Positions 1 to 63,846 of a stretch of 63,846 nt of DNA are shown here, one piece after another. Position numbers and translations under genes: made by a program. Each line of letters begins with the position of its first letter. Position 1 is the first letter of the stretch. This stretch comes from Lachnospiraceae bacterium. Its GTDB lineage: Bacteria > Bacillota > Clostridia > Lachnospirales > Lachnospiraceae. The DNA is taken from contig JAFXQR010000156.1 of NCBI GenBank assembly GCA_017526985.1, positions 1 through 63,846 on the forward strand, written 5' to 3'. The notes under the pieces are model-generated. The model was given only the letters and a program-made list of their open reading frames with translations. It was not told the DNA's origin and ran no database searches.

Positions 1-50
1 ATAACTTTCAGTATAAATGGTTAAGCAAATCGGAGTTTGGAGGACTCTTT

Positions 51-890
51 ATGAAGGATTCAACAGCATCAAAATCGCACAAAAAAAAATTGAACAGATT
101 ATGGTGGTATTTGCTCTTGGTAATCATTCTGTCTGTTTTTTGCTATATCACCCTTGATGTATTGCTGCTACCGTATTCAATCAATTACAGCGAAACAGGA
201 GAAATGACAGCCGGATATTTCCTATATGCGTCGATTGGACTGTTGTTTTCAACTCCGACACCTTTTATAGCTGTTTTGATCATTTCCCTATTCATAGAAA
301 AAATTGGTATCAAGCAGATGTTCCGTAACATCTTCCGCACGGAGAACAAGATGAAGACCATCTTGATTACAGGTGGGTTCTGTTTGCTAGCTTTTGTTTA
401 CGCAATGCTGTTCGGAATACCCAACGGCTCGCCATGGTATATGTTCCCTCTCGGTTTCCTAATTATGATTCCGTTTGTCGGTATCGCTGAAGAAACCGGT
501 TGGCGAGGGTTATTACAGCCTGAATTGGAAAAAAGAATGCCGTATCCATTTTCAGTTCTTCTTACTGCCGCGATTTGGTTCGTTTGGCATTTTCCTGTGT
601 TTATAGACCCAACATCAAACCACTAGGGAGACAGTATCATCGGATTTGGGATCACTATTTTTATATGGGCGTTTGCTTTGGCCGCAATATATAAATCGAC
701 AAAAAGCGTGATCGCCTGTGCATTGTATCATACTTTTATTGATGCAATCGGTGCAGTTTATGATTGGAACGCATTATTTGACGGCTTTCCGGGAAGCGTA
801 CCAACAAATGTTTACCGGGGCATTTGGTTAATAGCAGCTGTTGTCTTATGGTTTACAGCAGAAAAGAAAGAAAAACATACAGCTCTATAA
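51..890 (+). pseudogene. CPBP (Abi) family intramembrane metalloprotease, interrupted by an in-frame amber codon
   Basis: A GGAGG site precedes the ATG at 51. The first 191 codons encode several membrane helices, the CPBP motif EETGWRG (about residues 147-153) and the second motif around FVWHFPVF. Translation meets TAG at 624-626. The same frame then continues without interruption through GDSIIGFG and the third motif YHTFID to a TAA at 888-890. All three family motifs survive, so the only visible lesion is one codon, plausibly CAG to TAG. CPBP proteases include Rce1-like prenyl-protein proteases and bacteriocin self-immunity proteins. The XRE-regulator gene cluster starts 120 bases downstream. 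Read-through or a sequencing error cannot be excluded. The family call is secure; the pseudogene status is less so. Confidence 0.8.
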
Positions 891-1010
891 ATTCCAATTT
901 GGAGAGCTGGACATAGATGTCTAGTTAAAGAAATACGGCATTTTCTCGCTTTATGTCGTGTTCAATTACGTTGACTTGTATTAAGCTGACAGCGAAAGGA
1001 GGAAAAATCA

Positions 1011-1601
1011 GTGGATCCAATTAAGATTGGTACTTTTCTGAAAACACTCAGGAAAGAAAAGAATTTGACTCAAGAGCAGCTGGCAGAAAAGTTGGGTGTG
1101 TCCAATCGCACAGTATCCCGATGGGAGACCGGAACGAATATGCCCGATATCAGCTTATTGTTGGAATTAGCTGAACTTTATGGAGTCACGATTCCGGAAT
1201 TGATTGATGGAGAAAGGAAAAGCGAGAATATGAATGAAGAAGTAAAAGAAGTCGTTAGTAAGATGTCCGATTATGCAGAAACGGAAAAGACGACTATCCT
1301 AAAGAATGTTAGAACAGAGAGCTTGCTGGGTGTTTGCGCTTTGGCTGTGGTGATGCTGCTTGATATCTTTGGCATCCGTTCCTACAGCCAACTGACTGAA
1401 ATGGTTTTTCTATACTGCCAGGTGTTTGTGTATGTATCAGTGGTGATGGTTTTCTTCCATGCCACCGGTTTATTGTATAAATTTAAACATGGGGATAGAG
1501 AAAGCAGCTTGCCAAAACCATTTATTTTTCTGATTGCCTTGGCCGCTGCAGCCGCAGTTGCATTTGGAATATGGTTTCTGTTTTCATTGATAGGACGATA
1601 A
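1011..1601 (+). CDS. XRE-family helix-turn-helix regulator with C-terminal membrane helices
   Basis: The GTG start at 1011 is preceded by AAAGGAGG at 995-1002. Residues about 5-60 form a Cro/CI-type helix-turn-helix: LTQEQLAEKLGVSNRTVSRW is followed by an acidic helix (MPDISLLLELAELYGVT). The C-terminal half (from about residue 100) has three hydrophobic segments and so looks membrane-anchored. This layout is common in Firmicutes, often beside membrane peptidase or transporter genes, as here. A zinc-ribbon peptide and an HExxH protein follow at short spacing, probably in one operon. The regulated signal cannot be read from the sequence. Confidence 0.85.
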   Translation: MDPIKIGTFLKTLRKEKNLTQEQLAEKLGVSNRTVSRWETGTNMPDISLLLELAELYGVTIPELIDGERKSENMNEEVKEVVSKMSDYAETEKTTILKNVRTESLLGVCALAVVMLLDIFGIRSYSQLTEMVFLYCQVFVYVSVVMVFFHATGLLYKFKHGDRESSLPKPFIFLIALAAAAAVAFGIWFLFSLIGR

Positions 1602-1615
1602 ACGGAGGTATGCGT

Positions 1616-1792
1616 ATGTATAAGATTTGTATGAACTGCGGAAAGAAATATGACTTATCAGAAAAGAAATGCCACAATCGAAAATGCCCTGTGTGTGGAG
1701 GCAAGATGAAAACTCAGAATTCGGAAGAAGAACTAAAGGAGATTCAAAAGCAGAATGATGATATGGTCGTAATCAATACCTTGTTGATGTAG
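1616..1792 (+). CDS. small zinc-ribbon protein
   Basis: A 58-residue protein with two Cys pairs, MNCGKKYD and CPVCGGK, separated by about 20 residues, typical of a rubredoxin-knuckle zinc ribbon. GGAGG at 1604-1608 sits 7 bases before the ATG at 1616. An ATG at 1610 would be too close to that site, so 1616 is the likelier start. The upstream regulator ends only 14 bases before and the peptidase begins 10 bases after, so this is the middle gene of a three-gene operon. The tail is charged (EEELKEIQKQNDDM). Function unknown. Confidence 0.65.
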   Translation: MYKICMNCGKKYDLSEKKCHNRKCPVCGGKMKTQNSEEELKEIQKQNDDMVVINTLLM

Positions 1793-1802
1793 GATAGTGC
1801 TT

Positions 1803-2561
1803 ATGGAGATTGTAAGAATAAATTCAAAACACAAAAAAACTGTTTTGTTTATTACCATACCGATTGTACTCGTGGCGGTTGTTGTGTTGCTGCTTCAATT
1901 CACCCGGTACGGTTATCTGATGACCCTACCATATCGGTCTGCTTTTACGGAAATCGATGAGCATGTCTATATCAACAAAGACTACGCCGGAGACAGACAG
2001 GAACTCATGGAAATGATTGGGCAGGCTAAGGATCGTGTAAATAATTTCTTTGGAGGATTGAGTTTTCAGGACAATACGATCTTTATCATTTATGATGATG
2101 AAAATCTGAGGCGGAAAATCGGCGAAGATCATGCGGCGATTATCTTTAATTTCCCTTCCGAGATACGCTATATTTGTGTATCTAATGAGTATCTTGAACT
2201 TGATATTCTGGCACACGAGATTACCCATGCAGAACTTCATGCACGTCTTTCAGCTGAAGCACAAAAGCCAATTCCGACATGGTTTGATGAAGGGCTTGCT
2301 ATGCAAAACGATTACCGCGAGAGGTACAGTGAAGCACAATGGATCCAGCAGACCAACAATGGAGAAAATGCTGTTGCCCTTGAGGATATGGACACGCCGT
2401 CAGAATTTTATGCAGGGGAAGCGGAAGACAGGCGTTTCCGTTATCTGAACGCGAAGCATGAGCTCGATGTATGGATGACAGCACACGGACAGCATGGTTT
2501 ATTGGAATTACTTGATAGGCTCAATGGTGGAGCAGATTTCACCACTGCGTATGAAGGTTAA
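1803..2561 (+). CDS. membrane-anchored HExxH metallopeptidase-like protein
   Basis: One N-terminal transmembrane helix (about residues 13-33, VLFITIPIVLVAVVVLLLQF) is followed by an extracellular domain. That domain has the zincin motif HEITHAELH (HExxH) and, about 27 residues on, WFDEGLAMQ, matching the HExxH...E arrangement of MA-clan (gluzincin) peptidases. The ATG at 1803 is preferred over a GTG at 1797, which is too close to the AGGA-like site. The protein ends soon after DFTTAYEG, where related proteins often run somewhat further, so slight C-terminal truncation is possible. It is the last gene of the cluster starting with the XRE regulator. Substrate unknown. Confidence 0.65.
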   Translation: MEIVRINSKHKKTVLFITIPIVLVAVVVLLLQFTRYGYLMTLPYRSAFTEIDEHVYINKDYAGDRQELMEMIGQAKDRVNNFFGGLSFQDNTIFIIYDDENLRRKIGEDHAAIIFNFPSEIRYICVSNEYLELDILAHEITHAELHARLSAEAQKPIPTWFDEGLAMQNDYRERYSEAQWIQQTNNGENAVALEDMDTPSEFYAGEAEDRRFRYLNAKHELDVWMTAHGQHGLLELLDRLNGGADFTTAYEG

Positions 2562-2610
2562 ATTCGAGTTTGTACATATAGAAACACTTTTGTAAAAAGG
2601 GAGTAATTTT

Positions 2611-2711
2611 TTAATTCTCTGCAATATATCTCGCCACATGTACGCCACTGGCAGAAGCGTGGGATAAGGAATGCGTGATCCCGCTGCCATCTCCGATGAT
2701 GAAGAGATTCT
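2611..2711 (-). pseudogene. 3'-terminal fragment of an FAD-dependent oxidoreductase gene
   Basis: Read on the minus strand, this encodes FIIGDGSGITHSLSHAS and then ends VARYIAEN-stop. It is nearly the same peptide as the C-terminus of the intact oxidoreductase at 8131-9510 (which ends VARYIANN). By eye the two 100-base stretches differ at 14 positions, mostly synonymous. Similarity stops abruptly at 2711, where a perfect hairpin begins. There is no start codon, so this is a remnant. It is either the tail of a lost paralogue or one copy of a direct repeat bracketing the BlaI-M56-serpin block. Confidence 0.85.
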
Positions 2712-2769
2712 AAACCAGGGGGACGGACCTAGTGGTACTGAAGTACCACTAGGTCCGTCCCCCTGGTTT
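2712..2769. repeat. perfect 27-bp inverted repeat with TGAA loop
   Basis: The arms 2712-2738 and 2743-2769 are exact reverse complements around a 4-base loop (2739-2742). The core reads GGGGGACGGACC and its complement. A short T run follows on the plus strand and an A run precedes, so it could also terminate transcription in either direction, for instance after blaI on the minus strand. Its perfection and its position exactly at the broken end of the oxidoreductase fragment suggest an inserted palindromic element. Such GGGGACGG-type palindromes are, from memory, abundant in Lachnospiraceae genomes. Confidence 0.85.
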
Positions 2770-2774
2770 TTCCG

Positions 2775-3146
2775 TCATTCGGTCGCGTCCCGGATCATCT
2801 TCTGGATCCGGTCGGATTCTTCTTTCGTCAGATGTCTGCCTTCCAAAAAAGCGGCAAAGAAATCGGGCAGCGAATCCCCGAAGGCTTTCTGCAGCAGCGC
2901 CTCCCCTTCTGCCTTCAGCGCCTGCTCCCGCTTGATCCTGGAAACGACCTCCCCGTCCGCAAAGGACAGGATCCCCTTGGTATCCATACGCCTCAGCATC
3001 GTATAGACCGTAGATTTCTTCCATCCGTATTTTTCCAGACAGATTTCCACCAGTTTCGTAGCAAGAACCGGTTCCGTATCCCAGATCACTTCCATCAGGC
3101 GATATTCATTGTCCGTAAGCCGGATCTGTTTGTTTTCTTTACTCAT
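2775..3146 (-). CDS. blaI-like: BlaI/MecI/CopY-family transcriptional repressor
   Basis: The length, 123 residues, is usual for the family. The N-terminal winged helix (about 8-75) contains LTDNEYRLMEVIWD and the recognition-helix stretch KSTVYTMLRRMDTKGILSF. The C-terminal part is the dimerisation helix region. These repressors bind TACA-N2/3-TGTA dyads and are inactivated by proteolysis triggered by an M56 membrane sensor. Here the M56 gene lies upstream on the same strand with a lipoprotein gene in between, so the repressor is the last gene rather than the first as in bla/mec operons. The gap to the lipoprotein stop is 38 bases. Matching operators lie at 6546-6582. Confidence 0.9.
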   Translation of the reverse strand: MSKENKQIRLTDNEYRLMEVIWDTEPVLATKLVEICLEKYGWKKSTVYTMLRRMDTKGILSFADGEVVSRIKREQALKAEGEALLQKAFGDSLPDFFAAFLEGRHLTKEESDRIQKMIRDATE

Positions 3147-3184
3147 ATACGCATCCCTTCTTTTCCGGATTATTCTATAACGAC

Positions 3185-4744
3185 TCAGTGTCCCAACAGC
3201 TCCTCTTCCGTCTCCGTTCCCTGCAGATCCTCAAACATTTCAAATTTTCCTTCGTCGAATTCAAAACTTCCGTCTGCATGATATCGGATCCTGCCTCTCA
3301 GATATCCCACCGCCGTCCCCGGTCTCGAGCCATCTTTATCATAGAGCACACCATATTCATAGAGGATCTGATCTTCTTTCAGTTCATAGGCCTCTCTCCA
3401 TCCCAGATAACAGTTCTCGGGAAGTATTTCGTCCAGCATCTCTTTCGGAAATTCATAATCCTGAAACGATCTGAGATTCAGCCGGTCATCTTCCGGATCA
3501 AATATGTATAATTCCTCGACATAGCACTCTGTTCCCCCCAAAGTATTGATGCGATATGCATATTCCTCCTGACCGTCTCCGTCATAATCCGCCGTCTCCA
3601 AATCTATGCAACCGTCATAACGAGGTTTCACAGGAATCTCTGCCGAATAGATGTTATCACCGATCAGGATCAGCTTTTCGTCTCTCCCCCCGCAACTGTA
3701 AATACTGATATCACCGTTCGACATATGTCTTAGGAACACACCGTCCGTGTCATTATAATAATCCACGTTTTGATTATGATCAGACCATACGCTCGCTTCC
3801 TTCAGTTCCTGCGCAGTTACATTTTTTTCCGCGACAGAATAGACCTGTTCGGCTCTCCTCGTATAATCCGTAATGCCTTTTAATTCCGGATAGAGTTCGT
3901 CATCCTTTTCCGTACAATAAAATGGTCTCCAGTTTCCTCTATCCCCAAGAACCAGATAAGTGATCTCATCCCCGTTCGGAAAACGATAGGTTACCGTACC
4001 CGCCCTTTTGTATATTAATCCGTCTACCCAGCTAAACTCTCCCTCGCCACCCTGCAGATCATACAACGTTTCTACTGCGGTCACAGGGTCTTGCAACTGC
4101 TCCAACTTTTCCTGCGGCCATACATTCTCAAACACCTGAAACCAATCAACCCCGACTTCGAATGCCGTCGAACCGTCATATCTTATCTTGTAACTATACG
4201 GATTTTCAATCTTTAAAGCAGTTTCAAGATCCGTCACTTCCCGGATCACCTCATCCCGTTCATTTCCTGCGTAGATCACTTTGGCCCCGGTATCCTCTGC
4301 CGTTTCCGAATAATAATCCAATACCGTATAATAATACACGATATCGCCTTCCTCGCTCAAAGACATATGATACAGTTCATATGGATAACATACTCCCTCT
4401 TCCGACTCTGCTTTGCAGGAATAATCGTGAAAATATGCATAACTGTAATCAATATTTCGCTGAAAGGCCGCCACCGGATACAGTTCCGCAGCATCCGAAA
4501 TAAAGCCCTGCTCTATCAGTTTTCCGGCCAATCGTCCGGTCTGCGCAATCTTTAACTCTTCTTCGGAGCGGAACATTTCCAGATTACCATGGGCATCCTC
4601 GGATACCTCTTCTGTGATCCCCCGGACACCCGCCTCTTCTTTTGATGCACATCCCGCCGAAAAGACTATCCCGAACGCCAGAAAACATCCGGGCAATATC
4701 CTATGAACTGTTTTTCTTTTGTTACCCTTGCGGCATACCTTCAA
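3185..4744 (-). CDS. large extracellular lipoprotein of a BlaR1-type sensor operon
   Basis: A 519-residue protein starting at a TTG (4744) with a strong AGGAGAGG site 8 bases upstream. It overlaps the end of the M56 gene by 23 bases, which suggests translational coupling. It has an N-terminal basic stretch, a hydrophobic helix and the lipobox FSAGC near residue 32. The middle carries a DYDGDGQEEY stretch, an FG-GAP/EF-hand-like acidic loop, that resembles DFDQDGQAEY in the C-terminal ectodomain of the adjacent M56 protein. The rest is rich in Tyr and acidic residues with no motif I recognise. It is likely surface-anchored and part of the sensing module; ligand unknown. Confidence 0.7.
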   Translation of the reverse strand: MKVCRKGNKRKTVHRILPGCFLAFGIVFSAGCASKEEAGVRGITEEVSEDAHGNLEMFRSEEELKIAQTGRLAGKLIEQGFISDAAELYPVAAFQRNIDYSYAYFHDYSCKAESEEGVCYPYELYHMSLSEEGDIVYYYTVLDYYSETAEDTGAKVIYAGNERDEVIREVTDLETALKIENPYSYKIRYDGSTAFEVGVDWFQVFENVWPQEKLEQLQDPVTAVETLYDLQGGEGEFSWVDGLIYKRAGTVTYRFPNGDEITYLVLGDRGNWRPFYCTEKDDELYPELKGITDYTRRAEQVYSVAEKNVTAQELKEASVWSDHNQNVDYYNDTDGVFLRHMSNGDISIYSCGGRDEKLILIGDNIYSAEIPVKPRYDGCIDLETADYDGDGQEEYAYRINTLGGTECYVEELYIFDPEDDRLNLRSFQDYEFPKEMLDEILPENCYLGWREAYELKEDQILYEYGVLYDKDGSRPGTAVGYLRGRIRYHADGSFEFDEGKFEMFEDLQGTETEEELLGH

Positions 4745-6500
4745 TGTATTGCACCTCTCCTACAGAATACTGCCCATCACCGAAATAACAGATTTTTACT
4801 GTGAAACCCTTGTCTCCCGTCTGTGTGACATAGTTCATATGATCACACTCAGAATCAATCCAGACATCTTTTGTGCTCACGGAAATCCCCATCAAAGCTG
4901 CCCTGTATCGCACACCCGATAGCACCTTCTCGGAATCAAGGGGATATAAAGTGATCGCTCCGTCATTCCATTCCCCAAAATAGTATTCCGTTCTCCCTGT
5001 TTCGTTTGTTCGTATATACTGCCGGATCAAATATTCCGCCTGACCGTCCTGATCGAAATCCGACGAATAAAAAGAATAACTGCTGTCCGGTACCCATTTC
5101 ATCGGCTCAACCGGAGCCAACCAATCTCCGATGCGCACGACCAATCGGAGCCAGTCGCCATCTCTGGCACCATACAAATAACTTTCGTCGCTCTCACTAT
5201 AACGCAACACCCAGAATTCTTTGTCGTTCTGCTCCCATTGCTGTTTGACCCGATTCCATTCTTCCGTTGTTTTGCCTTCATAACGCTTCATCCGGTCGGT
5301 CATTTGCCGGATCTCTTCCAACGACTTGCCGCAGATCCGATCGGTTGCCGCGTCCCCATCCGCTTCTTTTGTAATTTCTTCTTTTGCGGTTTCTTCTTCC
5401 GTTATTTCTTCTGCCGCAGTCGTGGTCACACATCCGGCCAAAAACAATACCGCGACGATCAAAACGGCACAAACCCATCCCGGTGCCTTACGATATCCGA
5501 TCACATTCCGGATCCGTTTCTCCGCAGGGCTCTCGCCAAAAGCCGCAATCAACGGGATGCCGCCGCGATCGGACGCAAACTCCAGCAGTGTCGTGGCATA
5601 TTCCTTTTTGCGTCCGCTGCCGAGCCTTCGCAATACCGCTTCATCACAGGCCATCTCCAGATCCTGGTTCATACACCGCAGACAGATCCACACCAACGGG
5701 TTCCACCAATGCAGAGCGAGCGCCAGAAACGCGATCGCCTTCCACAAAGGATCGAAATGGCGCAAATGCATGGTCTCATGCATCAGGATCATTTCCTGCT
5801 GCATCGGAGGCAGCGTATTGTCCGCGCCTTCCCGAAAGCTTTCCGGTACATAGATCCCGGGGCGAAAAATACCAAAGGATATCGGCACTCCGCGCACATC
5901 ACTGAGCCATACCGGATAGTGTTCCCATTCCTTCAGATAAACCGCCCTCTTCAGTTCCTTCGCCGTATTTCGATATTTCCTTGCTCCCGCCAACAAAAAC
6001 ACTGCAAGTCCGATCAGCCACAAAACGCCGCCGATCCCGGTCAGGCTCTTCCCAAGATCCGTTTCTGCCCTGGCTTTCAGCATCCTCCGGATATCCGTGA
6101 TCCTCGTACTCATAGCAACACGCGCAGCTTCGGGAATACCCGGAGTTTCCGGCTCCGCTTCTATGCTCAAGTTCGCAGTATCGTCCCCGTTTTCCGTAAC
6201 AAAGATTTCTCCGGTCGCCATACCCGAACCTTCCTCTGCGTCATGTTCCGTCCCTCTCTCCGGCACAGTCGTAGTTTCCGCGCGATCCATGGTGGCCTCC
6301 GGCTCAACCGTTGTATCTTTCGGAACCATCGGTCTTTCGATCGTAAACGGACACAGCAGCCGGAACAATACCACCAGCCATAACAGGCACGCGATCCGGT
6401 TGGAAAACTTCTTAAACAACGGTCGAAGCAGCAAAATCAGTACAACAACCGCACTTGCCGTAAACGCCATATGAAAATAGGATTGAAAAAACTCTGTCAT
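4722..6500 (-). CDS. M56-family (BlaR1/MecR1-like) membrane metallopeptidase sensor
   Basis: A 592-residue protein with N-terminal membrane helices (about 10-45 and 158-180). The M56 zinc motif HETMH lies near residue 240, followed by NPLVW and the downstream Glu in DLEMACDEAVLRRLG, the family's gluzincin arrangement. A further helix near residue 345-362 ends in AGC. The last 230 residues form an ectodomain instead of the penicillin-binding domain of BlaR1; it contains DFDQDGQAEY, shared with the next gene. By family knowledge, ligand binding activates the cytoplasm-facing protease and relieves BlaI repression. It is the first gene of an operon with its own promoter and operators at 6536-6597. 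Confidence 0.85.
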   Translation of the reverse strand: MTEFFQSYFHMAFTASAVVVLILLLRPLFKKFSNRIACLLWLVVLFRLLCPFTIERPMVPKDTTVEPEATMDRAETTTVPERGTEHDAEEGSGMATGEIFVTENGDDTANLSIEAEPETPGIPEAARVAMSTRITDIRRMLKARAETDLGKSLTGIGGVLWLIGLAVFLLAGARKYRNTAKELKRAVYLKEWEHYPVWLSDVRGVPISFGIFRPGIYVPESFREGADNTLPPMQQEMILMHETMHLRHFDPLWKAIAFLALALHWWNPLVWICLRCMNQDLEMACDEAVLRRLGSGRKKEYATTLLEFASDRGGIPLIAAFGESPAEKRIRNVIGYRKAPGWVCAVLIVAVLFLAGCVTTTAAEEITEEETAKEEITKEADGDAATDRICGKSLEEIRQMTDRMKRYEGKTTEEWNRVKQQWEQNDKEFWVLRYSESDESYLYGARDGDWLRLVVRIGDWLAPVEPMKWVPDSSYSFYSSDFDQDGQAEYLIRQYIRTNETGRTEYYFGEWNDGAITLYPLDSEKVLSGVRYRAALMGISVSTKDVWIDSECDHMNYVTQTGDKGFTVKICYFGDGQYSVGEVQYIEGMPQG

Positions 6501-6535
6501 TCCACACTCTCCCGGAATCTAAAAACTCCACCGCA

Positions 6536-6597
6536 AAAACCAGTCTACAGATGTAAACTGCAGTTTGTAGTTTACATCTGTAGACTGGTTTTGTCAA
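6536..6597 (-). promoter_or_regulatory. sigma-A-type promoter overlapped by a BlaI-type operator pair
   Basis: On the minus strand TTGACA (6597-6592) and TAAACT (6574-6569) are separated by 17 bases, pointing into the M56 gene. The same stretch holds a perfect 23-bp inverted repeat, arms 6536-6558 and 6570-6592. Each arm contains a smaller dyad, TACAGATGTA at 6546-6555 and TACATCTGTA at 6573-6582. TACA-N2/3-TGTA is the known BlaI/MecI recognition core. One site lies between -35 and -10 and the other downstream of -10, the geometry expected for autorepression by the BlaI-like protein encoded at the end of this operon. Confidence 0.8.
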
Positions 6598-6601
6598 GAC
6601 A

Positions 6602-6633
6602 TAAAAAGTGCCTGCCGCGAAGGACAGGCACCT
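6602..6633 (-). terminator. rho-independent terminator of the serpin gene
   Basis: On the minus strand GTGCCTG (6631-6625) pairs with CAGGCAC (6614-6608) and is followed by a run of five T. It lies just after the serpin stop codon and before the promoter of the M56 operon. Confidence 0.75.
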
Positions 6634-6646
6634 GTTATTCCTCTTA

Positions 6647-7999
6647 TCACATCTGGTTCACACAGCCCAGGAATACCGGCAGTCCGGTTTCGTTATCGAT
6701 GATACCGTAGATGAACGGACGGTCCAGGATCACACGGATGGGCTCCTGTATCACTGTTTCACAGGCGGTTTCACATTCCATCTCGATTGCCGTAACTGCT
6801 GCAGCTCTGGTGCCTTCGCGATCCACTTCGATATGGGTTTTGTGCAATACGCGGTTAATCCAGATCGCGTATTCGTCATCACTGAGCGGCTTCATCATTC
6901 CGTAAAAATCGGCAGTATTCCCGTCAAATGCATCCGTCATTCCCAGATTTTTCAGGATCTCGCTCATTTCCACATCGTAATCGCTCGTAAATTCCGGGAT
7001 TTCCACAATCACATTATCGTACTGAATATTTCGGATCGCTGCAGAAATATCGGCACCGCTGTTGGCGAGATCCGCAATATATGCATCCAGATCCGTTCCT
7101 TCTTCCGGCAACAATCCCATAAAGGAATATTTCCCCCCCTTATAATCACGGATAAAGCCGGTACCGCCGTTCAATGTAAAGTAACGGCCCTCATTACTGA
7201 AGAGCATCGTTACACTCGTCTTGCTGCCGTCAGCATTGTTAAAATCCTGCTCTTCCAGAATATCCGTTTCTTTATATTCATTCTGCCATTCTGCTTCAAA
7301 TGCCAGCGCATTGATCAGATACATACGCGCATCATCGGGAATCTGATCCAGGATCCCCGGGATCATCCCTTTGGTTTCTTTGTTCACCCAGTTATTGATA
7401 TCCGTTACGGTACTGTCGTCAAACGGTGCTCCCCACAGATCGGCACCATACCAGGATTTCGCCTTGGATGCAAAATCCGGAAGGATCTCCCAAGCGCCGT
7501 CCTCCTTAAACCAGATCGAGTTTGCCACATTCCACTTGGCATCCCGCGAGCTGCTCATGCGCTGTGACAGACTGCTGAGCAACGGATTCATTTCATCGAT
7601 CGAAGTCCCGCCATTGATCGTGTTTTCAATCTGAGTCAGCGTATTTCCTCCCGCACCGTTTTCCGCCATACCGAATGCCAGTGCGACGGATACCGGCGAA
7701 AGCAGTATATTTTTGTCCTCGCCCTCATTTACTACCGTCTGTGCAAACAGTTTGGTTCCTGCTACGGAAAGTGCCGAAATCTGCTCTTCGCTGATCTCAC
7801 TCTCCGGTGCCTTGATCGTCTGGATCTCTCCGGTCAGTTCCGTCGCATTCCCGCTCATCTGCACCGGCAGATCTTCCCTGACTTCCGAAACCTGTCTTCC
7901 GTTTTCTTCCGGAGCATTTCCTGTACTTCCCGGCTCCGTACTGCAAGCCCCAAGTGTAGTTATCATCAGCAATGCAATTGCCATCATTCTCTTCTTCAT
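6647..7999 (-). CDS. lipoprotein serpin (serine/cysteine protease inhibitor)
   Basis: A 450-residue protein. The signal peptide ends in the lipobox TTLGAC (Cys19), followed by a Gly/Ser/Glu-rich linker to about residue 70 and a full-length serpin fold. Near the C-terminus is the hinge EGTRAAAVTAIEM, the Ala-rich loop that inserts into sheet A in inhibitory serpins, then the family signature RPFIYGIIDNETGLPVFLG. Counting from the hinge puts P1 near Glu (MECE/TACE), but this is approximate. The two Cys in the loop are unusual. Surface display suggests defence against external proteases. It is monocistronic, with a terminator at 6602-6633. Confidence 0.93.
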   Translation of the reverse strand: MKKRMMAIALLMITTLGACSTEPGSTGNAPEENGRQVSEVREDLPVQMSGNATELTGEIQTIKAPESEISEEQISALSVAGTKLFAQTVVNEGEDKNILLSPVSVALAFGMAENGAGGNTLTQIENTINGGTSIDEMNPLLSSLSQRMSSSRDAKWNVANSIWFKEDGAWEILPDFASKAKSWYGADLWGAPFDDSTVTDINNWVNKETKGMIPGILDQIPDDARMYLINALAFEAEWQNEYKETDILEEQDFNNADGSKTSVTMLFSNEGRYFTLNGGTGFIRDYKGGKYSFMGLLPEEGTDLDAYIADLANSGADISAAIRNIQYDNVIVEIPEFTSDYDVEMSEILKNLGMTDAFDGNTADFYGMMKPLSDDEYAIWINRVLHKTHIEVDREGTRAAAVTAIEMECETACETVIQEPIRVILDRPFIYGIIDNETGLPVFLGCVNQM

Positions 8000-8130
8000 C
8001 TTTTTATCCTCCCTGTATTTTACCTGTTTCTCTCGCCGGATTACGTCCGATGATAAAGATACGGAACGACCTGCGGATTATTATGGTAAAAACCAGGAAA
8101 ACCAAGGGAAAAACCGTCCCCGTGTCTGTC

Positions 8131-9510
8131 TTAATTATTCGCGATATATCTGGCTACATGCACACCGCTGGCAGAGGCGTGGGATAAGGAATGCGTGATC
8201 CCGCTGCCATCGCCGATGATAAACAGGTTCTTATGCAGTGTCTCCAGATTTTCATCAATCTCCACTTCCATGTTGTAGAATTTTACTTCTACACCATAAA
8301 GCAGGGTATCATCGTTTGCAGTACCCGGCGCGATCTTGTCCAGCTTGTAGATCATCTCGATGATACCGTCTAAGATACGCTTGGGCATCACGAGGCTTAG
8401 GTCCCCCGGTGTCGCATTTAAAGTCGGAGTAATGAAAGCTTCCTTGATGCGGGACTGGGTACTGCGGTGTCCGGTGATCAGATCGCCGAAGCGCTGTACG
8501 ATCACTCCTCCGCCCAGCATATTGGAAAGACGTGCGATGCTCTCGCCGTAGCCGTTGCTGTCCTTGAACGGCTCGGAAAAATGTTTCGCAACCAGCAAAG
8601 CAAAGTTCGTATTCTCCGTCTGTTTCGCCGGATCTTCATAGCTGTGGCCGTTTACCGTCACGATACCGTTGGTATTTTCGTTGACCACCGCACCCTTTGG
8701 ATTCATACAGAAGGTACGCACCAGATCCCCGTATTTTGCCGTACGGTAGACGATCTTGCTTTCGTAGAGTTCATCGGTCAAATGGGAAAATACTGCGGCC
8801 GGCAGTTCCACGCGCACGCCGATGTCTACACGGTTCGATTTGGTCGGTATCTGCAGATCGCTGCAGACCGTCTCCATCCACTTGCTGCCGCTGCGGCCCG
8901 CAGAGATAATGCAATACTTTCCGCTGTAGGACTTGTCCCCGTCCTTTTCCTTCACATCGATCTCGTAGGTATCACCCGTCTTGCGCACATGTTCCACAGT
9001 CGCATTGAAGTGAAAATCGACCTTATCTCTTAATTCATTGAAAATGTTTTCCAGAACAATATAATTGACATCCGTACCCAGATGACGCACCGACGCATCC
9101 AGAAGATGCAGGTCATTTTGCAGGCACAGTTTCTTGATCTCCGTATTGGCCGTGGAATACAGATGTGTCCCCTCGCCGCCATGGCTTAGGTTGATCCGGT
9201 CCACATATTCCATCAGCTCGATGGCTTTTTTCTTGCCGATATATTCGTACAGGGTGCCGCCAAACTGATTGGTGATATTGTATTTTCCATCCGAAAAAGC
9301 TCCGGCGCCGCCAAAACCGTTCATAATGGAACAGGTTGCGCAACCGATGCAGCTCTTGACCTTCTCCCCGTCGATCGGACATTTGCGCTTATGCAGCGGA
9401 TGTCCCATCTCAAAAACCGAGATCTTTAAATCCGGTTTTAACTTTACCAGTTCATAAGCAGAAAAGATACCACCCGGTCCCGCGCCAATGATCAATACAT
9501 CTGCATTCAT
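8131..9510 (-). CDS. FAD-dependent oxidoreductase/dehydrogenase
   Basis: A 459-residue flavoprotein. The N-terminal Rossmann motif is GAGPGGIFSAYEL (residues 8-20). A Cys-rich segment CIGCATCSIMNGFGGAGAFSDG lies near residues 54-75, and the C-terminal FAD-binding stretch is IIGDGSGITHSLSHAS. This combination matches the family annotated as FAD-dependent dehydrogenase or NAD(P)/FAD-dependent oxidoreductase; the substrate is not established. It lies 95 bases downstream of murF on the same strand. Its last 100 bases are duplicated at 2611-2711 with about 86 per cent identity. Confidence 0.85.
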   Translation of the reverse strand: MNADVLIIGAGPGGIFSAYELVKLKPDLKISVFEMGHPLHKRKCPIDGEKVKSCIGCATCSIMNGFGGAGAFSDGKYNITNQFGGTLYEYIGKKKAIELMEYVDRINLSHGGEGTHLYSTANTEIKKLCLQNDLHLLDASVRHLGTDVNYIVLENIFNELRDKVDFHFNATVEHVRKTGDTYEIDVKEKDGDKSYSGKYCIISAGRSGSKWMETVCSDLQIPTKSNRVDIGVRVELPAAVFSHLTDELYESKIVYRTAKYGDLVRTFCMNPKGAVVNENTNGIVTVNGHSYEDPAKQTENTNFALLVAKHFSEPFKDSNGYGESIARLSNMLGGGVIVQRFGDLITGHRSTQSRIKEAFITPTLNATPGDLSLVMPKRILDGIIEMIYKLDKIAPGTANDDTLLYGVEVKFYNMEVEIDENLETLHKNLFIIGDGSGITHSLSHASASGVHVARYIANN

Positions 9511-9605
9511 TTCGTATACCCCCGTTTCCCAATCATAACCGTTCCGAACTCATCCGTTCTACCGGTTACATCCCTATTTGCAACAAACATTTCCGGCTGT
9601 TCTGA

Positions 9606-11009
9606 TCAGTTACCCCCGTTTGTTTCGGTCAGTGCTGCAACCACCTTCTCAAAATGCATCCCGTGGGAAGCTTTGACCAGCACATTCTGTCCGGTCAGAT
9701 CCAGTCCCTGCAGCGCCTCCAGCAGCGCATCCGTACTTTCATAGTACTCCACACCGGTGCCGTACGCATCCGCCATATTCTTCGATAACGCACCAACAGC
9801 TATGAGACGAGCCACACCCTTTTCCTTTCCATAGCGTCCTACCGCTGCGTGCAGTTCTTTTTCCTGTGTCCCCAGTTCAAACATATCCCCCAGGATCGCC
9901 GTCCGCCCCGTGGCAAACTCTGTACAGAGCACATCGATCGAAGCTTTTACGGAAGTCGGATTGGCATTGTAGCAGTCATCGATCACGTTATAGCCGGAAC
10001 ACTTGATCAAACGCCCGCGTCCTGCCACGATCCGCACGCTCTCGATCCCGCTCCGGATCTGCTCCGCAGAAAGCCCTGCCAGACGTCCCACTGCGGTAGC
10101 CGCCAGCGCATTCAGTACCATATGTTTCCCCGGCAAAGGAACCGTCACATCAAAACGCAATCCTTCCGGTCCGCTGATCGTCACCTGACTTCCCTGCATC
10201 TCACCGGCTTTTTTGATCTGCGCACTGTAGTCCGCCGCTTTGCCATCCGCACACCCTTCCGGTAAAAGTGCATAGCGGATGGGCGCTTTTCCTGCCACTT
10301 CACCGATCGTGCACAGCTTATCATCCATACCATTCACGATCACTGCGGCATTTTCCTTCAGTCCTTCAAAGATCTCGGTCTTGGCTTTGAGCACGCCGTC
10401 CCGGTCACCCAACGCTTCCAGATGGCATTCCCCGATGTTGGTCAATACCGCGATATCCGGCTTCACAACCGCTGTCAGGCGGCTCATCTCACCGAAGTGA
10501 TTGATGCCCATCTCTACCACAGCCATCTTATGCTGCTTACGGATCTTCAGGATCGTCAGCGGCACACCGATCTCATTATTAAAGTTTCCTTCGGTCGCAT
10601 AGGTCTCGATCCCGCTGCGCAGAACCGATGCGATCAGTTCCTTGGTGCTGGTCTTACCCACGCTGCCGGTGATGCCCACGATCCTGCAGTCCAGCTGCTG
10701 CCGGTAAAAAGTCGCGATCGCGGTCAGCGCTTTGAAGCTGTCTTCCACCAATATGCAGGGCCCCACCGGCTGTTCCGGCAGTTTCTCACAGATCACACCC
10801 AGTGCACCCTTTTCGAAGACCTGCCCGATAAAACTGTGGCCGTCCACCTTCTCGCCTTTGGTCGCGATAAAAATGCCGTCTTTTTCGATCAAACGGGAGT
10901 CGATCACCACACAGGATGCTTCGTTATCCAAAACATCCGGCGCCTTTTCCGCATAATGCAGTGTTCCGTTACAGATCTTTTCCAGGTTCTTTAATGTGAT
11001 GCCCTTCAT
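9606..11009 (-). CDS. murF: UDP-N-acetylmuramoyl-tripeptide--D-alanyl-D-alanine ligase
   Basis: A 467-residue Mur ligase. It adds D-Ala-D-Ala to the UDP-MurNAc tripeptide, the last cytoplasmic step in peptidoglycan precursor synthesis. The ATP-binding loop is GITGSVGKTSTKE (about residues 113-125). The central-domain motif MAVVEMGINHFGEM and the C-terminal YNANPTSVKASID with ILGDMFELG are typical of MurF rather than MurC, D or E. The gene lies 53 bases downstream of ddl, which makes its D-Ala-D-Ala substrate, so the two are probably co-transcribed. Confidence 0.96.
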   Translation of the reverse strand: MKGITLKNLEKICNGTLHYAEKAPDVLDNEASCVVIDSRLIEKDGIFIATKGEKVDGHSFIGQVFEKGALGVICEKLPEQPVGPCILVEDSFKALTAIATFYRQQLDCRIVGITGSVGKTSTKELIASVLRSGIETYATEGNFNNEIGVPLTILKIRKQHKMAVVEMGINHFGEMSRLTAVVKPDIAVLTNIGECHLEALGDRDGVLKAKTEIFEGLKENAAVIVNGMDDKLCTIGEVAGKAPIRYALLPEGCADGKAADYSAQIKKAGEMQGSQVTISGPEGLRFDVTVPLPGKHMVLNALAATAVGRLAGLSAEQIRSGIESVRIVAGRGRLIKCSGYNVIDDCYNANPTSVKASIDVLCTEFATGRTAILGDMFELGTQEKELHAAVGRYGKEKGVARLIAVGALSKNMADAYGTGVEYYESTDALLEALQGLDLTGQNVLVKASHGMHFEKVVAALTETNGGN

Positions 11010-11062
11010 GATATCCCTCTAAATCTCTTTTTTCTGATTTCCCTTTTAAGGAAAGCCGGCAC

Positions 11063-12085
11063 TTATTTCTTCAGTGAAACTTCGATCAGTTTTTCGCACA
11101 GATCACCATAGTTCATACCTACTGCTGCGGCCTCCTGCGGCAGTAAGGAACTCGGCGTCATACCCGGCAGCGTATTTGCCTCCAGACAATATACATTTTC
11201 CTCTTCGTCCATCATAAAGTCCATACGGGCATAGGAGCTCAGGCGCAATACCTTCCATGCCTTTGCGGCAATGCTCTGAATCTCTTCTGTTTTTTCTTTG
11301 GACAGATTTGCCGGGCAGGTTTCCTTCGTCATTCCCGGCTGATATTTATTCTTATAATCATAAGATCCCTGCAGCGGCTCGATCTCCACCAGCGGCAGAG
11401 GCTGTCCGTCGATCAGACCACAGGTAAACTCACGCCCTTTGATATAACGCTCGATCACCACTTCATCGCTATAGACCTTTGCTTTTTCCATCGCCTCCTG
11501 CAGCTCCGCATCGTTATTGACAAAGTATACACCTACAGAAGAACCGCCGTTGGTGACCTTTACGACTGCCGGATATTTCACATCCTGCACATCCGCTCCG
11601 ATGCGGACGCTGTAACCCAGCGGCGTCGGAATGCCGCCTGCAAGAAACAGCTCTTTTGTGAGTCCCTTATCCATGCAGATCCCACTGCTTAAATAATCCG
11701 TCCCGGTATACGGGATGCCGTTCAGTTCGAAAGTCGCCTGGATCTTGCCATCTTCACCATTGGCTCCGTGCAGCGCCATAAAGACCACATCTGCCTGCTC
11801 GCAGATCTTCATCACATTCGGTCCGAAGAAATGCTTATCACCGTCCGGCCGCAATGCCTTCACCACTGCCAGATCCGGGCTGTCCTCTTTGATGGCCTCA
11901 ATACCTTCCGACCAGTCTCTGGGATCTGCAAAGATATCCTCCGCTTTTCCCTCATATCCCAGATATACATCCAAAAGTACTACCTGATGTCCACGCTCTT
12001 TCAATGCCCGGTAGATCCCGGTTCCCGAGATCAGGGACACCTCACGCTCGGTACTCGTACCTCCTGCCAATACTACGATCTTCAT
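11063..12085 (-). CDS. ddl: D-alanine--D-alanine ligase
   Basis: An ATP-grasp ligase that joins two D-Ala. The start is set at the ATG at 12085 (MKIVVLAGGTSTEREVS), preceded by GAGGGA. An upstream in-frame ATG at 12136 would run through a terminator hairpin and is rejected. The 340 residues include the N-terminal GGTSTEREVSL, MALHGANGEDG, the ATP-grasp segment YPAVVKVTNGGSSVGV and the C-terminal EANTLPGMTPSSLLP metal-binding region. It is followed by murF, giving a compact D-Ala-D-Ala supply and use pair. Confidence 0.96.
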   Translation of the reverse strand: MKIVVLAGGTSTEREVSLISGTGIYRALKERGHQVVLLDVYLGYEGKAEDIFADPRDWSEGIEAIKEDSPDLAVVKALRPDGDKHFFGPNVMKICEQADVVFMALHGANGEDGKIQATFELNGIPYTGTDYLSSGICMDKGLTKELFLAGGIPTPLGYSVRIGADVQDVKYPAVVKVTNGGSSVGVYFVNNDAELQEAMEKAKVYSDEVVIERYIKGREFTCGLIDGQPLPLVEIEPLQGSYDYKNKYQPGMTKETCPANLSKEKTEEIQSIAAKAWKVLRLSSYARMDFMMDEEENVYCLEANTLPGMTPSSLLPQEAAAVGMNYGDLCEKLIEVSLKK

Positions 12086-12112
12086 CTTTTTTGCTCCCTC
12101 TTCAAAAATCAT

Positions 12113-12143
12113 AAAAAAGCGGCAGTGTCGATCCACCGCCGCT
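12113..12143 (-). terminator. rho-independent terminator between rsmA and ddl
   Basis: On the minus strand AGCGGCGGTG (12143-12134) and CACTGCCGCT (12127-12118) form a 10-bp stem with one G-T mispair and a 6-base loop. The stem is followed by TTTTTTAT. It separates the rsmA transcript from ddl and excludes the longer ddl start. Confidence 0.75.
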
Positions 12144-12264
12144 TCCTTTTTTCTTATTACGGTAAACCAATCGGAGTTAGTTTACCACATTTTTCCAGGT
12201 TGCGCAAATACTATCCGATCAGAAGACTATCAATTAATGGTGATCTCGGATCCGTGTCCGTCAT

Positions 12265-13122
12265 CTATCCTTTCAGCAGATCGGATAACTTTGCAAACTG
12301 CTCCAGTGTCAGAGTCTCGCCACGGATCAGTTCGGGCAGCCCCATCTGTACCAGCGCTTCCGTCACCTGCTCACGGGAAAGGCCCAGGGAAGGTTCCCCG
12401 GTCAGTCCGTTGGCCAGGGTCTTGCGTCTCTGGTTAAAGGATGCACGGATCAGCTTGAACATATGCGCCGGATCTTTTACCGCTACCGGCGGAGTCTCAT
12501 ATAGCTTCAGGCAGATCACCGCACTGGCCACCTTGGGTCTGGGCATAAAACATTCCGGCGGTACCGTACAGACCAGCTCCGGCCTGGCGTAATACTGCAC
12601 TGCCAAAGAAAGCGCTCCGTAATCCTTTGTCCCCGGCCCAACCTGCATACGCTCCGCCACTTCCTTCTGCACCATAATAGTGATGCTCGCGATCGGAGCC
12701 GTGCCTTCCAACAACGCCATAATGATTGGCGTCGTGATGTAATACGGCAGGTTTGCCACCACCTTAAACGGTTTGCCGCCGTTTTCTTTGGAAAGCGCGT
12801 CGATGTCGAGTTTTAAAATATCTTCGTTGATGACCGTTACATTATCGTATTCCTGCAGGGTCTCCTTCAGGATCGGGATCAGGGCGGTATCGATCTCCAC
12901 CGCGATCACCTTGCCGGCACGCTCTGCCAGCGCCTGGGTCATGGTCCCGATACCCGGTCCGATCTCCAGTACGATATCATCCTTGGTGACTTCCGCCGAA
13001 TCCACGATCTTTTCCAGCATGGACATATCCACCAGGAAATTCTGCCCGAACTTCTTGCGGAACATAAAGTTGTGCCGGGATACGATCTCGGCGGTTTTGG
13101 TTGGTGTTGCGATACTTTGCAA
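12265..13122 (-). CDS. rsmA: 16S rRNA (adenine(1518)-N(6)/adenine(1519)-N(6))-dimethyltransferase
   Basis: A 285-residue KsgA/RsmA enzyme that dimethylates two adenines in 16S rRNA helix 45. It shows FGQNFLVD near residue 25, the SAM-binding motif LEIGPGIGTMTQAL and the catalytic NLPYYITTPI. The start is a TTG at 13122 with GTGAGG 7 bases upstream. That ribosome binding site overlaps the stop codon of the GH9 glucanase gene (gap 9 bases), so translation is probably coupled to a carbohydrate-active enzyme, an unexpected partner. A terminator follows at 12113-12143. Confidence 0.95.
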   Translation of the reverse strand: MQSIATPTKTAEIVSRHNFMFRKKFGQNFLVDMSMLEKIVDSAEVTKDDIVLEIGPGIGTMTQALAERAGKVIAVEIDTALIPILKETLQEYDNVTVINEDILKLDIDALSKENGGKPFKVVANLPYYITTPIIMALLEGTAPIASITIMVQKEVAERMQVGPGTKDYGALSLAVQYYARPELVCTVPPECFMPRPKVASAVICLKLYETPPVAVKDPAHMFKLIRASFNQRRKTLANGLTGEPSLGLSREQVTEALVQMGLPELIRGETLTLEQFAKLSDLLKG

Positions 13123-13131
13123 TGTGGTACC

Positions 13132-15903
13132 TCACTTATTTGCGGAGTTATTTCCGGCTTCCAGTTTCAATTTCGTCATCTTGTAAATAAAGACCATGGC
13201 AGCGATGGCAAGGATCAATACCACACCGGCAACGATCCCGACAATGATGAGTACGCTGTTTCCGCCGCCGGTCACAGCTCCGGTCCCGGGGTCTGCTACT
13301 CTCGCCGGCTGGTCTGCATTCACCTGCGCAACCACACCGCCACCATTGTTCCCATCATTATTGGCCTGTACCGTCTGGGTGCCGGCGACCATCTGCGCAT
13401 CCGAGCCGCCTGCCGCGGTATTTGCCGTACTCTGCGGATTGATCGCCAGCCCGCTTCCGTTTCCGGTGCTGCCCACAATAATACCATCCGCCGTATATTG
13501 GGTCAGGAATCCCGCAAGCCACGCTAACGGAGAGTTCCAGTTGATGGTACATTCATTTACCGACCAGGCTTCGATATGATCCAGATAACACTTCGCCGGA
13601 GAGATGGTTCCCTTCTTCCAGCCCATCCCGCGTACCCAGGGATCCTGCATACCGGAATTTGGCCCGCCGGACAGTACCCCGCAAGGCGCCAGCGGATAAT
13701 TACTATCGATCAGATTTGCCCAGTATCTGTGATGCGGATACTTTACCGTATGGGTACCGTAACCCGTCACATAAGAGTAGTCCATAGGATTGCGCCCCAG
13801 CAGATAGTCCATACCGGAAACTGCACCGTCATAATACTTCTGGTCCCCGGTCAGCAGATAACCATACGCGATCACCACTGAATTGTCTGCCACTGCCGAG
13901 TTCGATCCCCAGATATAGCCCTTGTCCGTATCGTTATAAGCGATCTGGGATGCTCCGTACGGCTGACCGTAACCCTGAGAGTCTTCTTTCTTAATATACG
14001 CATCCGCTGCCGCGATCACATTGGCAGCCGCGGTCTTCTTATCCCCCGCATCCACTTTGTCGCCATTCACGCAGATACTGAGTGTTCCCAGTGCCGCCGT
14101 GTGTCCCCAGTCAAAGCTGCCCACAGCGCCTACACTTTCCCCTCCGTCCATGGAAGTCGGCAATCTCAAAAACCACTCGGATCCCTTCATATCCTGATAA
14201 TAGGAATCCTCGCCGGTGGTAATATACAGCTCTGTTGCTGCCCAGTAAAACTCATCCGTTACATTATCGTCACCGTAAGCACCACCACCTACCGACTCAT
14301 CCAAAGGCGCGTACATAGCCGGATGTGCTTTGGCCGCCGCATAGGTGCGCTTAGCCACATCCAGACAGGTTGCGGAAAAGTTATCATCGATCCCCTTCCA
14401 GAGTCTTGCCGACTGAGCCGCGCAAGCTGCCACATTCAGAGTCGCTGCTGTCGTAGGCGGCTTGATGACGCGGTTCACGGTATCTTCTGCCGGTGCGATG
14501 GCGAGACCTGTCCATTTCTCGTCGTGCACCTTATGGTAAGCCATATCCTTACACTCACCGTCCTGCACCAGCATCTTCATCATCCATTCCATCTGCCAAC
14601 GCGCTTCGTCCAGCAGATCCGGATAACCGTTGTTGTTTTCCGGGATATTCATCGTTCCGTCCGCATAGGCCGCAGCGGTTCCCGTCCATACTGCAGTCTC
14701 ATACTGGTTCTGCATCATCCACAGAGAGATACCACCATTGACCACATATTTACCGTGGTCACCGGCATCGTACCAGCCACCGCTCACATCCATCGTGCCG
14801 GAAGAAGCCGAATAGCCCCAGGTCTGCTCGATGGTCGCATTGTCCGGCGTATGGCCTGCCGCGCGCGCCAGGGAAGAGGCATCCCCGGAAGTGATATACT
14901 GACTCTCGATGGCGATCCCCGAACGGTTCTGGTAGAAATAGTTCAAAGAATCATATAGCAATGCGGAATATACCTTGCTGTCTCCGATGGCAAAATCTCT
15001 GGAAGATGCGCCATTCGCCGCCTCGATATGATAGGTGCCTGCCGTATCCAATCCGGTAAAATCGATCACATGCACACTGTCTCCGGAATCCGCATCCGCG
15101 CCGATGGGCTGGGATGTGCCGCTGAAAACTTTATTCCCGCCAGCATCCACCACATCAAATGCTACGCCCTTGCTCTCGGTGGAAAGCAGTGTTGCCTTCT
15201 TGGCCGCGCCGGCAAAATAGCCCACCTGATTGGTCAGCACACCGGAACGCTCCCACGGAGTCTCTGCCACATAGTCATTCTCGTCCGAAGTCATATCGTA
15301 GAGAGACATATTATCGAAGGTGATCACCGTTCCCGCCGGAAAACAGTCCCCATTCGTGTACTGTCCGTCGCCCCCCAGATGGAACGCCCACTCTGCCACA
15401 TCCATACTCTGGCTGGCCGTAAAGGTAATATCCACCTTCTTTGTCTCATTTGCGCCAATCTGGATCGGATCCCATGTCGCATCCAGGTCATAACCATTAC
15501 TCATGTTATGCCATATCTCGACATTTCCTTCCAGGTTGCCGATCTTGGTATAGTATTTACCGGCATTGGACGGGGTGATCTCATACTGCACGCGGTACTG
15601 ATGCCCTGCCACGATCTTCAGTCCTCTATGGCGGAACTGGCAGTCCCAGCGGTCCTCACCGCCTCTCGATGCCCCGCCGGGATTCACGATGGTGATCACA
15701 TACTTTCCTCCGGTAATATCAAACTCCATCTTTCCCGGGCCGGATTCCACGATATGCCAGGGCAGACCTTTTCCTTCCTCAAAATCCGTCTCCCCCAGCT
15801 GCTCCCCTGCCAATACGCTCATCGGCTGCGCCAGTGTCCCAAACGAAACCACCGTTGCCACTGCCGCTGCCGCAAATCTTCTGATCAGATTTCTTCTCTT
15901 CAT
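13132..15903 (-). CDS. membrane-anchored glycoside hydrolase family 9 glucanase with CBM and Ig-like domains
   Basis: A 923-residue exported enzyme of cellulose or beta-glucan breakdown. It has an Arg-rich signal peptide (1-32), a CBM4/9-like beta-sandwich (about 35-205), a CelD-type Ig-like domain (about 220-305) and the GH9 barrel (about 310-805). Catalytic features are present: DAGD at 379-382 (base Asp), KYPHHRYW (His724-Arg726 region) and the acid Glu in WSVNECTINWNS near residue 784. A Gly/Asn/Gln-rich linker leads to a C-terminal helix (about 885-910) with a basic tail, so the enzyme stays on the cell surface. It is followed by rsmA at 9 bases. Confidence 0.95.
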   Translation of the reverse strand: MKRRNLIRRFAAAAVATVVSFGTLAQPMSVLAGEQLGETDFEEGKGLPWHIVESGPGKMEFDITGGKYVITIVNPGGASRGGEDRWDCQFRHRGLKIVAGHQYRVQYEITPSNAGKYYTKIGNLEGNVEIWHNMSNGYDLDATWDPIQIGANETKKVDITFTASQSMDVAEWAFHLGGDGQYTNGDCFPAGTVITFDNMSLYDMTSDENDYVAETPWERSGVLTNQVGYFAGAAKKATLLSTESKGVAFDVVDAGGNKVFSGTSQPIGADADSGDSVHVIDFTGLDTAGTYHIEAANGASSRDFAIGDSKVYSALLYDSLNYFYQNRSGIAIESQYITSGDASSLARAAGHTPDNATIEQTWGYSASSGTMDVSGGWYDAGDHGKYVVNGGISLWMMQNQYETAVWTGTAAAYADGTMNIPENNNGYPDLLDEARWQMEWMMKMLVQDGECKDMAYHKVHDEKWTGLAIAPAEDTVNRVIKPPTTAATLNVAACAAQSARLWKGIDDNFSATCLDVAKRTYAAAKAHPAMYAPLDESVGGGAYGDDNVTDEFYWAATELYITTGEDSYYQDMKGSEWFLRLPTSMDGGESVGAVGSFDWGHTAALGTLSICVNGDKVDAGDKKTAAANVIAAADAYIKKEDSQGYGQPYGASQIAYNDTDKGYIWGSNSAVADNSVVIAYGYLLTGDQKYYDGAVSGMDYLLGRNPMDYSYVTGYGTHTVKYPHHRYWANLIDSNYPLAPCGVLSGGPNSGMQDPWVRGMGWKKGTISPAKCYLDHIEAWSVNECTINWNSPLAWLAGFLTQYTADGIIVGSTGNGSGLAINPQSTANTAAGGSDAQMVAGTQTVQANNDGNNGGGVVAQVNADQPARVADPGTGAVTGGGNSVLIIVGIVAGVVLILAIAAMVFIYKMTKLKLEAGNNSANK

Positions 15904-15917
15904 GTTCTTCCTCCGAG

Positions 15918-15968
15918 GTATCCTTGTATACCACCCCCTACTTTAGCAGACTGCAAGGATACTTTCAA
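15918..15968 (-). promoter_or_regulatory. promoter of the GH9 gene with an inverted repeat
   Basis: On the minus strand TTGAAA (15968-15963) and TAAAGT (15945-15940) lie 17 bases apart. GTATCCTTG at 15918-15926 and its complement CAAGGATAC at 15954-15962 form a 9-bp dyad: one half sits in the -35/-10 spacer and the other just after the start region. That placement fits a repressor or sugar-responsive regulator site. Confidence 0.5.
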
Positions 15969-16010
15969 GAGTATAAAGATTCCTAAAATAATCTCGGGAT
16001 TTTGGGAATA

Positions 16011-16047
16011 AAAAAGCCGGTTCTTTGGCTCAAAAAAACAGCCGGCT
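16011..16047 (-). terminator. terminator overlapping the end of tatD
   Basis: AGCCGGC and ACCGGCT on the minus strand (16047-16041 and 16021-16015) pair, with one G-T wobble, around a loop containing the tatD stop codon. A T run follows. It separates tatD from the GH9 promoter. Confidence 0.65.
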
Positions 16048-16833
16048 CGCATTCTCCGTTGTTGCCAAGACCACTTCCTCCGGAGATATCCCCCGCAGCT
16101 TCGCGATCTCCGGGACAATCTCAGAAAGCATCCGGGAATCCCCTCTCTGCCCGCGCATCGACTCCGTCACCTGATAGGGGCAGTCCGTTTCGATCAGCAT
16201 CGCCTCGATCGGGATCTTCGCTGCCACCTGCCGGATCTTTCTCGCCCCCGGCCGGGTAATCCCCGTACCGATACCGATCCGCCAGCCCATCTTCACACAC
16301 TCCATCGCAACCTCTACGGAATAGGAAAAACCGTGCATCACGCCCCGCACTGTCGGATAGGCCCGCAGCAACTCCAAAGTATCCTGCGCCGCCGCCACGG
16401 AGTGCACCACTGCCGGCAGACCGCTCTGCGCACACAACTGCAGCTGCCAGGCAAAGACTTCCCGCTGCTGTCTGCGGACATCTGCCTCCGGAAGTACCAC
16501 ATCCCCCGTTCTCCTCTTTTTCAGCGCATAATAATCCAGGCCGCATTCCCCTGCCGCCACAACCGAAGGGTGTCGCAGCAATGCCTGCAGCTCTTGTTTT
16601 GCCGCATCATCAAAATCCCGGAGATACAGCGGATGAACCCCCACTGCTGCCCGGACAAACGGATACTCTTCCGCCAGCGCTACACTCCGCGCAGATGAAG
16701 TCATATCATAGGAAACATTCAGGATATGCAAAACGCCGGCATCACGCACAAACCGCAGCGTCTCTGCCCGGTCCGCATCGTATTCCGGCGTATCATAATG
16801 TGCATGTGTATCAAACACTATGTTTTCCCTCAA
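16030..16833 (-). CDS. TatD-family metal-dependent hydrolase/DNase
   Basis: A 267-residue TIM-barrel amidohydrolase. It has the N-terminal metal motif DTHAHYD, GVHPL, the Glu of GECGLDYY, a His in VVHSV and the C-terminal ETDCPY, the usual TatD ligand set. Family members are described as Mg-dependent 3'-5' DNases and as D-aminoacyl-tRNA-type or quality-control hydrolases; the physiological role here is not shown. It starts 4 bases after the metallophosphoesterase gene ends, so the two are co-transcribed. Confidence 0.88.
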   Translation of the reverse strand: MRENIVFDTHAHYDTPEYDADRAETLRFVRDAGVLHILNVSYDMTSSARSVALAEEYPFVRAAVGVHPLYLRDFDDAAKQELQALLRHPSVVAAGECGLDYYALKKRRTGDVVLPEADVRRQQREVFAWQLQLCAQSGLPAVVHSVAAAQDTLELLRAYPTVRGVMHGFSYSVEVAMECVKMGWRIGIGTGITRPGARKIRQVAAKIPIEAMLIETDCPYQVTESMRGQRGDSRMLSEIVPEIAKLRGISPEEVVLATTENASRLFF

Positions 16834-16837
16834 ATAA

Positions 16838-17656
16838 TTAATGAATATCGATCACGACCACTTCCGGCGGATTGAAAAAACGGGGTGCCGGTACTCTCTC
16901 TCTGGCCAGCCCGCGGCTCACCTCCAGAATACTCCCGTTCGGCAGTTCATACAACCCGTTCACATAGGTTGCCATCAGCCCCTGGTCTGGCGCAAATACT
17001 CCCTTTCTCAAAAACGGTATCCAGAACTGTCCGCCATGCGCGTGCCCTGCCATGATCAGGTCGTAATCATACTTTGCGTATTCCTCCACCATTTCCGGCC
17101 GGTGTGTGAGCAGCAGCCGCAGATGGCTCTCATCCGTCTGTCCGTATGCCTGCTCCATCTGCTCCCGCCAGCGGCTGATGCCGATGTCCGTCGGGTCATC
17201 AATCCCGCAAATATCGATGATACAGCCGTTGCAGGTGATCGTTTCACACTCCCCGGCCAGCACACAGACACCCGCACTTTCCAGCCATGCCTTCATCTCA
17301 TCCATACGCCCGCTCCACCATTCATGGTTTCCCGAAACATAATAGCTGGGATATTTTTCCGCCAATGCCGCCACTGCAACCTTTGAAAGATCATCCTTCC
17401 GAACATCATCAAAGATATCACCGCCCAGCAGCACTATGTCCGGCTGCTCCTTTTCCACCCGCGCCAGCAGATCCTTCTGTCCGCTTCCGTACCAGCAGGA
17501 ATGCAGGTCCGTGATCAGCGCGATACGGACATTTTTATCTTCTGTCGCCAGCAGATCCAGCGAAATATGTTCCGTCACCGGGATCCAGGAGATCAGCCAG
17601 CAAAGTATACCGACACCGATCAGGATCAGAAATATCCAAAATCTCTTCTTTTTCAT
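16838..17656 (-). CDS. membrane-anchored metallophosphoesterase (YkuE/YaeI type)
   Basis: The ATG at 17656 follows GAGGG and gives 272 residues. An N-terminal helix (FWIFLILIGVGILCWLISW) anchors the protein. The calcineurin-like motifs appear in order: LITDLHS, GGDIFDD, SGNHEWW, LTHRPE and AGHAHGGQ. Related proteins act on lipid-linked or UDP-linked substrates at the membrane; the substrate here is not known. A longer in-frame reading to 17863 would pass through the tRNA-Lys gene and is rejected. tatD follows after 4 bases. Confidence 0.88.
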   Translation of the reverse strand: MKKKRFWIFLILIGVGILCWLISWIPVTEHISLDLLATEDKNVRIALITDLHSCWYGSGQKDLLARVEKEQPDIVLLGGDIFDDVRKDDLSKVAVAALAEKYPSYYVSGNHEWWSGRMDEMKAWLESAGVCVLAGECETITCNGCIIDICGIDDPTDIGISRWREQMEQAYGQTDESHLRLLLTHRPEMVEEYAKYDYDLIMAGHAHGGQFWIPFLRKGVFAPDQGLMATYVNGLYELPNGSILEVSRGLARERVPAPRFFNPPEVVVIDIH

Positions 17657-17739
17657 AAAACCCTCGATAAAAATATCTGCAAATAGATACAAAAAAACAT
17701 CCGCCCCAACAGTCCCTGCTGTCAAAACGAATGCTTTCG

Positions 17740-17812
17740 TGCACCGCCAGGGGCTCGAACCCTGGACACCCTGATTAAGAGTCAGGTGCTCTACCAACTG
17801 AGCTAGCGGTGC
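17740..17812 (-). tRNA. tRNA-Lys(CUU)
   Basis: A canonical 73-base cloverleaf: the acceptor GCACCGC pairs with GCGGTGC, and the discriminator is A. The D-arm is GCTCAGTTGGTAGAGC. The anticodon stem CCTGA/TCAGG has the loop CTCTTAA, which gives anticodon CTT. The T-arm contains GGTTCGAGCC. CCA is not encoded. It lies upstream of the metallophosphoesterase gene. Confidence 0.97.
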
Positions 17813-17834
17813 ATTGCTTTTCGCAACAAAATGA

Positions 17835-17863
17835 ATGTTACCATATCCGTCTGTGAAATGCAA
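17835..17863 (-). promoter_or_regulatory. promoter of tRNA-Lys
   Basis: On the minus strand TTGCAT (17863-17858) and TAACAT (17840-17835) are 17 bases apart, placing transcription start about 15 bases before the tRNA 5' end. Confidence 0.5.
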
Positions 17864-17983
17864 GCACTTTTTTCATAACATTTTTAACAACTTTTTTGGT
17901 ATTCCCATAGCCTCTCTTCTACATATTATACAAAGGCATCTTCCGATTCCCCGTAAACCCTGCGATTTACCGTCGTTCTTCGG

Positions 17984-18012
17984 TTGCGGAATATCGTTTC
18001 CTGTATTATAAT
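17984..18012 (+). promoter_or_regulatory. promoter of trpB2
   Basis: TTGCGG (17984-17989) and a perfect TATAAT (18007-18012) are separated by 17 bases. The predicted leader is about 60 bases, with no obvious leader peptide or T-box. Confidence 0.7.
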
Positions 18013-18080
18013 GTTAGGCGTTGTGTTTGTTTTTCATAACAATGGATACAGAATCAAATACAGAATCAATGGAGGTTTTT

Positions 18081-19445
18081 ATGAGTACGATCCCTTATAA
18101 GATCTATCTGGAAGAATCGGAGATGCCGAAGCAGTGGTACAATGTCCGCGGCGATATGAAGAAAAAGCCGGCCCCGATCTTGAATCCCGGCACCTTACAG
18201 CCGGTCACCCTGCAGGAACTGTCCGGTATCTTTTGCGAAGAACTGGCAAAACAGGAACTGGATGATACAACGACATACTTTGATATACCGGATGAGATCC
18301 GTGATTTCTACAAAATGTACCGTCCGTCACCTCTGGTACGGGCTTATTGCCTGGAGAAGAAGCTGGACACTCCGGCACACATCTATTATAAATTCGAAGG
18401 CAACAATACCTCCGGAAGCCACAAATTAAACTCCGCCATTGCGCAGGCATACTACGCAAAGAAGCAGGGACTGAAGGGTGTGACCACCGAGACCGGTGCC
18501 GGACAGTGGGGTACCGCTCTTTCCATGGCATGTTCCTATTTTGATCTGGACTGCCAGGTATATATGGTTAAGGTTTCCTATGAGCAGAAGCCGTTCCGCC
18601 GCGAGGTGATGCGTACCTACGGCGCTACCGTGACTCCGTCCCCTTCCATGAATACCGAAGTGGGCCGCAAGATCAACGCGGAGTTCCCGGGAACCACCGG
18701 AAGCCTTGGCTGCGCCATCTCCGAAGCAGTAGAAGCTGCCGTTTCCCAGGAGGGCTATCGCTATGTACTGGGCTCCGTTCTTTCCCAGGTACTGCTGCAC
18801 CAGTCCGTGATCGGTCTGGAAACCAAAGCAGCCCTCGATAAGTACGGCATCAAGGCGGATATGATCATCGGATGCGCCGGCGGTGGTTCCAATCTGGGCG
18901 GTCTGATCTCTCCCTTTGTCGGCGAGATGCTTCGCGGCGAGAACAACTACGAGATCATCGCGGTTGAACCGGCATCCTGCCCGAGCCTGACCCGCGGTGT
19001 ATACGCATACGACTTCTGCGATACCGGTAAGGTATGTCCGCTGGCAAAGATGTACACCCTGGGCAGCGGCTTCATCCCGTCTGCAAACCACGCCGGCGGC
19101 CTGCGTTATCACGGTATGAGCAGCATCGTATCCGAACTGTATGACCAGAAACTGATCACCGCCAGAAGTGTAGAACAGACCAGCGTGTTCGATGCCGCCC
19201 GCACCTTTGCCCGTGTAGAAGGCATCCTGCCCGCACCGGAATCCAGCCATGCGATCCGTGTTGCGATCGACGAAGCTCTGAAGTGCAAAGAGACCGGCGA
19301 AGCAAAGAACATCGTCTTCGGCCTGACCGGTACCGGTTATTTCGATATGGTAGCTTATCAGAAATTCAATGATGGTGAAATGAGTGATTACATCCCGACG
19401 GATGAAGACCTGAAGAAGTCCATCGATCTGCTGCCGAAGGTATAA
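18081..19445 (+). CDS. trpB2: TrpB2-type tryptophan synthase beta chain-like PLP enzyme
   Basis: The ATG at 18081 follows TGGAGG and gives 454 residues, longer than the about 400 of TrpB1. The PLP lysine is in GSHKLNSA (Lys115), the phosphate loop is CAGGGSNLGG, and the N-terminal extension with WYNVRGDM is typical of the TrpB2 group. TrpB2 makes tryptophan from indole and serine. No trpA or other trp gene is adjacent, so an indole-salvage role is likely but inferred. It is monocistronic, with its own promoter and a terminator at 19463-19491. Confidence 0.9.
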   Translation: MSTIPYKIYLEESEMPKQWYNVRGDMKKKPAPILNPGTLQPVTLQELSGIFCEELAKQELDDTTTYFDIPDEIRDFYKMYRPSPLVRAYCLEKKLDTPAHIYYKFEGNNTSGSHKLNSAIAQAYYAKKQGLKGVTTETGAGQWGTALSMACSYFDLDCQVYMVKVSYEQKPFRREVMRTYGATVTPSPSMNTEVGRKINAEFPGTTGSLGCAISEAVEAAVSQEGYRYVLGSVLSQVLLHQSVIGLETKAALDKYGIKADMIIGCAGGGSNLGGLISPFVGEMLRGENNYEIIAVEPASCPSLTRGVYAYDFCDTGKVCPLAKMYTLGSGFIPSANHAGGLRYHGMSSIVSELYDQKLITARSVEQTSVFDAARTFARVEGILPAPESSHAIRVAIDEALKCKETGEAKNIVFGLTGTGYFDMVAYQKFNDGEMSDYIPTDEDLKKSIDLLPKV

Positions 19446-19462
19446 AAACAATTCCTATGCAA

Positions 19463-19491
19463 AAGGCCCGATGCGTAATGCACCGGGCCTT
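19463..19491. terminator. bidirectional terminator between trpB2 and the DUF624 gene
   Basis: AAGGCCCG and its complement form the base of a 12-bp stem with one mismatch and a small loop. It is flanked by AAAA on the left and ATTTATTTA on the right, so it can serve both converging genes. Confidence 0.75.
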
Positions 19492-19497
19492 ATTTAT

Positions 19498-20190
19498 TTA
19501 TGCATTTTCTTCTGTGCTTACTTCCGTACTCTCTTCTGTCTGCTCCGTGGTATCTTCCACTGCTTCTTCGTATTTCTTAAACAGTCCGTTATAGAGCACC
19601 GCCCGGAAGTACCCCGGTAAGGTAAAGCAGAAAACGATCAGAAACGGCATTGCATCCATTCCCATAAACCATACCACCGCAAACGGTACCATAAACAGCA
19701 GCACATTAGCGATCGTACGCAGGTATCCCATACCGACGATCATCATGGAGACTGCCACCTTGATGATCCCGCGGATCGTATTGTGATAACGGGACAACAC
19801 CGGGAATATGTACAATGCTGTCATCAGTACAAAGATCGCGATCGCGTAAAGAATGATCGCCGGCCAGCCGGTCGTTGTACTCCCATTGGTCAGCAGGATC
19901 ATATAATCCGCCCACAAAAGGGCTCCGACACCGATCATACCGATCCAGATAAAGATCCCCTGCAGCAGATTCTGTTTGAAGGCATGAAAAAACGATTTCA
20001 CGATATAGCCTTCTTCATTGCGCACCATCTTGGTCAGCACATAATGCATGGCCGCAAAAGATGCCCCCGCTGTCACCACCGGTATACAGCACAGTACCGT
20101 CAACAGATTGAGGATCATCAGATCCGCCATAAAACTCAGGAACCGTATGAACGGACTGTCCATCTTAATAAAACCAAATCCGCCGCTCAT
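19498..20190 (-). CDS. DUF624 (YesL-like) membrane protein
   Basis: A 230-residue protein with about five hydrophobic segments. It carries the family hallmark near the N-terminus: LNLLTVLCCIPVVTAGASFAAM followed by a conserved Tyr/Lys region. The tail (about 208-230) is acidic and Glu/Thr-rich. YesL-type proteins are often encoded near carbohydrate ABC transporters, but none is adjacent here. Upstream lysA ends 30 bases away on the same strand, so co-transcription is likely. Function unknown. Confidence 0.8.
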   Translation of the reverse strand: MSGGFGFIKMDSPFIRFLSFMADLMILNLLTVLCCIPVVTAGASFAAMHYVLTKMVRNEEGYIVKSFFHAFKQNLLQGIFIWIGMIGVGALLWADYMILLTNGSTTTGWPAIILYAIAIFVLMTALYIFPVLSRYHNTIRGIIKVAVSMMIVGMGYLRTIANVLLFMVPFAVVWFMGMDAMPFLIVFCFTLPGYFRAVLYNGLFKKYEEAVEDTTEQTEESTEVSTEENA

Positions 20191-20219
20191 TTAACTCTCA
20201 CCACCCTATCCTCTCTCTT

Positions 20220-21467
20220 TTATACTTCAAACAGGCGCATCAGATCCTCGTAGGTCTCTGCGCGGCGAATGCACTTTACTTCGCCATCGGATGTGATGAG
20301 CACCTCTGCCGGACGCGGTCTGGAATTGTAAGTGGAGCACATTGCATAGCCGTAAGCGCCGGCATCCAGAACTGCGGCCAGATCCCCTTTCTGCGCTACC
20401 GGGAGCAGTCGATTCTTTGCCAGCAGGTCACCGGACTCACAGATATTGCCGGTCACAGTCTGCTCCTCCATCTTCTCACGGGCAACGATCTCATTATTAC
20501 GGATAAATTCGATATCATGCCAGGAATCGTACATAGACGGACGCACCAGCACATTCATACCGATATCGGTTCCAACATATTTCACGCCGGAATTCTGCTT
20601 GGTGGAATGTACCCGGCCCAGCAGGATACAGCTCTCTGCCACAACAAATCTGCCCGGCTCGGTCTTGAAGAGCGGCGCGTAACCGTATTCTTTCACAAAA
20701 TCGTCGATCAGCACTTCGAAATCCTTCTTAAAGGACTCCATCGGGAAATCCTGCTCATCATCCAGCTTGTGATACGGGATACCGTAACCACCACCAAAAT
20801 CGATGAACTCCAGTTTCTCAAACTTCATTGCGATCCGCAGGAAATTCTTTACTGCTGCCAGAAACGGTTCAGGATCCATAAAAAGGGATCCCACATGCTG
20901 GTTGATGCCGGCGATGGTCAGGTCATACTTTGCAGCGATCTCAAAGATCTGATCGATATCCTCTTCCGCGATCGCAAACTTGGTCTTCTTACCGGCCGTC
21001 ACCACCTTTTCATGATGTCCGGCGCCTACGCCCGGATTGATACGGACCGCACATTTTCCGCCCTTATTGATCTCGCCGAACTGCTCCAGCTGGCTCAGGG
21101 AGTCGATGCTTACCATGATCTTGTGATCAATAGCAAACTGCATCTCTTCTTTAGAAACATTGTTGGATACAAAGAAGATCTTCTCTGCCGGAAAACCCGC
21201 GTCCAGCAGGATCCGCATCTCACCAACGCTCATAGCGTCCGCATACAGTCCCTCGGAGAGCGCGATCTTTAAGATATTGAAATTGGTATTTGCCTTGATG
21301 GAATAATTGGAATGAAACTCATACTTGGTGATGATCTTGCTGACCTTGCGCATACGGTCCCGCAGGATATCCTCATTGTAGACATATACCGGTGTACCGT
21401 ACTTTGCAACGATGTCCTCCGGCTTGTTTCCCTTAAAAAAATCTGCCTTTTTGATAAAAGATTCCAT
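20220..21467 (-). CDS. lysA: diaminopimelate decarboxylase
   Basis: A PLP-dependent fold-type III decarboxylase that converts meso-diaminopimelate to lysine. The ATG at 21467 with GAGGG upstream gives 415 residues. It shows the PLP lysine in YSIKAN (Lys58), HVGSLF, the phosphate-binding GGGYGIPY, EPGRFVV, the active-site CESGD and C-terminal DAGAYGYAMCSTYN, all diagnostic. An upstream in-frame ATG at 21512 has no better site. DUF624 follows 30 bases downstream. Confidence 0.96.
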   Translation of the reverse strand: MESFIKKADFFKGNKPEDIVAKYGTPVYVYNEDILRDRMRKVSKIITKYEFHSNYSIKANTNFNILKIALSEGLYADAMSVGEMRILLDAGFPAEKIFFVSNNVSKEEMQFAIDHKIMVSIDSLSQLEQFGEINKGGKCAVRINPGVGAGHHEKVVTAGKKTKFAIAEEDIDQIFEIAAKYDLTIAGINQHVGSLFMDPEPFLAAVKNFLRIAMKFEKLEFIDFGGGYGIPYHKLDDEQDFPMESFKKDFEVLIDDFVKEYGYAPLFKTEPGRFVVAESCILLGRVHSTKQNSGVKYVGTDIGMNVLVRPSMYDSWHDIEFIRNNEIVAREKMEEQTVTGNICESGDLLAKNRLLPVAQKGDLAAVLDAGAYGYAMCSTYNSRPRPAEVLITSDGEVKCIRRAETYEDLMRLFEV

Positions 21468-21577
21468 AATTTTACCCTCGCTTTTTGATACAGGAGTACC
21501 TCTAAAGTACATTTCAACTAACCACTATATCATAAAGCAAGGGTAAACGCCATCTTTTTTTCGGATCATCCGAAAGG

Positions 21578-22675
21578 TCACATCTTATTGCCGGTGGAAA
21601 AATACTGCTTCTTTTCGATCATATACTCCTTGGTTTCAAGACACTCTTTGATCACATTGCTGATATTGAGAAACTCATTGACCAGATCCGGATCAAACTG
21701 GGTGCCGCTGTTGGCTGCGATAAATGCCATAGTCTTTTCATGGGAGATCGGCTCTTTGTACGGACGCTTGCTGGTCATAGCATCATAAACATCCACAAGC
21801 GCCATGATCCTGGCCAGCAACGGGATCTCTTCCCCCTTCAGGCCATAGGGATAGCCCTTACCATCCCATCTTTCGTGATGGGATTTGGCAATCTGACTGG
21901 CGATATGCGCAAATTCCGTGTCCGGGATCCTCGTCTCCAGATAATCAAACAGTTCCCCGCCGATCACCGAATGCAGCTTCATATCCTCAAACTCATCCGA
22001 GGACAGCGACGCCGGCTTTTGCAGCACGGCATCCCGGATGGCGATCTTTCCCACATCATGCAGCGGCGCACAACGACAGGCTTTTTTCACCACCGAAGGC
22101 GGCAGATACTCCCGATAACGCTCCAGCGTCTTCAGATGACTGATAAATGCCGTAAAATAGATCGATGTGTTTTTCAGATGCACACCGGTCACACCGTCTC
22201 TGGATTCCACCAGCCCGGCAAAGGAAACCGTGACCAGATCATACATCTGCTCCATTTCTTCGATCTTCTTTGCCACGCTTTCTTCCAGATTTTTCTGATA
22301 CTGCGCCAGCTCGATCTGTGTTTCGATCCGTTTCAGCATTACCATCGGAATAAACGGCTTGGTGATATAGTCCACAATGCCCTGCTTAAAGCCCTCCACC
22401 TCTGCCTCCGGACTGGTGTCAGCCGTCAGAAAGATCACCGGTATGTTTTTGTATGCGGGAATCGACTTTAATTTTTTGAGCACTTCCATACCATTCATTT
22501 CCGGCATGACCACATCCAGAAGGATCAGATCCGGCTCGATCTCTTTGAGCAGTTCAAACGCCTCAGCACCGGAATCCGCTTCATAAAGCTCATAGGTATC
22601 CTGCAGCACAGAACGCGCTGTTGCGTGATTCAGAGACACATCATCGATCATGAGAATCTTTTTCTTTTCGCCCAT
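21578..22675 (-). CDS. response regulator with HD-GYP phosphodiesterase domain
   Basis: A 365-residue RpfG-like protein. The receiver domain (about 5-125) has the acidic pair DD near residues 11-12, the phospho-acceptor Asp in LILLDVVMPEMNG and the conserved Lys in KPF. A short coiled linker (about 127-148) leads to the HD-GYP domain (about 150-345) with LHDVGKIAI, HH in KSHHERWDGKGYPYG and the YDAMTSKRPY region. Such proteins hydrolyse cyclic di-GMP to GMP. The GGDEF protein at 35143-36327 is a possible counterpart. No histidine kinase is adjacent. Confidence 0.93.
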   Translation of the reverse strand: MGEKKKILMIDDVSLNHATARSVLQDTYELYEADSGAEAFELLKEIEPDLILLDVVMPEMNGMEVLKKLKSIPAYKNIPVIFLTADTSPEAEVEGFKQGIVDYITKPFIPMVMLKRIETQIELAQYQKNLEESVAKKIEEMEQMYDLVTVSFAGLVESRDGVTGVHLKNTSIYFTAFISHLKTLERYREYLPPSVVKKACRCAPLHDVGKIAIRDAVLQKPASLSSDEFEDMKLHSVIGGELFDYLETRIPDTEFAHIASQIAKSHHERWDGKGYPYGLKGEEIPLLARIMALVDVYDAMTSKRPYKEPISHEKTMAFIAANSGTQFDPDLVNEFLNISNVIKECLETKEYMIEKKQYFSTGNKM

Positions 22676-22745
22676 AATTACCCCCGAAAACTACCTGTCC
22701 CCACTTATGTTTATCATATCAAAAAAAACAATTTTTTTCAATGCA

Positions 22746-22785
22746 AAAAGGACGCTGCTCCGGTTTCTCCGAAAGCAGCGCCCCT
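22746..22785 (-). terminator. terminator of the GH39-GH43 operon
   Basis: A GC-rich stem (CGCTGCT pairing with AGCAGCG, plus flanking pairs and a one-base bulge) is followed by TTTTTGC on the minus strand, 20 bases after the GH43 stop codon. Confidence 0.7.
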
Positions 22786-22806
22786 CATCATTATTACCAT
22801 CCGATC

Positions 22807-24465
22807 TTATTCAAATCTCCAGTCCAGCACCTCGTAGCCTTCACCGTAGAAGGTGAAATACAGATCCTGTACGCCGCTGATCGCATTGTCCAGTTCCACC
22901 TCGATCACGGTGGTCTCGTTGCCGTCACCCTTTACCGGGATATAGCCTGCCACATCACCGTCTGCAGCCTTTGTGCTCACACGGATCGCGCCTTCCTGCT
23001 CGTTTGCCTTGATGGTAGCGATCACTTTCTTTGCTCCGGTACTGCCAAAATCCACACCCTGCAGCTTTACAAAATCCCCGCTGTTGATCTCGGTCAGCAA
23101 CATATTGCCGCAGCCGCACTCCTTGCTCACTTCATCTGCCGGTGCGGTATTTACGCCACCCATTACCGCAAAAGTCGCCGCATTGATCGTCTGATACGGA
23201 TCCAGATAACCTACCTGGGATCTGCCGTCCTTTGTCATCGGAACATCCCCGATGGTACCATCCTCCGCAATGGTGATCTCATCGATACTGGTAGAACGAT
23301 AGCCGTGCAGGATGCCCTGCTCTTTCTCCAGCATGCGGGTATGATAAGTGATATACCACTGATCCTTAAACTGGAAGATCGCATGGTGATTATTGCCGCC
23401 TACCTGCCAGTAATACCCCGGATTACGCAGGATCCTCTCCTTAAAGGTGAACGGCCCCAGCGGGCTCTTGCTCTCCATCACACAGATCTCACCGTTTTCC
23501 ATACCGTATTCTTTGGTGCCTTCTTCGTCCACGCTGAAATTGCTGCAATAGGTGTAATAATAGGTATCGTTGTATTTGTGAATACCGGAATCCTCAAACA
23601 GATACGGCGCATCAATGGTCTGCGGCACATCCACCAGACTCATCATATCATCGCCCAGCTGCGCGCACCGGCCGGTCATCGGGTGTGCCGCCTTGCCCTG
23701 GGGTACACCGCCACCAAAATAGATATACGCTTTGCCGTCATCATCCACAAGCACCGCCGGGTCAAAGAGCCATTCCACATTACCGCAGTTCTCCATATCT
23801 CTGCGGATCAGACCTTTACCCAGTTCATCACGGAACGGTCCCACCGGGCTGTCCGCGCATACCACACCGATACCGCCGCCGTTATCCGCAAAATACAGGA
23901 AAAACTTCGGCTTGCCGTCGATCATCTTCCAGGCTGCTGCCGGTGCCCAGGAATTCTTCGCCCATGTTGCCACACCGTCTCTGCCGGCCACTTTGATCTC
24001 ACCGTGATCGGTAAAATTGATCATATCCTTGGTAGACACCACATAAATGCTGGCGATCTTACTGTAACTGTTCTCCTTGATCTCCTTTGCAGCATTATAC
24101 TCATAAGCATCCGCCGTCATATAGAAGTATACGGTATCATCATATACCATCGCGAACGGATCTGCACCGTAATGCTGCTCGATGATGGGATTGTTATTCT
24201 GTATCCCCTTAAAGCTCTTTGTCAGCTCCAACCCCTGAAACATTTCTTCGTAATTCATTTCTATTTCCTCCTCCACATTGTTGTCAGATACTTCTGCGGC
24301 ATTCTCTGCCGTCTGCCCCTCACTTACTGCGGTTTCCATCACCGCTTCCCCTCCGGGAACTTGTCCTGCCTGCTCCCCACAGCCCGCCAGCAGCATCGTG
24401 CCCGCCAGCGCCGTGCAGCAGATGGTTCTGCCCACAACAGGATGTACTGCGATTCGTTTCTTCAC
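22807..24465 (-). CDS. glycoside hydrolase family 43 lipoprotein with C-terminal CBM6-like domain
   Basis: The GTG at 24465 is chosen because GGAGG lies 6 bases before it; an upstream GTG at 24495 lacks such a site. The 552 residues comprise a lipoprotein signal (AGTMLLAGC, Cys29), an acidic linker, and a five-bladed GH43 propeller (about 80-400). The catalytic Asp is in HYGADPFAM, the second Asp in DPAVLVDDDGKAYIYFGG, and a Glu lies in the SPLGPF region. A beta-sandwich with a CBM6-like LQGVDFGSTGAKKV follows (about 415-552). Expected activity is arabinofuranosidase or xylosidase on xylan. It is the second gene after GH39, 30 bases downstream. Confidence 0.9.
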   Translation of the reverse strand: MKKRIAVHPVVGRTICCTALAGTMLLAGCGEQAGQVPGGEAVMETAVSEGQTAENAAEVSDNNVEEEIEMNYEEMFQGLELTKSFKGIQNNNPIIEQHYGADPFAMVYDDTVYFYMTADAYEYNAAKEIKENSYSKIASIYVVSTKDMINFTDHGEIKVAGRDGVATWAKNSWAPAAAWKMIDGKPKFFLYFADNGGGIGVVCADSPVGPFRDELGKGLIRRDMENCGNVEWLFDPAVLVDDDGKAYIYFGGGVPQGKAAHPMTGRCAQLGDDMMSLVDVPQTIDAPYLFEDSGIHKYNDTYYYTYCSNFSVDEEGTKEYGMENGEICVMESKSPLGPFTFKERILRNPGYYWQVGGNNHHAIFQFKDQWYITYHTRMLEKEQGILHGYRSTSIDEITIAEDGTIGDVPMTKDGRSQVGYLDPYQTINAATFAVMGGVNTAPADEVSKECGCGNMLLTEINSGDFVKLQGVDFGSTGAKKVIATIKANEQEGAIRVSTKAADGDVAGYIPVKGDGNETTVIEVELDNAISGVQDLYFTFYGEGYEVLDWRFE

Positions 24466-24495
24466 TTTTTGCCTCCATAAACTGTCCTTGATCAC

Positions 24496-26001
24496 TCAGT
24501 GAAACGAAAGCACCTTTTCGTAATCGTATCCGCGATCCGGTGTAGCCTTCCGCTTCGTCAGGCTAAAGTATACTACACCGTTTCGTCTCGTGACTATGCT
24601 CACCTTTGCCGTCTTGTCTTCAGATTTTGCGATACTGCTGCCCGTCAGCGGCTGCGCAGCACTTCGGATCAGCTCTGTCTCCTCCGCAGTCGGGTATGCC
24701 GGTTCGCCCAGATCATGCCATACTTTCAGCGGATTACAGGTCGTCTCGTCCACCGTCTTTGTGAGCAGGGTATATTCACCGTCTTCCGTAAGCTCAAATG
24801 CCAACTCTCTCGTCACATCCTCTTCATCGATGTTCCAAAGGATCCCGGCATAGCCCTTTTCATTCTTTACGATCACCGCCTTATCATCCCGGTAGACACA
24901 GTCCTGCCCGAACAATTTAAGCTGCTTATAGAAATAAAAGGTCCAGAATGTCGGTTTCGGGATGTTTCCATGTGCCACCATACCGAATCCACCATGGAAG
25001 AGCGAATTGGGCACTCCCTGCTCTTCAAACACATCGCCAAAGGTCCAATACGAATAGCCGTAATTCACATCCCCCAATCCGGAAAGCTGTCTGGCCAGAT
25101 ATGCCGCATTGAGATTGGTGTCATGGATCACGCCCCTCGGGGTATAGGAAGTGCTGAACTCCGACAAAAAGATCGGCAGGCCTTTGAATTCCTCAAAGGA
25201 ATCCACGATATCCCGTGTGGACTGCAGGTTTGCAAAACGCATCTCCTGATCTTCCAGTTTGGAATAATCATAATGCCCGATCCGCTCCGGAAATTCCACC
25301 GTATAATGATGCCGTGTGATCGTATCCGGTTTGATCCCTTCTTTTCTGCAGAATTTCAGGAACGCTTCGATCCACTCCGCATCCTTTACCCCGCAGATGG
25401 CAGGCCCTCCCACCTGAAAACGGTCGTCATAAGCTTTGATCGCAAGGAAGGTCTCCTTAAAGAGTTTGAAATACTCCTCCATATCCGCCTTGTACCAGAA
25501 GCCCGGCAGATTCGGTTCATTCCATACCTCAATGGGCCAGGTGATCACTTCCGCCTCACCGTAACGCACCTTCAGATGCGCCAGCAGCGCGATCACCATA
25601 TCCGTCCATTTTTTGTATTCCTTAGGCGGCGTGGTGTTGCCCTTCCAGTAAAAGATGGTCTGGGTACCGCTGGCCAGCTGTCCCGGCATAAACCCCAGTT
25701 CCAGATACGGCCGGATATTCAGCTTCAGATAAGCATCAAAGATACGGTCGATATAGGTGTAGTTATACTCCACCTTTGTCTCCCCGTTTTCTTCATATTC
25801 ATGATAGATGGACACATCATCTGAAAAAAGGCCATGTCCGCGGATGCAGGAAAACCCGATCATCTCCTGCACATAAGCCAGTTCCTTCAGATACTCTTCC
25901 GTCAGTGCCAGCCCCAGACGGCCCGTACCGACACAGTAGTCTACATTATTGTTGAAGTTTGCGCGATCCTGCGCCTTTACGCAGATCTTTTCTGCTGCCA
26001 T
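24496..26001 (-). CDS. glycoside hydrolase family 39 beta-xylosidase
   Basis: A 501-residue protein with no signal peptide, so probably cytoplasmic. It has a GH39 TIM barrel followed by a small beta domain. The acid/base Glu162 is in WPIEVWNEPN and the nucleophile Glu281 in FLSEFSTSY; HHYTVEFP and YSYWTFGDVFEE are also family-like. It should hydrolyse xylo-oligosaccharides. It is the first gene of an operon with the surface GH43, which would trim arabinoxylan outside before uptake; no sugar transporter is in the window. Confidence 0.93.
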   Translation of the reverse strand: MAAEKICVKAQDRANFNNNVDYCVGTGRLGLALTEEYLKELAYVQEMIGFSCIRGHGLFSDDVSIYHEYEENGETKVEYNYTYIDRIFDAYLKLNIRPYLELGFMPGQLASGTQTIFYWKGNTTPPKEYKKWTDMVIALLAHLKVRYGEAEVITWPIEVWNEPNLPGFWYKADMEEYFKLFKETFLAIKAYDDRFQVGGPAICGVKDAEWIEAFLKFCRKEGIKPDTITRHHYTVEFPERIGHYDYSKLEDQEMRFANLQSTRDIVDSFEEFKGLPIFLSEFSTSYTPRGVIHDTNLNAAYLARQLSGLGDVNYGYSYWTFGDVFEEQGVPNSLFHGGFGMVAHGNIPKPTFWTFYFYKQLKLFGQDCVYRDDKAVIVKNEKGYAGILWNIDEEDVTRELAFELTEDGEYTLLTKTVDETTCNPLKVWHDLGEPAYPTAEETELIRSAAQPLTGSSIAKSEDKTAKVSIVTRRNGVVYFSLTKRKATPDRGYDYEKVLSFH

Positions 26002-26059
26002 GATCCATATACCCCCTTCTGATAAATTAACCTCTTAAACTATATCATAAACCTTGCTG

Positions 26060-27004
26060 CTATGCCATAGATGTCAGTGCAGCCTGCTTTTTTAATCGCT
26101 CCTGAACAAGTTTGATAAACTGCTCATTCCCGATCACCTGCAGCATCGGCCCGAAAGACAGGATCTCGATCAGCAGCTCCGTCTCATCGTCTTTGTCATA
26201 AAAGATCTCACAACGGTAGCGGTTATCCTCCAGCCGCACCGTGTTCTTGCGGTAATCGGCAAACTGCAGCATCACACGCTCCATGGCATTGCGCTCGTCT
26301 TTTACGATCAAAGTAACCTTTTCCGGCTCTTTTTCCTTTCGCATCATCCCGTCAACATCTGCCGCGTTCTCACCGATCTCCACCTTCTGCATCCTCGAGA
26401 CACGCAGCGTATGTCTTTGATTGCCGCGCCTGCACAAAAGCCGGTAACAGTCATTCTTGACGGAATATTCCAGATAATAGGGCTGCACCAGCAGTTTTGT
26501 ATTCCGTCCCCGGCGCGCCTGATAAAGGATCCGGAGCATCTGTCCGTTACGGATGGCGCTTAGAATGGTCCGAAAATGCTGCCGGTAGCCCTCCTTTGTA
26601 TAATCATCCCCGTCCGAAAAACGATCAAAGTAATAAAAATCCTGATATGCGAATAATGGCTGTACTTCCTGCAACGATCCCTTCAGTTTTCGAATCTGTT
26701 CTTTCTCCAGAAACAGACTCGCGCGCGGATCCTCCAGTACTGCCTTTAACCACCGCTTCTGCAGGCGGCTTAAGGGCTGTTTCACACCACCTTTGATCCT
26801 GGAATGGTATACGCCGTCTTTTTCTTCAAACAACTCCCATTCGTTTGCCGAGAGTCTGGGCAGCAGAAACAAAAGGCTCTCTCCGAACCCATTCTTCTGT
26901 ACGGTATCCTGCAACAGCTTCTTAGTGATCGGCCCTTTTTTGGATAAAAGCAGGTTCACAATCCCGAAATATCGATTGTAGATTTCCGAAAAAAGCTTTT
27001 CCAT
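26060..27004 (-). CDS. WYL-domain protein (second of a tandem pair)
   Basis: A 314-residue protein with an N-terminal winged-helix-like region (about 1-110), a WYL/Sm-like core (about 140-215, RILYQARRGRNTKLLVQPYYLEYSVKN in two parts, then YRLLCRR where WYL would lie) and a C-terminal WCX-type domain ending near residue 305. WYL domains bind nucleic-acid or nucleotide ligands and control transcription; PafB/PafC are a tandem WYL pair responding to DNA damage. The gene lies 13 bases downstream of the other WYL gene. Both are divergent from the tRNA-like RNA and Ro-like gene, which suggests they regulate it. Confidence 0.85.
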   Translation of the reverse strand: MEKLFSEIYNRYFGIVNLLLSKKGPITKKLLQDTVQKNGFGESLLFLLPRLSANEWELFEEKDGVYHSRIKGGVKQPLSRLQKRWLKAVLEDPRASLFLEKEQIRKLKGSLQEVQPLFAYQDFYYFDRFSDGDDYTKEGYRQHFRTILSAIRNGQMLRILYQARRGRNTKLLVQPYYLEYSVKNDCYRLLCRRGNQRHTLRVSRMQKVEIGENAADVDGMMRKEKEPEKVTLIVKDERNAMERVMLQFADYRKNTVRLEDNRYRCEIFYDKDDETELLIEILSFGPMLQVIGNEQFIKLVQERLKKQAALTSMA

Positions 27005-27017
27005 AATCTATAATTCA

Positions 27018-28313
27018 TTATATCCCATACATATCATACATTTTCTTCAGATCCGAAAGAAAGATCTTTTTCAGGCGTTCATTCTCTTCCGTCAGTTCCT
27101 CGCCATCCGTTCCGTAAATGGTAAGGTCCAAGATCCTGCCGGTAAAACTACGGATCCATGGAAACATCTCCATCGCATCCTTCACAGTTTTTTCATAACG
27201 GAAGGTATCCTGTGCGATGCGCTCCACGCTGCCGCCTTCCCCCTCTCTCAGGAGGCGTTGCGGGATAAACGGTTCGATCTGTTCGTCCGCATAGATCGTG
27301 AGGACCACCTTTTGCAAAGCGCCCTGTCCCGGAACCAACGGGGCAAAGGATACGCCCCAGACCGCTTTTTTCTCTTCCATCAGGCGTTCATATAGCCTCT
27401 GCCGGCGATCTTCCGATTCTTCCACCGACAGAACATTCACTTCTTTGATCTGATCCAGCCGCAGGCATGTAAAATGCGCCGTCTTCCTGCCTTCCATATG
27501 CATACATACAAATCTTCTGCCGCTGCGGGTACTCACAAAGATCTGCAGAGGTAACCCTGTTTTGAGACTTCCCTCCCGCTCCATATTGCGGTTGTTCTGC
27601 ACGCGAAGCTTCACTTTTTTCTTTTCATGAATGGCATCGAGCAAGCTCAGCAGCACTTCATCTTCCAGCGTAAAGGTCGGAAATCCGTGTTTCACGTGAA
27701 AAATCTCATTTTTTTCTTTTTGGCCGGTCAATATCGTATTTCCGACAACACCGAGTGGCTGATCCATCTGAAAGCAGCAGATCAGATCCAAAAGTTCCTC
27801 TGCATACGGCAGTTCGTCAAAACGCAGATCCCTGCTGTAGAAGATGCTCTTGCCTTCTTTCCGGATCTTTAGCAGCCCCTCTTCCGCATATTCATTGCAT
27901 TTGCGGCGCACACTCTGCAGATCCGCTTCGTAAGCATATTCGTCCATCAGCAGATCCGTCAGCTCTGCCGCCGAATATTCCGCATCTTTTTTCTCCAGAA
28001 GTTTCAACAGGCAGAAATGCAGCATCAGATCCTTATCCGTAAAGCTTTTGGTCTGCCATACCCGGAACAACGGGTTTGTATCCAATTTCTTCTGATCGAT
28101 CTGCAGGGAAATATTTTTGGATTTGCCGCCTTCGCTGTAGTCCTCACGAACATAATCCGGCAGCCAGCTCACGATACGCCGGCGTTCATCATCATAAGTG
28201 CGCGCACTCTTTCCCGGGAAATCACTGCGGCTCTTGAAGCCGTACACAAAGAAATCCCGTACATAATCGCGACACTTATCTATGTTTTTGATCAATTCCT
28301 GAAAATCCGACAT
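27018..28313 (-). CDS. WYL-domain protein (first of a tandem pair)
   Basis: A 431-residue protein. The N-terminal 100 residues are Asp/Arg-rich (DYVRDFFVYGFKSRSDFPGK). A winged helix follows at about 105-170 (ELTDLLMDEYAYEADLQSVRR then a Lys/Glu-rich wing), then a WYL-like beta domain (about 230-310, KVKLRVQNNRNMEREGSLK and TGLPLQIFVSTRSGRRFVC) and a WCX-like C-terminus. The canonical Trp-Tyr-Leu triplet is not evident, so it is a divergent member. It starts about 100 bases upstream of, and opposite to, the tRNA-like RNA at 28416. The intergenic space must hold promoters for both directions. Confidence 0.8.
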   Translation of the reverse strand: MSDFQELIKNIDKCRDYVRDFFVYGFKSRSDFPGKSARTYDDERRRIVSWLPDYVREDYSEGGKSKNISLQIDQKKLDTNPLFRVWQTKSFTDKDLMLHFCLLKLLEKKDAEYSAAELTDLLMDEYAYEADLQSVRRKCNEYAEEGLLKIRKEGKSIFYSRDLRFDELPYAEELLDLICCFQMDQPLGVVGNTILTGQKEKNEIFHVKHGFPTFTLEDEVLLSLLDAIHEKKKVKLRVQNNRNMEREGSLKTGLPLQIFVSTRSGRRFVCMHMEGRKTAHFTCLRLDQIKEVNVLSVEESEDRRQRLYERLMEEKKAVWGVSFAPLVPGQGALQKVVLTIYADEQIEPFIPQRLLREGEGGSVERIAQDTFRYEKTVKDAMEMFPWIRSFTGRILDLTIYGTDGEELTEENERLKKIFLSDLKKMYDMYGI

Positions 28314-28356
28314 ACATTGATTCTATCATCTTCGCAGCTTTTTTGAAATGATTATT

Positions 28357-28385
28357 TTGTTGCCGTCTGTTATCTTGTGTATATG
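28357..28385 (+). promoter_or_regulatory. possible promoter of the tRNA-like RNA
   Basis: TTGTTG (28357-28362) and TATATG (28380-28385) are 17 bases apart. Transcription would start about 24 bases before the RNA 5' end. The match is only moderate. Confidence 0.35.
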
Positions 28386-28415
28386 CGATCGATACGAAAT
28401 CCGATCTGCAGTAAC

Positions 28416-28540
28416 GCAGGGTAGCTCAGTTGGTAGAGCACGAAAAAACGGATCCTGAGAATTTATTTATGGTGATCCTAACCGCAAATCATTATGAGCT
28501 TATGACTCCGGTGTCGCCGGTTCGAATCCGGTCCCTGCTA
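28416..28540 (+). ncRNA. tRNA-like RNA with the anticodon arm replaced, candidate Y RNA
   Basis: The 5' end GCAGGG (28416-28421 minus the shared T) pairs with CCCTGC (28533-28538) as a 6-bp acceptor; the seventh pair would be C-T. A perfect D-arm follows at 28424-28439: stem GCTC/GAGC and loop AGTTGGTA with the GG that contacts the T-loop. At 28516-28532 is a perfect T-arm: stem GCCGG/CCGGT and loop TTCGAAT. Between them are about 76 bases instead of the usual roughly 23 of anticodon arm plus variable loop. They include GGATC (28450-28454) pairing with GATCC (28474-28478), and TCAT/ATGA at 28489-28505, but no recognisable anticodon. Bacterial Y RNAs (YrlA) are known to mimic tRNA, and a Ro-like gene follows. 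Confidence 0.75.
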
Positions 28541-28562
28541 CGAAAATTTATTGTGGCACATA

Positions 28563-28614
28563 CAGCATGTATCCTATTGGTTAAAGATCTAATCTTTCCG
28601 GTTCGAATCCGCTG
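28563..28614 (+). ncRNA. second, degenerate tRNA-like element
   Basis: A D-arm-like ATC-CTATTGGTTAAA-GAT hairpin (28571-28588) and a T-arm-like CGG-TTCGAAT-CCG hairpin (28599-28611) are joined by about 10 bases with no anticodon arm. CAGC (28563-28566) can pair with GCTG (28611-28614), sharing one base with the T-stem. The T-loop TTCGAAT and the TTGG of the D-loop are exact tRNA signatures. It lies 23 bases after the first tRNA-like RNA and 110 bases before the Ro-like gene. It may be a separate RNA, part of one longer RNA or a decayed copy. Confidence 0.45.
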
Positions 28615-28724
28615 AAAAAAGGAAGAAGTGTCATGTTAAATTTATGGGACGCTGACAGCAATTATTTTTATCCATTCCAAGGTAAAAGATGTGTCCTGAC
28701 AGTTATAGTAAGGAGGAAACAAAA

Positions 28725-30209
28725 ATGAATTTTGCACAATTATTAAAAAGACAGGCAACCCGCACCCGTACTGAAAACGGTGCCGTTGCTTTGAACACCA
28801 CCGGTGATCGCTGCCTGGACCTTTTCGGCTGCATCGGCGCACTGCGAGAAGCAGAAGATGACCGTATCGAGCGCCTGTTCGCAGATGCCTATAAAGAAGA
28901 TGCATTATTTGCAACCAAACTGGCTTTCTATGGCCGTGATGTACGCGGCGGCTTAGGTGAACGCCGTACATTCCGCATCATGCTGCGCTATATGGCACAG
29001 TATCATCCGGAAGCATTACGCGCCAATCTGGATCTGGTGGGTGTTTATGGCCGTTACGACGATCTCTACGAGCTGACAGGCACACAGCTCGAAAATGAGA
29101 TGTGGGCGGCCATGAAAACCCAGTTTGAAGAGGACCGTAAAAACATGGCAGAAGGTCACGCGATCTCTCTGCTTGCTAAATGGATCAAAACTGCCGATGC
29201 CAGCTCGGAGAAAACCCGTAAACTGGGTATCCTGACTGCGCAGAAACTGGGCTATTCCGTATATGAATTCAAACGGATCGTTCGTCAGATGCGTAAACAT
29301 ATCGGTGTGGTAGAAGGCTTGATGAGCGCCGGCAAATGGGATGAGATCAGCTACAGCGCTGTACCGTCCCGTGCCATGATGATCTATCGTAATGCATTCC
29401 GTCGCCACGACGAAGACCGCTTTACCGCATATGTAGACCGTGCAGTGAAGGGCGAAGAAGTGATCCATTCCGCTACGCTGTATCCGTATGATATCGTGGA
29501 AAAATACCTGTCCTTCTCCTGGAATATCGCCAACGCGAAGATCCCGGCAGAAGAATCAAAGGTATTGGAAGCGCAGTGGCATGCATTGCCGGAGTATGTG
29601 GAAAAGGGCACCAACGCCATCGTTATGGCAGATGTGTCCGGCTCCATGATTGGCCGTCCGATGGCAACCTCCATTGGTCTGGCGCTGTATTTTGCAGAGC
29701 ACAACCGTGGCGCATACCACGATCTGTTTATGACCTTTTCCGGCTCGCCGGAGATCGTTTCCGTAAAGGGCCAGACTCTGCAACAGAAACTGGCATCCAT
29801 CGCAAAAGCGAAATGGGGCATGAATACGGATCTGCACAGTGCGTTTGACCGCATATTGCAACTTGCATTACAAAACCGCGTGCGAAAAGAAGATATGGTA
29901 AAATCCATCATCGTCATCTCGGATATGGAGATCGACCAGTGCGGCAACCGCGACTGGACCTTCTATGACCAGATGCGCGATAAATATCGCAAAAACGGTT
30001 ATGAGATCCCGAATGTGATCTTCTGGAATGTGAACAGCCGGCATGATGTGTTCCACGCAGACAGCCACCGAAAAGGTGTGCAGCTCTGCTCCGGCCAGTC
30101 CGCAGCAGTGTTCAAACAGATGCTGTCCTGCATCGGACTCACTCCGCTGGAAGCCATGAAACAGGTGATCAACAGCGAGCGCTATGAAGCGATCCGCATC
30201 AGTGCATAA
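28725..30209 (+). CDS. Ro60/TROVE-related (DUF2828-like) HEAT-repeat and vWA-domain protein
   Basis: The ATG at 28725 follows AAGGAGG and gives 494 residues. Residues about 30-290 are an all-helical repeat region with signature stretches FYGRDVRGGLGERRTFR and GVYGRYDDLYEL, close to DUF2828 and reminiscent of the TROVE ring. Residues about 295-475 are a von Willebrand A domain with a complete metal site: DVSGS (303-307), Thr368 in MNTDL and Asp400 in ISDMEIDQ. Ro proteins bind Y RNAs and misfolded RNAs and tether exonucleases. The two tRNA-like elements immediately upstream on the same strand, and the divergent WYL pair, support an RNA-binding role, which is inferred. Confidence 0.85.
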   Translation: MNFAQLLKRQATRTRTENGAVALNTTGDRCLDLFGCIGALREAEDDRIERLFADAYKEDALFATKLAFYGRDVRGGLGERRTFRIMLRYMAQYHPEALRANLDLVGVYGRYDDLYELTGTQLENEMWAAMKTQFEEDRKNMAEGHAISLLAKWIKTADASSEKTRKLGILTAQKLGYSVYEFKRIVRQMRKHIGVVEGLMSAGKWDEISYSAVPSRAMMIYRNAFRRHDEDRFTAYVDRAVKGEEVIHSATLYPYDIVEKYLSFSWNIANAKIPAEESKVLEAQWHALPEYVEKGTNAIVMADVSGSMIGRPMATSIGLALYFAEHNRGAYHDLFMTFSGSPEIVSVKGQTLQQKLASIAKAKWGMNTDLHSAFDRILQLALQNRVRKEDMVKSIIVISDMEIDQCGNRDWTFYDQMRDKYRKNGYEIPNVIFWNVNSRHDVFHADSHRKGVQLCSGQSAAVFKQMLSCIGLTPLEAMKQVINSERYEAIRISA

Positions 30210-30218
30210 CAAACAACA

Positions 30219-30250
30219 AAAACCACGGGAAATCGTACCCGTGGTTTTTT
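30219..30250 (+). terminator. terminator of the Ro-like gene
   Basis: AACCACGGG (30221-30229) pairs with CCCGTGGTT (30238-30246) around an 8-base loop, followed by six T in total. It ends the tRNA-like RNA/Ro-like transcription unit. Confidence 0.85.
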
Positions 30251-30260
30251 CCTTCTTTTA

Positions 30261-30508
30261 TCAGAATATGTCTAGCCGTTTCTCTTCCGGGACATAATAC
30301 GGACTATCCGGATCCACATCATAGGTTTCGTAGAATTCATCAAACTGGGCCGGAATACAATTTGTGCGGATCGTAAACGGAAGATGTGTATCCTTCAAAG
30401 CTGTCTCTAAACCTTCTGCTGTATATATGCACCACATCCTATCAACAGGCTCAGCATACTGAGGCATACTCCGGACATGATCCTTTTTCTTGATTCTTTT
30501 TTTCTCAT
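30261..30508 (-). pseudogene. internally deleted M13 (neprilysin/PepO-type) metallopeptidase lipoprotein gene
   Basis: From an ATG at 30508, with AGGGGGG upstream, the minus strand encodes a basic start and the lipoprotein signal LSMLSLLIGCGAYIQQ, then a stop. In another frame, overlapping the end of this leader, a 68-codon stretch ending at 30261 reads TAEGLETALKDTHLPF, then FDEFYETYDVDP and YYVPEEKRLDIF. That matches the extreme C-terminus of M13 peptidases, where the last motif normally ends in IW. The middle of the gene, including the HExxH zinc site, is missing. This looks like one large internal deletion joining signal peptide to tail out of frame. Confidence 0.75.
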
Positions 30509-30671
30509 GGAATCCCCCCTCATAGAAATCAGATCATAACTGTTCAGAACCTATCGGTTCTTCCGGTTATCACAGATCTTTGTTTTTTGCTATCTCCCGA
30601 TGTTATCTTATCATGCCGCCCCTAATCCTACAATACATCCTGCTTTACAGTTTCGCTCTTTAAACGCGCAA

Positions 30672-30729
30672 CAAGTCACAGGGGCGTTTCTCCGACCCAT
30701 AATGAACCGGTGAAACGCCCCGTGACTTG
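30672..30729. repeat. long inverted repeat (18 bp plus one bulge)
   Basis: CAAGTCACAGGGGCGTTTC (30672-30690) and its complement at 30712-30729 pair along 18 bp with a single unpaired A, around a 21-base loop. The nearest T run is weak, so it is not a standard terminator. Its GGGGCG core and length recall the palindrome at 2712-2769, although the sequences differ. It lies just after the GNAT gene. The remaining bases of this gene-free stretch, 30509-30671, contain the leader and ribosome binding site of the M13 remnant and nothing else I recognise. Confidence 0.75.
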
Positions 30730-30746
30730 AATAGTCTGTTATTCTT

Positions 30747-31313
30747 TTACGATCTGCTTACGATCCAATAATCGTTGTATGCGTAGTCTCCTTTTCCGAT
30801 CAGGTATTGTTCCGATTTTGTGAAACCGTATTTTTCTGCGGCATCGATACGTTCCACTGCATAGACCGGTATCTTGGAAATGATGCGGTCGCAGTCAAAA
30901 AGTTCATACGCCGGCGGAAGGATCAATGCAAACAGGGAATTCAACAGACCGGATCTCTCGTATGCACTTCCGACATCCAGACGAAGTACTCCCACTTCGC
31001 CGAAATCTCCGTTGTCCGGCCGATGAAATAATTCCACGGTACCGATTGCTTTGGAAACCGTCTTATCGATGATCACCCAACGAACAAACCATTTTTCCCG
31101 GTAGGAATAGAGCCAGAAATCTATTGCCTTATCCATCTGCTCTTTTGTCGGATAGTAGAAATTGTCGCCGTCACAGTTATCGCTGTTGAAAAACGGTAAT
31201 GCATTCTTATCACTATAAACGTTAAGCAGATCCTCTGCATCACTTTTTTCTATCAAATGTAACCGCCATCTTTCATTTTCCAATACCGGACATTCTTCAT
31301 ATACATTCGCCAT
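30747..31313 (-). CDS. GNAT-family N-acetyltransferase (RimJ/RimL-like)
   Basis: A 188-residue protein with the acceptor-type N-terminus (LENERWRLHLIEKSDAEDLL), a central FVRWVIIDKTVSKAIGTVEL beta strand pair and the CoA-binding segment GEVGVLRLDVGSAYERSGL. The usual QxxGxG/A motif is altered. The C-terminal helix ending in SRS is family-like. The substrate is not predictable. It lies 24 bases downstream of the effector-binding gene on the same strand, apparently in an operon with the WYL regulator further upstream. Confidence 0.8.
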   Translation of the reverse strand: MANVYEECPVLENERWRLHLIEKSDAEDLLNVYSDKNALPFFNSDNCDGDNFYYPTKEQMDKAIDFWLYSYREKWFVRWVIIDKTVSKAIGTVELFHRPDNGDFGEVGVLRLDVGSAYERSGLLNSLFALILPPAYELFDCDRIISKIPVYAVERIDAAEKYGFTKSEQYLIGKGDYAYNDYWIVSRS

Positions 31314-31337
31314 TGCAACACCCCCTCTGCTTTTCTG

Positions 31338-31790
31338 TTATCCTCTGATCCCGATGTAGATATGGATCTCACAGTTTTCCAGATCCGCATTCTGGTATTC
31401 TTCAAAATCAAATACATAAGTACGATCCAGTTTCATCTCCCAAAGTTTCTGCCAGAATTCTCCCACAGCCGTTACCATATTTCCGCGGACAATAAATTTC
31501 GCATACTTACCGGCAGGCAATACGTGAGTCTCAAAACCAGCCGGCACATCACCGTCTACGACACAGGCTGTCATAACCGTATAATCCCCATGCTCATCGT
31601 TTTCGTAATCAGTATAGATCCCCATCGCTTTTCCGGACACCTTGCCCGGGAGCGCATCATATCCGCCTTCAGTAAAAAACTTCTGCCAGAGTCCTCCGAT
31701 CACGGCTCCCATATCCGGCGCGGAATTATTCGTACGCGCTGCATATCCTGCCACCTTTGCTTCTTTTAATTCTACTACTTCGTACTCCAT
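31338..31790 (-). CDS. GyrI-like/AraC effector-binding domain protein
   Basis: A 150-residue stand-alone SHS2-type effector-binding domain: VVELKEAKVAGYAARTNN at the start, then GIYTDYENDEHGDYTVMTACVV and LPAGKYAKFIVRGN, which match the GyrI/AraC_E_bind family. Such proteins bind or hydrolyse small hydrophobic molecules. GGAGGT precedes the ATG at 31790. The gene sits between a YafY-type WYL regulator and a GNAT gene on one strand, a common arrangement. A perfect 10-bp dyad lies just upstream at 31814-31834. Confidence 0.85.
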   Translation of the reverse strand: MEYEVVELKEAKVAGYAARTNNSAPDMGAVIGGLWQKFFTEGGYDALPGKVSGKAMGIYTDYENDEHGDYTVMTACVVDGDVPAGFETHVLPAGKYAKFIVRGNMVTAVGEFWQKLWEMKLDRTYVFDFEEYQNADLENCEIHIYIGIRG

Positions 31791-31813
31791 TGATACATAC
31801 CTCCTGTTTTGTT

Positions 31814-31834
31814 GTAACTGTTCTGAACAGTTAC
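31814..31834 (-). promoter_or_regulatory. probable operator upstream of the effector-binding gene
   Basis: GTAACTGTTC (31814-31823) and GAACAGTTAC (31825-31834) are a perfect dyad around one base, 24 bases before the start codon. TAACTGTTC recurs at 30537-30545, upstream of the M13 remnant. A second perfect dyad, GGTGACAA-CAGT-TTGTCACC, lies at 31875-31894 over the WYL gene stop. The adjacent WYL-HTH regulator is the obvious candidate ligand. Confidence 0.45.
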
Positions 31835-31889
31835 AGTTTGTTTTCGTTTGATATGCTCATTGTAGTACACAAATGGTGACAACAGTTTG

Positions 31890-32798
31890 TCACCTTTCAT
31901 AATGCGATAATATTTTTTTCACATGCCTTGCAAACTCTTCCCGGTATTCCGCCGGCTCAAGGATCTCGGCTTTATCGTCAAATGACAGAATAAACTGAAA
32001 CAAAGACGGGACATCCGACCAGGTAAATGTCAGAAGGATATTCCCTTCCTTGTCATACTTCAGCCTGTCCGCTCCGCATTCATCAATGATGCGCCACTTT
32101 ACGGATCTGTCAAACTTCACCGTTACCTTTATTTCCTCTTTGGAATGCTGTGTCTTGTTGCAGACATATTCCGGTACTTTTCTTTTTGCACACGGCTCAT
32201 CCGTGATCGCAAGATCCGTTAAGCGTGTCAGTTTAAACATCCGGTAGTCTTTTCGTTTTTTACAGTATCCCCACACATACCATGAAGACCATTGAAAGAC
32301 CAGATGATACGGCTCGATCTTCCGCGTACTTTCTCCCGTCGGCGAAAAATAACGAAATGAAATAACCCTTTTTTCTTCCATCGCCTTTTTGATCCGCTCG
32401 ATCTTGTCCGCAAGATATGACTTGTCCCATTTCGACAGATCGATGATGATATGGTTGTCCGCATTGATCGATGCCGTGTCATTGGCGGAGATCTTTTCCA
32501 TCAGCTGGCGATACCGGTTGGTTCCGCTGATACTGTCCAGGCTCTGCAGTCCTGACAGAATGGCCTGCATATCCTCCGAAGATAACAGCGTCCGGTCGAC
32601 TTTATAGCCCTCCATGATCGACATACCGCCACCCTGCCCCGGTTCGGAAACGATCGGGATCCCGGATAAGTTGAGCGTATCAATATCACGCAGGATCGTC
32701 CGCCTGGATACTTCAAATTTCTCCGCCAGTTCCACGCTGGTCACTTTTTCTTTTTGCAGCATTATCGATAAAATGCCGATGAGTCTGTCTATCTTCAC
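31890..32798 (-). CDS. YafY-type HTH/WYL transcriptional regulator
   Basis: A 302-residue protein with a DeoR-like helix-turn-helix (about 1-60: VTSVELAEKFEVSRRTILRD). The WYL domain (about 130-215) contains ISFRYFSPTGE, EPYHLVFQWSSWYVWGYC and FKLTRLTDL, and a WCX extension follows to the end. Members repress or activate neighbouring genes in response to unknown ligands. It is followed by effector-binding and GNAT genes. The end of the gene overlaps the GGTGACAA dyad at 31875-31894. It is of the common single-protein class, distinct from the tandem WYL pair at 26060-28313. Confidence 0.9.
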   Translation of the reverse strand: MKIDRLIGILSIMLQKEKVTSVELAEKFEVSRRTILRDIDTLNLSGIPIVSEPGQGGGMSIMEGYKVDRTLLSSEDMQAILSGLQSLDSISGTNRYRQLMEKISANDTASINADNHIIIDLSKWDKSYLADKIERIKKAMEEKRVISFRYFSPTGESTRKIEPYHLVFQWSSWYVWGYCKKRKDYRMFKLTRLTDLAITDEPCAKRKVPEYVCNKTQHSKEEIKVTVKFDRSVKWRIIDECGADRLKYDKEGNILLTFTWSDVPSLFQFILSFDDKAEILEPAEYREEFARHVKKILSHYER

Positions 32799-32860
32799 TA
32801 ACGTTATCCTTTACAACAGAGTTTCGCTTGCGGAACTCCGGCGAATTACAAAGATATTTC

Positions 32861-33715
32861 TTATAAAGTAAAGAAAATCTGAAGCGCATGATACAGGTGC
32901 AGCTGCCATGCTTTCATATCATGCACACCGCCCGGGATCACATAGAAATCATAGTTCACATCTTTCTTTAACTGTGGGCAAAGAGGAAGCACTCTTTCCA
33001 TGATATCTTTATGCTCCGCGTAGGCGATATCCTTATCTCCATTACAGCAGAACATATACTTCAAAGGCAGGCCCTTCTTTTCGCCCTCTGCCAGAGTCTC
33101 ACAGATCCGCTTGATCTCAACCTCGTGATCTCCCTTTGGACCGCAGCATCCGGAGAAAGGACCATACCATGCAAACAGATCATAATTGTTGTAGAAAGCC
33201 GCGCGGTAAGTCGTCATCGAACCGAGAGACAATCCGGCAAATGCCCTATGCTCTCTGGTATCGATCAAATTCTTTTCCGATACATTGGAGTCCGCATGGG
33301 TACTGTAAAAAGTTTCGATCGCAGGAATCAGGTCTTTACGAAGCTCCATATGAAAGTGCTCCGTCACATACTCCGCATTTTCTTCCAGATCTCCGTTCCG
33401 ATAATAGGTCGGTGTAACGATGATACACGGTTCGCAGATACCGTCCGCGATCATATTGTCCAGGATCGTCACCGTATCAGGAAACATCTTGAACCACCAG
33501 TCCTCGGTCACACCACCACCGTGCAGCAAATACAGGATATTATACTTTTTACTCTCATCATATCCGTAGGGCAGATACACCCAAGCGCCTTTGTGCAACG
33601 ACTGTTCCGCTTTCCCTTCATCATAGGTAAAGGTATCGTACTCAAACCGTTCCACTCTGCCCGCCCTGTCACAGGCTTTCAGCATCTTCTCCGGCACTTC
33701 ATAAACATAATTCAT
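32861..33715 (-). CDS. CE1-like alpha/beta-hydrolase esterase
   Basis: A 284-residue esterase-D/feruloyl-esterase-type protein with no signal peptide. It has LYLLHGGG (oxyanion region), the nucleophile elbow GLSLGS (Ser163), Asp in NGDKDIAYAEH and His265 in GGVHDMKAW. It resembles domains of xylanases that remove acetyl or feruloyl groups, which fits the xylan operon elsewhere in the window. AGGAAGG precedes the ATG. It is divergent from a TetR regulator 130 bases away, which may control it. Confidence 0.85.
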   Translation of the reverse strand: MNYVYEVPEKMLKACDRAGRVERFEYDTFTYDEGKAEQSLHKGAWVYLPYGYDESKKYNILYLLHGGGVTEDWWFKMFPDTVTILDNMIADGICEPCIIVTPTYYRNGDLEENAEYVTEHFHMELRKDLIPAIETFYSTHADSNVSEKNLIDTREHRAFAGLSLGSMTTYRAAFYNNYDLFAWYGPFSGCCGPKGDHEVEIKRICETLAEGEKKGLPLKYMFCCNGDKDIAYAEHKDIMERVLPLCPQLKKDVNYDFYVIPGGVHDMKAWQLHLYHALQIFFTL

Positions 33716-33745
33716 TTGGTAACCTTCCTATAGATTTGATTTGTC

Positions 33746-33774
33746 TTGACATATAATTATTATTATAATAAGAT
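33746..33774 (+). promoter_or_regulatory. promoter of the TetR gene with an internal palindrome
   Basis: TTGACA (33746-33751) and TAAGAT (33769-33774) are 17 bases apart. The spacer end contains the perfect 12-base palindrome TTATTATAATAA (33760-33771), a candidate TetR operator that would also lie near the divergent esterase promoter. Confidence 0.5.
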
Positions 33775-33845
33775 ATTATGGTACTGTAAAGTCAATAATG
33801 ATCGAATTTTTCAGAAAACTATATCTATCAATAAAGGGAGACAAC

Positions 33846-34436
33846 ATGAGTGTAGAATCCGTAAGAGCCAAAGTACTGGACGCTGCATTGGAACTATTTG
33901 CAACAAAAGGATACGGCGGTACCTCCATCGATGAAATTGCGGTAGCCAGCGGTATGAAGGCACCGAATCTGTATAAATACTTTAAAGGAAAACTGGAAAT
34001 TTTTGAACTGCTGCAGGACCGCGCCACTGAGGTCTACAAAAGCCGTATGAATCTGCTGCCGGAATCCGTCGTCCACATACACAGCAAAGAGGAACTCAAA
34101 GAATTCAGTATGCACCAGATCACCTATACCATGAGTGATGAAAATATTCGGAGATTCCGCCAGCTATATACCGTAGAACAATACCGAAGCGATTATCTGA
34201 AAACAAAAACATCCGAGTATCAGATGTTGAACATTACGAATCTGTATACCAAAATCTTTACATATATGATGGAACAAGGAACCCTGAAAAAGTGCGATCC
34301 CGAGCTGCTTGCGATGGAATACTGCGCTCCCGTCTCGCTCCTGATCCAGCTATGTGACCGGCAACCGGATCGTTTTGACGAATGCATAAAAAAAGTAGAA
34401 AAGTATATCGATTTCTTTATCGCAAAAACATTTTAA
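33846..34436 (+). CDS. TetR-family transcriptional regulator
   Basis: The ATG at 33846 follows AAGGGAG and gives 196 residues; an earlier in-frame ATG at 33798 lacks a site. The N-terminal DNA-binding domain reads KVLDAALELFATKGYGGTSI, then DEIAVASGMKAPNLYKYFKGK. The all-helical C-terminus is the ligand and dimer domain, ending IDFFIAKTF. It is divergent from the CE1-like esterase, the usual placement for a local repressor. A terminator follows at 34447-34480. Confidence 0.92.
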   Translation: MSVESVRAKVLDAALELFATKGYGGTSIDEIAVASGMKAPNLYKYFKGKLEIFELLQDRATEVYKSRMNLLPESVVHIHSKEELKEFSMHQITYTMSDENIRRFRQLYTVEQYRSDYLKTKTSEYQMLNITNLYTKIFTYMMEQGTLKKCDPELLAMEYCAPVSLLIQLCDRQPDRFDECIKKVEKYIDFFIAKTF

Positions 34437-34446
34437 CCACATAATA

Positions 34447-34480
34447 AAAGAGGGATGTCGCAATGACAACCCTCTTTTTT
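34447..34480 (+). terminator. terminator of the TetR gene
   Basis: AAAGAGGG and CCCTCTTT flank a smaller GTC/GAC stem, followed by T6. The AAAAG on the other side could also let it serve the converging rubrerythrin gene. Confidence 0.8.
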
Positions 34481-34500
34481 AATCCTGTTTCTTTTACCGT

Positions 34501-35040
34501 TTAACCGAAATATCTCTTCAGCAGACCTTCAAATGCTTTACCGTGTCTTGCCTCATCACGGGCCATCTCATGTACGGTATCGTGGATCGCATCCAGGTTA
34601 AGCGCCTTTGCACGCTTCGCCAGATCGGTCTTACCTGCAGTAGCACCATTCTCGGCATCCACACGCATCTCCAGATTCTTCTTGGTAGAATCGGTTACCA
34701 CTTCACCCAACAGCTCAGCAAACTTTGCAGCATGCTCTGCCTCTTCAAAAGCAGCCTTCTCATAATACATACCTACTTCCGGATAGCCTTCACGATATGC
34801 CACACGCGCCATTGCCAGATACATACCTACTTCAGAGCACTCACCTTCAAAATTGGAACGCAGATCTGCAAGGATATCCTCCGGCACACCCTTTGCAACA
34901 CCTACTACATGCTCGGATGCCCATACTTTCTCTCCTGCCTGCTCCTTAAACTTCTCTGCCGGAGCCTTGCATACCGGGCACTCTGCCGGCGGATTGTCGC
35001 CTTCGTGAACATAACCGCATACTGTACATACAAATTTCAT
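34501..35040 (-). CDS. reverse rubrerythrin
   Basis: A 179-residue protein in which the rubredoxin domain comes first (CTVCGY and CPVC, residues 5-25), the reverse of classical rubrerythrin. The four-helix diiron domain follows, with [23 protein letters not shown] and [13 protein letters not shown] providing the Glu/His ligands. It reduces hydrogen peroxide in anaerobes using NADH-linked electron donors. AGGAGGT precedes the ATG. It is monocistronic. Confidence 0.95.
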
Positions 35041-35142
35041 TTGAAATACCTCCTGATATATATTTTTGTTACCTTTGAATACCTTTTTATTGTATTATGC
35101 ACCAATGCTTTGGTCAAGTAAGATTTGTTACGAAACTGCCGA

Positions 35143-36327
35143 TTATTTTTCGTCAGATCCTGCAGTACTCTCCTGCAATTTCTTCATTTCTTTCTTGTTC
35201 TGATACATTTTGTCATCCGCGCGCTTGATACATTTAGCAAATGCATCCTGTTCTTTTATCAGCTCATCCAATCCGATACCGACGGATAAGTAATACGGTT
35301 TCTTTTCCTTTTCGCATTTTTTCCGGATATCTTCGCGGATCTCTCTGACCAGCTCATTCAATTCCTTTTCCGTAGTCGGATGTGCGATCAGTACAAACTC
35401 ATCTCCGCCATATCGGCCCAAAAAGATCGGGATATTCGATCGCTTTACCACATTGATCAGAGTCGCCGACAACATGACCAGTGCAACATCCCCTTCCGCG
35501 TGTCCGAAGGTGTCATTGATCTTTTTGAAATCGTTGATATCCATCATCAGGACATAGGTGCTCCTGCCTTCGATCCACAGATTGCTCTCCTGTGATACAT
35601 AACGCACCAGCTGACCGCGGTTGTTCAGCTTTGTCAGCGGGTCCGTAGAGATCTGCGATTCGATGGACTGGATATAAAACATCAGCATAAAGATGATCCC
35701 CGCAAAACAGAACATCGGCAGAAACGGTATCAGAACCATCTGGATCAAACCACCCACCACCACCATAATGGGAAGGAACCCGATATACAGATGTTTTCTT
35801 TTTTCGATCGGATTTTCTTCCCTGATCGCTGCCCGCACGGTATAGACGATCACGGCGATCAGATAGATATAAGGTACTGTGACCATAAATGCATCAAACA
35901 TTCCCGTGGTCTTGAAATTTTCATCGATCAGAAGTCCCGGTGCCACAAGATAGGTAACTATCAGAACCATCACCGATATCGCAAAGGGAAAGATCAGCGT
36001 AAATTTCACCGCCCCGCTGTTTCTGCGAGGGATCTGTTCTACCGCCATCACATAACGAAGCCATGTGTATGTGATCGCCGTCATGATCACAAAATTGGAA
36101 AAATCCGTTGCCAGAATGGTAAACGAATTTGCCGGAAATACGCCGGAATCCACACCGACCCAGATCGCGTCCGACACATAGTAAAGCATAAAGGCAATCA
36201 ATGCCTGATCATACCTCAACTGCTTTTCCTGCTTGTCTACACGCATCCGGTCATGCCAGAGCATGATCCCGAATATGACAGCACCTACGATATTGATCGA
36301 TGCATAATAGATAAAATACTCCGACAT
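35143..36327 (-). CDS. membrane diguanylate cyclase (GGDEF domain)
   Basis: A 394-residue protein with six or seven N-terminal transmembrane helices (about 1-225), an unclassified sensor region, then a GGDEF domain. The latter starts at DPLTKLNNRGQL and carries the intact active site GRYGGDEFVLI. I see no RxxD inhibitory site five residues before the motif. It makes cyclic di-GMP. The C-terminus is Lys/Glu-rich. It lies 17 bases downstream of the small gene ending at 36344 on the same strand. Confidence 0.92.
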   Translation of the reverse strand: MSEYFIYYASINIVGAVIFGIMLWHDRMRVDKQEKQLRYDQALIAFMLYYVSDAIWVGVDSGVFPANSFTILATDFSNFVIMTAITYTWLRYVMAVEQIPRRNSGAVKFTLIFPFAISVMVLIVTYLVAPGLLIDENFKTTGMFDAFMVTVPYIYLIAVIVYTVRAAIREENPIEKRKHLYIGFLPIMVVVGGLIQMVLIPFLPMFCFAGIIFMLMFYIQSIESQISTDPLTKLNNRGQLVRYVSQESNLWIEGRSTYVLMMDINDFKKINDTFGHAEGDVALVMLSATLINVVKRSNIPIFLGRYGGDEFVLIAHPTTEKELNELVREIREDIRKKCEKEKKPYYLSVGIGLDELIKEQDAFAKCIKRADDKMYQNKKEMKKLQESTAGSDEK

Positions 36328-36343
36328 TTGACCCCTTTCCGGA

Positions 36344-36547
36344 TCAGTTATCCTCCGTACGATCTGTCACATCACAATTCGAAATGGTTCCCTTTGCCCA
36401 AGGACTGCCCACATCACATCTGCCATGATGATAGGATTCTCTCTTCACACCGGTCTGCAGATCTTCGCTGAATCCGACCGAAAGCCGGCTGACGCCACTG
36501 CTCATTTTGTTATCGATCATTTCGATCAGCTCATCCACCTCGTTCAT
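36344..36547 (-). CDS. small hypothetical protein
   Basis: A 67-residue protein beginning MNEVDELIEMIDNKM. The ATG at 36547 is preferred because GGAGG lies 6 bases before it; an ATG at 36559 overlaps that very site. The N-terminal half is an acidic amphipathic helix and the C-terminal half is Gly/Ser/Asp-rich (HHGRCDVGSPWAKGTISNCD) with two Cys. There is no signal peptide and no family I recognise. It sits between DUF3810 and the GGDEF gene in a same-strand run. Confidence 0.5.
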   Translation of the reverse strand: MNEVDELIEMIDNKMSSGVSRLSVGFSEDLQTGVKRESYHHGRCDVGSPWAKGTISNCDVTDRTEDN

Positions 36548-36584
36548 AGCCGCCTCCATTCTTTATATTTTATCATAAAATGGC

Positions 36585-37793
36585 TCATTTGTAAAAGTAT
36601 TGCAGCAACAGGAGCGTCACCCCATCGTAGGAGTTTTCCTGCAAGATATCCCCCTGCACTTTCCAGCCGGTATCGGCGGTTTCGCTAATTGCCTCATCTA
36701 CCGCCGGCATATCATCAATGGGGTGCGGATCGGCATCATAGATGGCCTGTTCAATCTCATCCCCCGCCTGATAGATCTGCCATACACGCTCCGAAAACTC
36801 CGGTTCCTCACCGAAAACCTCATAATAGATCTGTACTCTGCGTTCTATGTCTTCTCTCGTCTTCAACTCTTCCGGCCAGCCACTCACCTCTCCGGCAGCG
36901 ATCTTCTGATCCAAAACCCGATCCATGGTTTCCAGATAATCCTGATGCAGATAATTATACATCTCCACAAAGGCGATCAAACGAAGGTAAGGATCTTCGC
37001 TACGGCTGAGGGCCAGTGCGCTTAACAGATTGGCTTCGTTTTCTTTATAATAGCCCTTGTGATGCGAGTATTCGTGTGCATCCAGCATCGGCTGCCACAT
37101 AGGCGAGATGTACCGGTTGTGTGTCGGCTCACAGGTATAGGGATAATTGTACCCACCGATGCCCATTCGTTCCAGAATATCCGAGCAAATGGCTTCTTTT
37201 ACCGGAGGATAATATCCCTTCAGTCTCGGAAATTCCGCCCCCAGTTCCTGCATAGCTTTGGTGATCAGAACCCGGTTTTCCTCGATGCTGTGAAATGCCA
37301 CACTGCCGTCTTCCGCAATGGCGATCTCTTCCGCTGCGGCATTACCGTTCTCCACACAATACCATAACAGGTCACTGATCTCTTCGTAGGTAAAGCTCGT
37401 GCGCAGCTCAGGATTCCCCTGCCCGAGCACCGTTCCGCAAAAAGGAACAAACCACATCGGCATATAGATCAAGACAACGATCAGCAGTGCAATGGAAAAG
37501 GATTGAAAATATACTTTCACAAACTTCCGATACCGGGGCTTTTTTCGCAGGAAGATCAACAGCAACAGGATCACGATCCCCGCTACTAAGAGAAACGCTC
37601 CAAGAAACATAATGATCTCGCCCAGCGCAAACGGAAACAGCCCCGTAATATGCGATATCGCATCACAAAGTATGCCGTAGATGTGATCCGTATACCAGTC
37701 ACAAAAGCGTGGAAATGCCGCCGGCAAACCTGTAATGACGATCAGGACCAGGAGTAGGATCACCGTTTTTAAGTATTTTGACAGTTTCTTCAT
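36585..37793 (-). CDS. DUF3810 membrane zincin-like protein
   Basis: A 402-residue protein with three N-terminal membrane helices (about 10-30, 55-80 and 98-118) and an extracellular domain. That domain carries HEYSHHKGYYKENEANLLS, an HExxH motif followed by the Glu of KENEAN, the pattern of DUF3810 putative metalloproteases. GGYNYPYTCEPTHNRYISPM upstream is also conserved in the family as I recall it. It starts 33 bases after the giant helicase gene, on the same strand. Substrate unknown. Confidence 0.85.
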   Translation of the reverse strand: MKKLSKYLKTVILLLVLIVITGLPAAFPRFCDWYTDHIYGILCDAISHITGLFPFALGEIIMFLGAFLLVAGIVILLLLIFLRKKPRYRKFVKVYFQSFSIALLIVVLIYMPMWFVPFCGTVLGQGNPELRTSFTYEEISDLLWYCVENGNAAAEEIAIAEDGSVAFHSIEENRVLITKAMQELGAEFPRLKGYYPPVKEAICSDILERMGIGGYNYPYTCEPTHNRYISPMWQPMLDAHEYSHHKGYYKENEANLLSALALSRSEDPYLRLIAFVEMYNYLHQDYLETMDRVLDQKIAAGEVSGWPEELKTREDIERRVQIYYEVFGEEPEFSERVWQIYQAGDEIEQAIYDADPHPIDDMPAVDEAISETADTGWKVQGDILQENSYDGVTLLLLQYFYK

Positions 37794-37825
37794 TACTAAT
37801 TATCGACTTCCTTTAGTTTTTCGAA

Positions 37826-40800
37826 TTATGTCAATACTATTTTTCCGCCATCCGTCTCTTTGAAGATACCGCGGTCGATGCCGTCATCCAAAGCATATCC
37901 GATCACGGTTTCGATCGTAGAGCCCATCCGCGGACAGCCAAAGCACTTTGCCACAGCCTTGAGCAGATCTTCCCGTGTCAGGCTGACCTGTGCCTCCAGA
38001 ATGTCCCGGATGGCCGCACGGATCTCCTGCGACGGTACATCTTCGATCCCACGATAATTCCCGTTCTGATCGGCCCCGCGATAGCTGTCATAGGTCTGCG
38101 GATCCTGATCGGCTCTCCAGTAAAATACCGCGTCCCGTTCCCTGGTTTTCTGACACGATACGCCCTGCACCGCCTGGTCGAAGATATCTTCCGTGCGGGA
38201 TGTGGTACGGCTCACACCCCAGTCCGCAAATGTTTTTTTCATCAGTGCCCTGCGGCTGATGGGTGCCTCCGCAATAAGATAACGCACCACCGTCTTGCGT
38301 ACATTGTTTAGCTGACTGTGCTCCGCATAGCCTTCGGAGGTTCCGACCTGTTGCGGCATCGCACTTTCATACGCCTGCTGACGTCCTCCGCTCTTTGCCG
38401 CTTCCATACGCTCAAAAGTATAGTTCCCCAGCTTGATCGTTCCCGCTGCATCCTCCGGGTTGGCTTCCTCCTCCTGATCTTCCGCTTCCGTATCCGCCTT
38501 TTCTGCCGTCTCCCCGTCTGCTTCTCTCGCCGCTTCTGCCTCTGCTTCCGCCGCACGCTGCTCCGCCAGACGCTTTTCTTCTTCCTTCTGCTGTTTTGCT
38601 TCTTCTATTTTTCGTCCGATCTCCTGCAACACCCTCTGCGCATCATCCAGCCATTCGATGGTCCAGAGGCGCATGGTACGCCAGCCCAGCCCCGCCAATA
38701 CGGAAGGCTGCACCGCAAAACGGTCTGCCGCCGTCTGATCACCACTCATATTTACGCCATCCAGCAGGATGCCCAGCAGATAATCTTCCGGATTCTCCGG
38801 GTCTACCACACCCATATCCAGACGGTATTTCGAACAGCCCACATTGGTACGCACTTCATATCCGAGACTGCTCACGGCGGCTGCGATCTCGCGCACCACC
38901 GCATCCTCATGTACCGTCTGCGTACCACTCTTTGCCGCGATCATGCCCTGTCCATGTTTGGCAAATTCCAAAAAGCCCTTCAATCCGGCCACGCCCTCGG
39001 CTCTGGTACGGCTGATATCGATCTGCTCCGGCCGCAATACAGAATATACGACCATTTCTTTTCTTGCACGAGAGATCGCCACATTCAGTCGACGCCATCC
39101 GCCATCCCGGTTCAGCGGACCAAAGTTCATGGACACCTTGCCGTTCTTATCCGGTCCGTAGCAGATGGAGAAGAGGATCACATCGCGCTCATCCCCCTGT
39201 ACATTTTCCAGGTTCTTGATAAAGACCGGCTCCGCCGACTGACGGTCCCACTCTTCCAGCTTGGGATGCTGTACAAATGCCTCGGTCAGCAGATCCTCGA
39301 TGAGATGCTGCTGTACCACGCTGAAGGTAACCACACCGATGGAATCCTTACGCAGGATCGGGTCGGACAGACGCCTTACGATCTCGGCCACCACCGCCTC
39401 TGCCTCCGCGCGGTTCTGCTTGGTCTTGCCCATATCGTACACACCATCCAGCTGCACCAGTTTCACCTGGGAGACCAGATCATTGGGCGACGGGAAGGTA
39501 TAGAGTTTGTTGTCATAATACTGCATATTACTGTAGGCGATCAGGCTCTCATGACGGGAGCGGTAATGCCATTTCAGGTATTCCTGCGGCAGCGTGATCG
39601 CCAGACAGTCATCCAGCAGGCTTTCCAGATCTTCATGCTCCGCATTTTCTTCATCGATCCGGTTGGATTTGAAGAAACTGGTGGGCGGCAGCTGTTTCGG
39701 ATCGCCCACAACGATCACATTCTCGCCTCTTGCGATGGTACCCACTGCTTCGCTGGTCGGCAATTGGCTGGCTTCGTCAAAGACCACCAGATCAAACTTC
39801 GGAAACTTCGGATCAATGTACTGCGCCACCGAGATCGGGCTCATCAGCATGCACGGACACAGCTTGCGCAATAATGCCGGGATCTGATCAAACAGTTTGC
39901 GGATGGACATCATACGCCCATTCGATTTGATCGCTTTCTTTAAAATGCCCAGTTCGGAAGACGCTGCTGCCTCGCCGCTGCCTGCCGGTACATTGGCAGA
40001 CAGTTTCGCCACCAGTTCCTGCACCGTCAATCCACGGAACTCTTCCATCTTATCCTTGTAGCGTTCGATCATGCCTTCAAACTGCGCTCCCCGGAATTCA
40101 CTCAGCCGGGAATCCGAAGAGATCAGCTCCGACGCAAAGCGGTAATGCAGGCTGCACAGAAAAGCTCCTTTGGCATCCGCAGCAGTTACCCTGCCTTCTT
40201 CCACCGCCTTTGTCACACAGACGAGTCCCATACTGTCCAGTGCCTGCTTTACATGCTGGTAACCGGTCCAGTCACGCAGTTTCCCGGTATTTTCCGAATA
40301 TCTCTGATAACGCTCCTCTGTCTGTTTCAGATAATCCGGTGCCATCTCGATCTCGGAATCGTTGATGGTATGTGCCTGCCGCACTTCGGCTTCCTTCTCC
40401 AGAAAACGCTCCACATTTTCGATGCGTCTGGGCAGTTCCACCGGATCGATGGGGTCGGCACACTTTGCGCAATACGCTTCCCATTCCCGCTGCGGCAGGG
40501 CATTTCGCAGTTCCACGGCACTTTCCGCCTTTTGCAGTGCCTGCTCCAGAGCCGCAAAATCTGTCTTTTCCGCCAGATACAATCCGCCCAGCAGATTTGT
40601 GATCTCCTGCGGCACATCGTTTAATTCCGCCTTTACAGTTTCCACGGCCCACAGTTCTTCCAATATGCCCTTGATATTGTCTTTTGTGACCGCTGCCGGA
40701 TTGAGCGAGTATGCCTTCACCTCTTTTACGATGGCGGAAGTACCGGTCATCTTCGGCAGGAACCATTTCTGCTGCGCCGCCTGCAATCGCACCAGCGCAT

Positions 40801-43792
40801 CCCCCGCATTGTAGGACGCAAAGATCTGCGGCATAAAGGACTGCCCCAGCCGCTCCATCTGCGCCAGATAATCACGGCCGTTCCGGATCAGCAGACGCAC
40901 CCGCTCCACGATACTGTCATAGTTCGGCGAAGAGACCAGTCCACCCAGCATCACACCGGGCTGCAGCATCAGCTTACCCATACGGCACAGCGTCTTCAGC
41001 CCTTCCCGGCTGCCGATCAGATCCGTACCGACCAGCCCGCGTAAAAGGTCTGTATCCTGTTGCACATTCTTACAAGCGGCTGCCATATCCTTCCAGATCT
41101 GCTGTGCATTGTCACGCAGCTCCATGGAATACTCCGTCGTACACACACCACGCAGCGGATGTGTCTTCAGATCTCCCACCACGGCGGCTGCCGTTGCATA
41201 TTCCGAAAGCAGCTCCGTCCACTCCTGCAGTAGCTCTGCCGAAACACTCCCGACCGTAAACTCCATACCGTCGCTCTCGGACAGATCCACTTTGTCTTTT
41301 AAAGATTTGTTCTGTTCATAGACCGCTACCGCATCATACAGGGAACCGCCGAAATTTTTCTTTTCATGGACCGCTGCCACCACATGATTGAGCTCCCGGC
41401 GCAGGGAATGCAGCTGCTCCGCGGTGCGTGCATATTCCTCCGGTTCCTTGATGTGACCGACTTCCAGCGTCTTTTCCAGCTGTTTTAAAACGGCCGCCTT
41501 GTTTGCTTTGTTGCTGTGCAGTTCCAGGCAGAACGGATCCAACCCGATGGCTGCCAGCCTGCGCTGTACAACAGACAATGCCGCCATCTTTTCCGCAACA
41601 AACAAAACCGACTTGCCCTGGTAGAGCGCATTGGCAATCATATTGGTGATGGTCTGGGACTTACCGGTTCCCGGCGGTCCGTGCAATACAAAGCTCTGTC
41701 CCTTGGCTGCCGTCGCAATAGCCACCATCTGCGAAGAATCGGCACTCAGCGGTACCGCCAGATCAGAGGGCGCAAATTTCTCATCCATATTGCCCGCATC
41801 GATCCCCAGATCGTCCGCTTCCCATGTCATATGTCCTTCCAGCAGGCTCTGTACCACCTTACTGGTCTTTAAGTCTTCCGTACGGTTGCGCAGGTCATTC
41901 CACATCACAAACTGTCCGAAGGAAAAGAGCCCTAAGAAGCAGAAGTTCTCCACATTCCAGCGTTTCTTATCCATGATCGCCTGCCGGATCGTCTGGAACA
42001 CCAGCGGCAGATCGATGCCATGCTCATCTTCCGGCAGCGGATCCAGACCACCGATCGACACGCCGTGATCCTGTCGCAGATATTCCAGCAGGGTCACATT
42101 GATCTGCGTTTCCTCATTACGGCTGCGGATGATGTATCCGTTGTTTTTGATGCTACGTACCAGTTCCACCGGGATCAGTACCAGCGGTGCGTAGCGCGGT
42201 TTTTCCGACAGATCCGTCTCATACCAGCGCAGAAATCCGGCAGCAATGAAGAGGGTATTGGCGCCGTTTTCCTCCAGGCTCACCTTGGCCGCGCGTTGCA
42301 GACTTTTTAAACTGCTCTGTAATTCCGTTTCGGACAGGCAGGTACGGATCCGCTTCTGCGCAAATTCCTTTGCCGTGATGCTCTCCACCAGCGCTTTATC
42401 ATTCTCCAGGGAGAACATCTTCTCATCCCGCAGATCCTGTTTCAGTTCCGGCGGCAGTTCCAAAAGCGTAAAATCTTTTCCGTCCGCAATGGCATCTTCC
42501 AGAGTCCCCGGATCCGCTACCAATAGCTGCACCGCACTTTTGGTCACGCGGAAATTCAGTAATGCATTGCGCAGACTGAAGTCCAGCAGCTTTCGTTCCC
42601 ACAGCTCTTTGCGTCCGATCTCCACCTTGCCCTCGATCACACGCCCTTTCAGATTCTGCGAAAGCGCGCTGGGGGCCGCCACATCAACCACATCGACCGG
42701 GCCACCCGTGGTATCCGTCTGTGCATCCTCCAGCCGGGTCGGGATGGGACGGATATTGCTATTGCGGCAACGGCTTAAGTCGATCACAAAATCAAATTCG
42801 TCCATTTTGGTCAGATGCCCTCTTGCATGCTGTACCGCCGTATCAAAGGGGATGGTCTTGCCGCGCACCACATCCGTCATCTCCACCAGCAGGATCTCTT
42901 CCGCCCCGTCAGCGGTACGCTTCTCCAATGCCGACACATCGTCCACGGCACAGTCCGCAAAGCTCTCTTCCTCAAGCCAGCAGCCCGCAAAAGCGTGACC
43001 TTTGGTAAAGACCACCAGGCTGTTTAACCCCGCCGCCTCCAGGCAGGATGCATACAGCAGGGAAAGATCCAGACAGTTGCCCTGCTTCTGCTCCAGTACC
43101 GTATGCGCCAGACGGATGCGCTGCCCCGCCGGCTCAAAGGTCGCAGGATGCACCACATAGTCGATCTGCTGCGCCTGGATTGCCGCATAGATCGCCGCCA
43201 TCTGCAGTTTTACATTATTGGTGTTCTGTGTCTGATAGGCCGTGAAGGCAGGATCCTTCCCCCACTTCTGCAAAAAATCCGAAGCGCTGCGCAGGGTTTC
43301 TGCGATCTTCGGATCATTGGGCGTAACAAATGCGGATACCAGTTCCGGCATGATCCCCAGGCCGCACCACTGGTCCTTTGCCAGCAGCTCCACTTCCCCG
43401 GCCTCCGTTGCCAGGATCTCTTCCCTCGTATCATACTGCGGGATAATATTTTCTTCGCTTTCCGTCTCTTTCAGGATCATCTGATCGCGATAGACTTCGA
43501 TGGTATAGTTACCGATCACCTTCTCCGTAACCGAGAACAGATACTCCGTCGAAAGCAGGATCCTGACCGGGCTGACCTCCACACTGCTGCCGGGTTCCAT
43601 CGCATCCAAAAGCGCCGTATATTCCTGCGCAAATGCGGGATCAAAGCGGACGCGCAGCTTCAGATCATACTGCGTCTCTTCCGATATGTTCGTCAGGCGG
43701 ATGCTGCGCAGCAACGGTACATAGTTTTGCTGCATGGAAAAATTGACCGCCCGCATACCCTCTGCCTTGATCGTTATCTGTTGTTCTGCCAT
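37826..43792 (-). CDS. giant DUF4011/SF1 helicase/Vsr-like/DUF3320-like protein
   Basis: A 1988-residue protein. Residues about 1-110 are a beta-rich N-terminus. A transglutaminase-like domain follows with Cys near 236 (QGNCLDLSLLYASC) and His in TKGHAFAGCW, then a DUF4011 region (about 395-470, ELWERKLLDFSLRNALLNF). The superfamily 1 helicase is split by a long coil-rich insert: Walker A HGPPGTGKSQT near 706, DEASQ near 1337, then VVGDPKQLPP and WHYRSRHESLI. A restriction-like Vsr-type nuclease region (about 1610-1700), a Glu/Ala coiled coil and a DUF3320-like C-terminus complete it. Proteins with this layout have been linked to phage defence (hhe, as I recall). It is followed by DUF3810. 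Confidence 0.85.
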   Translation of the reverse strand: MAEQQITIKAEGMRAVNFSMQQNYVPLLRSIRLTNISEETQYDLKLRVRFDPAFAQEYTALLDAMEPGSSVEVSPVRILLSTEYLFSVTEKVIGNYTIEVYRDQMILKETESEENIIPQYDTREEILATEAGEVELLAKDQWCGLGIMPELVSAFVTPNDPKIAETLRSASDFLQKWGKDPAFTAYQTQNTNNVKLQMAAIYAAIQAQQIDYVVHPATFEPAGQRIRLAHTVLEQKQGNCLDLSLLYASCLEAAGLNSLVVFTKGHAFAGCWLEEESFADCAVDDVSALEKRTADGAEEILLVEMTDVVRGKTIPFDTAVQHARGHLTKMDEFDFVIDLSRCRNSNIRPIPTRLEDAQTDTTGGPVDVVDVAAPSALSQNLKGRVIEGKVEIGRKELWERKLLDFSLRNALLNFRVTKSAVQLLVADPGTLEDAIADGKDFTLLELPPELKQDLRDEKMFSLENDKALVESITAKEFAQKRIRTCLSETELQSSLKSLQRAAKVSLEENGANTLFIAAGFLRWYETDLSEKPRYAPLVLIPVELVRSIKNNGYIIRSRNEETQINVTLLEYLRQDHGVSIGGLDPLPEDEHGIDLPLVFQTIRQAIMDKKRWNVENFCFLGLFSFGQFVMWNDLRNRTEDLKTSKVVQSLLEGHMTWEADDLGIDAGNMDEKFAPSDLAVPLSADSSQMVAIATAAKGQSFVLHGPPGTGKSQTITNMIANALYQGKSVLFVAEKMAALSVVQRRLAAIGLDPFCLELHSNKANKAAVLKQLEKTLEVGHIKEPEEYARTAEQLHSLRRELNHVVAAVHEKKNFGGSLYDAVAVYEQNKSLKDKVDLSESDGMEFTVGSVSAELLQEWTELLSEYATAAAVVGDLKTHPLRGVCTTEYSMELRDNAQQIWKDMAAACKNVQQDTDLLRGLVGTDLIGSREGLKTLCRMGKLMLQPGVMLGGLVSSPNYDSIVERVRLLIRNGRDYLAQMERLGQSFMPQIFASYNAGDALVRLQAAQQKWFLPKMTGTSAIVKEVKAYSLNPAAVTKDNIKGILEELWAVETVKAELNDVPQEITNLLGGLYLAEKTDFAALEQALQKAESAVELRNALPQREWEAYCAKCADPIDPVELPRRIENVERFLEKEAEVRQAHTINDSEIEMAPDYLKQTEERYQRYSENTGKLRDWTGYQHVKQALDSMGLVCVTKAVEEGRVTAADAKGAFLCSLHYRFASELISSDSRLSEFRGAQFEGMIERYKDKMEEFRGLTVQELVAKLSANVPAGSGEAAASSELGILKKAIKSNGRMMSIRKLFDQIPALLRKLCPCMLMSPISVAQYIDPKFPKFDLVVFDEASQLPTSEAVGTIARGENVIVVGDPKQLPPTSFFKSNRIDEENAEHEDLESLLDDCLAITLPQEYLKWHYRSRHESLIAYSNMQYYDNKLYTFPSPNDLVSQVKLVQLDGVYDMGKTKQNRAEAEAVVAEIVRRLSDPILRKDSIGVVTFSVVQQHLIEDLLTEAFVQHPKLEEWDRQSAEPVFIKNLENVQGDERDVILFSICYGPDKNGKVSMNFGPLNRDGGWRRLNVAISRARKEMVVYSVLRPEQIDISRTRAEGVAGLKGFLEFAKHGQGMIAAKSGTQTVHEDAVVREIAAAVSSLGYEVRTNVGCSKYRLDMGVVDPENPEDYLLGILLDGVNMSGDQTAADRFAVQPSVLAGLGWRTMRLWTIEWLDDAQRVLQEIGRKIEEAKQQKEEEKRLAEQRAAEAEAEAAREADGETAEKADTEAEDQEEEANPEDAAGTIKLGNYTFERMEAAKSGGRQQAYESAMPQQVGTSEGYAEHSQLNNVRKTVVRYLIAEAPISRRALMKKTFADWGVSRTTSRTEDIFDQAVQGVSCQKTRERDAVFYWRADQDPQTYDSYRGADQNGNYRGIEDVPSQEIRAAIRDILEAQVSLTREDLLKAVAKCFGCPRMGSTIETVIGYALDDGIDRGIFKETDGGKIVLT

Positions 43793-43846
43793 AACCCTTC
43801 ATCCTCCATCATCTGTGGTTCCGCCTTTTCATTGGTACCACAACAC

Positions 43847-44719
43847 TTATTTTTTCCGGATCACTGTCCCGATATCCTCGCGATACCGCAGTTTCACTTC
43901 GATCCCTTTGTCTGTATATTCCAGAATGTCCTCATCCAGCCGTACCGCGTCCTTCTGCAAAAGCATCAGGATCGTGGAACCGCCCAGCCGGAAATAACCC
44001 TTTTCTTCACCCTTTCGGAAACACCGGACCGGATAGTTAATGATACGCCCCGCAAACAGCGCCCCCACTTCGATCATTAAGATTTTTCCGAAATGCTTGG
44101 TTTCCAGCAGATTCACCACACGGTAATTTTCCTGATAGACTTTCTTTTCCGCAGAATACGGACTCACCGTATGCAGCCGTCCGGGAACGGTATGCCGCAT
44201 CCTCTGCCATCCGTCCGCCGGAAAGCAGTAGTGATGGTAGTCATCCATAGTCAGCCGGAAGACCAGACACTGTCCGCCTGCAAACTCCTTTGCAAAGCGC
44301 CGGCTGCCGATCAGTTCTTCCAGGGTATAGTCCAATCCTTTTACGGTAAGGTGCATATCTTTCTTGACGGGATACACCAGCAGTTTACTGTCTGCCGGCG
44401 CGATCAGCCGGTCCGGATCGATATTCATCGGTCTGGCTCCCTCCCGGATCGGACGGATAAAGAACTCATCAAAATTGTGAAACACCTGCTGCTCATAATC
44501 CGCCATATTTACAGGATATTGCTCTACAAACGCCGGGATCTTGTTACAGCTGAAAGGTGTACACTGCCACCATCCCCAAAGCCGCGTATACAGCCAGCTG
44601 GTCACCATAGGTAGCAAAAAACGGCTGTACCGTCCATGGTATGCAGCCTGCATCATCCCACCGCCGTATTGCGTGATCTCGGTCACGGTCTTATTTTTTC
44701 GGTCATATAGTAAACTCAT
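43847..44719 (-). CDS. psd: phosphatidylserine decarboxylase
   Basis: A 290-residue proenzyme that makes phosphatidylethanolamine. It shows FRLTMDDYHHYCFP, HTVSPYS, MIEVGALFAGRI and the self-cleavage motif GGST (residues 246-249), where the Ser becomes the pyruvoyl group. GGST replaces the more common LGST and is normal in this group. The gene overlaps the end of trmO by 4 bases and is 54 bases upstream of the giant helicase gene. Confidence 0.93.
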   Translation of the reverse strand: MSLLYDRKNKTVTEITQYGGGMMQAAYHGRYSRFLLPMVTSWLYTRLWGWWQCTPFSCNKIPAFVEQYPVNMADYEQQVFHNFDEFFIRPIREGARPMNIDPDRLIAPADSKLLVYPVKKDMHLTVKGLDYTLEELIGSRRFAKEFAGGQCLVFRLTMDDYHHYCFPADGWQRMRHTVPGRLHTVSPYSAEKKVYQENYRVVNLLETKHFGKILMIEVGALFAGRIINYPVRCFRKGEEKGYFRLGGSTILMLLQKDAVRLDEDILEYTDKGIEVKLRYREDIGTVIRKK

Positions 44720-45393
44720 ATTCTCTGCACTTCCACCACCCGGCAGATCATATCCTGCACGGTAAAGCGGATATTATAGCCGCCATACGCCACACCCCAT
44801 ACTCGCTCCGGGTCATTGATGTATGCCGTTCTCGGATCACATGCCAGGATATCCCGTACCGCTCCCCTCAGCTCTTCCGGCAACTGTTCCTCCAGTTCCG
44901 CCGGAAACTCTACCGTCAGTTTCCGATCGGAATACTGCTCCCCAAAGCCGCCTTTTGCCTCCGGATGGGCATCCGCATAGGGTAAATATGGCTTAATATC
45001 ATAGATGGGTGTCCCGTCCAGCAGATCCACGCCGGACACATACAAGAGATTCCCCTTGTCTGCAGTTGCTTCCACTCTTTCAAATTTTACACAAGACAGT
45101 CCCAGAGGATTGGGACGAAAGGACGAACGGGTAGCAAAAACGCCCCTGCGTTCCTTCCCACCAAGACGGGGCGGTGTCACGGTAGCCGCCCAATCTTTGC
45201 GGTGATTCTTGGAAAAATCCCAGACCAGCCACAGATGCGAGTATTCCTCGATCCCCCGCAGCGCATCGGGATGACGATACTCCGGTGCAAACTCGATCAC
45301 GCCAAAGGCATCCGGCACCAGGCCGCTCTGCCTGGGTATGCCGAATTTCTCCGAAAAACCGGTATGGATATATGCAATCGGTGTGATCTCCAT
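44716..45393 (-). CDS. trmO: tRNA N6-methyltransferase TrmO/TsaA-like
   Basis: The ATG at 45393 after GGGGG gives 225 residues (MEITPIAYIHTGFSEKFG). It has the TsaA-domain hallmarks: IPRQSG, EYSHLWLVWDFS, LGGKERRGVFATRSSFRPNPLG in two parts and the DLLDGTPIYDIKPYLPYAD motif. TrmO adds a methyl group to the t6A37 modification of tRNA. The C-terminal extension is typical. It overlaps psd by 4 bases, so the two are translationally coupled. It is an RNA-modification gene next to nucleic-acid-processing genes. Confidence 0.92.
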   Translation of the reverse strand: MEITPIAYIHTGFSEKFGIPRQSGLVPDAFGVIEFAPEYRHPDALRGIEEYSHLWLVWDFSKNHRKDWAATVTPPRLGGKERRGVFATRSSFRPNPLGLSCVKFERVEATADKGNLLYVSGVDLLDGTPIYDIKPYLPYADAHPEAKGGFGEQYSDRKLTVEFPAELEEQLPEELRGAVRDILACDPRTAYINDPERVWGVAYGGYNIRFTVQDMICRVVEVQRI

Positions 45394-45461
45394 AACAATA
45401 ATCCCCCGTTGCTTATCATACCATATTTGGGGAGTTTCGACAAATGAACTCTTTTTCAGGT

Positions 45462-45493
45462 AAAAACGGCTGCCAGCGAAAACTGACAACCGT
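45462..45493 (-). terminator. terminator of the helicase-nuclease pair
   Basis: ACGGTTGTCAG (45493-45483) pairs fully, counting two G-T wobbles, with CTGGCAGCCGT (45476-45466) and is followed by TTTTTA on the minus strand. It lies between the AddA-like stop and the trmO start. Confidence 0.8.
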
Positions 45494-45517
45494 CCTTCTT
45501 TGTTCGGTAAAACTCTT

Positions 45518-48500
45518 TTATCCCTTATACAAAAGATATAACTCTCCTTCTACCTCATCGCCTTCCTTTGCCAACACCCTGCGCATTGCATAGCAGTAGA
45601 AAGCGATCTGGCCGGAATACTTCATCCTTTTTCGGGCAGCGAAACTATTGAAGCTCTCCCCTGCCGGTTTGCAATCCGACTTGTAGTCCAGAATAAATAC
45701 CTTACCGGGCAGTTCCAATACCAGATCACTGATCCCGTGCACCCAGACCGAGGTATCCGGAGACAAAGCTTCATATTTCGCTTTTCGATCCTCAGTGCTA
45801 TCATGCCGCCACAGCTTTGCCGGAAGGATTTTTTCCAAGGCCTCTGCCAGCTTCGGATCTTTCTGCAGCTCACCGATGGTGGTCATAAAGGAAAACGGAT
45901 ACTCCGTATGAATATGCGCCGCAGATCCTGCCTGCTGTATCAGCTGCAGCACATCCTCATCCGCAACATAATCCGTAAGTTTCTCCTTCAGGTAATTGAA
46001 ATACTCCTCTTTATGCGCAGAATATCCGCCCTCACGAAGGTAGATCTCTTCCATATCCGCATAAGACTCCATGACCGCCTGTCGTATACAGATTTCGATC
46101 TCTTCCTGCGACGGTACCGTATCCAAATGACTGCACCAGCGTTGTACCAGCAATTCAAAGCTGCGATGCATCACATTACCAAAGATATTTCCCTTCGGTC
46201 TGCTTTCCTCCTCAGCACCATTCTCCTCTTCATCGCTTTGCTGTTTTTCGCTGCCGCCTTCCTTTTCAAACATACTGGGGGTCAGATCCAGCATACAAGG
46301 TGCCTGCATATCCGTAGGTTCGGGCATCTCCTTGCCGTTTTCGGCACTGTCTTTCTCTGCAGCATTTGTTGTTTCCGTACTCTCCCCGGTCTCTTCCGGA
46401 TTTACGGTATTTTCTTTTTCCAGTTGGCTCCGCCATTCCTTAAAGTTTGTTACACTGATATGCTTTTCTTCATCAGACTGAAACGGATAAGAAAGTGTAC
46501 CGCCGCAAAAAAGAGCATCTTCCCCCAGCGCATCCATAAAGATCAATGCTTCCTCCGCACGGGTCGCAAAAACATATTCGATCCTGGAACGCTCTTTTCT
46601 CAGTTCTTCCATATCACCCAATGCCGCCGGATCATTCTCCTTGTATGTCTTTACCGCAGGCAATGTACGATCTTCCTTATCGTATGTATCCGCATAATAG
46701 ACATATTTTCCCGTTGCATCGTCTCTCCAACGGAACGAGCCCTGTTTCTCCGGCTTGTCTTCACGCATCGCAATGATAACGATCTTACCTTCCAGACCTT
46801 TCGCCTTGTGGAGATTCATGAAACGCACGGCATTACGGTTTGGAGAGATCTGTATCTCACGCTCCACAGCATTCGAAATATACTGTTTGATCGCATCCCG
46901 TACTGCATCTGCATTACAAGAACAGCTCTTCTCGATCTGCTCAATCATCTGAGACAGTCTGCGCCGGATCAGCATCGCGGTTTCCGCATCGTAGTACTTA
47001 TCCTTCTCCGGGCTGCAGCAGGATACTTTCTCAAGCAGTATACGCATCATGGCAAAAGCATTCCTGCCCCGTACATTCATCTTTAGCGTCGCTAGCCATT
47101 TTTTCGCCTGCGCTTCACCAAGTCCGTGTTTTTTGACTACCTCCAGTGCCCTTCTCTGCGCACTTCGATCCCTGCTCCCAAAAACAAGATAGGAATATAT
47201 ACGATAGAATCCGTCATAGACCGGTTCCAGGGTCAGATCGATCTCTCCGTCTACATCCACCGGAATCCCCCGGCGATGAAACTCATCCATATAGGATTGC
47301 ATTCCCTTATGCTTATCACAGAGAACCAGAAAATCCGAATATCTGATCTCTCTGAGATTACCCTTCGCAACATCCGGCACCCGGCATTTGTGATCCACAA
47401 GGAAACGAATAATATCGGCAACCTCTGCCTCATCGTTCACAGCTGCGGAAGTATCGACTCCCGCCGGAGAGCCCATATGATAGACTCCGCGAAGTATATT
47501 TTCCTTTGCTCCATCCGCCTCTGCCTTCTGTGCCAGCGCCTTCTGGCGATCCGATACCTCCATAGGCAGATACGCCGGTATACGCATCTCGTTTGTTGCC
47601 GTATCCTTCATTGAGAAAGCAGCATTCACCCATTCAATGATCAACGGATCCGAGCGAAAATTACTTGGCAATTGTACTGCCTTGCACGCCTCCCCGGACT
47701 GTTCCCATTTTTCAAACTGCTCCCGCACTTCATAGAAAACCTCAGGATTAGCTCCCCGAAACCGGTAGATCGACTGTTTGGGATCGCCAACGACAAACAA
47801 CGCACCTGCACGCAGACTTTCCGGACACAGAGAAGACCCTGCCTTTTTCCCGGCACCTGCATTCTCCGCTGCCAGGCGAAGTATCATCTCCGCCTGGACA
47901 TAGTCCGTGTCCTGAAACTCATCCACATAGATGCAGCGATACTGCTTAACAAAATACTCTGCGATCTCCTCATTTCCTTCCTTACAGATCAGATCCCGCG
48001 CCAGCTCCAGCATACGGTCATTCGTCAACACATCTGAGGGATAATTCTTCCGATATTCTTCTCTGGCCCGAATTGCTTCTTTCATAAAGAGCATCGAATA
48101 AAAGGCCCTGCGATTCTCCAATCCCTCCTCGATCAGGGGACGGATCGTCTGGATGATCGCCGCTTCTGTTGCATCCTCCACATGATCCTTTCCTGATGCC
48201 TTGAACAGTTTTGTTGTCTTTCCGCTTTTGTTAGGTTTTCCTTCTTTAATGGCATCCTTCATATTCTTCAGAAAAGCCACCGTATCCTTATCCACTCCAT
48301 AATCCGTGACGGCGTTTTTCCCATCCGCACCAAAATACTCCAAATAATTCGTTATGTCCGTATTATTCTTGACATATTGCTTGTTCAGCCCATCCAGCAT
48401 CTTCTTCAGGATATCCGATGCCTTCTGCTGTAAATCCGCCTCCAGCGTCTTAACATCCGGTATCGTCTTCAGAATATCCGGATCATAATAGATCTCCATA

Positions 48501-49042
48501 TCTCCCGGAAGATCCCGGATCTGAAGAAAATAGTTCTGCACCACCTTTTTGTAACCATAACCAAACCCCTTCATCTCCGCTACGATCTTTTTTGCATTCT
48601 TCACGAAATACTGATCAAAAAAAGCAACTGCGGCAGCCTTCGCCTCGCTCTCCTCCAGCAAGCTTGCATCCGGTCGCAGACCGATCCCGAAAGCCCGCTC
48701 CGTCAGCAGACGGTTACAGAAACTGTGGATCGTTCCGATGATCATACGATCCATCTCAGACAGCACCTTTTCTGCCCGTTCCCTTCTGGCCACCGGCTCA
48801 TCGCTGTCCTTTATGATCTCTCTAAGTCCGGCGATGATGCGTTCCTGCATCTCCCGGGCCGCGGCAACGGTAAAAGTGATCGCCACGATCTGCTGCGGCT
48901 CATAGCCCCCGTCCACTACCTGCGCTATGATCCGATCCCGCACCAGCCGGGTTTTCCCCGCTCCCGCTCCGGCTTCCACAAAATAATTCACATCATGTAT
49001 ACGGATCATATCTTCCCGATCCTGTTTTTCCTGCTGATTCAT
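45518..49042 (-). CDS. AddA/RecB-like helicase-nuclease
   Basis: A 1174-residue UvrD-family protein. Walker A is VEAGAGAGKTRL (Ala24-Thr31 region), then IVAITFTVAAAREM, Walker B VDEFQDTDY near 374, GDPKQSIYRFRGAN and motif V-VI (FMNLHKAKGLEG, FATRAEEAL). A low-complexity Glu/Thr/Asn stretch (about 880-960) leads to a RecB-type PD-(D/E)XK nuclease with FILDYKSDCKPAGE near 1117. It should unwind and resect DNA ends with the neighbouring AddB-like protein, whose gene ends 14 bases upstream. Its N-terminus differs from canonical AddA, so it may be a second, accessory system. Confidence 0.85.
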   Translation of the reverse strand: MNQQEKQDREDMIRIHDVNYFVEAGAGAGKTRLVRDRIIAQVVDGGYEPQQIVAITFTVAAAREMQERIIAGLREIIKDSDEPVARRERAEKVLSEMDRMIIGTIHSFCNRLLTERAFGIGLRPDASLLEESEAKAAAVAFFDQYFVKNAKKIVAEMKGFGYGYKKVVQNYFLQIRDLPGDMEIYYDPDILKTIPDVKTLEADLQQKASDILKKMLDGLNKQYVKNNTDITNYLEYFGADGKNAVTDYGVDKDTVAFLKNMKDAIKEGKPNKSGKTTKLFKASGKDHVEDATEAAIIQTIRPLIEEGLENRRAFYSMLFMKEAIRAREEYRKNYPSDVLTNDRMLELARDLICKEGNEEIAEYFVKQYRCIYVDEFQDTDYVQAEMILRLAAENAGAGKKAGSSLCPESLRAGALFVVGDPKQSIYRFRGANPEVFYEVREQFEKWEQSGEACKAVQLPSNFRSDPLIIEWVNAAFSMKDTATNEMRIPAYLPMEVSDRQKALAQKAEADGAKENILRGVYHMGSPAGVDTSAAVNDEAEVADIIRFLVDHKCRVPDVAKGNLREIRYSDFLVLCDKHKGMQSYMDEFHRRGIPVDVDGEIDLTLEPVYDGFYRIYSYLVFGSRDRSAQRRALEVVKKHGLGEAQAKKWLATLKMNVRGRNAFAMMRILLEKVSCCSPEKDKYYDAETAMLIRRRLSQMIEQIEKSCSCNADAVRDAIKQYISNAVEREIQISPNRNAVRFMNLHKAKGLEGKIVIIAMREDKPEKQGSFRWRDDATGKYVYYADTYDKEDRTLPAVKTYKENDPAALGDMEELRKERSRIEYVFATRAEEALIFMDALGEDALFCGGTLSYPFQSDEEKHISVTNFKEWRSQLEKENTVNPEETGESTETTNAAEKDSAENGKEMPEPTDMQAPCMLDLTPSMFEKEGGSEKQQSDEEENGAEEESRPKGNIFGNVMHRSFELLVQRWCSHLDTVPSQEEIEICIRQAVMESYADMEEIYLREGGYSAHKEEYFNYLKEKLTDYVADEDVLQLIQQAGSAAHIHTEYPFSFMTTIGELQKDPKLAEALEKILPAKLWRHDSTEDRKAKYEALSPDTSVWVHGISDLVLELPGKVFILDYKSDCKPAGESFNSFAARKRMKYSGQIAFYCYAMRRVLAKEGDEVEGELYLLYKG

Positions 49043-49056
49043 CCTGTCCCCCTCCT

Positions 49057-52000
49057 CTAATACTTCTTCTCTTCGCGTTTCTCCAGGCAGATCCCGTTCT
49101 TACCGTACATACAGTATTTACATGCATCTTCCTGCGCTTTTTTACCGGGATTTTTCTTTCTTTTATTCGCCTCTATCTTCGGTATTTTATTGTACCATGT
49201 ATCACCGTTATCATAGTGATACTTCTCCTGTGCATGGTAATATCCGTTCACAACGCTTGCACGATAAAGCCGCAATACATGCTCCGGCCAATCGGAAATG
49301 TCCTTCACCGGCATCGGCAGGCTTTCCAGATCTGACCCATTTTCCAAAGTCATCGGAAAAACATAACACATCTCATCCACCTCTGCTGCCTGCTCCTGTC
49401 TTAGCGCCATGGCATACAGGATATGCTGCATCTCCCGATAATCCTTGCATTTCTCTTCCGTTGTATCTTTCTTTCCCGTTTTATAGTCTACGATACGGTA
49501 ATGTTTCATCCCCTTCTCATCCTCATAGACATCCAGACGGTCTATTCTGCCCCTGAGCTTTACTTCCACCTCTTTCGGATCCGCATCTTCATACCATCCG
49601 GGAAGTACGATCTTATTATGCGCAAGAACTTCGATCCGCAGCTCACATCCATCAACCTTCCACTTACAGTTAACATCCGAAAATTCCTCATGCAGCTTCT
49701 CAAAATACTTCTTTGATACCTTCCGCAGCACTTCTACTTCCTCTTTCTGCACCGGCTCTGCCGCAACCGGAAGCGTATCCTCCATTTCCTTTACTGCCTG
49801 CTGCAAACATTTTTCAAGCACATCCTCGTCTGGCTTTTTATCCACTTTCTGTGTCGGATCCATAAATTTTTTATTCGTATAGAGTTCGGCAATTCTATGA
49901 AAAAGTGTTCCTCTGTCAGCAGCATTTAACCATTCGTCAGTAGTCACCTCCATATATTCCTCACTATTCAGCTTCAGAATATACGCATAATAAAACTTTC
50001 TCGGACACTCCATTAAAGTCTGGAACGCGGTGGGGCTGAAATCCGGCTGTCTCGCAAACTCCCGCATCTTATCCAACACATCATCGCTCTCTTCCCCGGT
50101 CTTGGTTACCAGTTCCGTATCACTGTCAGAGCTTTCTTCCGATGCGCTTTCGTCCTCTATATCTTCATACGCTTCATATTCATCATCATCGTCATACTCG
50201 TCATCTGCATATTCATCGTCGTCTTCCTCTTCCCAGTCATATGCATATCCATCGTCGTCTTCCTCTTCCCAGTCATATGCATATCCATCATCGTCTTCCT
50301 CTTCCCAATCGTCTGTTTCATCAGCATCCGGTTCCTGCTCATGGGAAAATTCCTGAAGTTTCAGTTCTTCCAGGCCACCGATCTTGAGATCTCCCGCCAG
50401 TATCGGCTGATAATCCAGCAACTCCGTTTCGGCATCCTTCCCGATCAGCTGATCCCGCAATTCATACCATAGCATGGACGGCGAATCCATCTTTAGCTCC
50501 AGGGAATCATATACGGCACATCCCACCCAAAGATTGCATCCCTTCTGTAAGGTAGCGATGCTGCGTTTCATTTTTTTTGCAAAACGCTCTCCTGCATCAC
50601 GAGCCAGGCGCAATCCACCGGCGGTCTCATCCACCAACGCACAGAGTTCTGCATCTGTTAATGACGGTGACTCGGTGGTACTCTGTCGGCAGTATTTATT
50701 CGACAATCCCACCACAAATACATTCCCTCGATCTGTGATCACCGCATCCTGCAGACACAACAACGATACTGCAGAAGCAGACTCGCCGCCCTTATAACGG
50801 CTCTCCTGCAAGCGTTCCTGCAGGATGTGTATCGCCTGCTCAAGAGACATCTTCTCATCCGTGATCCCGCGCAGGATATTATGATAGACCGATTTTGCAA
50901 ACGGTGCTTCTTCCCGGATCATCATTCCATAGGTGCATTTTCCCAACTGCTCCCATAGACGCCGGAGCAGCTCCAAGGTAGAAATCTGCTCCTTCTCATC
51001 ACACGCAAAACACTCTGCCAGCTCACGCAGCAACTCCCGGAACCAGCGTTTCCCTTCGTGGCTCTCCCGTACCTTGATCGCCTCTTCTTCACTCTTTCCT
51101 TCGATCTCTGCTTCCTGATCCGCATAGGCGAGATACCGCTCTCTTCCCCAGCCGATCCGCGCCGTGATCTCACGAAGATAGCAATAATTCATTGCATAAT
51201 ATTTTGAGCGTTCCCCTTTTTTCCTTGCCTCTTTCTCTTCTTTTCTCTCTTCCCGGGATAACATAGGCAGGTAGCTCACGGACGGATGCAGACAGAACGG
51301 CCGTAACATCTCATAGGAAAAATCGCTTTTTGCCCATTCCAATAATTTTTCCAAAAGATAGATTTTTGTAAGCCGCTCCGCGGAAACCGGACTGACTGCC
51401 GCCACCGGAATCCCTTCCGCTTCCATCACGGAAATGAGATGCGGCACATAGTCCGGATGCGAATACATCACCGCAACATCGCCATAGGGGATAGCCCTTT
51501 CCTTTATCTGCCCTACAATGTTTCGTATCTCATTGAGGATCCCCCACCCACGGAAAAAGACGATCTCGGAAAACTGCTCTTTCTCTGCTTCTTCAGGTGC
51601 TGCCTGCACCTCACAGAGACTACCCTTGGTGGTAACCGCCTCTGCAAAGCATCGTTCCAGATCACTCACTTCCATACCGGAGATCATCGCGATATGCAGA
51701 TCTCCCCGCTCCGGGTGCTCTGTCAGATACTCCAGTGCACACTTCAGGATCCTGCCTGCATCATAGCACTGGGTATTTTCCAACTCTTTCTCATACAGTT
51801 CCTTCAGATGCAGCAGCTCTCCTACGCGGCCTCCCATGCTTTTTGCATCACCGCTGCCGGAGATCGGTCTTCCCTTTCGGATCTGATTGATGGCAAACAA
51901 GATATCCTTCAGCGCCATCCGGCAGATGCTGCTCTCCGGAATAAAGTGAATCTCGGATTTAGGATCTCGGATGATACCTTCCAGAATGACTGCCGCTTCC

Positions 52001-52224
52001 TCCACGCCTACTCTTTGCGGTGCATCAAACTCTCCTTTTTCTGCCAGGGCGCGGATCACATACGGATATGCCAGATCCTCCAGACTTCCGGTACTGATCC
52101 CTCTGCTATCCCCATTGCGCCGCAACAGAACATTTGCATTTCGGACACTGTCTGCCAGAAATACTCCTTCCTGCCCCTTTTCTACTCGCTGCTGAATCCA
52201 TTCCTTCAGGTTCATGTGTTCCAT
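49057..52224 (-). CDS. AddB-like PD-(D/E)XK nuclease
   Basis: A 1055-residue partner of the downstream helicase. Unlike standard AddB there is no Walker A near the N-terminus (MNLKEWIQQRVEKGQEGVFL). The centre resembles inactive helicase folds (AVMYSHPDYVPHLI, VFVVGLSNKYCRQSTTESP). Residues about 630-705 are a strongly acidic, repetitive Tyr/Trp/Asp/Glu segment. The C-terminus has a RecB-type nuclease with RIVDYKTGKKDT near 911. The Cys of LMECPRKFYYAY plus CKYCMYGKNGIC at the end probably hold the 4Fe-4S cluster seen in AddB. Confidence 0.8.
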   Translation of the reverse strand: MEHMNLKEWIQQRVEKGQEGVFLADSVRNANVLLRRNGDSRGISTGSLEDLAYPYVIRALAEKGEFDAPQRVGVEEAAVILEGIIRDPKSEIHFIPESSICRMALKDILFAINQIRKGRPISGSGDAKSMGGRVGELLHLKELYEKELENTQCYDAGRILKCALEYLTEHPERGDLHIAMISGMEVSDLERCFAEAVTTKGSLCEVQAAPEEAEKEQFSEIVFFRGWGILNEIRNIVGQIKERAIPYGDVAVMYSHPDYVPHLISVMEAEGIPVAAVSPVSAERLTKIYLLEKLLEWAKSDFSYEMLRPFCLHPSVSYLPMLSREERKEEKEARKKGERSKYYAMNYCYLREITARIGWGRERYLAYADQEAEIEGKSEEEAIKVRESHEGKRWFRELLRELAECFACDEKEQISTLELLRRLWEQLGKCTYGMMIREEAPFAKSVYHNILRGITDEKMSLEQAIHILQERLQESRYKGGESASAVSLLCLQDAVITDRGNVFVVGLSNKYCRQSTTESPSLTDAELCALVDETAGGLRLARDAGERFAKKMKRSIATLQKGCNLWVGCAVYDSLELKMDSPSMLWYELRDQLIGKDAETELLDYQPILAGDLKIGGLEELKLQEFSHEQEPDADETDDWEEEDDDGYAYDWEEEDDDGYAYDWEEEDDDEYADDEYDDDDEYEAYEDIEDESASEESSDSDTELVTKTGEESDDVLDKMREFARQPDFSPTAFQTLMECPRKFYYAYILKLNSEEYMEVTTDEWLNAADRGTLFHRIAELYTNKKFMDPTQKVDKKPDEDVLEKCLQQAVKEMEDTLPVAAEPVQKEEVEVLRKVSKKYFEKLHEEFSDVNCKWKVDGCELRIEVLAHNKIVLPGWYEDADPKEVEVKLRGRIDRLDVYEDEKGMKHYRIVDYKTGKKDTTEEKCKDYREMQHILYAMALRQEQAAEVDEMCYVFPMTLENGSDLESLPMPVKDISDWPEHVLRLYRASVVNGYYHAQEKYHYDNGDTWYNKIPKIEANKRKKNPGKKAQEDACKYCMYGKNGICLEKREEKKY
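50214..50312 (-). repeat. 36-bp tandem repeat inside the AddB-like gene
   Basis: About 2.7 copies of a 36-base unit encode YDWEEEDDDGYA-type repeats in frame. The first two copies are almost identical in DNA, so expansion is recent. Further acidic codons on both sides extend the low-complexity segment. Confidence 0.8.
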
Positions 52225-52469
52225 GATTCCCCCTTTCCATATCCTTCATAGATGATCAGAAATACTTGCAAGACACGCTATGTTATCATATTATCACGCG
52301 TACACCCCCCCTCGCAAGAAAGTTCCCACAGTTTCTTTGTTAATCTTTATATTTCTCAATTGTATTTTATTTTGGGGAATCATCGTAACAGTGCCGCGTA
52401 TAGAAAGCTCCACAATTGACATCCATCAATAAATGGTATATACTTTGTATATACATCGGAGGTGATCCT

Positions 52470-52712
52470 ATGCAGACACAGATCAAAAATTGGGGAAATA
52501 GCCAGGGCATCCGGCTCTCAAAGGAAGCCATGCAGGAAGCAGGTTTTAAAAATGATGAAACATTAACTATGATCGTAAATAAAGGACAAATCATTCTCCA
52601 AAAAAAGTTTCGACACAAACCTCTTAAGGAACGGATGGCAGCTTACGGCGGAAAACTAGATCTCATTGAAGAAGTGGACTTCGGTGCTCCCGGAGAAGGT
52701 GAGCTATGGTAA
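52470..52712 (+). CDS. mazE: MazE-like AbrB-fold antitoxin
   Basis: The ATG at 52470 after GGAGGTGA gives 80 residues. The SpoVT/AbrB swapped-hairpin signature is complete: QIKNWGNSQGIRLSKEAMQE, then GFKNDETLTMIVNKGQIIL. The C-terminal tail is disordered and acidic and is expected to wrap around the toxin. It overlaps the toxin start by 7 bases. Autoregulation by the pair is expected from family knowledge. Confidence 0.93.
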   Translation: MQTQIKNWGNSQGIRLSKEAMQEAGFKNDETLTMIVNKGQIILQKKFRHKPLKERMAAYGGKLDLIEEVDFGAPGEGELW

Positions 52713-53014
52713 AAAAATATCCCGAACAAGGAGATGTCATTTCTATTGAAAATGTACCCCATAAACTACTGGTAGTAAGCAACCATACCTTTAATGAAGC
52801 CGGCGGTGTTGTCGTATGTCCTATTTTAAGAGATGTTGACGAAAGTGCATTGCATATTTCTATTAACTGCAAACAAGCAAAAGGCACTGCCATTTGTGAA
52901 CAGCTTAAATTTATTCAATTGAAAAGCCGTTCCTTTCGTATTGTTGGAAGCATAAGTTTCTTTCAGCTAACCGACATATCAGATGCAATTCAGGGAATAT
53001 TCGAATTAATCTAA
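52706..53014 (+). CDS. mazF: MazF/PemK-family toxin
   Basis: A 102-residue endoribonuclease of the MazF fold: QGDVISIENV..HKLLVVSNHTFNEAG, VVVCPILRD and the beta-strand SRSFRIVGSISFFQL with a C-terminal helix. It starts inside the mazE stop region (ATGGTAA), the usual coupled arrangement. Family members cut mRNA at short motifs; this one's specificity cannot be read. A 12-bp hairpin lies downstream at 53030-53059. Confidence 0.92.
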   Translation: MVKKYPEQGDVISIENVPHKLLVVSNHTFNEAGGVVVCPILRDVDESALHISINCKQAKGTAICEQLKFIQLKSRSFRIVGSISFFQLTDISDAIQGIFELI

Positions 53015-53029
53015 CTCTTAACCGGGCAA

Positions 53030-53059
53030 TAATCCACCCGCCGAGTAGCGGGTGGATTA
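53030..53059. repeat. perfect 12-bp hairpin between mazF and the HipA-like gene
   Basis: TAATCCACCCGC and its complement around CGAGTA. There is no T run on either side, so it is a weak terminator at best. It may still separate the converging genes. Confidence 0.6.
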
Positions 53060-53091
53060 ACAACTCAAAAAGTGTATTCTATACTTCATTT

Positions 53092-53898
53092 CTATGCAAA
53101 CAAATATTGATATTTCCTTCTTTGGTTCCGAAGTATCGTTTCCACCCGATTTCGGATTTCTTCGTCATAGATCTGCATTTTTTCCAAAATGCTCTGAACA
53201 TCCTTTGCCGAAAACCCGAAACGGATCTGCTGCCCACAAAATGCTTCTGCAATCTCAAGCTGTTCGTCAAAGTCTTCACAGATCGTTTTCGCCTTAACAT
53301 AACCTACTTCCGCCAAAACATCACATCCCATCGGATAATCCATCCGCGTATCTGACATTAGCGCCGCACCATTATCGTAGATCGGACATAAACGAAATCT
53401 GCCCTTTCCATCCATTAACACAGATATATTATGCGTGTGCCGATCTTCATTCAGAAAAAAAGCATCTATCGTGAACAACTTGCACATATACTTTCCAAAC
53501 TCTTTGATACCGGTTGTCCGCTCTACCTGCTCTACCAGAAACTGAAAACGGTCTTTGTGATCTGTAATCGAATAGATCCCCTCATTCAGTCCGGTCCCAT
53601 AATAGTTCTTAAAAAGTCTTTCCAGGGTGATCACCTGCCATCCTTCCGAAAAATCCCTGCTTCTGCAACCGTTATATGTTACGGAACGATACTGTATCTC
53701 CTCCGGTTCATAAAACACATACTCCGAAGATTTCAGATCCGACTTTTTCAGCAGTTCCGAGACAACACATTCCGCCAACCCTTCATATCCCAGATAGTCC
53801 GCTTTATACCAGATGCCTTTGCTTTCCCATTTCAGTTGATTTCCTTTCGAAGACTGCCTTCCATTTTCACGAAGATCCTCTACAGACATTGCAACCAT
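53092..53898 (-). CDS. short HipA-like kinase-domain protein
   Basis: A 268-residue protein resembling the C-terminal kinase lobe of HipA without its N-terminal subdomain. It has LKWESKGIWYKADYLGYEGLAE in two parts (nucleotide-binding lobe), the catalytic loop FFLNEDRHTHNISVL and the metal-binding PIYDNGAAL. HipA proteins phosphorylate glutamyl-tRNA synthetase or related targets. It starts 6 bases after the XRE gene ends; its ribosome binding site (GGAGAGG) lies inside that gene's last codons. It is likely the toxin of a HipBA-like module; target unknown. Confidence 0.8.
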   Translation of the reverse strand: MVAMSVEDLRENGRQSSKGNQLKWESKGIWYKADYLGYEGLAECVVSELLKKSDLKSSEYVFYEPEEIQYRSVTYNGCRSRDFSEGWQVITLERLFKNYYGTGLNEGIYSITDHKDRFQFLVEQVERTTGIKEFGKYMCKLFTIDAFFLNEDRHTHNISVLMDGKGRFRLCPIYDNGAALMSDTRMDYPMGCDVLAEVGYVKAKTICEDFDEQLEIAEAFCGQQIRFGFSAKDVQSILEKMQIYDEEIRNRVETILRNQRRKYQYLFA

Positions 53899-53904
53899 TC
53901 ACTT

Positions 53905-54444
53905 TTACCTCTCCAGTCGGATCCAGAAATGATCTTCTGCCATCCTTCCTTCCGTTTTCTCTATGATCAGGATAGGATCATAAAAAGGGATCCCCAGTTT
54001 CTGTAATTCCAGTTTCATTTTGTCCCGTGTTCTGGGAAAACAACGGGATTCTATAAATTCCTCATATTCTTCAAAGGACGGCTCCGTATTTTTACCGAAT
54101 GCCCGAAACATATAATTGTCTGTGTAATTCTTGACCCTGACCTCTCGAGCCATTTCATTCACATCAATAACCGTACAAATATCCTCTTCATACATATAAA
54201 AAAGCCGCAAACGGCCCCGCTCCTCCGGAAGGCTTAGTTTGAACGGCCATTTTTCATCCCTCTTTAGAATTTCAATTAAAGTCACAATAGGGCCCGTAAT
54301 ATGCTGGTTGCTGCTCTCCCAGCGTTCCACGGTCGGTTTGGAGCATCCCGCGAACATGGCAAATTCTTTCTGAGTCATCCCCAATTTATTACGAACCCGC
54401 TTGATCTGTTCCGATGTGACATATTCCGGCATAATGTACTCCAT
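53905..54444 (-). CDS. XRE-family regulator/antitoxin of the HipA-like gene
   Basis: The ATG at 54444 with GAGGTGAG upstream gives 179 residues. The helix-turn-helix occupies about residues 7-60 (QIKRVRNKLGMTQKEFAMFA, then GCSKPTVERWES). The C-terminal 100 residues form an extra alpha/beta domain (EVRVKNYTDNYMFRAF) not found in classical 80-residue HipB. It is coupled to the HipA-like gene. Two CCAT-containing dyads overlap its promoter at 54480-54533. Confidence 0.88.
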   Translation of the reverse strand: MEYIMPEYVTSEQIKRVRNKLGMTQKEFAMFAGCSKPTVERWESSNQHITGPIVTLIEILKRDEKWPFKLSLPEERGRLRLFYMYEEDICTVIDVNEMAREVRVKNYTDNYMFRAFGKNTEPSFEEYEEFIESRCFPRTRDKMKLELQKLGIPFYDPILIIEKTEGRMAEDHFWIRLER

Positions 54445-54479
54445 TTTCTCACCTCGCGTCTTATCAATGGATATACATA

Positions 54480-54533
54480 TTAAACCATCAAAATAATGGT
54501 TTGTCAAGTTATTCTAGCCATCATTTTGATGGT
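54480..54533 (-). promoter_or_regulatory. promoter and twin operators of the XRE/HipA-like operon
   Basis: On the minus strand TTGACA (54508-54503) is followed after 17 bases by TTTAAA (54485-54480). The spacer is occupied by a dyad, AAACCAT (54483-54489) and ATGGTTT (54497-54503). A second dyad, CCATCA (54519-54524) and TGATGG (54528-54533), lies upstream of -35. The shared CCAT(C/T)A half-sites suggest autoregulation by the XRE protein. Confidence 0.7.
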
Positions 54534-54636
54534 TTTTATTTGATTCTTCTGTTTTTCCACTCATACAAGCGTAACAAAACAGTACCGTGTACCGTTACAA
54601 ATTTCTGTTATATCTGGTTATAGGTTTATCACATCA

Positions 54637-57105
54637 CTAATTCCTTCCGCAGCACTTTTTGTATTTCTTTCCGCTGCCACAGGGGCAAGGCTCATTTGGC
54701 ATGATCTTCTTTCCGCGACTTACAGGTCTCTGTGTCGGCGAGGAATTCCCTTTCATATCTTCATCCGTATAGGTCCAGATTCCGGGAGGAAGCAGCCCCT
54801 CACCATCTGCCTGAACCTTATCTATACCATCTCTGGCTACTATATATCGTTCCCGGTAATGATAATTCCTTCTTGCCTTGTCATAAAAAGCCTCATGCAC
54901 TTCTTTTGCCCGACTGATCATTGTCTTAAGATTTTCTTTTTCATCCCGGGAAAAATCATCTTTTCCGGAAAACAGTCTGGTAATCTCACCTGAGCTTTTA
55001 CCCATAGTGCAAAAAACAAATACAGCAGCTATCGCCAGATCATAATTACCACAATACTTTTCCAACAAATTTGATATGCCATTCTCAATATGATCTCTTG
55101 AAAATATTGAGGATATTGTCGAGTACTCCGCATCTCTCCACAAATGATACAAACAAATCTGATCTTTTTCCTCAAGAGCGGCTATACTCTCTGTTATCAC
55201 CGGTAAACAATGTGCATTTGCAGCATATTCTCCGACAATATGACAATACTCTTCCCTGGAATTCCATTTCAGGGATCGTATCCGGGTCTCCATGAACACT
55301 TCCATCAAGAGATACCAGTTAAATACTCTTTCCGGATTATGACGGGGCTTATGGTATTTTTCCATTATTTCCAAACAGTAATTCATATCATACCCGTCAT
55401 TAAGCGCTTCAAACAGCTCCAATGCCAACCGGTTGATCTTATCCTCCGAACAGTATTGATGCAGATGCTCCAACATATCATCCCAGCAACTGTAAAACAG
55501 ATTGATCCCCTTTTGAAGTATTTCCCATTCTTTTTTACTTACATACCGGTAGGACAGTTTGGGCGACAACTCCATCATCTGGTAATTCATTGCATACTGC
55601 ACATCAATCCCGGGCATAGCCACCGTATGAACCGCATTCGTTTTATCTGTCATGGTTACCAGGAAATCCAGCATTCGAAGATGCCAATATGTAATGCGCT
55701 GTAATTCCTTATGGTCTTCCTTTCCATAAATCTCATCATAAATCCGATATAAATCTTCCGAATCGATCACTCCATACAGACTGACCAGCCTTAACAATTT
55801 ATCGCCCTTATCCTGTATCGCCAAATCCATACTGCGCCACTTCTTTTCATCAATCGAATCCAAAAGTTGTGGCAAATCTTTTGCGTAAAGAATGGTCAGA
55901 GTCTGTCCGTTTTTATTTCCTGTTACACTGCATTCAGCAAGAGCCAAAGATTGCAGAAGCCCAACAATCTCCCGGATATATACAGGATCCAGTTTTATAA
56001 TATCACTTTCCTGCCGGCAGATCCGACGCACCTCCTGCCCTCCCTCATAACTGAAGAGATAGCAGATCATCTCCGGATTCTTCTGCATCACCTCAAAAAA
56101 ATATCGGAGCAATTCTGATCGACTGCCTTCATTTGGCAGAGCCATAAATCGAAGATAGTTTCTTACATGATTGGTTGCGAGTAGTTTCAGCAGATCTGCC
56201 TGTTTATGATCACTCTGTCCAATACATATCCGCGGACGATCCCTGACTGTTTTCTTCTTTTTCGCATCAATCCGTTTTATCTCATCTTCTGTAAATACAG
56301 GCAACAATAACTGCCCATCCGCATCTTGGGCGGTCCCGACTATGCTTTCCTCGTTTCTATGGTCAATATATTCGGCATCAAACTCATCCTGTTCCAGATT
56401 CTCCAGAAACTTTACCGCAGCATCCGTCTGCTTTCTCAATTCTGCTCCTGTTTCATCCTCTGCATCCGAAACAATGCTGATCCCGGCCGGCTCTTCTTTA
56501 TGTATTCCCATTTCTTTTTTTATCTTTGCCAACCTCTCTATATCAGCAGCATCTGCAGTACCATCTTTTATGCGCGTAAGGATCTGTAGCGAATCAGCGA
56601 TAGAGCGAAATACTTTTTTCTGTTTAAGACTATCTCCTCCACCATTATAGGTCAGCTCCCGCACGGGTAACTTCAGTTTGCCAAGTTTCTCATTTACATC
56701 AGAAAACCAATTTTTATTTATCTCCTTATCCTTCGCCTTGATCAGTACCGCCTGTCTGTCCAACTTACTTGTAACATGTTTTTCCAGTGTGATCCTAATC
56801 CTTCTACCATCCTGCAACTTACATCTGGTCCAGTTATAATCAGCCAGAAATTCAGCAAACGGCGTTTTATATGCCGGTAACAGGCCTCTTTCAAAATTCC
56901 CGGAACGAATATTTTTTTCATACACAACATGAGTATTCTCATACGGAAAACTATATTCCATCTGCTCTTCCGGAAGTGCAAAAGACACCTTTAGTATTTC
57001 GGAAAAATCCGCAAAACTGATCCTGTCCGGAATAAATATCCTGCGCCAAACCGGCGGATGAGAATCCTCATATACTGCTTTTACAACAAAACCTTTTTCA
57101 GACAT
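54637..57105 (-). CDS. pRiA4b ORF3-like/SEC-C motif protein
   Basis: An 822-residue protein. The N-terminus (about 1-170) matches the plasmid pRiA4b ORF3-like fold: HPPVWRRIFIPDRISFADF, then LQDGRRIRITLEKH. A long helical middle (about 170-770) has no motif I recognise. The last 20 residues are a SEC-C zinc motif, PNEPCPCGSGKKYKKCC. Proteins joining these ends are found in accessory regions; function unknown. It is monocistronic, between the HipA-like pair and the AAA ATPase. Confidence 0.8.
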   Translation of the reverse strand: MSEKGFVVKAVYEDSHPPVWRRIFIPDRISFADFSEILKVSFALPEEQMEYSFPYENTHVVYEKNIRSGNFERGLLPAYKTPFAEFLADYNWTRCKLQDGRRIRITLEKHVTSKLDRQAVLIKAKDKEINKNWFSDVNEKLGKLKLPVRELTYNGGGDSLKQKKVFRSIADSLQILTRIKDGTADAADIERLAKIKKEMGIHKEEPAGISIVSDAEDETGAELRKQTDAAVKFLENLEQDEFDAEYIDHRNEESIVGTAQDADGQLLLPVFTEDEIKRIDAKKKKTVRDRPRICIGQSDHKQADLLKLLATNHVRNYLRFMALPNEGSRSELLRYFFEVMQKNPEMICYLFSYEGGQEVRRICRQESDIIKLDPVYIREIVGLLQSLALAECSVTGNKNGQTLTILYAKDLPQLLDSIDEKKWRSMDLAIQDKGDKLLRLVSLYGVIDSEDLYRIYDEIYGKEDHKELQRITYWHLRMLDFLVTMTDKTNAVHTVAMPGIDVQYAMNYQMMELSPKLSYRYVSKKEWEILQKGINLFYSCWDDMLEHLHQYCSEDKINRLALELFEALNDGYDMNYCLEIMEKYHKPRHNPERVFNWYLLMEVFMETRIRSLKWNSREEYCHIVGEYAANAHCLPVITESIAALEEKDQICLYHLWRDAEYSTISSIFSRDHIENGISNLLEKYCGNYDLAIAAVFVFCTMGKSSGEITRLFSGKDDFSRDEKENLKTMISRAKEVHEAFYDKARRNYHYRERYIVARDGIDKVQADGEGLLPPGIWTYTDEDMKGNSSPTQRPVSRGKKIMPNEPCPCGSGKKYKKCCGRN

Positions 57106-57186
57106 TTTACCTATTTACACCTCTCCCACTTCCCGGATATATTCCCCCACTTTTCAGCGAGGAATCAAAAGAATTGGTTTCGCAAT

Positions 57187-57285
57187 TCAGTTCTTCTGTT
57201 TTTCCCGCTCATCCAGAAACTCTTTGAAGTCCACGCGGGCGGCATCGATGAGAGAGCTAAACCATATCCGCTGTTTTGCATCCTG
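57187..57285 (-). pseudogene. possible C-terminal gene remnant
   Basis: Minus-strand reading gives about 32 codons (RIWFSSLIDAARVDFKEF, then LDEREKQKN-stop) with no start codon, just upstream of the SEC-C gene. The composition is protein-like, but it is short and I cannot name a family. The rest of this gene-free stretch (57106-57534) contains the repeats described separately. Confidence 0.25.
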
Positions 57286-57396
57286 TTACAATCTTACTGA
57301 TATTGACAAATATAGCATTTATTATAGCACCATTTATTATTATTCACAATCTTTCCCACCATGCCCGTTATCTCTTATATTATCTCATCTATATCT

Positions 57397-57447
57397 GTTC
57401 AACCTTTCTTAATCTATCATAAATATATGGATTAAGAAAGGTTGAAC
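57397..57447. repeat. inverted repeat 1 around the AAA ATPase gene
   Basis: GTTCAACCTTTCTTAATC (57397-57414) and its exact complement (57430-57447) are separated by 15 bases. It lies about 90 bases upstream of the ATPase start. The same 16-18 base arm recurs at 57514-57530 and at both arms of 58958-59005. Confidence 0.9.
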
Positions 57448-57489
57448 TTTATAATTCTCTTGAAAATCAGTAAATAATGTGTTAAAGTC

Positions 57490-57530
57490 TTCTTAATCTC
57501 ATGATTTTATATAGATTAAGAAAGGTTGAA
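57490..57530. repeat. inverted repeat 2, containing the ATPase ribosome binding site
   Basis: TTCTTAATC (57490-57498) and GATTAAGAA (57514-57522) pair across 15 bases. The right arm continues as GATTAAGAAAGGTTGAA, identical to the other copies. Its AAGAAAGG is the only ribosome binding site for the ATG at 57535, so the repeat and the translation signal coincide. Confidence 0.85.
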
Positions 57531-57534
57531 TAAA

Positions 57535-58956
57535 ATGATCCTTGGAAGAGAGAGAGAACTGGATATTCTTAAAGAGGCTGCTTTAGACGACCGATCCCGC
57601 TTTATCGCCGTATACGGCAGACGCCGGATCGGAAAGACTTTTTTGATACGGGAAGCCTTCGGATACCGCTTTACTTTTCAGCATGCAGGGCTATCGGAAG
57701 GCGGGATCCGGGAACAGATTTTCGCTTTTGAGTCTTCCATCAGAGATGCCGGCGGAACTTTCTCTGAAAAGGCCAAAAACTGGCTGGAAGCATTTGAGGA
57801 CTTAAAAGAACTGATCCGGGCATCCAAAGAAGAGCGCAAGATCATCTTTATTGATGAATTATCATGGATGGATACACAAAACAGTGATCTCATTGTCGCT
57901 CTGGAAAATTTCTGGAACGGCTGGGCTTCCGCAAGAAAAGATATTGTCCTGATCGTAAGTGCCTCTGCCACTTCCTGGATGTTGAATAAAGTGATACATA
58001 ACAAAGGCGGGCTGTATAACCGGCTTACGGACCGGATCAGTCTGGATACTTTTACTCTGGCAGAATGCGAACGATATGTGAAGGCCTGCAAGATCAACCT
58101 GAACAGAGATCAGATCCTTCAGTATTATATGATCTTTGGAGGCGTTCCCTACTACTGGACATTTCTTCAAAAGGGACTCAGCATCCCCCAAAACGTGGAT
58201 CAGATTCTATTTGATAAGGAGGCACCGTTAAAGGACGAGTTTGAGCATCTGTACTCCTCTATTTTCCGATATCCGGAGACTTATATCCGGATTATTAAAA
58301 CCCTCGGCCATAAGAAGGTAGGTATGACAAGAGAAGAACTGATCTCTGCATCCGGTATCCCCAATTCCGGCAATCTCTCCAAAAAACTGGAAGAACTGGA
58401 AAGTTGCGGATTCATTCGAAAATACACCTCCTATGGAAAGAAGAGCAAAGATGCCGTATATCAGCTCATTGACCATTTCACACTGTTTTACTATCAGTTT
58501 ATGGAAAAGGGTGTTACGGATCCTCATTTCTGGTCAGGACAGATCAACACATCGAGAATAAACAGCTGGATGGGACTTGCCTATGAGCGTGTAGTATTAC
58601 GTCATGTATCACAGATCAAGAAAAAACTGGGAATTTCAGGGATCCATTCGGAAGAATTCTCCTGGTATACGACATCGGATAAGGAAAAGGGACTGCCCGG
58701 CGTTCAGATTGATCTGCTGATCGCAAGAAAAGATCGCGTCATCAATCTATGCGAGGCCAAATACTCCCAATCCGAGTATCTGGTGACCAAAAAAGATGAT
58801 GAGAATATACATCGCAAGATCTCTGTATTTACACAGACTACCGGCACCAAAGATGCCATATTCCCGATACTGATCACAAATGTCGGTGTGATTGACAATT
58901 CCTATGCAATGAATTTTCAGTCCGTCATTATTTCAGACGATCTGTTTACAGAATAA
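57535..58956 (+). CDS. archaeal-type AAA ATPase with C-terminal nuclease-like (DUF234) domain
   Basis: A 473-residue protein from the ATG at 57535; a TTG at 57526 lies inside the ribosome binding site. The N-terminal FLGREREL-like box (ILGRERELDIL) and Walker A YGRRRIGKTFLIREA (about 27-41) are followed by Walker B IIFIDELSWMD and the sensor VLIVSASATSWM. A winged helix (about 265-320, TREELISASGIPNSGNLSK) leads to a PD-(D/E)XK-like end with QIDLLIARKDRVINLCEAKY. Such ATPases are scattered and often horizontally acquired; function unknown. Identical 15-base-loop palindromes lie on both sides. Confidence 0.88.
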   Translation: MILGRERELDILKEAALDDRSRFIAVYGRRRIGKTFLIREAFGYRFTFQHAGLSEGGIREQIFAFESSIRDAGGTFSEKAKNWLEAFEDLKELIRASKEERKIIFIDELSWMDTQNSDLIVALENFWNGWASARKDIVLIVSASATSWMLNKVIHNKGGLYNRLTDRISLDTFTLAECERYVKACKINLNRDQILQYYMIFGGVPYYWTFLQKGLSIPQNVDQILFDKEAPLKDEFEHLYSSIFRYPETYIRIIKTLGHKKVGMTREELISASGIPNSGNLSKKLEELESCGFIRKYTSYGKKSKDAVYQLIDHFTLFYYQFMEKGVTDPHFWSGQINTSRINSWMGLAYERVVLRHVSQIKKKLGISGIHSEEFSWYTTSDKEKGLPGVQIDLLIARKDRVINLCEAKYSQSEYLVTKKDDENIHRKISVFTQTTGTKDAIFPILITNVGVIDNSYAMNFQSVIISDDLFTE

Positions 58957-58957
58957 T

Positions 58958-59005
58958 TTCAACCTTTCTTAATCCGGCAAAAAATCCAAGATTAAGAAAG
59001 GTTGA
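58958..59005. repeat. inverted repeat 3, directly after the ATPase stop codon
   Basis: TCAACCTTTCTTAATC (58959-58974) and its exact complement (58990-59005) flank a 15-base loop. The left arm, extended by one T to 58958, begins 2 bases after the TAA. It repeats the upstream element's arms and loop length but not its loop sequence. Confidence 0.9.
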
Positions 59006-59132
59006 CCAAATGTGTAACCGCGTACCTTTACGAATTAATTAAGATTCTTAACATTTTTGTAAAGATATACGGTCACCTATTCTCAGATGCTTTCATATCA
59101 TCTCTTCCAGCATAGCCGGCGGTTTATTCAAG

Positions 59133-59810
59133 TTATCGACTTTCGGAAAGACTTCGGTCCATATAGATAATCTCGTCTGCGGCAGATGCAAGTTCCGCAT
59201 CGTGTGTCGCTGCAAGAACCGTGATCCCCTGTCCGGAAAGTTCCCGTAACGTATCCGTCACGATCCTGCGGTTTACGCGATCCAGGTCATTAGTCGGTTC
59301 ATCCAGAAGCAGTATTTTCGGAGAAGCATAGAGCGCACGGGCAATGGTCAGACGACGGATCTCTCCGCCGGACAGATTTTCCGGCAGCTCCTCTTTCAGA
59401 TCGGACAGTCCCAGTCGTGCCAGGATCCGCTCCGTCCTCTCCTGCGCATCTTCCGCAACCCGATCGTCAAAGCAGTCTGCGATACGAACGTTTTCTGCCA
59501 GATTCAGTTCCGGGATCACATCCTGAAACTGCGAAACGTAAACGATATCGTGCCTTCGCAAAACGGCCAGTTCCGCATCCTTCAGGCTATGGATATCTTT
59601 TTCTTTGTACAGGACCGATCCGCCATCCGGTTTCTGCAGCCCTGCAAGGATACTCAAAAGAGTCGACTTGCCAGATCCCGATTCCCCGGCAATCGCATAG
59701 GACCTTCCCTCCTCTGCGCAAAAACTGATACGATCCAAAACTTCTACCGTTCTGGACCGGCTCCGGTAACTCTTGGATATCTCCTTGATCTTTAAGACGA
59801 TCTCTGCCAT
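59133..59810 (-). CDS. MacB/LolD-type ABC transporter ATPase
   Basis: A 225-residue ATPase with Walker A GESGSGKST, Q-loop VSQFQDVIPE, signature NLSGGEIRRLTIARAL, Walker B ILLLDEPTNDLD and the H-loop AATHD. It is of the class that partners FtsX-type permeases, one of which begins immediately upstream (3-base gap) on the same strand. It is the last gene of the five-gene ABC cluster. Confidence 0.93.
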   Translation of the reverse strand: MAEIVLKIKEISKSYRSRSRTVEVLDRISFCAEEGRSYAIAGESGSGKSTLLSILAGLQKPDGGSVLYKEKDIHSLKDAELAVLRRHDIVYVSQFQDVIPELNLAENVRIADCFDDRVAEDAQERTERILARLGLSDLKEELPENLSGGEIRRLTIARALYASPKILLLDEPTNDLDRVNRRIVTDTLRELSGQGITVLAATHDAELASAADEIIYMDRSLSESR

Positions 59811-59813
59811 CGC

Positions 59814-61031
59814 TTACAAACTCCTTTGACTCTGATAGATCGGCGCCTTCGAGATCCGGATCGCTGATAAGACCGCGCTCAAAGGTCCGGACAGTAACCC
59901 AGGAACAGCCGCAATCCCAAAGATCCCCGCGGTCTGCAACGCATCCGGAAACAAAAACGGTATGGAAACCGCACTGCTGATCGCGGTCCGAAACGGAAAT
60001 ACTAAAACCGCTGCCAAAGCAAGTCCTGCGCATGTTCCGATCCCGCTTACCACCGCGGCCTTTTGCAGGATCAGAAACACGATCTGCGATCCGGTTGCTC
60101 CTATCCCCCGCAGCAATGCGTACTGCGATGCCCTTTCGTATACGGAAAGTTTAAAAGTGATCGCGAGAATGACATACGACAATACAAAGATCGCAGCGAG
60201 AAGAAGATAGAGCATAACTACAAACCCACGAAGATTATCTTCCACACTTCCGGTCAGTTTTTTTGCTTCGATGATCTGAAAGCCGTCCATTGCCGTGCGG
60301 ATATTCCGTTTTACCTGCTCCGGCGTATACCCGTCTTTTACTTTGATCAGTATTGCGGATACCGCTGTTTCCGGATCGATCCCATTTAAAAACTGAAAGC
60401 CCTGTTCTTCCGCTCCCGCCTTCAGATCTTTGATCGTATCCATATCGGCAAATACGGTCTGGTCCATTCCGGTGCCGGTCTCCTCCAATTGTCCGGTCAC
60501 GCGGTAATGTCTTCCGTAAAATTTCAGGACATGATCCTGCGGAACATCGATTGCACTGCCGACCACGATCCCCAGATCCGATAAATAATCTCCCTCTTCC
60601 GACATACTCTCCCGGATCCATGGCGTGACCGTAAAATCCGTCGCTTCATCTATTCCGATAAACTGCACTGCCATATCACAGCAGCCCTGGCTTGCGGATG
60701 CCAAGAAAAACTGGTTCTCCGTTTTTTCGATCCCTTCCACCGGACAGTTGTAGAAACGGTCGGTAAGCTTAGGATCGAGATAAAAAAATCCTGGCTCTCC
60801 TTTCAAAAGGATCCCTTCGGTATTAACTTCCTCCCCGAGAGGCACCAGCATCAGATCCGCACCCATACGCTCCTTAAGACAACGCAGGCCGTTGCTTAAA
60901 CTGATGATGATAAAGATGCCGATGAAAAAAACCGTACTCATTATTCCGACCAGTGTGATCAGTCCGACGGACCGCACCGGTTTTCCGCTCAGCTGTTTTT
61001 TTGTCAGTTTTAAAAAAGCTGCCGTCTTCAT
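59814..61031 (-). CDS. FtsX-type ABC transporter permease
   Basis: A 405-residue permease with one N-terminal helix (about 22-47), a large extracytoplasmic domain (about 50-270) and three C-terminal helices, the MacB/FtsX topology. RGIGATGSQIVFLILQKA matches the conserved cytoplasmic loop. It overlaps the DUF4418 gene by 4 bases. The transported or sensed molecule is unknown. Confidence 0.9.
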   Translation of the reverse strand: MKTAAFLKLTKKQLSGKPVRSVGLITLVGIMSTVFFIGIFIIISLSNGLRCLKERMGADLMLVPLGEEVNTEGILLKGEPGFFYLDPKLTDRFYNCPVEGIEKTENQFFLASASQGCCDMAVQFIGIDEATDFTVTPWIRESMSEEGDYLSDLGIVVGSAIDVPQDHVLKFYGRHYRVTGQLEETGTGMDQTVFADMDTIKDLKAGAEEQGFQFLNGIDPETAVSAILIKVKDGYTPEQVKRNIRTAMDGFQIIEAKKLTGSVEDNLRGFVVMLYLLLAAIFVLSYVILAITFKLSVYERASQYALLRGIGATGSQIVFLILQKAAVVSGIGTCAGLALAAVLVFPFRTAISSAVSIPFLFPDALQTAGIFGIAAVPGLLSGPLSAVLSAIRISKAPIYQSQRSL

Positions 61032-61465
61032 TTTTTCCTAAGATCACGCAGCAGGCCTGCAACCGCAAGAACAACAACAAACGCCCCCAGTACGATCAGT
61101 GCCGGCCTGGTAACCGCATGGCAATGCATATGCGGCGCGGAGCATACGCCGACAATAAAGGTTGGGATTCCGATCGTAATGATACCGAGGATTGCAAATG
61201 CTACATCCGACAAGAGTGCGATTCCCTTTGCTTCTGCTTTTTTCAGTGCTGAGATCAGCAGCACAACGCCTGCAAGCACCACCAGGATCCCGGTGATCAC
61301 TGCGGCTGTCGGAACCTTCTGACACGGCATGCTCATTGCCATCGGTGCTGCATCGCCCATACTTTCAGCCATTTTACCGCCACCGCATACATGCAGAAAC
61401 GTCTGCGGACCGACTGCAATCACGATTCCTAAAACAACTCCTAAGATTCCCTGAATTCTTTTCAT
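61028..61465 (-). CDS. DUF4418 membrane protein
   Basis: A 145-residue protein with four transmembrane helices. Cys/His/Met-rich loops lie outside the first and third: HVCGGGKMAESMGD, MSMPCQ and VCSAPHMHCHAVT. This residue set is what a metal- or redox-sensitive protein might carry. DUF4418 genes commonly accompany FtsX-type ABC genes, as here (4-base overlap). Function unknown. Confidence 0.85.
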   Translation of the reverse strand: MKRIQGILGVVLGIVIAVGPQTFLHVCGGGKMAESMGDAAPMAMSMPCQKVPTAAVITGILVVLAGVVLLISALKKAEAKGIALLSDVAFAILGIITIGIPTFIVGVCSAPHMHCHAVTRPALIVLGAFVVVLAVAGLLRDLRKK

Positions 61466-61502
61466 TTTGATTTCTCCTTTGTTTGAATTTCTTTCTTCCG
61501 TT

Positions 61503-62282
61503 TCAGATCATATATTCCGGATCTTTTACTTCACTTGCCATATGGAATTTTTCCAAAAGTTTCTTTCTTAAATGCACATAGTCGTGACCGTTGCGGTTAC
61601 GCGGATGATACATATCCACATCGATCACTTCACGGATGCATCCCGGACGCGGTGTCATGATCACGATACGGTCAGACAGATACAGTGCTTCATCGATATC
61701 ATGTGTGACCAGTATCATCGTCGTATTGTGTTTTTTCCGGATTTCTAAAATCTTATCCTGCAGGTCTGCTCTGGTAAAATTATCCAGCGCGCCCATCGGT
61801 TCATCCAAAAGGATCAGTTCCGGATCGTTGATCAGCGTTCGTGCGATCGCCACTCTCTGCGCCATACCGCCGCTGATCTGATGCGGATAGACTTTTTCAA
61901 AACCCTGCAGACCGATCATCTCTATGAATTCCGGGATGCGGTGTTTCTTCTCCCTATAGATATGTCTGGCTTTTAATCCTGCTGCGATATTCTGCTCCAC
62001 CGTCAGCCACTCAAACAGACCGCCCTGCTGAAACACATACCCGCGTTTCGGACTTGTTCCCGTGATCTTTTCTCCTTCCAGAAAAAGTGTACCGCTCTGC
62101 GGCCGGTCCAGTCCGGCGATCAGCCGCAGCAAGGTGGTCTTTCCGCAGCCGGAGGAACCGATGATGGAAATGAATTCGCCCCTGCGTACTTCCAGATTGA
62201 TATCGTGAAGCACCTGTGTAGTTGTTTCCTTATCTTCATATATGCGGTTAACGTTTTCGATCTTTAATAATGGTTCACTCAT
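61503..62282 (-). CDS. Tau/Ssu-type ABC importer ATPase
   Basis: A 259-residue ATPase of the nitrate/sulfonate/taurine family. It has Walker A GSSGCGKTT, Q-loop FQQGGLFEWLTVEQN, signature QISGGMAQRVAIARTL and Walker B LILLDEPMGALD. It overlaps the permease gene by 4 bases. The substrate could be an alkanesulfonate, taurine or another small anion. The divergent sulfhydrylase gene hints at sulfur. Confidence 0.92.
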   Translation of the reverse strand: MSEPLLKIENVNRIYEDKETTTQVLHDINLEVRRGEFISIIGSSGCGKTTLLRLIAGLDRPQSGTLFLEGEKITGTSPKRGYVFQQGGLFEWLTVEQNIAAGLKARHIYREKKHRIPEFIEMIGLQGFEKVYPHQISGGMAQRVAIARTLINDPELILLDEPMGALDNFTRADLQDKILEIRKKHNTTMILVTHDIDEALYLSDRIVIMTPRPGCIREVIDVDMYHPRNRNGHDYVHLRKKLLEKFHMASEVKDPEYMI

Positions 62283-63277
62283 TTTACGACTCCCTCCTGC
62301 CAGCGCAGCACCCGTTTCTGCAACAGTTCGATCAGATGCGTGATCACGCTGAAAAGGATCGCCATCACGATGATCGCTGCAAATACTTTATAGTACGCAC
62401 TCCACACTTTGGATGCATTGATATAGTATCCGAGACCTCCCGGCTGTCCCATCATTTCCGCCATTACCAGCGTGGTAAAAGCATAACCATTGGAGGTCGT
62501 GATCCCCGTAAAGATCTGCGGCAACGCATGCGGAATCGCAACATGAAAGACCAGATACCTTTCGTTTCCACCCAGTACGCGGCCTGCTTCAAACTGCGTT
62601 TTGGGTGTACTCTGAACGCCTGTAGCGGTAAGGGTTGCCACCAGTCCCCATACAGAAACGGCGATCAGAAAAACTGCGGCAGAAAAAGGATTCGGCATGA
62701 TCGTAAGCGCAAACGGCATCCAGGCTACCGCCGGAATTACGCCGAGAACATTCATAATCGGACTGAGCCAGTAACGCACCTTGGGAAACCATCCGACCAG
62801 GATACCTGTGAGGATACCCGTCACCACACCGATGAAAAAACCACATATATAAAGACGCAGAGAGTAGAGTGTGTTTTCCAGGATGTAATCACTCTCGGCT
62901 ACAAACGCTTCCATAATACCGGCGGGTCCGGGAAAGAAGGGCTGCGGCAGTGCCTGCAGTTTCGTACCCAGCAGATCCCACAGAAACAAAAGAAGCCCCA
63001 TAACAAAGCGGAACTTTGTTGCATGGATATATTTGTTCTTCTTCTCTTCCGACCGCGCGGATACAATTCCCAGAATCAGATAGTAGAGACTCAGCAGAAC
63101 AAGAACAAAACGATACGCAGTGTTGCTGTCAGTTGTAATGCCGAAAATCTCATGCGGTTTAAATACGACATCGGCCTTCTGCGGTACTGCTGCATTCAGA
63201 AACGCCGCCAGCAGAAAACCCAGGATCGTCATCAAAACGGACAAAAAATAGGTTCCGTTTTTTTTCTCAGATTTCAT
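62279..63277 (-). CDS. Tau/Ssu-type ABC importer permease
   Basis: A 332-residue protein with an N-terminal extension of about 100 residues containing two or three extra helices, then the binding-protein-dependent permease domain (about 110-325). The EAA-like loop is GGNERYLVFHVAIPHALPQIFTG. The family usually has about 250 residues, so the extension is unusual. No substrate-binding protein gene is next to it in this window. Confidence 0.9.
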   Translation of the reverse strand: MKSEKKNGTYFLSVLMTILGFLLAAFLNAAVPQKADVVFKPHEIFGITTDSNTAYRFVLVLLSLYYLILGIVSARSEEKKNKYIHATKFRFVMGLLLFLWDLLGTKLQALPQPFFPGPAGIMEAFVAESDYILENTLYSLRLYICGFFIGVVTGILTGILVGWFPKVRYWLSPIMNVLGVIPAVAWMPFALTIMPNPFSAAVFLIAVSVWGLVATLTATGVQSTPKTQFEAGRVLGGNERYLVFHVAIPHALPQIFTGITTSNGYAFTTLVMAEMMGQPGGLGYYINASKVWSAYYKVFAAIIVMAILFSVITHLIELLQKRVLRWQEGVVK

Positions 63278-63392
63278 TTCGGATTCCTTCCTTTTTCGGA
63301 TTTTACGAACTGCAGCCGTCCGCCGCGAGTTCAGTAAAAACGATCATAGCATCCCCGTATACATTTGTCTTATGCTTAGTTTTTATGCCGAT

Positions 63393-63438
63393 TATAGCGA
63401 AAAGCTATAGCGGCCCGGTTATAGCCTGAAGTTATAAC
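63393..63438. promoter_or_regulatory. paired dyads between the ABC operon and the sulfhydrylase gene
   Basis: TATAGC-N5-GCTATA (63393-63409) and GTTATA-N9-TATAAC (63418-63438) lie in the 272-base divergent intergenic region. TATAGC appears again as a half-site inside the second dyad. Spaced AT-rich dyads of this kind are typical of LysR-type regulators such as those controlling sulfur genes; no such regulator is in the window. I see no riboswitch here. Confidence 0.45.
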
Positions 63439-63549
63439 AATGATCGGATTTTGATTATGGACAGTAAACGGAACAAATGGCATCATCAGTTTCATATTCA
63501 GATCCGTTGCAAATAAGCACATTACAAAGAATTAGGGAGGAATTAAAAA

Positions 63550-63846
63550 ATGGCAAAGAAAGAACTTGGTTTTGATACCAGAAAAATCTCGGCAGGTTAT
63601 GATCCCGCCGGAAACAAACAGTCGGTTTCACCGCCGATCTATCACACCACCGCATATGATTTCCGGGATACGGAGCATGCGGAAAATCTCTTTACCTATA
63701 AGGAAGAAGGTTATCTGTATACCAGAGTCGGCAATCCGACGGTAAGCTATTTTTCCGAACGTGTCAAATCCTTAGACGGTGCAGCAAATGCCGTAGCGGT
63801 CGGTTCCGGTATGGCTGCCATCACTTATACTTTATTAAATCTTGCA
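63550..63846 (+). CDS. O-acetylhomoserine sulfhydrylase/cystathionine synthase-type PLP enzyme (5' part)
   Basis: The ATG at 63550 follows GGGAGG, and the frame stays open for 99 codons to the end of the window. The start LGFDTRKISAGYDPAGNKQS, then VSPPIYHTTAYDF, YTRVGNPT and the segment AVAVGSGMAA identify the Cys/Met-metabolism PLP family. The N-terminus is closest to O-acetylhomoserine sulfhydrylases (MetY), which make homocysteine from sulfide. The catalytic lysine lies beyond the window. It is divergent from the Tau/Ssu-type importer operon. Confidence 0.88.
   Translation, partial: MAKKELGFDTRKISAGYDPAGNKQSVSPPIYHTTAYDFRDTEHAENLFTYKEEGYLYTRVGNPTVSYFSERVKSLDGAANAVAVGSGMAAITYTLLNLA

What the first reader, a model, noticed from the sequence alone, without database searches (positions are those of the whole stretch)
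28416..30209. tRNA-mimic RNA with a replaced anticodon arm directly upstream of a Ro60-like protein
The sequence shows an exact tRNA D-arm and T-arm and a 6-bp acceptor stem, but about 76 bases where the anticodon arm and variable loop belong, with no anticodon. It sits 185 bases ahead of a HEAT plus vWA protein with an intact metal site, related to Ro60/DUF2828. Bacterial Ro proteins are known to work with Y RNAs whose distal module mimics tRNA (YrlA). As I recall, YrlA is permuted, with its ends forming the Ro-binding stem. Here the ends are in the acceptor stem and the extra arm replaces the anticodon arm, so this would be a different architecture. The CDS is DUF2828-like rather than a textbook Rsr, which may mark a separate lineage of Ro-RNA particles.
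Basis: partly seen in the sequence, partly recalled or inferred. Interest (0 to 1): 0.92.

Follow-up and report, generated by a model that had tools for sequence, protein, structure and literature searches.

The report
Ro-like protein with tRNA-mimic RNA array
A gut bacterium, like many bacterial viruses, keeps small RNAs built from pieces of transfer RNA, all bearing the same handle, beside the gene of a protein related to the human autoantigen Ro60; they may work as tRNA look-alikes, for example as decoys, and a very similar handle occurs in an unexplained RNA class of social amoebas.

Summary
Window 28415-28540 is a tRNA-shaped RNA with a foreign hairpin in its anticodon arm; a covariance model built without it and its near kin scores it 81.8 bits, the next place in its genome 45.9. 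It is one of three RNAs before the gene that share a handle: a 6-bp stem, unpaired ACAGCAA, and UG after the 3' strand. The handle recurs beside DUF2828/Ro-like genes in Lachnospiraceae and in phages of ten host genera (three read by eye). Searching viral contigs for the handle alone found 50 contigs, 45 with a DUF2828 gene; scrambling the motif or mismatching the stem gave none. Handles carry tRNA pieces: tRNA bodies (interrupted, or circularly permuted like YrlA), T arms, or anticodon stem-loops (Lys-UUU, Asn-GUU commonest). Most likely the Ro-like protein binds the handle and displays tRNA mimics; decoying tRNA-cutting nucleases is my preferred, unproven role, autoregulation by the leader handle another. 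The anticodon arm is split rather than absent, so splicing is a rival. The handle resembles dictyostelid class I RNA, reported as unique to social amoebas. Ten paper searches found no description.

The parts
28331..28353 (+). conserved upstream element TTCGCAGCTTTTTTGAAATGATT, possible promoter or operator
   Evidence: pattern found at -394 in the window and upstream in 9 kin loci; function inferred
28415..28540 (+). type ii RNA: tRNA body with a handle hairpin inserted in the anticodon arm
   Evidence: Rfam tRNA 38.5 bits; held-out model R1 81.8 bits
28415..28421 (+). acceptor stem 5' strand (pairs with 28533-28539; 6 bp and one C-U mismatch)
   Evidence: sequence; alignment
28424..28439 (+). 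D arm GCTC AGTTGGTA GAGC
   Evidence: sequence; D stem 96.4% paired over 48 RNAs and not used to select them
28441..28442 (+). first two bases (27-28) of the anticodon stem, 5' strand
   Evidence: reading; pairing test on 50 relatives
28450..28457 (+). handle strand B GGATCCTG
28472..28487 (+). handle strand A GTGATCC, then TA and the conserved unpaired ACCGCAA (usually ACAGCA in relatives)
28496..28510 (+). rest of the anticodon arm: GAG, loop CTTATGA, CTCCG
   Evidence: reading; family test
28516..28532 (+). T arm GCCGG TTCGAAT CCGGT
28553..28635 (+). type i RNA: handle stem GTGGCAC/GTGTCATG with ACAGCAT, enclosing a T-arm-like piece
   Evidence: module scan; handle RNAs with T-arm payloads upstream of the gene in kin L053, L054, L056, L057
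28646..28698 (+). type i handle GGGACGC-TG-ACAGCAA ... GTGTCCTG just before the ribosome-binding site; possible autoregulatory leader element
   Evidence: ends 26 nt before the start codon
28725..30209 (+). DUF2828/DUF7788 Ro-like protein, 494 aa, helical domain plus vWA with an intact MIDAS
   Evidence: Pfam; MIDAS residues invariant in 36 of 36; profile match to TROVE; model pLDDT 90.6
30218..30249 (+). terminator-like hairpin closing the unit
   Evidence: 12 pairs, T-rich tail

Best explanation
The locus encodes a Ro-type ribonucleoprotein of its own lineage. A DUF2828 vWA protein is co-encoded with several small RNAs that share one handle (6-bp stem, unpaired NNACAGCAA after its 5' strand, UG after its 3' strand). 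I infer that the handle is the protein's binding site. The rest of each RNA is in many cases a piece of tRNA: type ii, a tRNA body whose anticodon stem is interrupted by a capped handle; type i, the handle as closing stem, often around an anticodon stem-loop and/or T arm; type iii, the handle closing a circularly permuted tRNA body. Shown by sequence and statistics: the handle, its covariation, the tRNA pieces, the genetic linkage, and that handle class and protein descend together. Inferred: binding. Inferred with less certainty: the RNP displays tRNA arms, above all anticodon loops of Lys-UUU and Asn-GUU type, so that enzymes acting on tRNA (anticodon nucleases in phage-host conflict are my first guess) meet decoys or baits on the Ro-like protein. 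Also inferred: the handle next to the ribosome-binding site lets the protein limit its own synthesis.
For: Unbiased pairing test: in 57 nonredundant upstream regions ACAGCAA occurs 115 times on the gene's strand and 3 times on the other; 110 of 133 ACAGCA sites have a perfect 6-bp partner followed by TG, against 3.5 (maximum 9) with shuffled letters and 18 (maximum 28) with stems swapped between sites; 53 of 55 full-length regions carry a handle. RNA-first search of viral contigs: 51 stretches on 50 contigs, Ro-like gene on the same strand in held DNA for 35 of 51 and DUF2828 elsewhere in the record for 11 of the other 16, so 45 of 50 contigs (some are near-duplicates of each other), against 676 of 50,697 phage records overall. 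Database controls: scrambled motif 0, mismatched stem 0, compensatory stem 6 stretches, 5 of those 6 with the gene. Covariation: 48 RNAs, 23 pairs, 21 with changes on both sides, 98.7% paired against 39-49% when slid; acceptor, T and handle stems were used to select the rows, the D stem was not. The type ii scan finds 67 (duplicates included) against 0 in reversed and 0 in Markov-resampled DNA. Payloads: 246 nonredundant type i; a best hairpin of at least 5 bp with a 7-nt loop, U33 and R37 in 85, against 6.8 shuffled (maximum 11); T arms 36 against 0.14. Co-descent: handle class changes 4 times on the protein tree of 100 nonredundant loci against 33 when shuffled, minimum 24. Autoregulation: of 58 loci with a handle in the last 400 nt, 25 have it ending within 30 nt of the start codon; in Vibrio phage phi-Grn1 it overlaps the start codon (by eye). 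Protein: TROVE profile match, probability 94.9, E 4.3e-8 for one comparison, over the vWA half. Hughes et al. [quoted passage not shown]
Against: No binding, transcription or nuclease data. 115 of 246 type i payloads show neither an anticodon-like hairpin nor a T arm by the criteria. The window lies in ordinary chromosome, not in a prophage as far as its ten tested neighbours show, where a phage decoy role is less obvious. One genome (G131) has a 104.9-bit type ii RNA before a nicotinamidase-like gene, with no Ro-like gene found. Near kin L058 has the gene but no handle in 600 nt upstream (likewise L059, L061, L064). Co-descent of linked RNA and gene is expected from linkage alone.
Confidence: 0.55

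Rival explanations
1. Y-RNA-like gating: the RNAs act as YrlA and other Y RNAs are thought to (recalled; for Deinococcus Rsr and PNPase also in a passage of PMC7790460), covering the Ro-like protein and tethering it to a nuclease or repair enzyme by tRNA mimicry; the anticodon loops are only part of the mimicry.
For: Same overall logic: Ro-like protein, tRNA-like domain, permuted type iii RNAs with the handle at the ends. RtcB, an RNA ligase and tRNAs lie near the gene in Listeria phage LMTA-34; two RtcB genes in the window's genome.
Against: Does not explain why many RNAs carry isolated anticodon loops of different identities. The YrlA model gives no more than tandem true tRNAs give.
Confidence: 0.25
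2. Interrupted tRNA genes: the handle is an intron-like insert removed by cutting and RtcB or RNA ligase, giving a working tRNA; type ii would be precursors.
For: The anticodon stem is restored 5/5 across the insert in 31 of 50 (mean 9.6, maximum 15 permuted), often with U33-type loops; ligases nearby in Listeria phage LMTA-34; the own genome has two RtcB genes.
Against: The same handle sits on type i RNAs that lack an acceptor stem and on permuted type iii RNAs. 19 of 50 type ii do not restore a full stem. No tRNA splicing endonuclease is known in bacteria (recalled).
Confidence: 0.12
3. The handle binds another protein or is a processing signal, and the Ro-like gene is only a neighbour.
For: Dictyostelid class I RNA, with a similar handle, directly binds the RRM protein Rnp1A (PMC7919456, passages and section 15). 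Orphan RNA in G131.
Against: Linkage over very distant phages, 45 of 50 contigs; handle next to or over the start codon.
Confidence: 0.1
4. Decayed tRNA genes or chance folds.
For: Single-sequence folding is hardly better than shuffles for 4 of 6 RNAs folded.
Against: Covariation over 48 RNAs, held-out score, database controls.
Confidence: 0.01

Closest known systems
YrlA, bacterial Y-RNA-like RNA (Rfam RF02553) with Rsr/Ro60
   Same: Small RNA with tRNA mimicry encoded beside a Ro-type protein; type iii RNAs here have the T arm, acceptor, D arm order of the YrlA model (alignment).
   Different: Type ii is the opposite permutation; arrays of several RNAs; many payloads are anticodon arms; YrlA model scores far below its threshold (21.7 against 69). 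The Ro-binding sequence of YrlA was not compared: the papers are not held, recalled only.
Dictyostelid class I RNA (Rfam RF01414)
   Same: About 60 nt, 6-bp stem joining the ends with compensatory changes, conserved motif next to the 5' strand (UUACAGCAA in the Rfam consensus), ends AAG...CUGU, variable middle (PMC7919456 passages; consensus). In nine phage genomes 12 of the 24 hits listed down to E 0.912 fall in Ro loci covering 8.7% of the DNA; 11 of the 12 overlap a handle, the twelfth (L101:3583) shows the motif only.
   Different: Eukaryote; the binding protein shown is the RRM protein Rnp1A; no tRNA pieces in the passages read. None of the phage hits passes the gathering score of 41.5 and the same lax search rings in 8 of 14 control genomes. 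The paper states that the class is unique to dictyostelids (section 14).
Ro60/Rsr (TROVE) proteins
   Same: Helical domain plus vWA with MIDAS; profile match over residues 201-484. A jumbo-phage review already notes ROT/TROVE proteins in some phages and a tRNA-like partner in cellular organisms (PMC7824862, passage).
   Different: Pfam calls DUF2828/DUF7788, not TROVE; no TROVE match in the genome, which is 92% complete.
Phage tRNAs and RNA repair enzymes against anticodon nucleases
   Same: Same neighbourhood in Listeria LMTA-34 (tRNA array, RtcB, RNA ligase) and Enterococcus H1 (tRNA array).
   Different: Those are real tRNAs or repair enzymes; these RNAs are mimics fused to a handle.

Membership tests
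tRNA | acceptor, D and T arms | tested here: met
tRNA | continuous anticodon arm with 7-nt loop | tested here: not met
   interrupted by the handle; pairing restored only across the insert (for relatives, by eye for the window); ARAGORN negative
tRNA | aminoacylation and use in translation | not testable with these tools
   no experiment
YrlA (RF02553) | Rfam model at gathering score | tested here: not met
   no hit in window 28380-28730 up to E 1; Faith1 RNA 21.7 against 69; tandem tRNAs score alike
YrlA (RF02553) | permuted tRNA-like domain closed by the Ro-binding stem | tested here: not met
   window RNA is not permuted; type iii relatives are
YrlA (RF02553) | gene beside a Ro-type protein | tested here: met
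Dictyostelid class I RNA (RF01414) | 6-bp terminal stem plus conserved unpaired motif, short 3' tail | tested here: met
   type i RNAs
Dictyostelid class I RNA (RF01414) | Rfam model at gathering score 41.5 | tested here: not met
   best 23.1 bits in 16 phage records; no hit in window 28380-28730 up to E 1
Dictyostelid class I RNA (RF01414) | binds Rnp1A; DUSE promoter | not testable with these tools
   eukaryotic features
Ro60/TROVE protein | Pfam TROVE match | tested here: not met
Ro60/TROVE protein | HEAT ring plus vWA fold | tested here: inconclusive
   confident, mostly helical N-terminal part and vWA-like alternation, profile match to the C-terminal half only; fold search not obtained
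Ro60/TROVE protein | MIDAS residues DxSxS...T...D | tested here: met
   D303 S305 S307 T368 D400 in 36 of 36
Ro60/TROVE protein | binds Y RNA | not testable with these tools
   no experiment

The most novel reading that the evidence does not exclude
The handle is one ancient RNP module shared by phages, bacteria and social amoebas: DUF2828 Ro-like proteins bind a common RNA handle onto which tRNA fragments are grafted in any permutation, and dictyostelid class I RNAs, held to be unique to social amoebas and without known mechanism, are the eukaryotic branch of it. In phages the grafted anticodon loops form a decoy library against tRNA-cutting defences.
Probability: 0.35. Interest if true: 0.95.

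Novelty: new variant of a known kind. Interest (0 to 1): 0.87.

Why it matters
It gives widespread but unexplained phage genes (Ro-like proteins in Felixounavirus, Listeria, Staphylococcus, Campylobacter and Mycobacterium phages) a candidate RNA partner and a testable binding site, and makes the purpose of tRNA mimicry in Ro RNPs testable through anticodon loops of stated identity. It also offers a first lead on a possible partner and origin of dictyostelid class I RNAs.

Tried and rejected
YrlA membership through Rfam: rejected, since two neighbouring true tRNAs give the same scores. Single-sequence folding as evidence: mostly uninformative (of the six RNAs folded only L033 stands out, z -2.49). 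A self-cleaving ribozyme, suggested by the permutations: considered and set aside because class I RNAs are reported as RNAs holding both strands of the stem; not tested. Handle near canonical TROVE genes: only a few chance-like matches in six loci. Sequence search of solved structures gave one significant hit (8s05, 'Conserved protein', over the vWA half) and no Ro60. A sigma-70 scan found no promoter on the + strand. Paper searches found no description of these RNAs; the library holds only open-licence papers. Chen 2014 and Sim 2020 on bacterial Y RNAs are not held and are recalled or known from reference lists.

Rows dropped and limits: of 56 type ii scan hits, 3 with a misassigned acceptor were dropped by acceptor sequence and 3 as redundant (50 left); 3 more were left out of A1 (L052, L111:1622, L117:6661), giving 47 plus the window. 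Model R1 was built from 44. In one search I searched 49 of the loci then held. The scans (150 of 660 candidates; 12 candidates a genome) scored only part of the first-look candidates. In one search eight of the ten genomes having both RNA and gene had supplied training rows for R1, so only the window, G033 and G131 are independent there. In one search some T loops were counted as anticodon loops; one search masks them. The loose scan also gave 0 to 5 hits on the opposite strand per phage locus (5 in Faith1, whose four plus-strand hits in that scan are chance). Handles ending in AG or UAG (Mycobacterium, Synechococcus and Vibrio phages) were read by eye and are not in the counts; one search admitted AG and GG endings.
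Full report
What is there. Window 28415-28540 is a tRNA-shaped RNA found by Rfam's tRNA model (38.5 bits) but not by ARAGORN. It has acceptor, D and T arms and an extra hairpin where the anticodon stem should be continuous. Two more RNAs follow at 28553-28635 and 28646-28698, then a 494-aa gene at 28725-30209 and a terminator-like hairpin at 30218-30249. The neighbouring genes tested are ordinary chromosomal ones (glycosidases, WYL regulators, rubrerythrin, GGDEF), not phage genes. The nearest named records are uncultured Lachnospiraceae.

The handle. Reading upstream regions of relatives showed one recurrent element: strand A of six bases, two free bases, ACAGCAA, and elsewhere a complementary strand B followed by UG. 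Without requiring pairing, 115 ACAGCAA lie on the gene's strand and 3 on the other in 57 nonredundant upstream regions; 110 of 133 ACAGCA sites have a perfect partner, against a mean of 3.5 after shuffling the strand letters and 18 after swapping strands between sites, the latter being high because stems resemble each other. 53 of 55 full regions carry it; L058 and L092 do not by this strict rule, though L092 has a 96-bit type ii RNA. The same element lies within about 3 kb of the gene in phages FADO, LMTA-34, JH2, SEP9, H1, NCTC12673 and phiM12 and in two faecal contigs (that loose scan also gives 0 to 5 hits on the opposite strand). Variants ending in AG or UAG, read by eye, occur in Faith1, B23 and phi-Grn1.

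RNA-first test. Two patterns holding only the handle, searched in 2.9 million viral contigs, gave 9 and 42 stretches, on 50 contigs, some of them near-duplicates. In 35 of 51 the DNA held encodes a Ro-like protein, always on the same strand; of the other 16, 11 have DUF2828 elsewhere in the record and five do not (three of these five are fragments under 10 kb). That is 45 of 50 contigs, against 676 of 50,697 phage records. Scrambling ACAGCAA gave 0 stretches, mismatching the stem 0, changing both stem strands together 6, 5 of them with the gene.

The tRNA pieces. A scan for the window's type (type ii) found 67 places, duplicates included, in 2.47 million bases counting both strands, against 0 in reversed and 0 in Markov-resampled sequence. 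RNAalifold on 48 RNAs recovers acceptor, D, T and handle helices, 21 of 23 pairs with double changes; 98.7% of cells pair against 39-49% when slid. Because acceptor, T and handle stems served for selection, the independent helix is the D stem (96.4%). A model built without the window and three near kin gives the window 81.8 bits, the next place in its genome 45.9, and 86.8 bits to the 110-nt 'tRNA-Undet' annotated in Synechococcus phage B23 shortly after its Ro-like gene. Over 299 genomes of the family 11 have a hit at E up to 1e-9 and 10 of these have the gene within 1 kb downstream of at least one such RNA, on the same strand (32 of 299 have the gene at E up to 1e-3); eight of the ten supplied training rows. 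G131 is an exception: a 104.9-bit RNA before a nicotinamidase-like gene (name by eye) and no Ro-like gene found.

The anticodon arm is split. In 50 nonredundant type ii RNAs the stem pairs 5/5 across the insert in 31, against a mean of 9.6 and maximum of 15 when 5' sides are permuted. Loops are often canonical, for example Asp GUC, Thr UGU, Pro UGG, Ser UGA, Phe GAA. So type ii looks like a tRNA with a side handle. Type i RNAs (246 nonredundant) have the handle as closing stem; in 85 the best hairpin has at least 5 bp and a 7-nt loop with U33 and a purine at 37 (6.8 shuffled, maximum 11), 7-nt loops occur in 131 payloads against 59-73 for loops of 5, 6, 8 or 9 nt, and among 122 such loops with stems of at least 4 bp anticodons UUU (22) and GUU (15) lead. 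T arms occur in 36 against 0.14. 115 of 246 show neither. Type iii RNAs close a circularly permuted tRNA body (T arm, acceptor 3', short loop, acceptor 5', D arm): 22 raw hits against 0 reversed, some of them duplicates or doubtful; clear ones are L101, L102, L104, L106, L125, L138, L155 and L163.

The protein. Pfam gives DUF2828 and DUF7788; no TROVE match in the genome. A profile of 36 relatives matches four TROVE proteins from the phylum with probability 94.9, E 4.3e-8, over residues 201-484. MIDAS residues are invariant in 36 of 36. An AlphaFold2 model has pLDDT 90.6 and pTM 0.90, mostly helical N-terminal part then alternating strands and helices. The fold search could not be run. The handle's closing-pair class (CA/CC against CT) changes 4 times on the protein tree of 100 loci against 33.2 when shuffled, minimum 24; linkage alone would give some of this. 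Overproduction of the Ro-like protein of mycobacteriophage LeBron is reported to be toxic (PMC13148394, passages).

Mechanism. Association, strand, position and co-descent make the Ro-like protein the likely reader of the handle; this is inference. In 25 of 58 loci the last handle ends within 30 nt of the start codon and in phi-Grn1 it spans it, which suggests autoregulation. What the displayed tRNA pieces do is open. I prefer decoys or baits for tRNA-acting enzymes: type i RNAs lacking an acceptor cannot serve translation, their anticodon loops are diverse and canonical, the loci lie among phage tRNAs and in LMTA-34 beside RNA repair genes, tRNA-Lys is the PrrC target (PMC13191261, passages), and Hughes et al. 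(PMC7790460, passages) raise competitive inhibition for YrlA, while noting that YrlA fragments were not detected. Against: chromosomal setting of the window, and no nuclease tested.

Comparison with the known. YrlA is the nearest in logic; its Rfam model does not claim these RNAs, and sub-threshold scores are matched by tandem tRNAs. A jumbo-phage review mentions ROT/TROVE proteins in phages with a tRNA-like partner known from cells (PMC7824862, passage), without these RNAs in the passage seen. Unexpectedly, the Rfam model of dictyostelid class I RNA picks out the handles: in nine named phage genomes 12 of 24 listed hits (E up to 0.912) lie in the Ro loci, which cover 8.7% of the DNA, all on the gene's strand, 11 with ACAGCA; 11 of the 12 overlap a handle and one (L101:3583) shows the motif only. 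None reaches the gathering score, and at the lax limit the same search rings in 8 of 14 control genomes. Kjellin et al. 2021 (PMC7919456; abstract, passages, sections 14 and 15) describe a 6-bp terminal stem with compensatory changes, a conserved 11-nt motif, AAG and CUGU ends and a variable middle, and state that the class is unique to dictyostelids. The likeness may be common descent or convergence; a short motif cannot decide.

Verdict. Observation confirmed, interpretation partly supported and enlarged: an RNA family not matched by Rfam apart from its tRNA parts, widespread and tied to DUF2828 Ro-like proteins, with tRNA mimicry in three permutations. Function remains inferred.

Noticed in passing
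L179:6091-6206 (genome G131): Type ii RNA of 104.9 bits before a nicotinamidase-like gene and apparent NAD salvage genes (names by eye), in a genome without a detectable DUF2828 gene.
   Followed up: partly
L108:5940-5982: In Vibrio phage phi-Grn1 the handle encloses the ribosome-binding site and overlaps the start codon of the Ro-like gene.
   Followed up: partly
L109:7869-7978: A 'tRNA-Undet' annotated in Synechococcus phage B23 is a type ii RNA (86.8 bits).
   Followed up: yes
window 26060-28313: Two genes on the minus strand just upstream, diverging from the RNA unit; one has a WYL domain. A conserved element at 28331-28353 lies between them and the RNA unit.
   Followed up: partly
L103:5655-12554: Listeria phage LMTA-34: handles, Ro-like gene, tRNA splicing ligase and RNA ligase in one stretch beside a tRNA array.
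   Followed up: no
L058, L059, L061, L064 upstream of the gene: A group of Ro-like genes 67-68% identical to the window's has no handle directly upstream.
   Followed up: partly
L102:5425-5794: The unannotated gap after the Ro-like gene of Mycobacterium phage Faith1 holds three handle RNAs ending in AG, one a permuted tRNA.
   Followed up: yes
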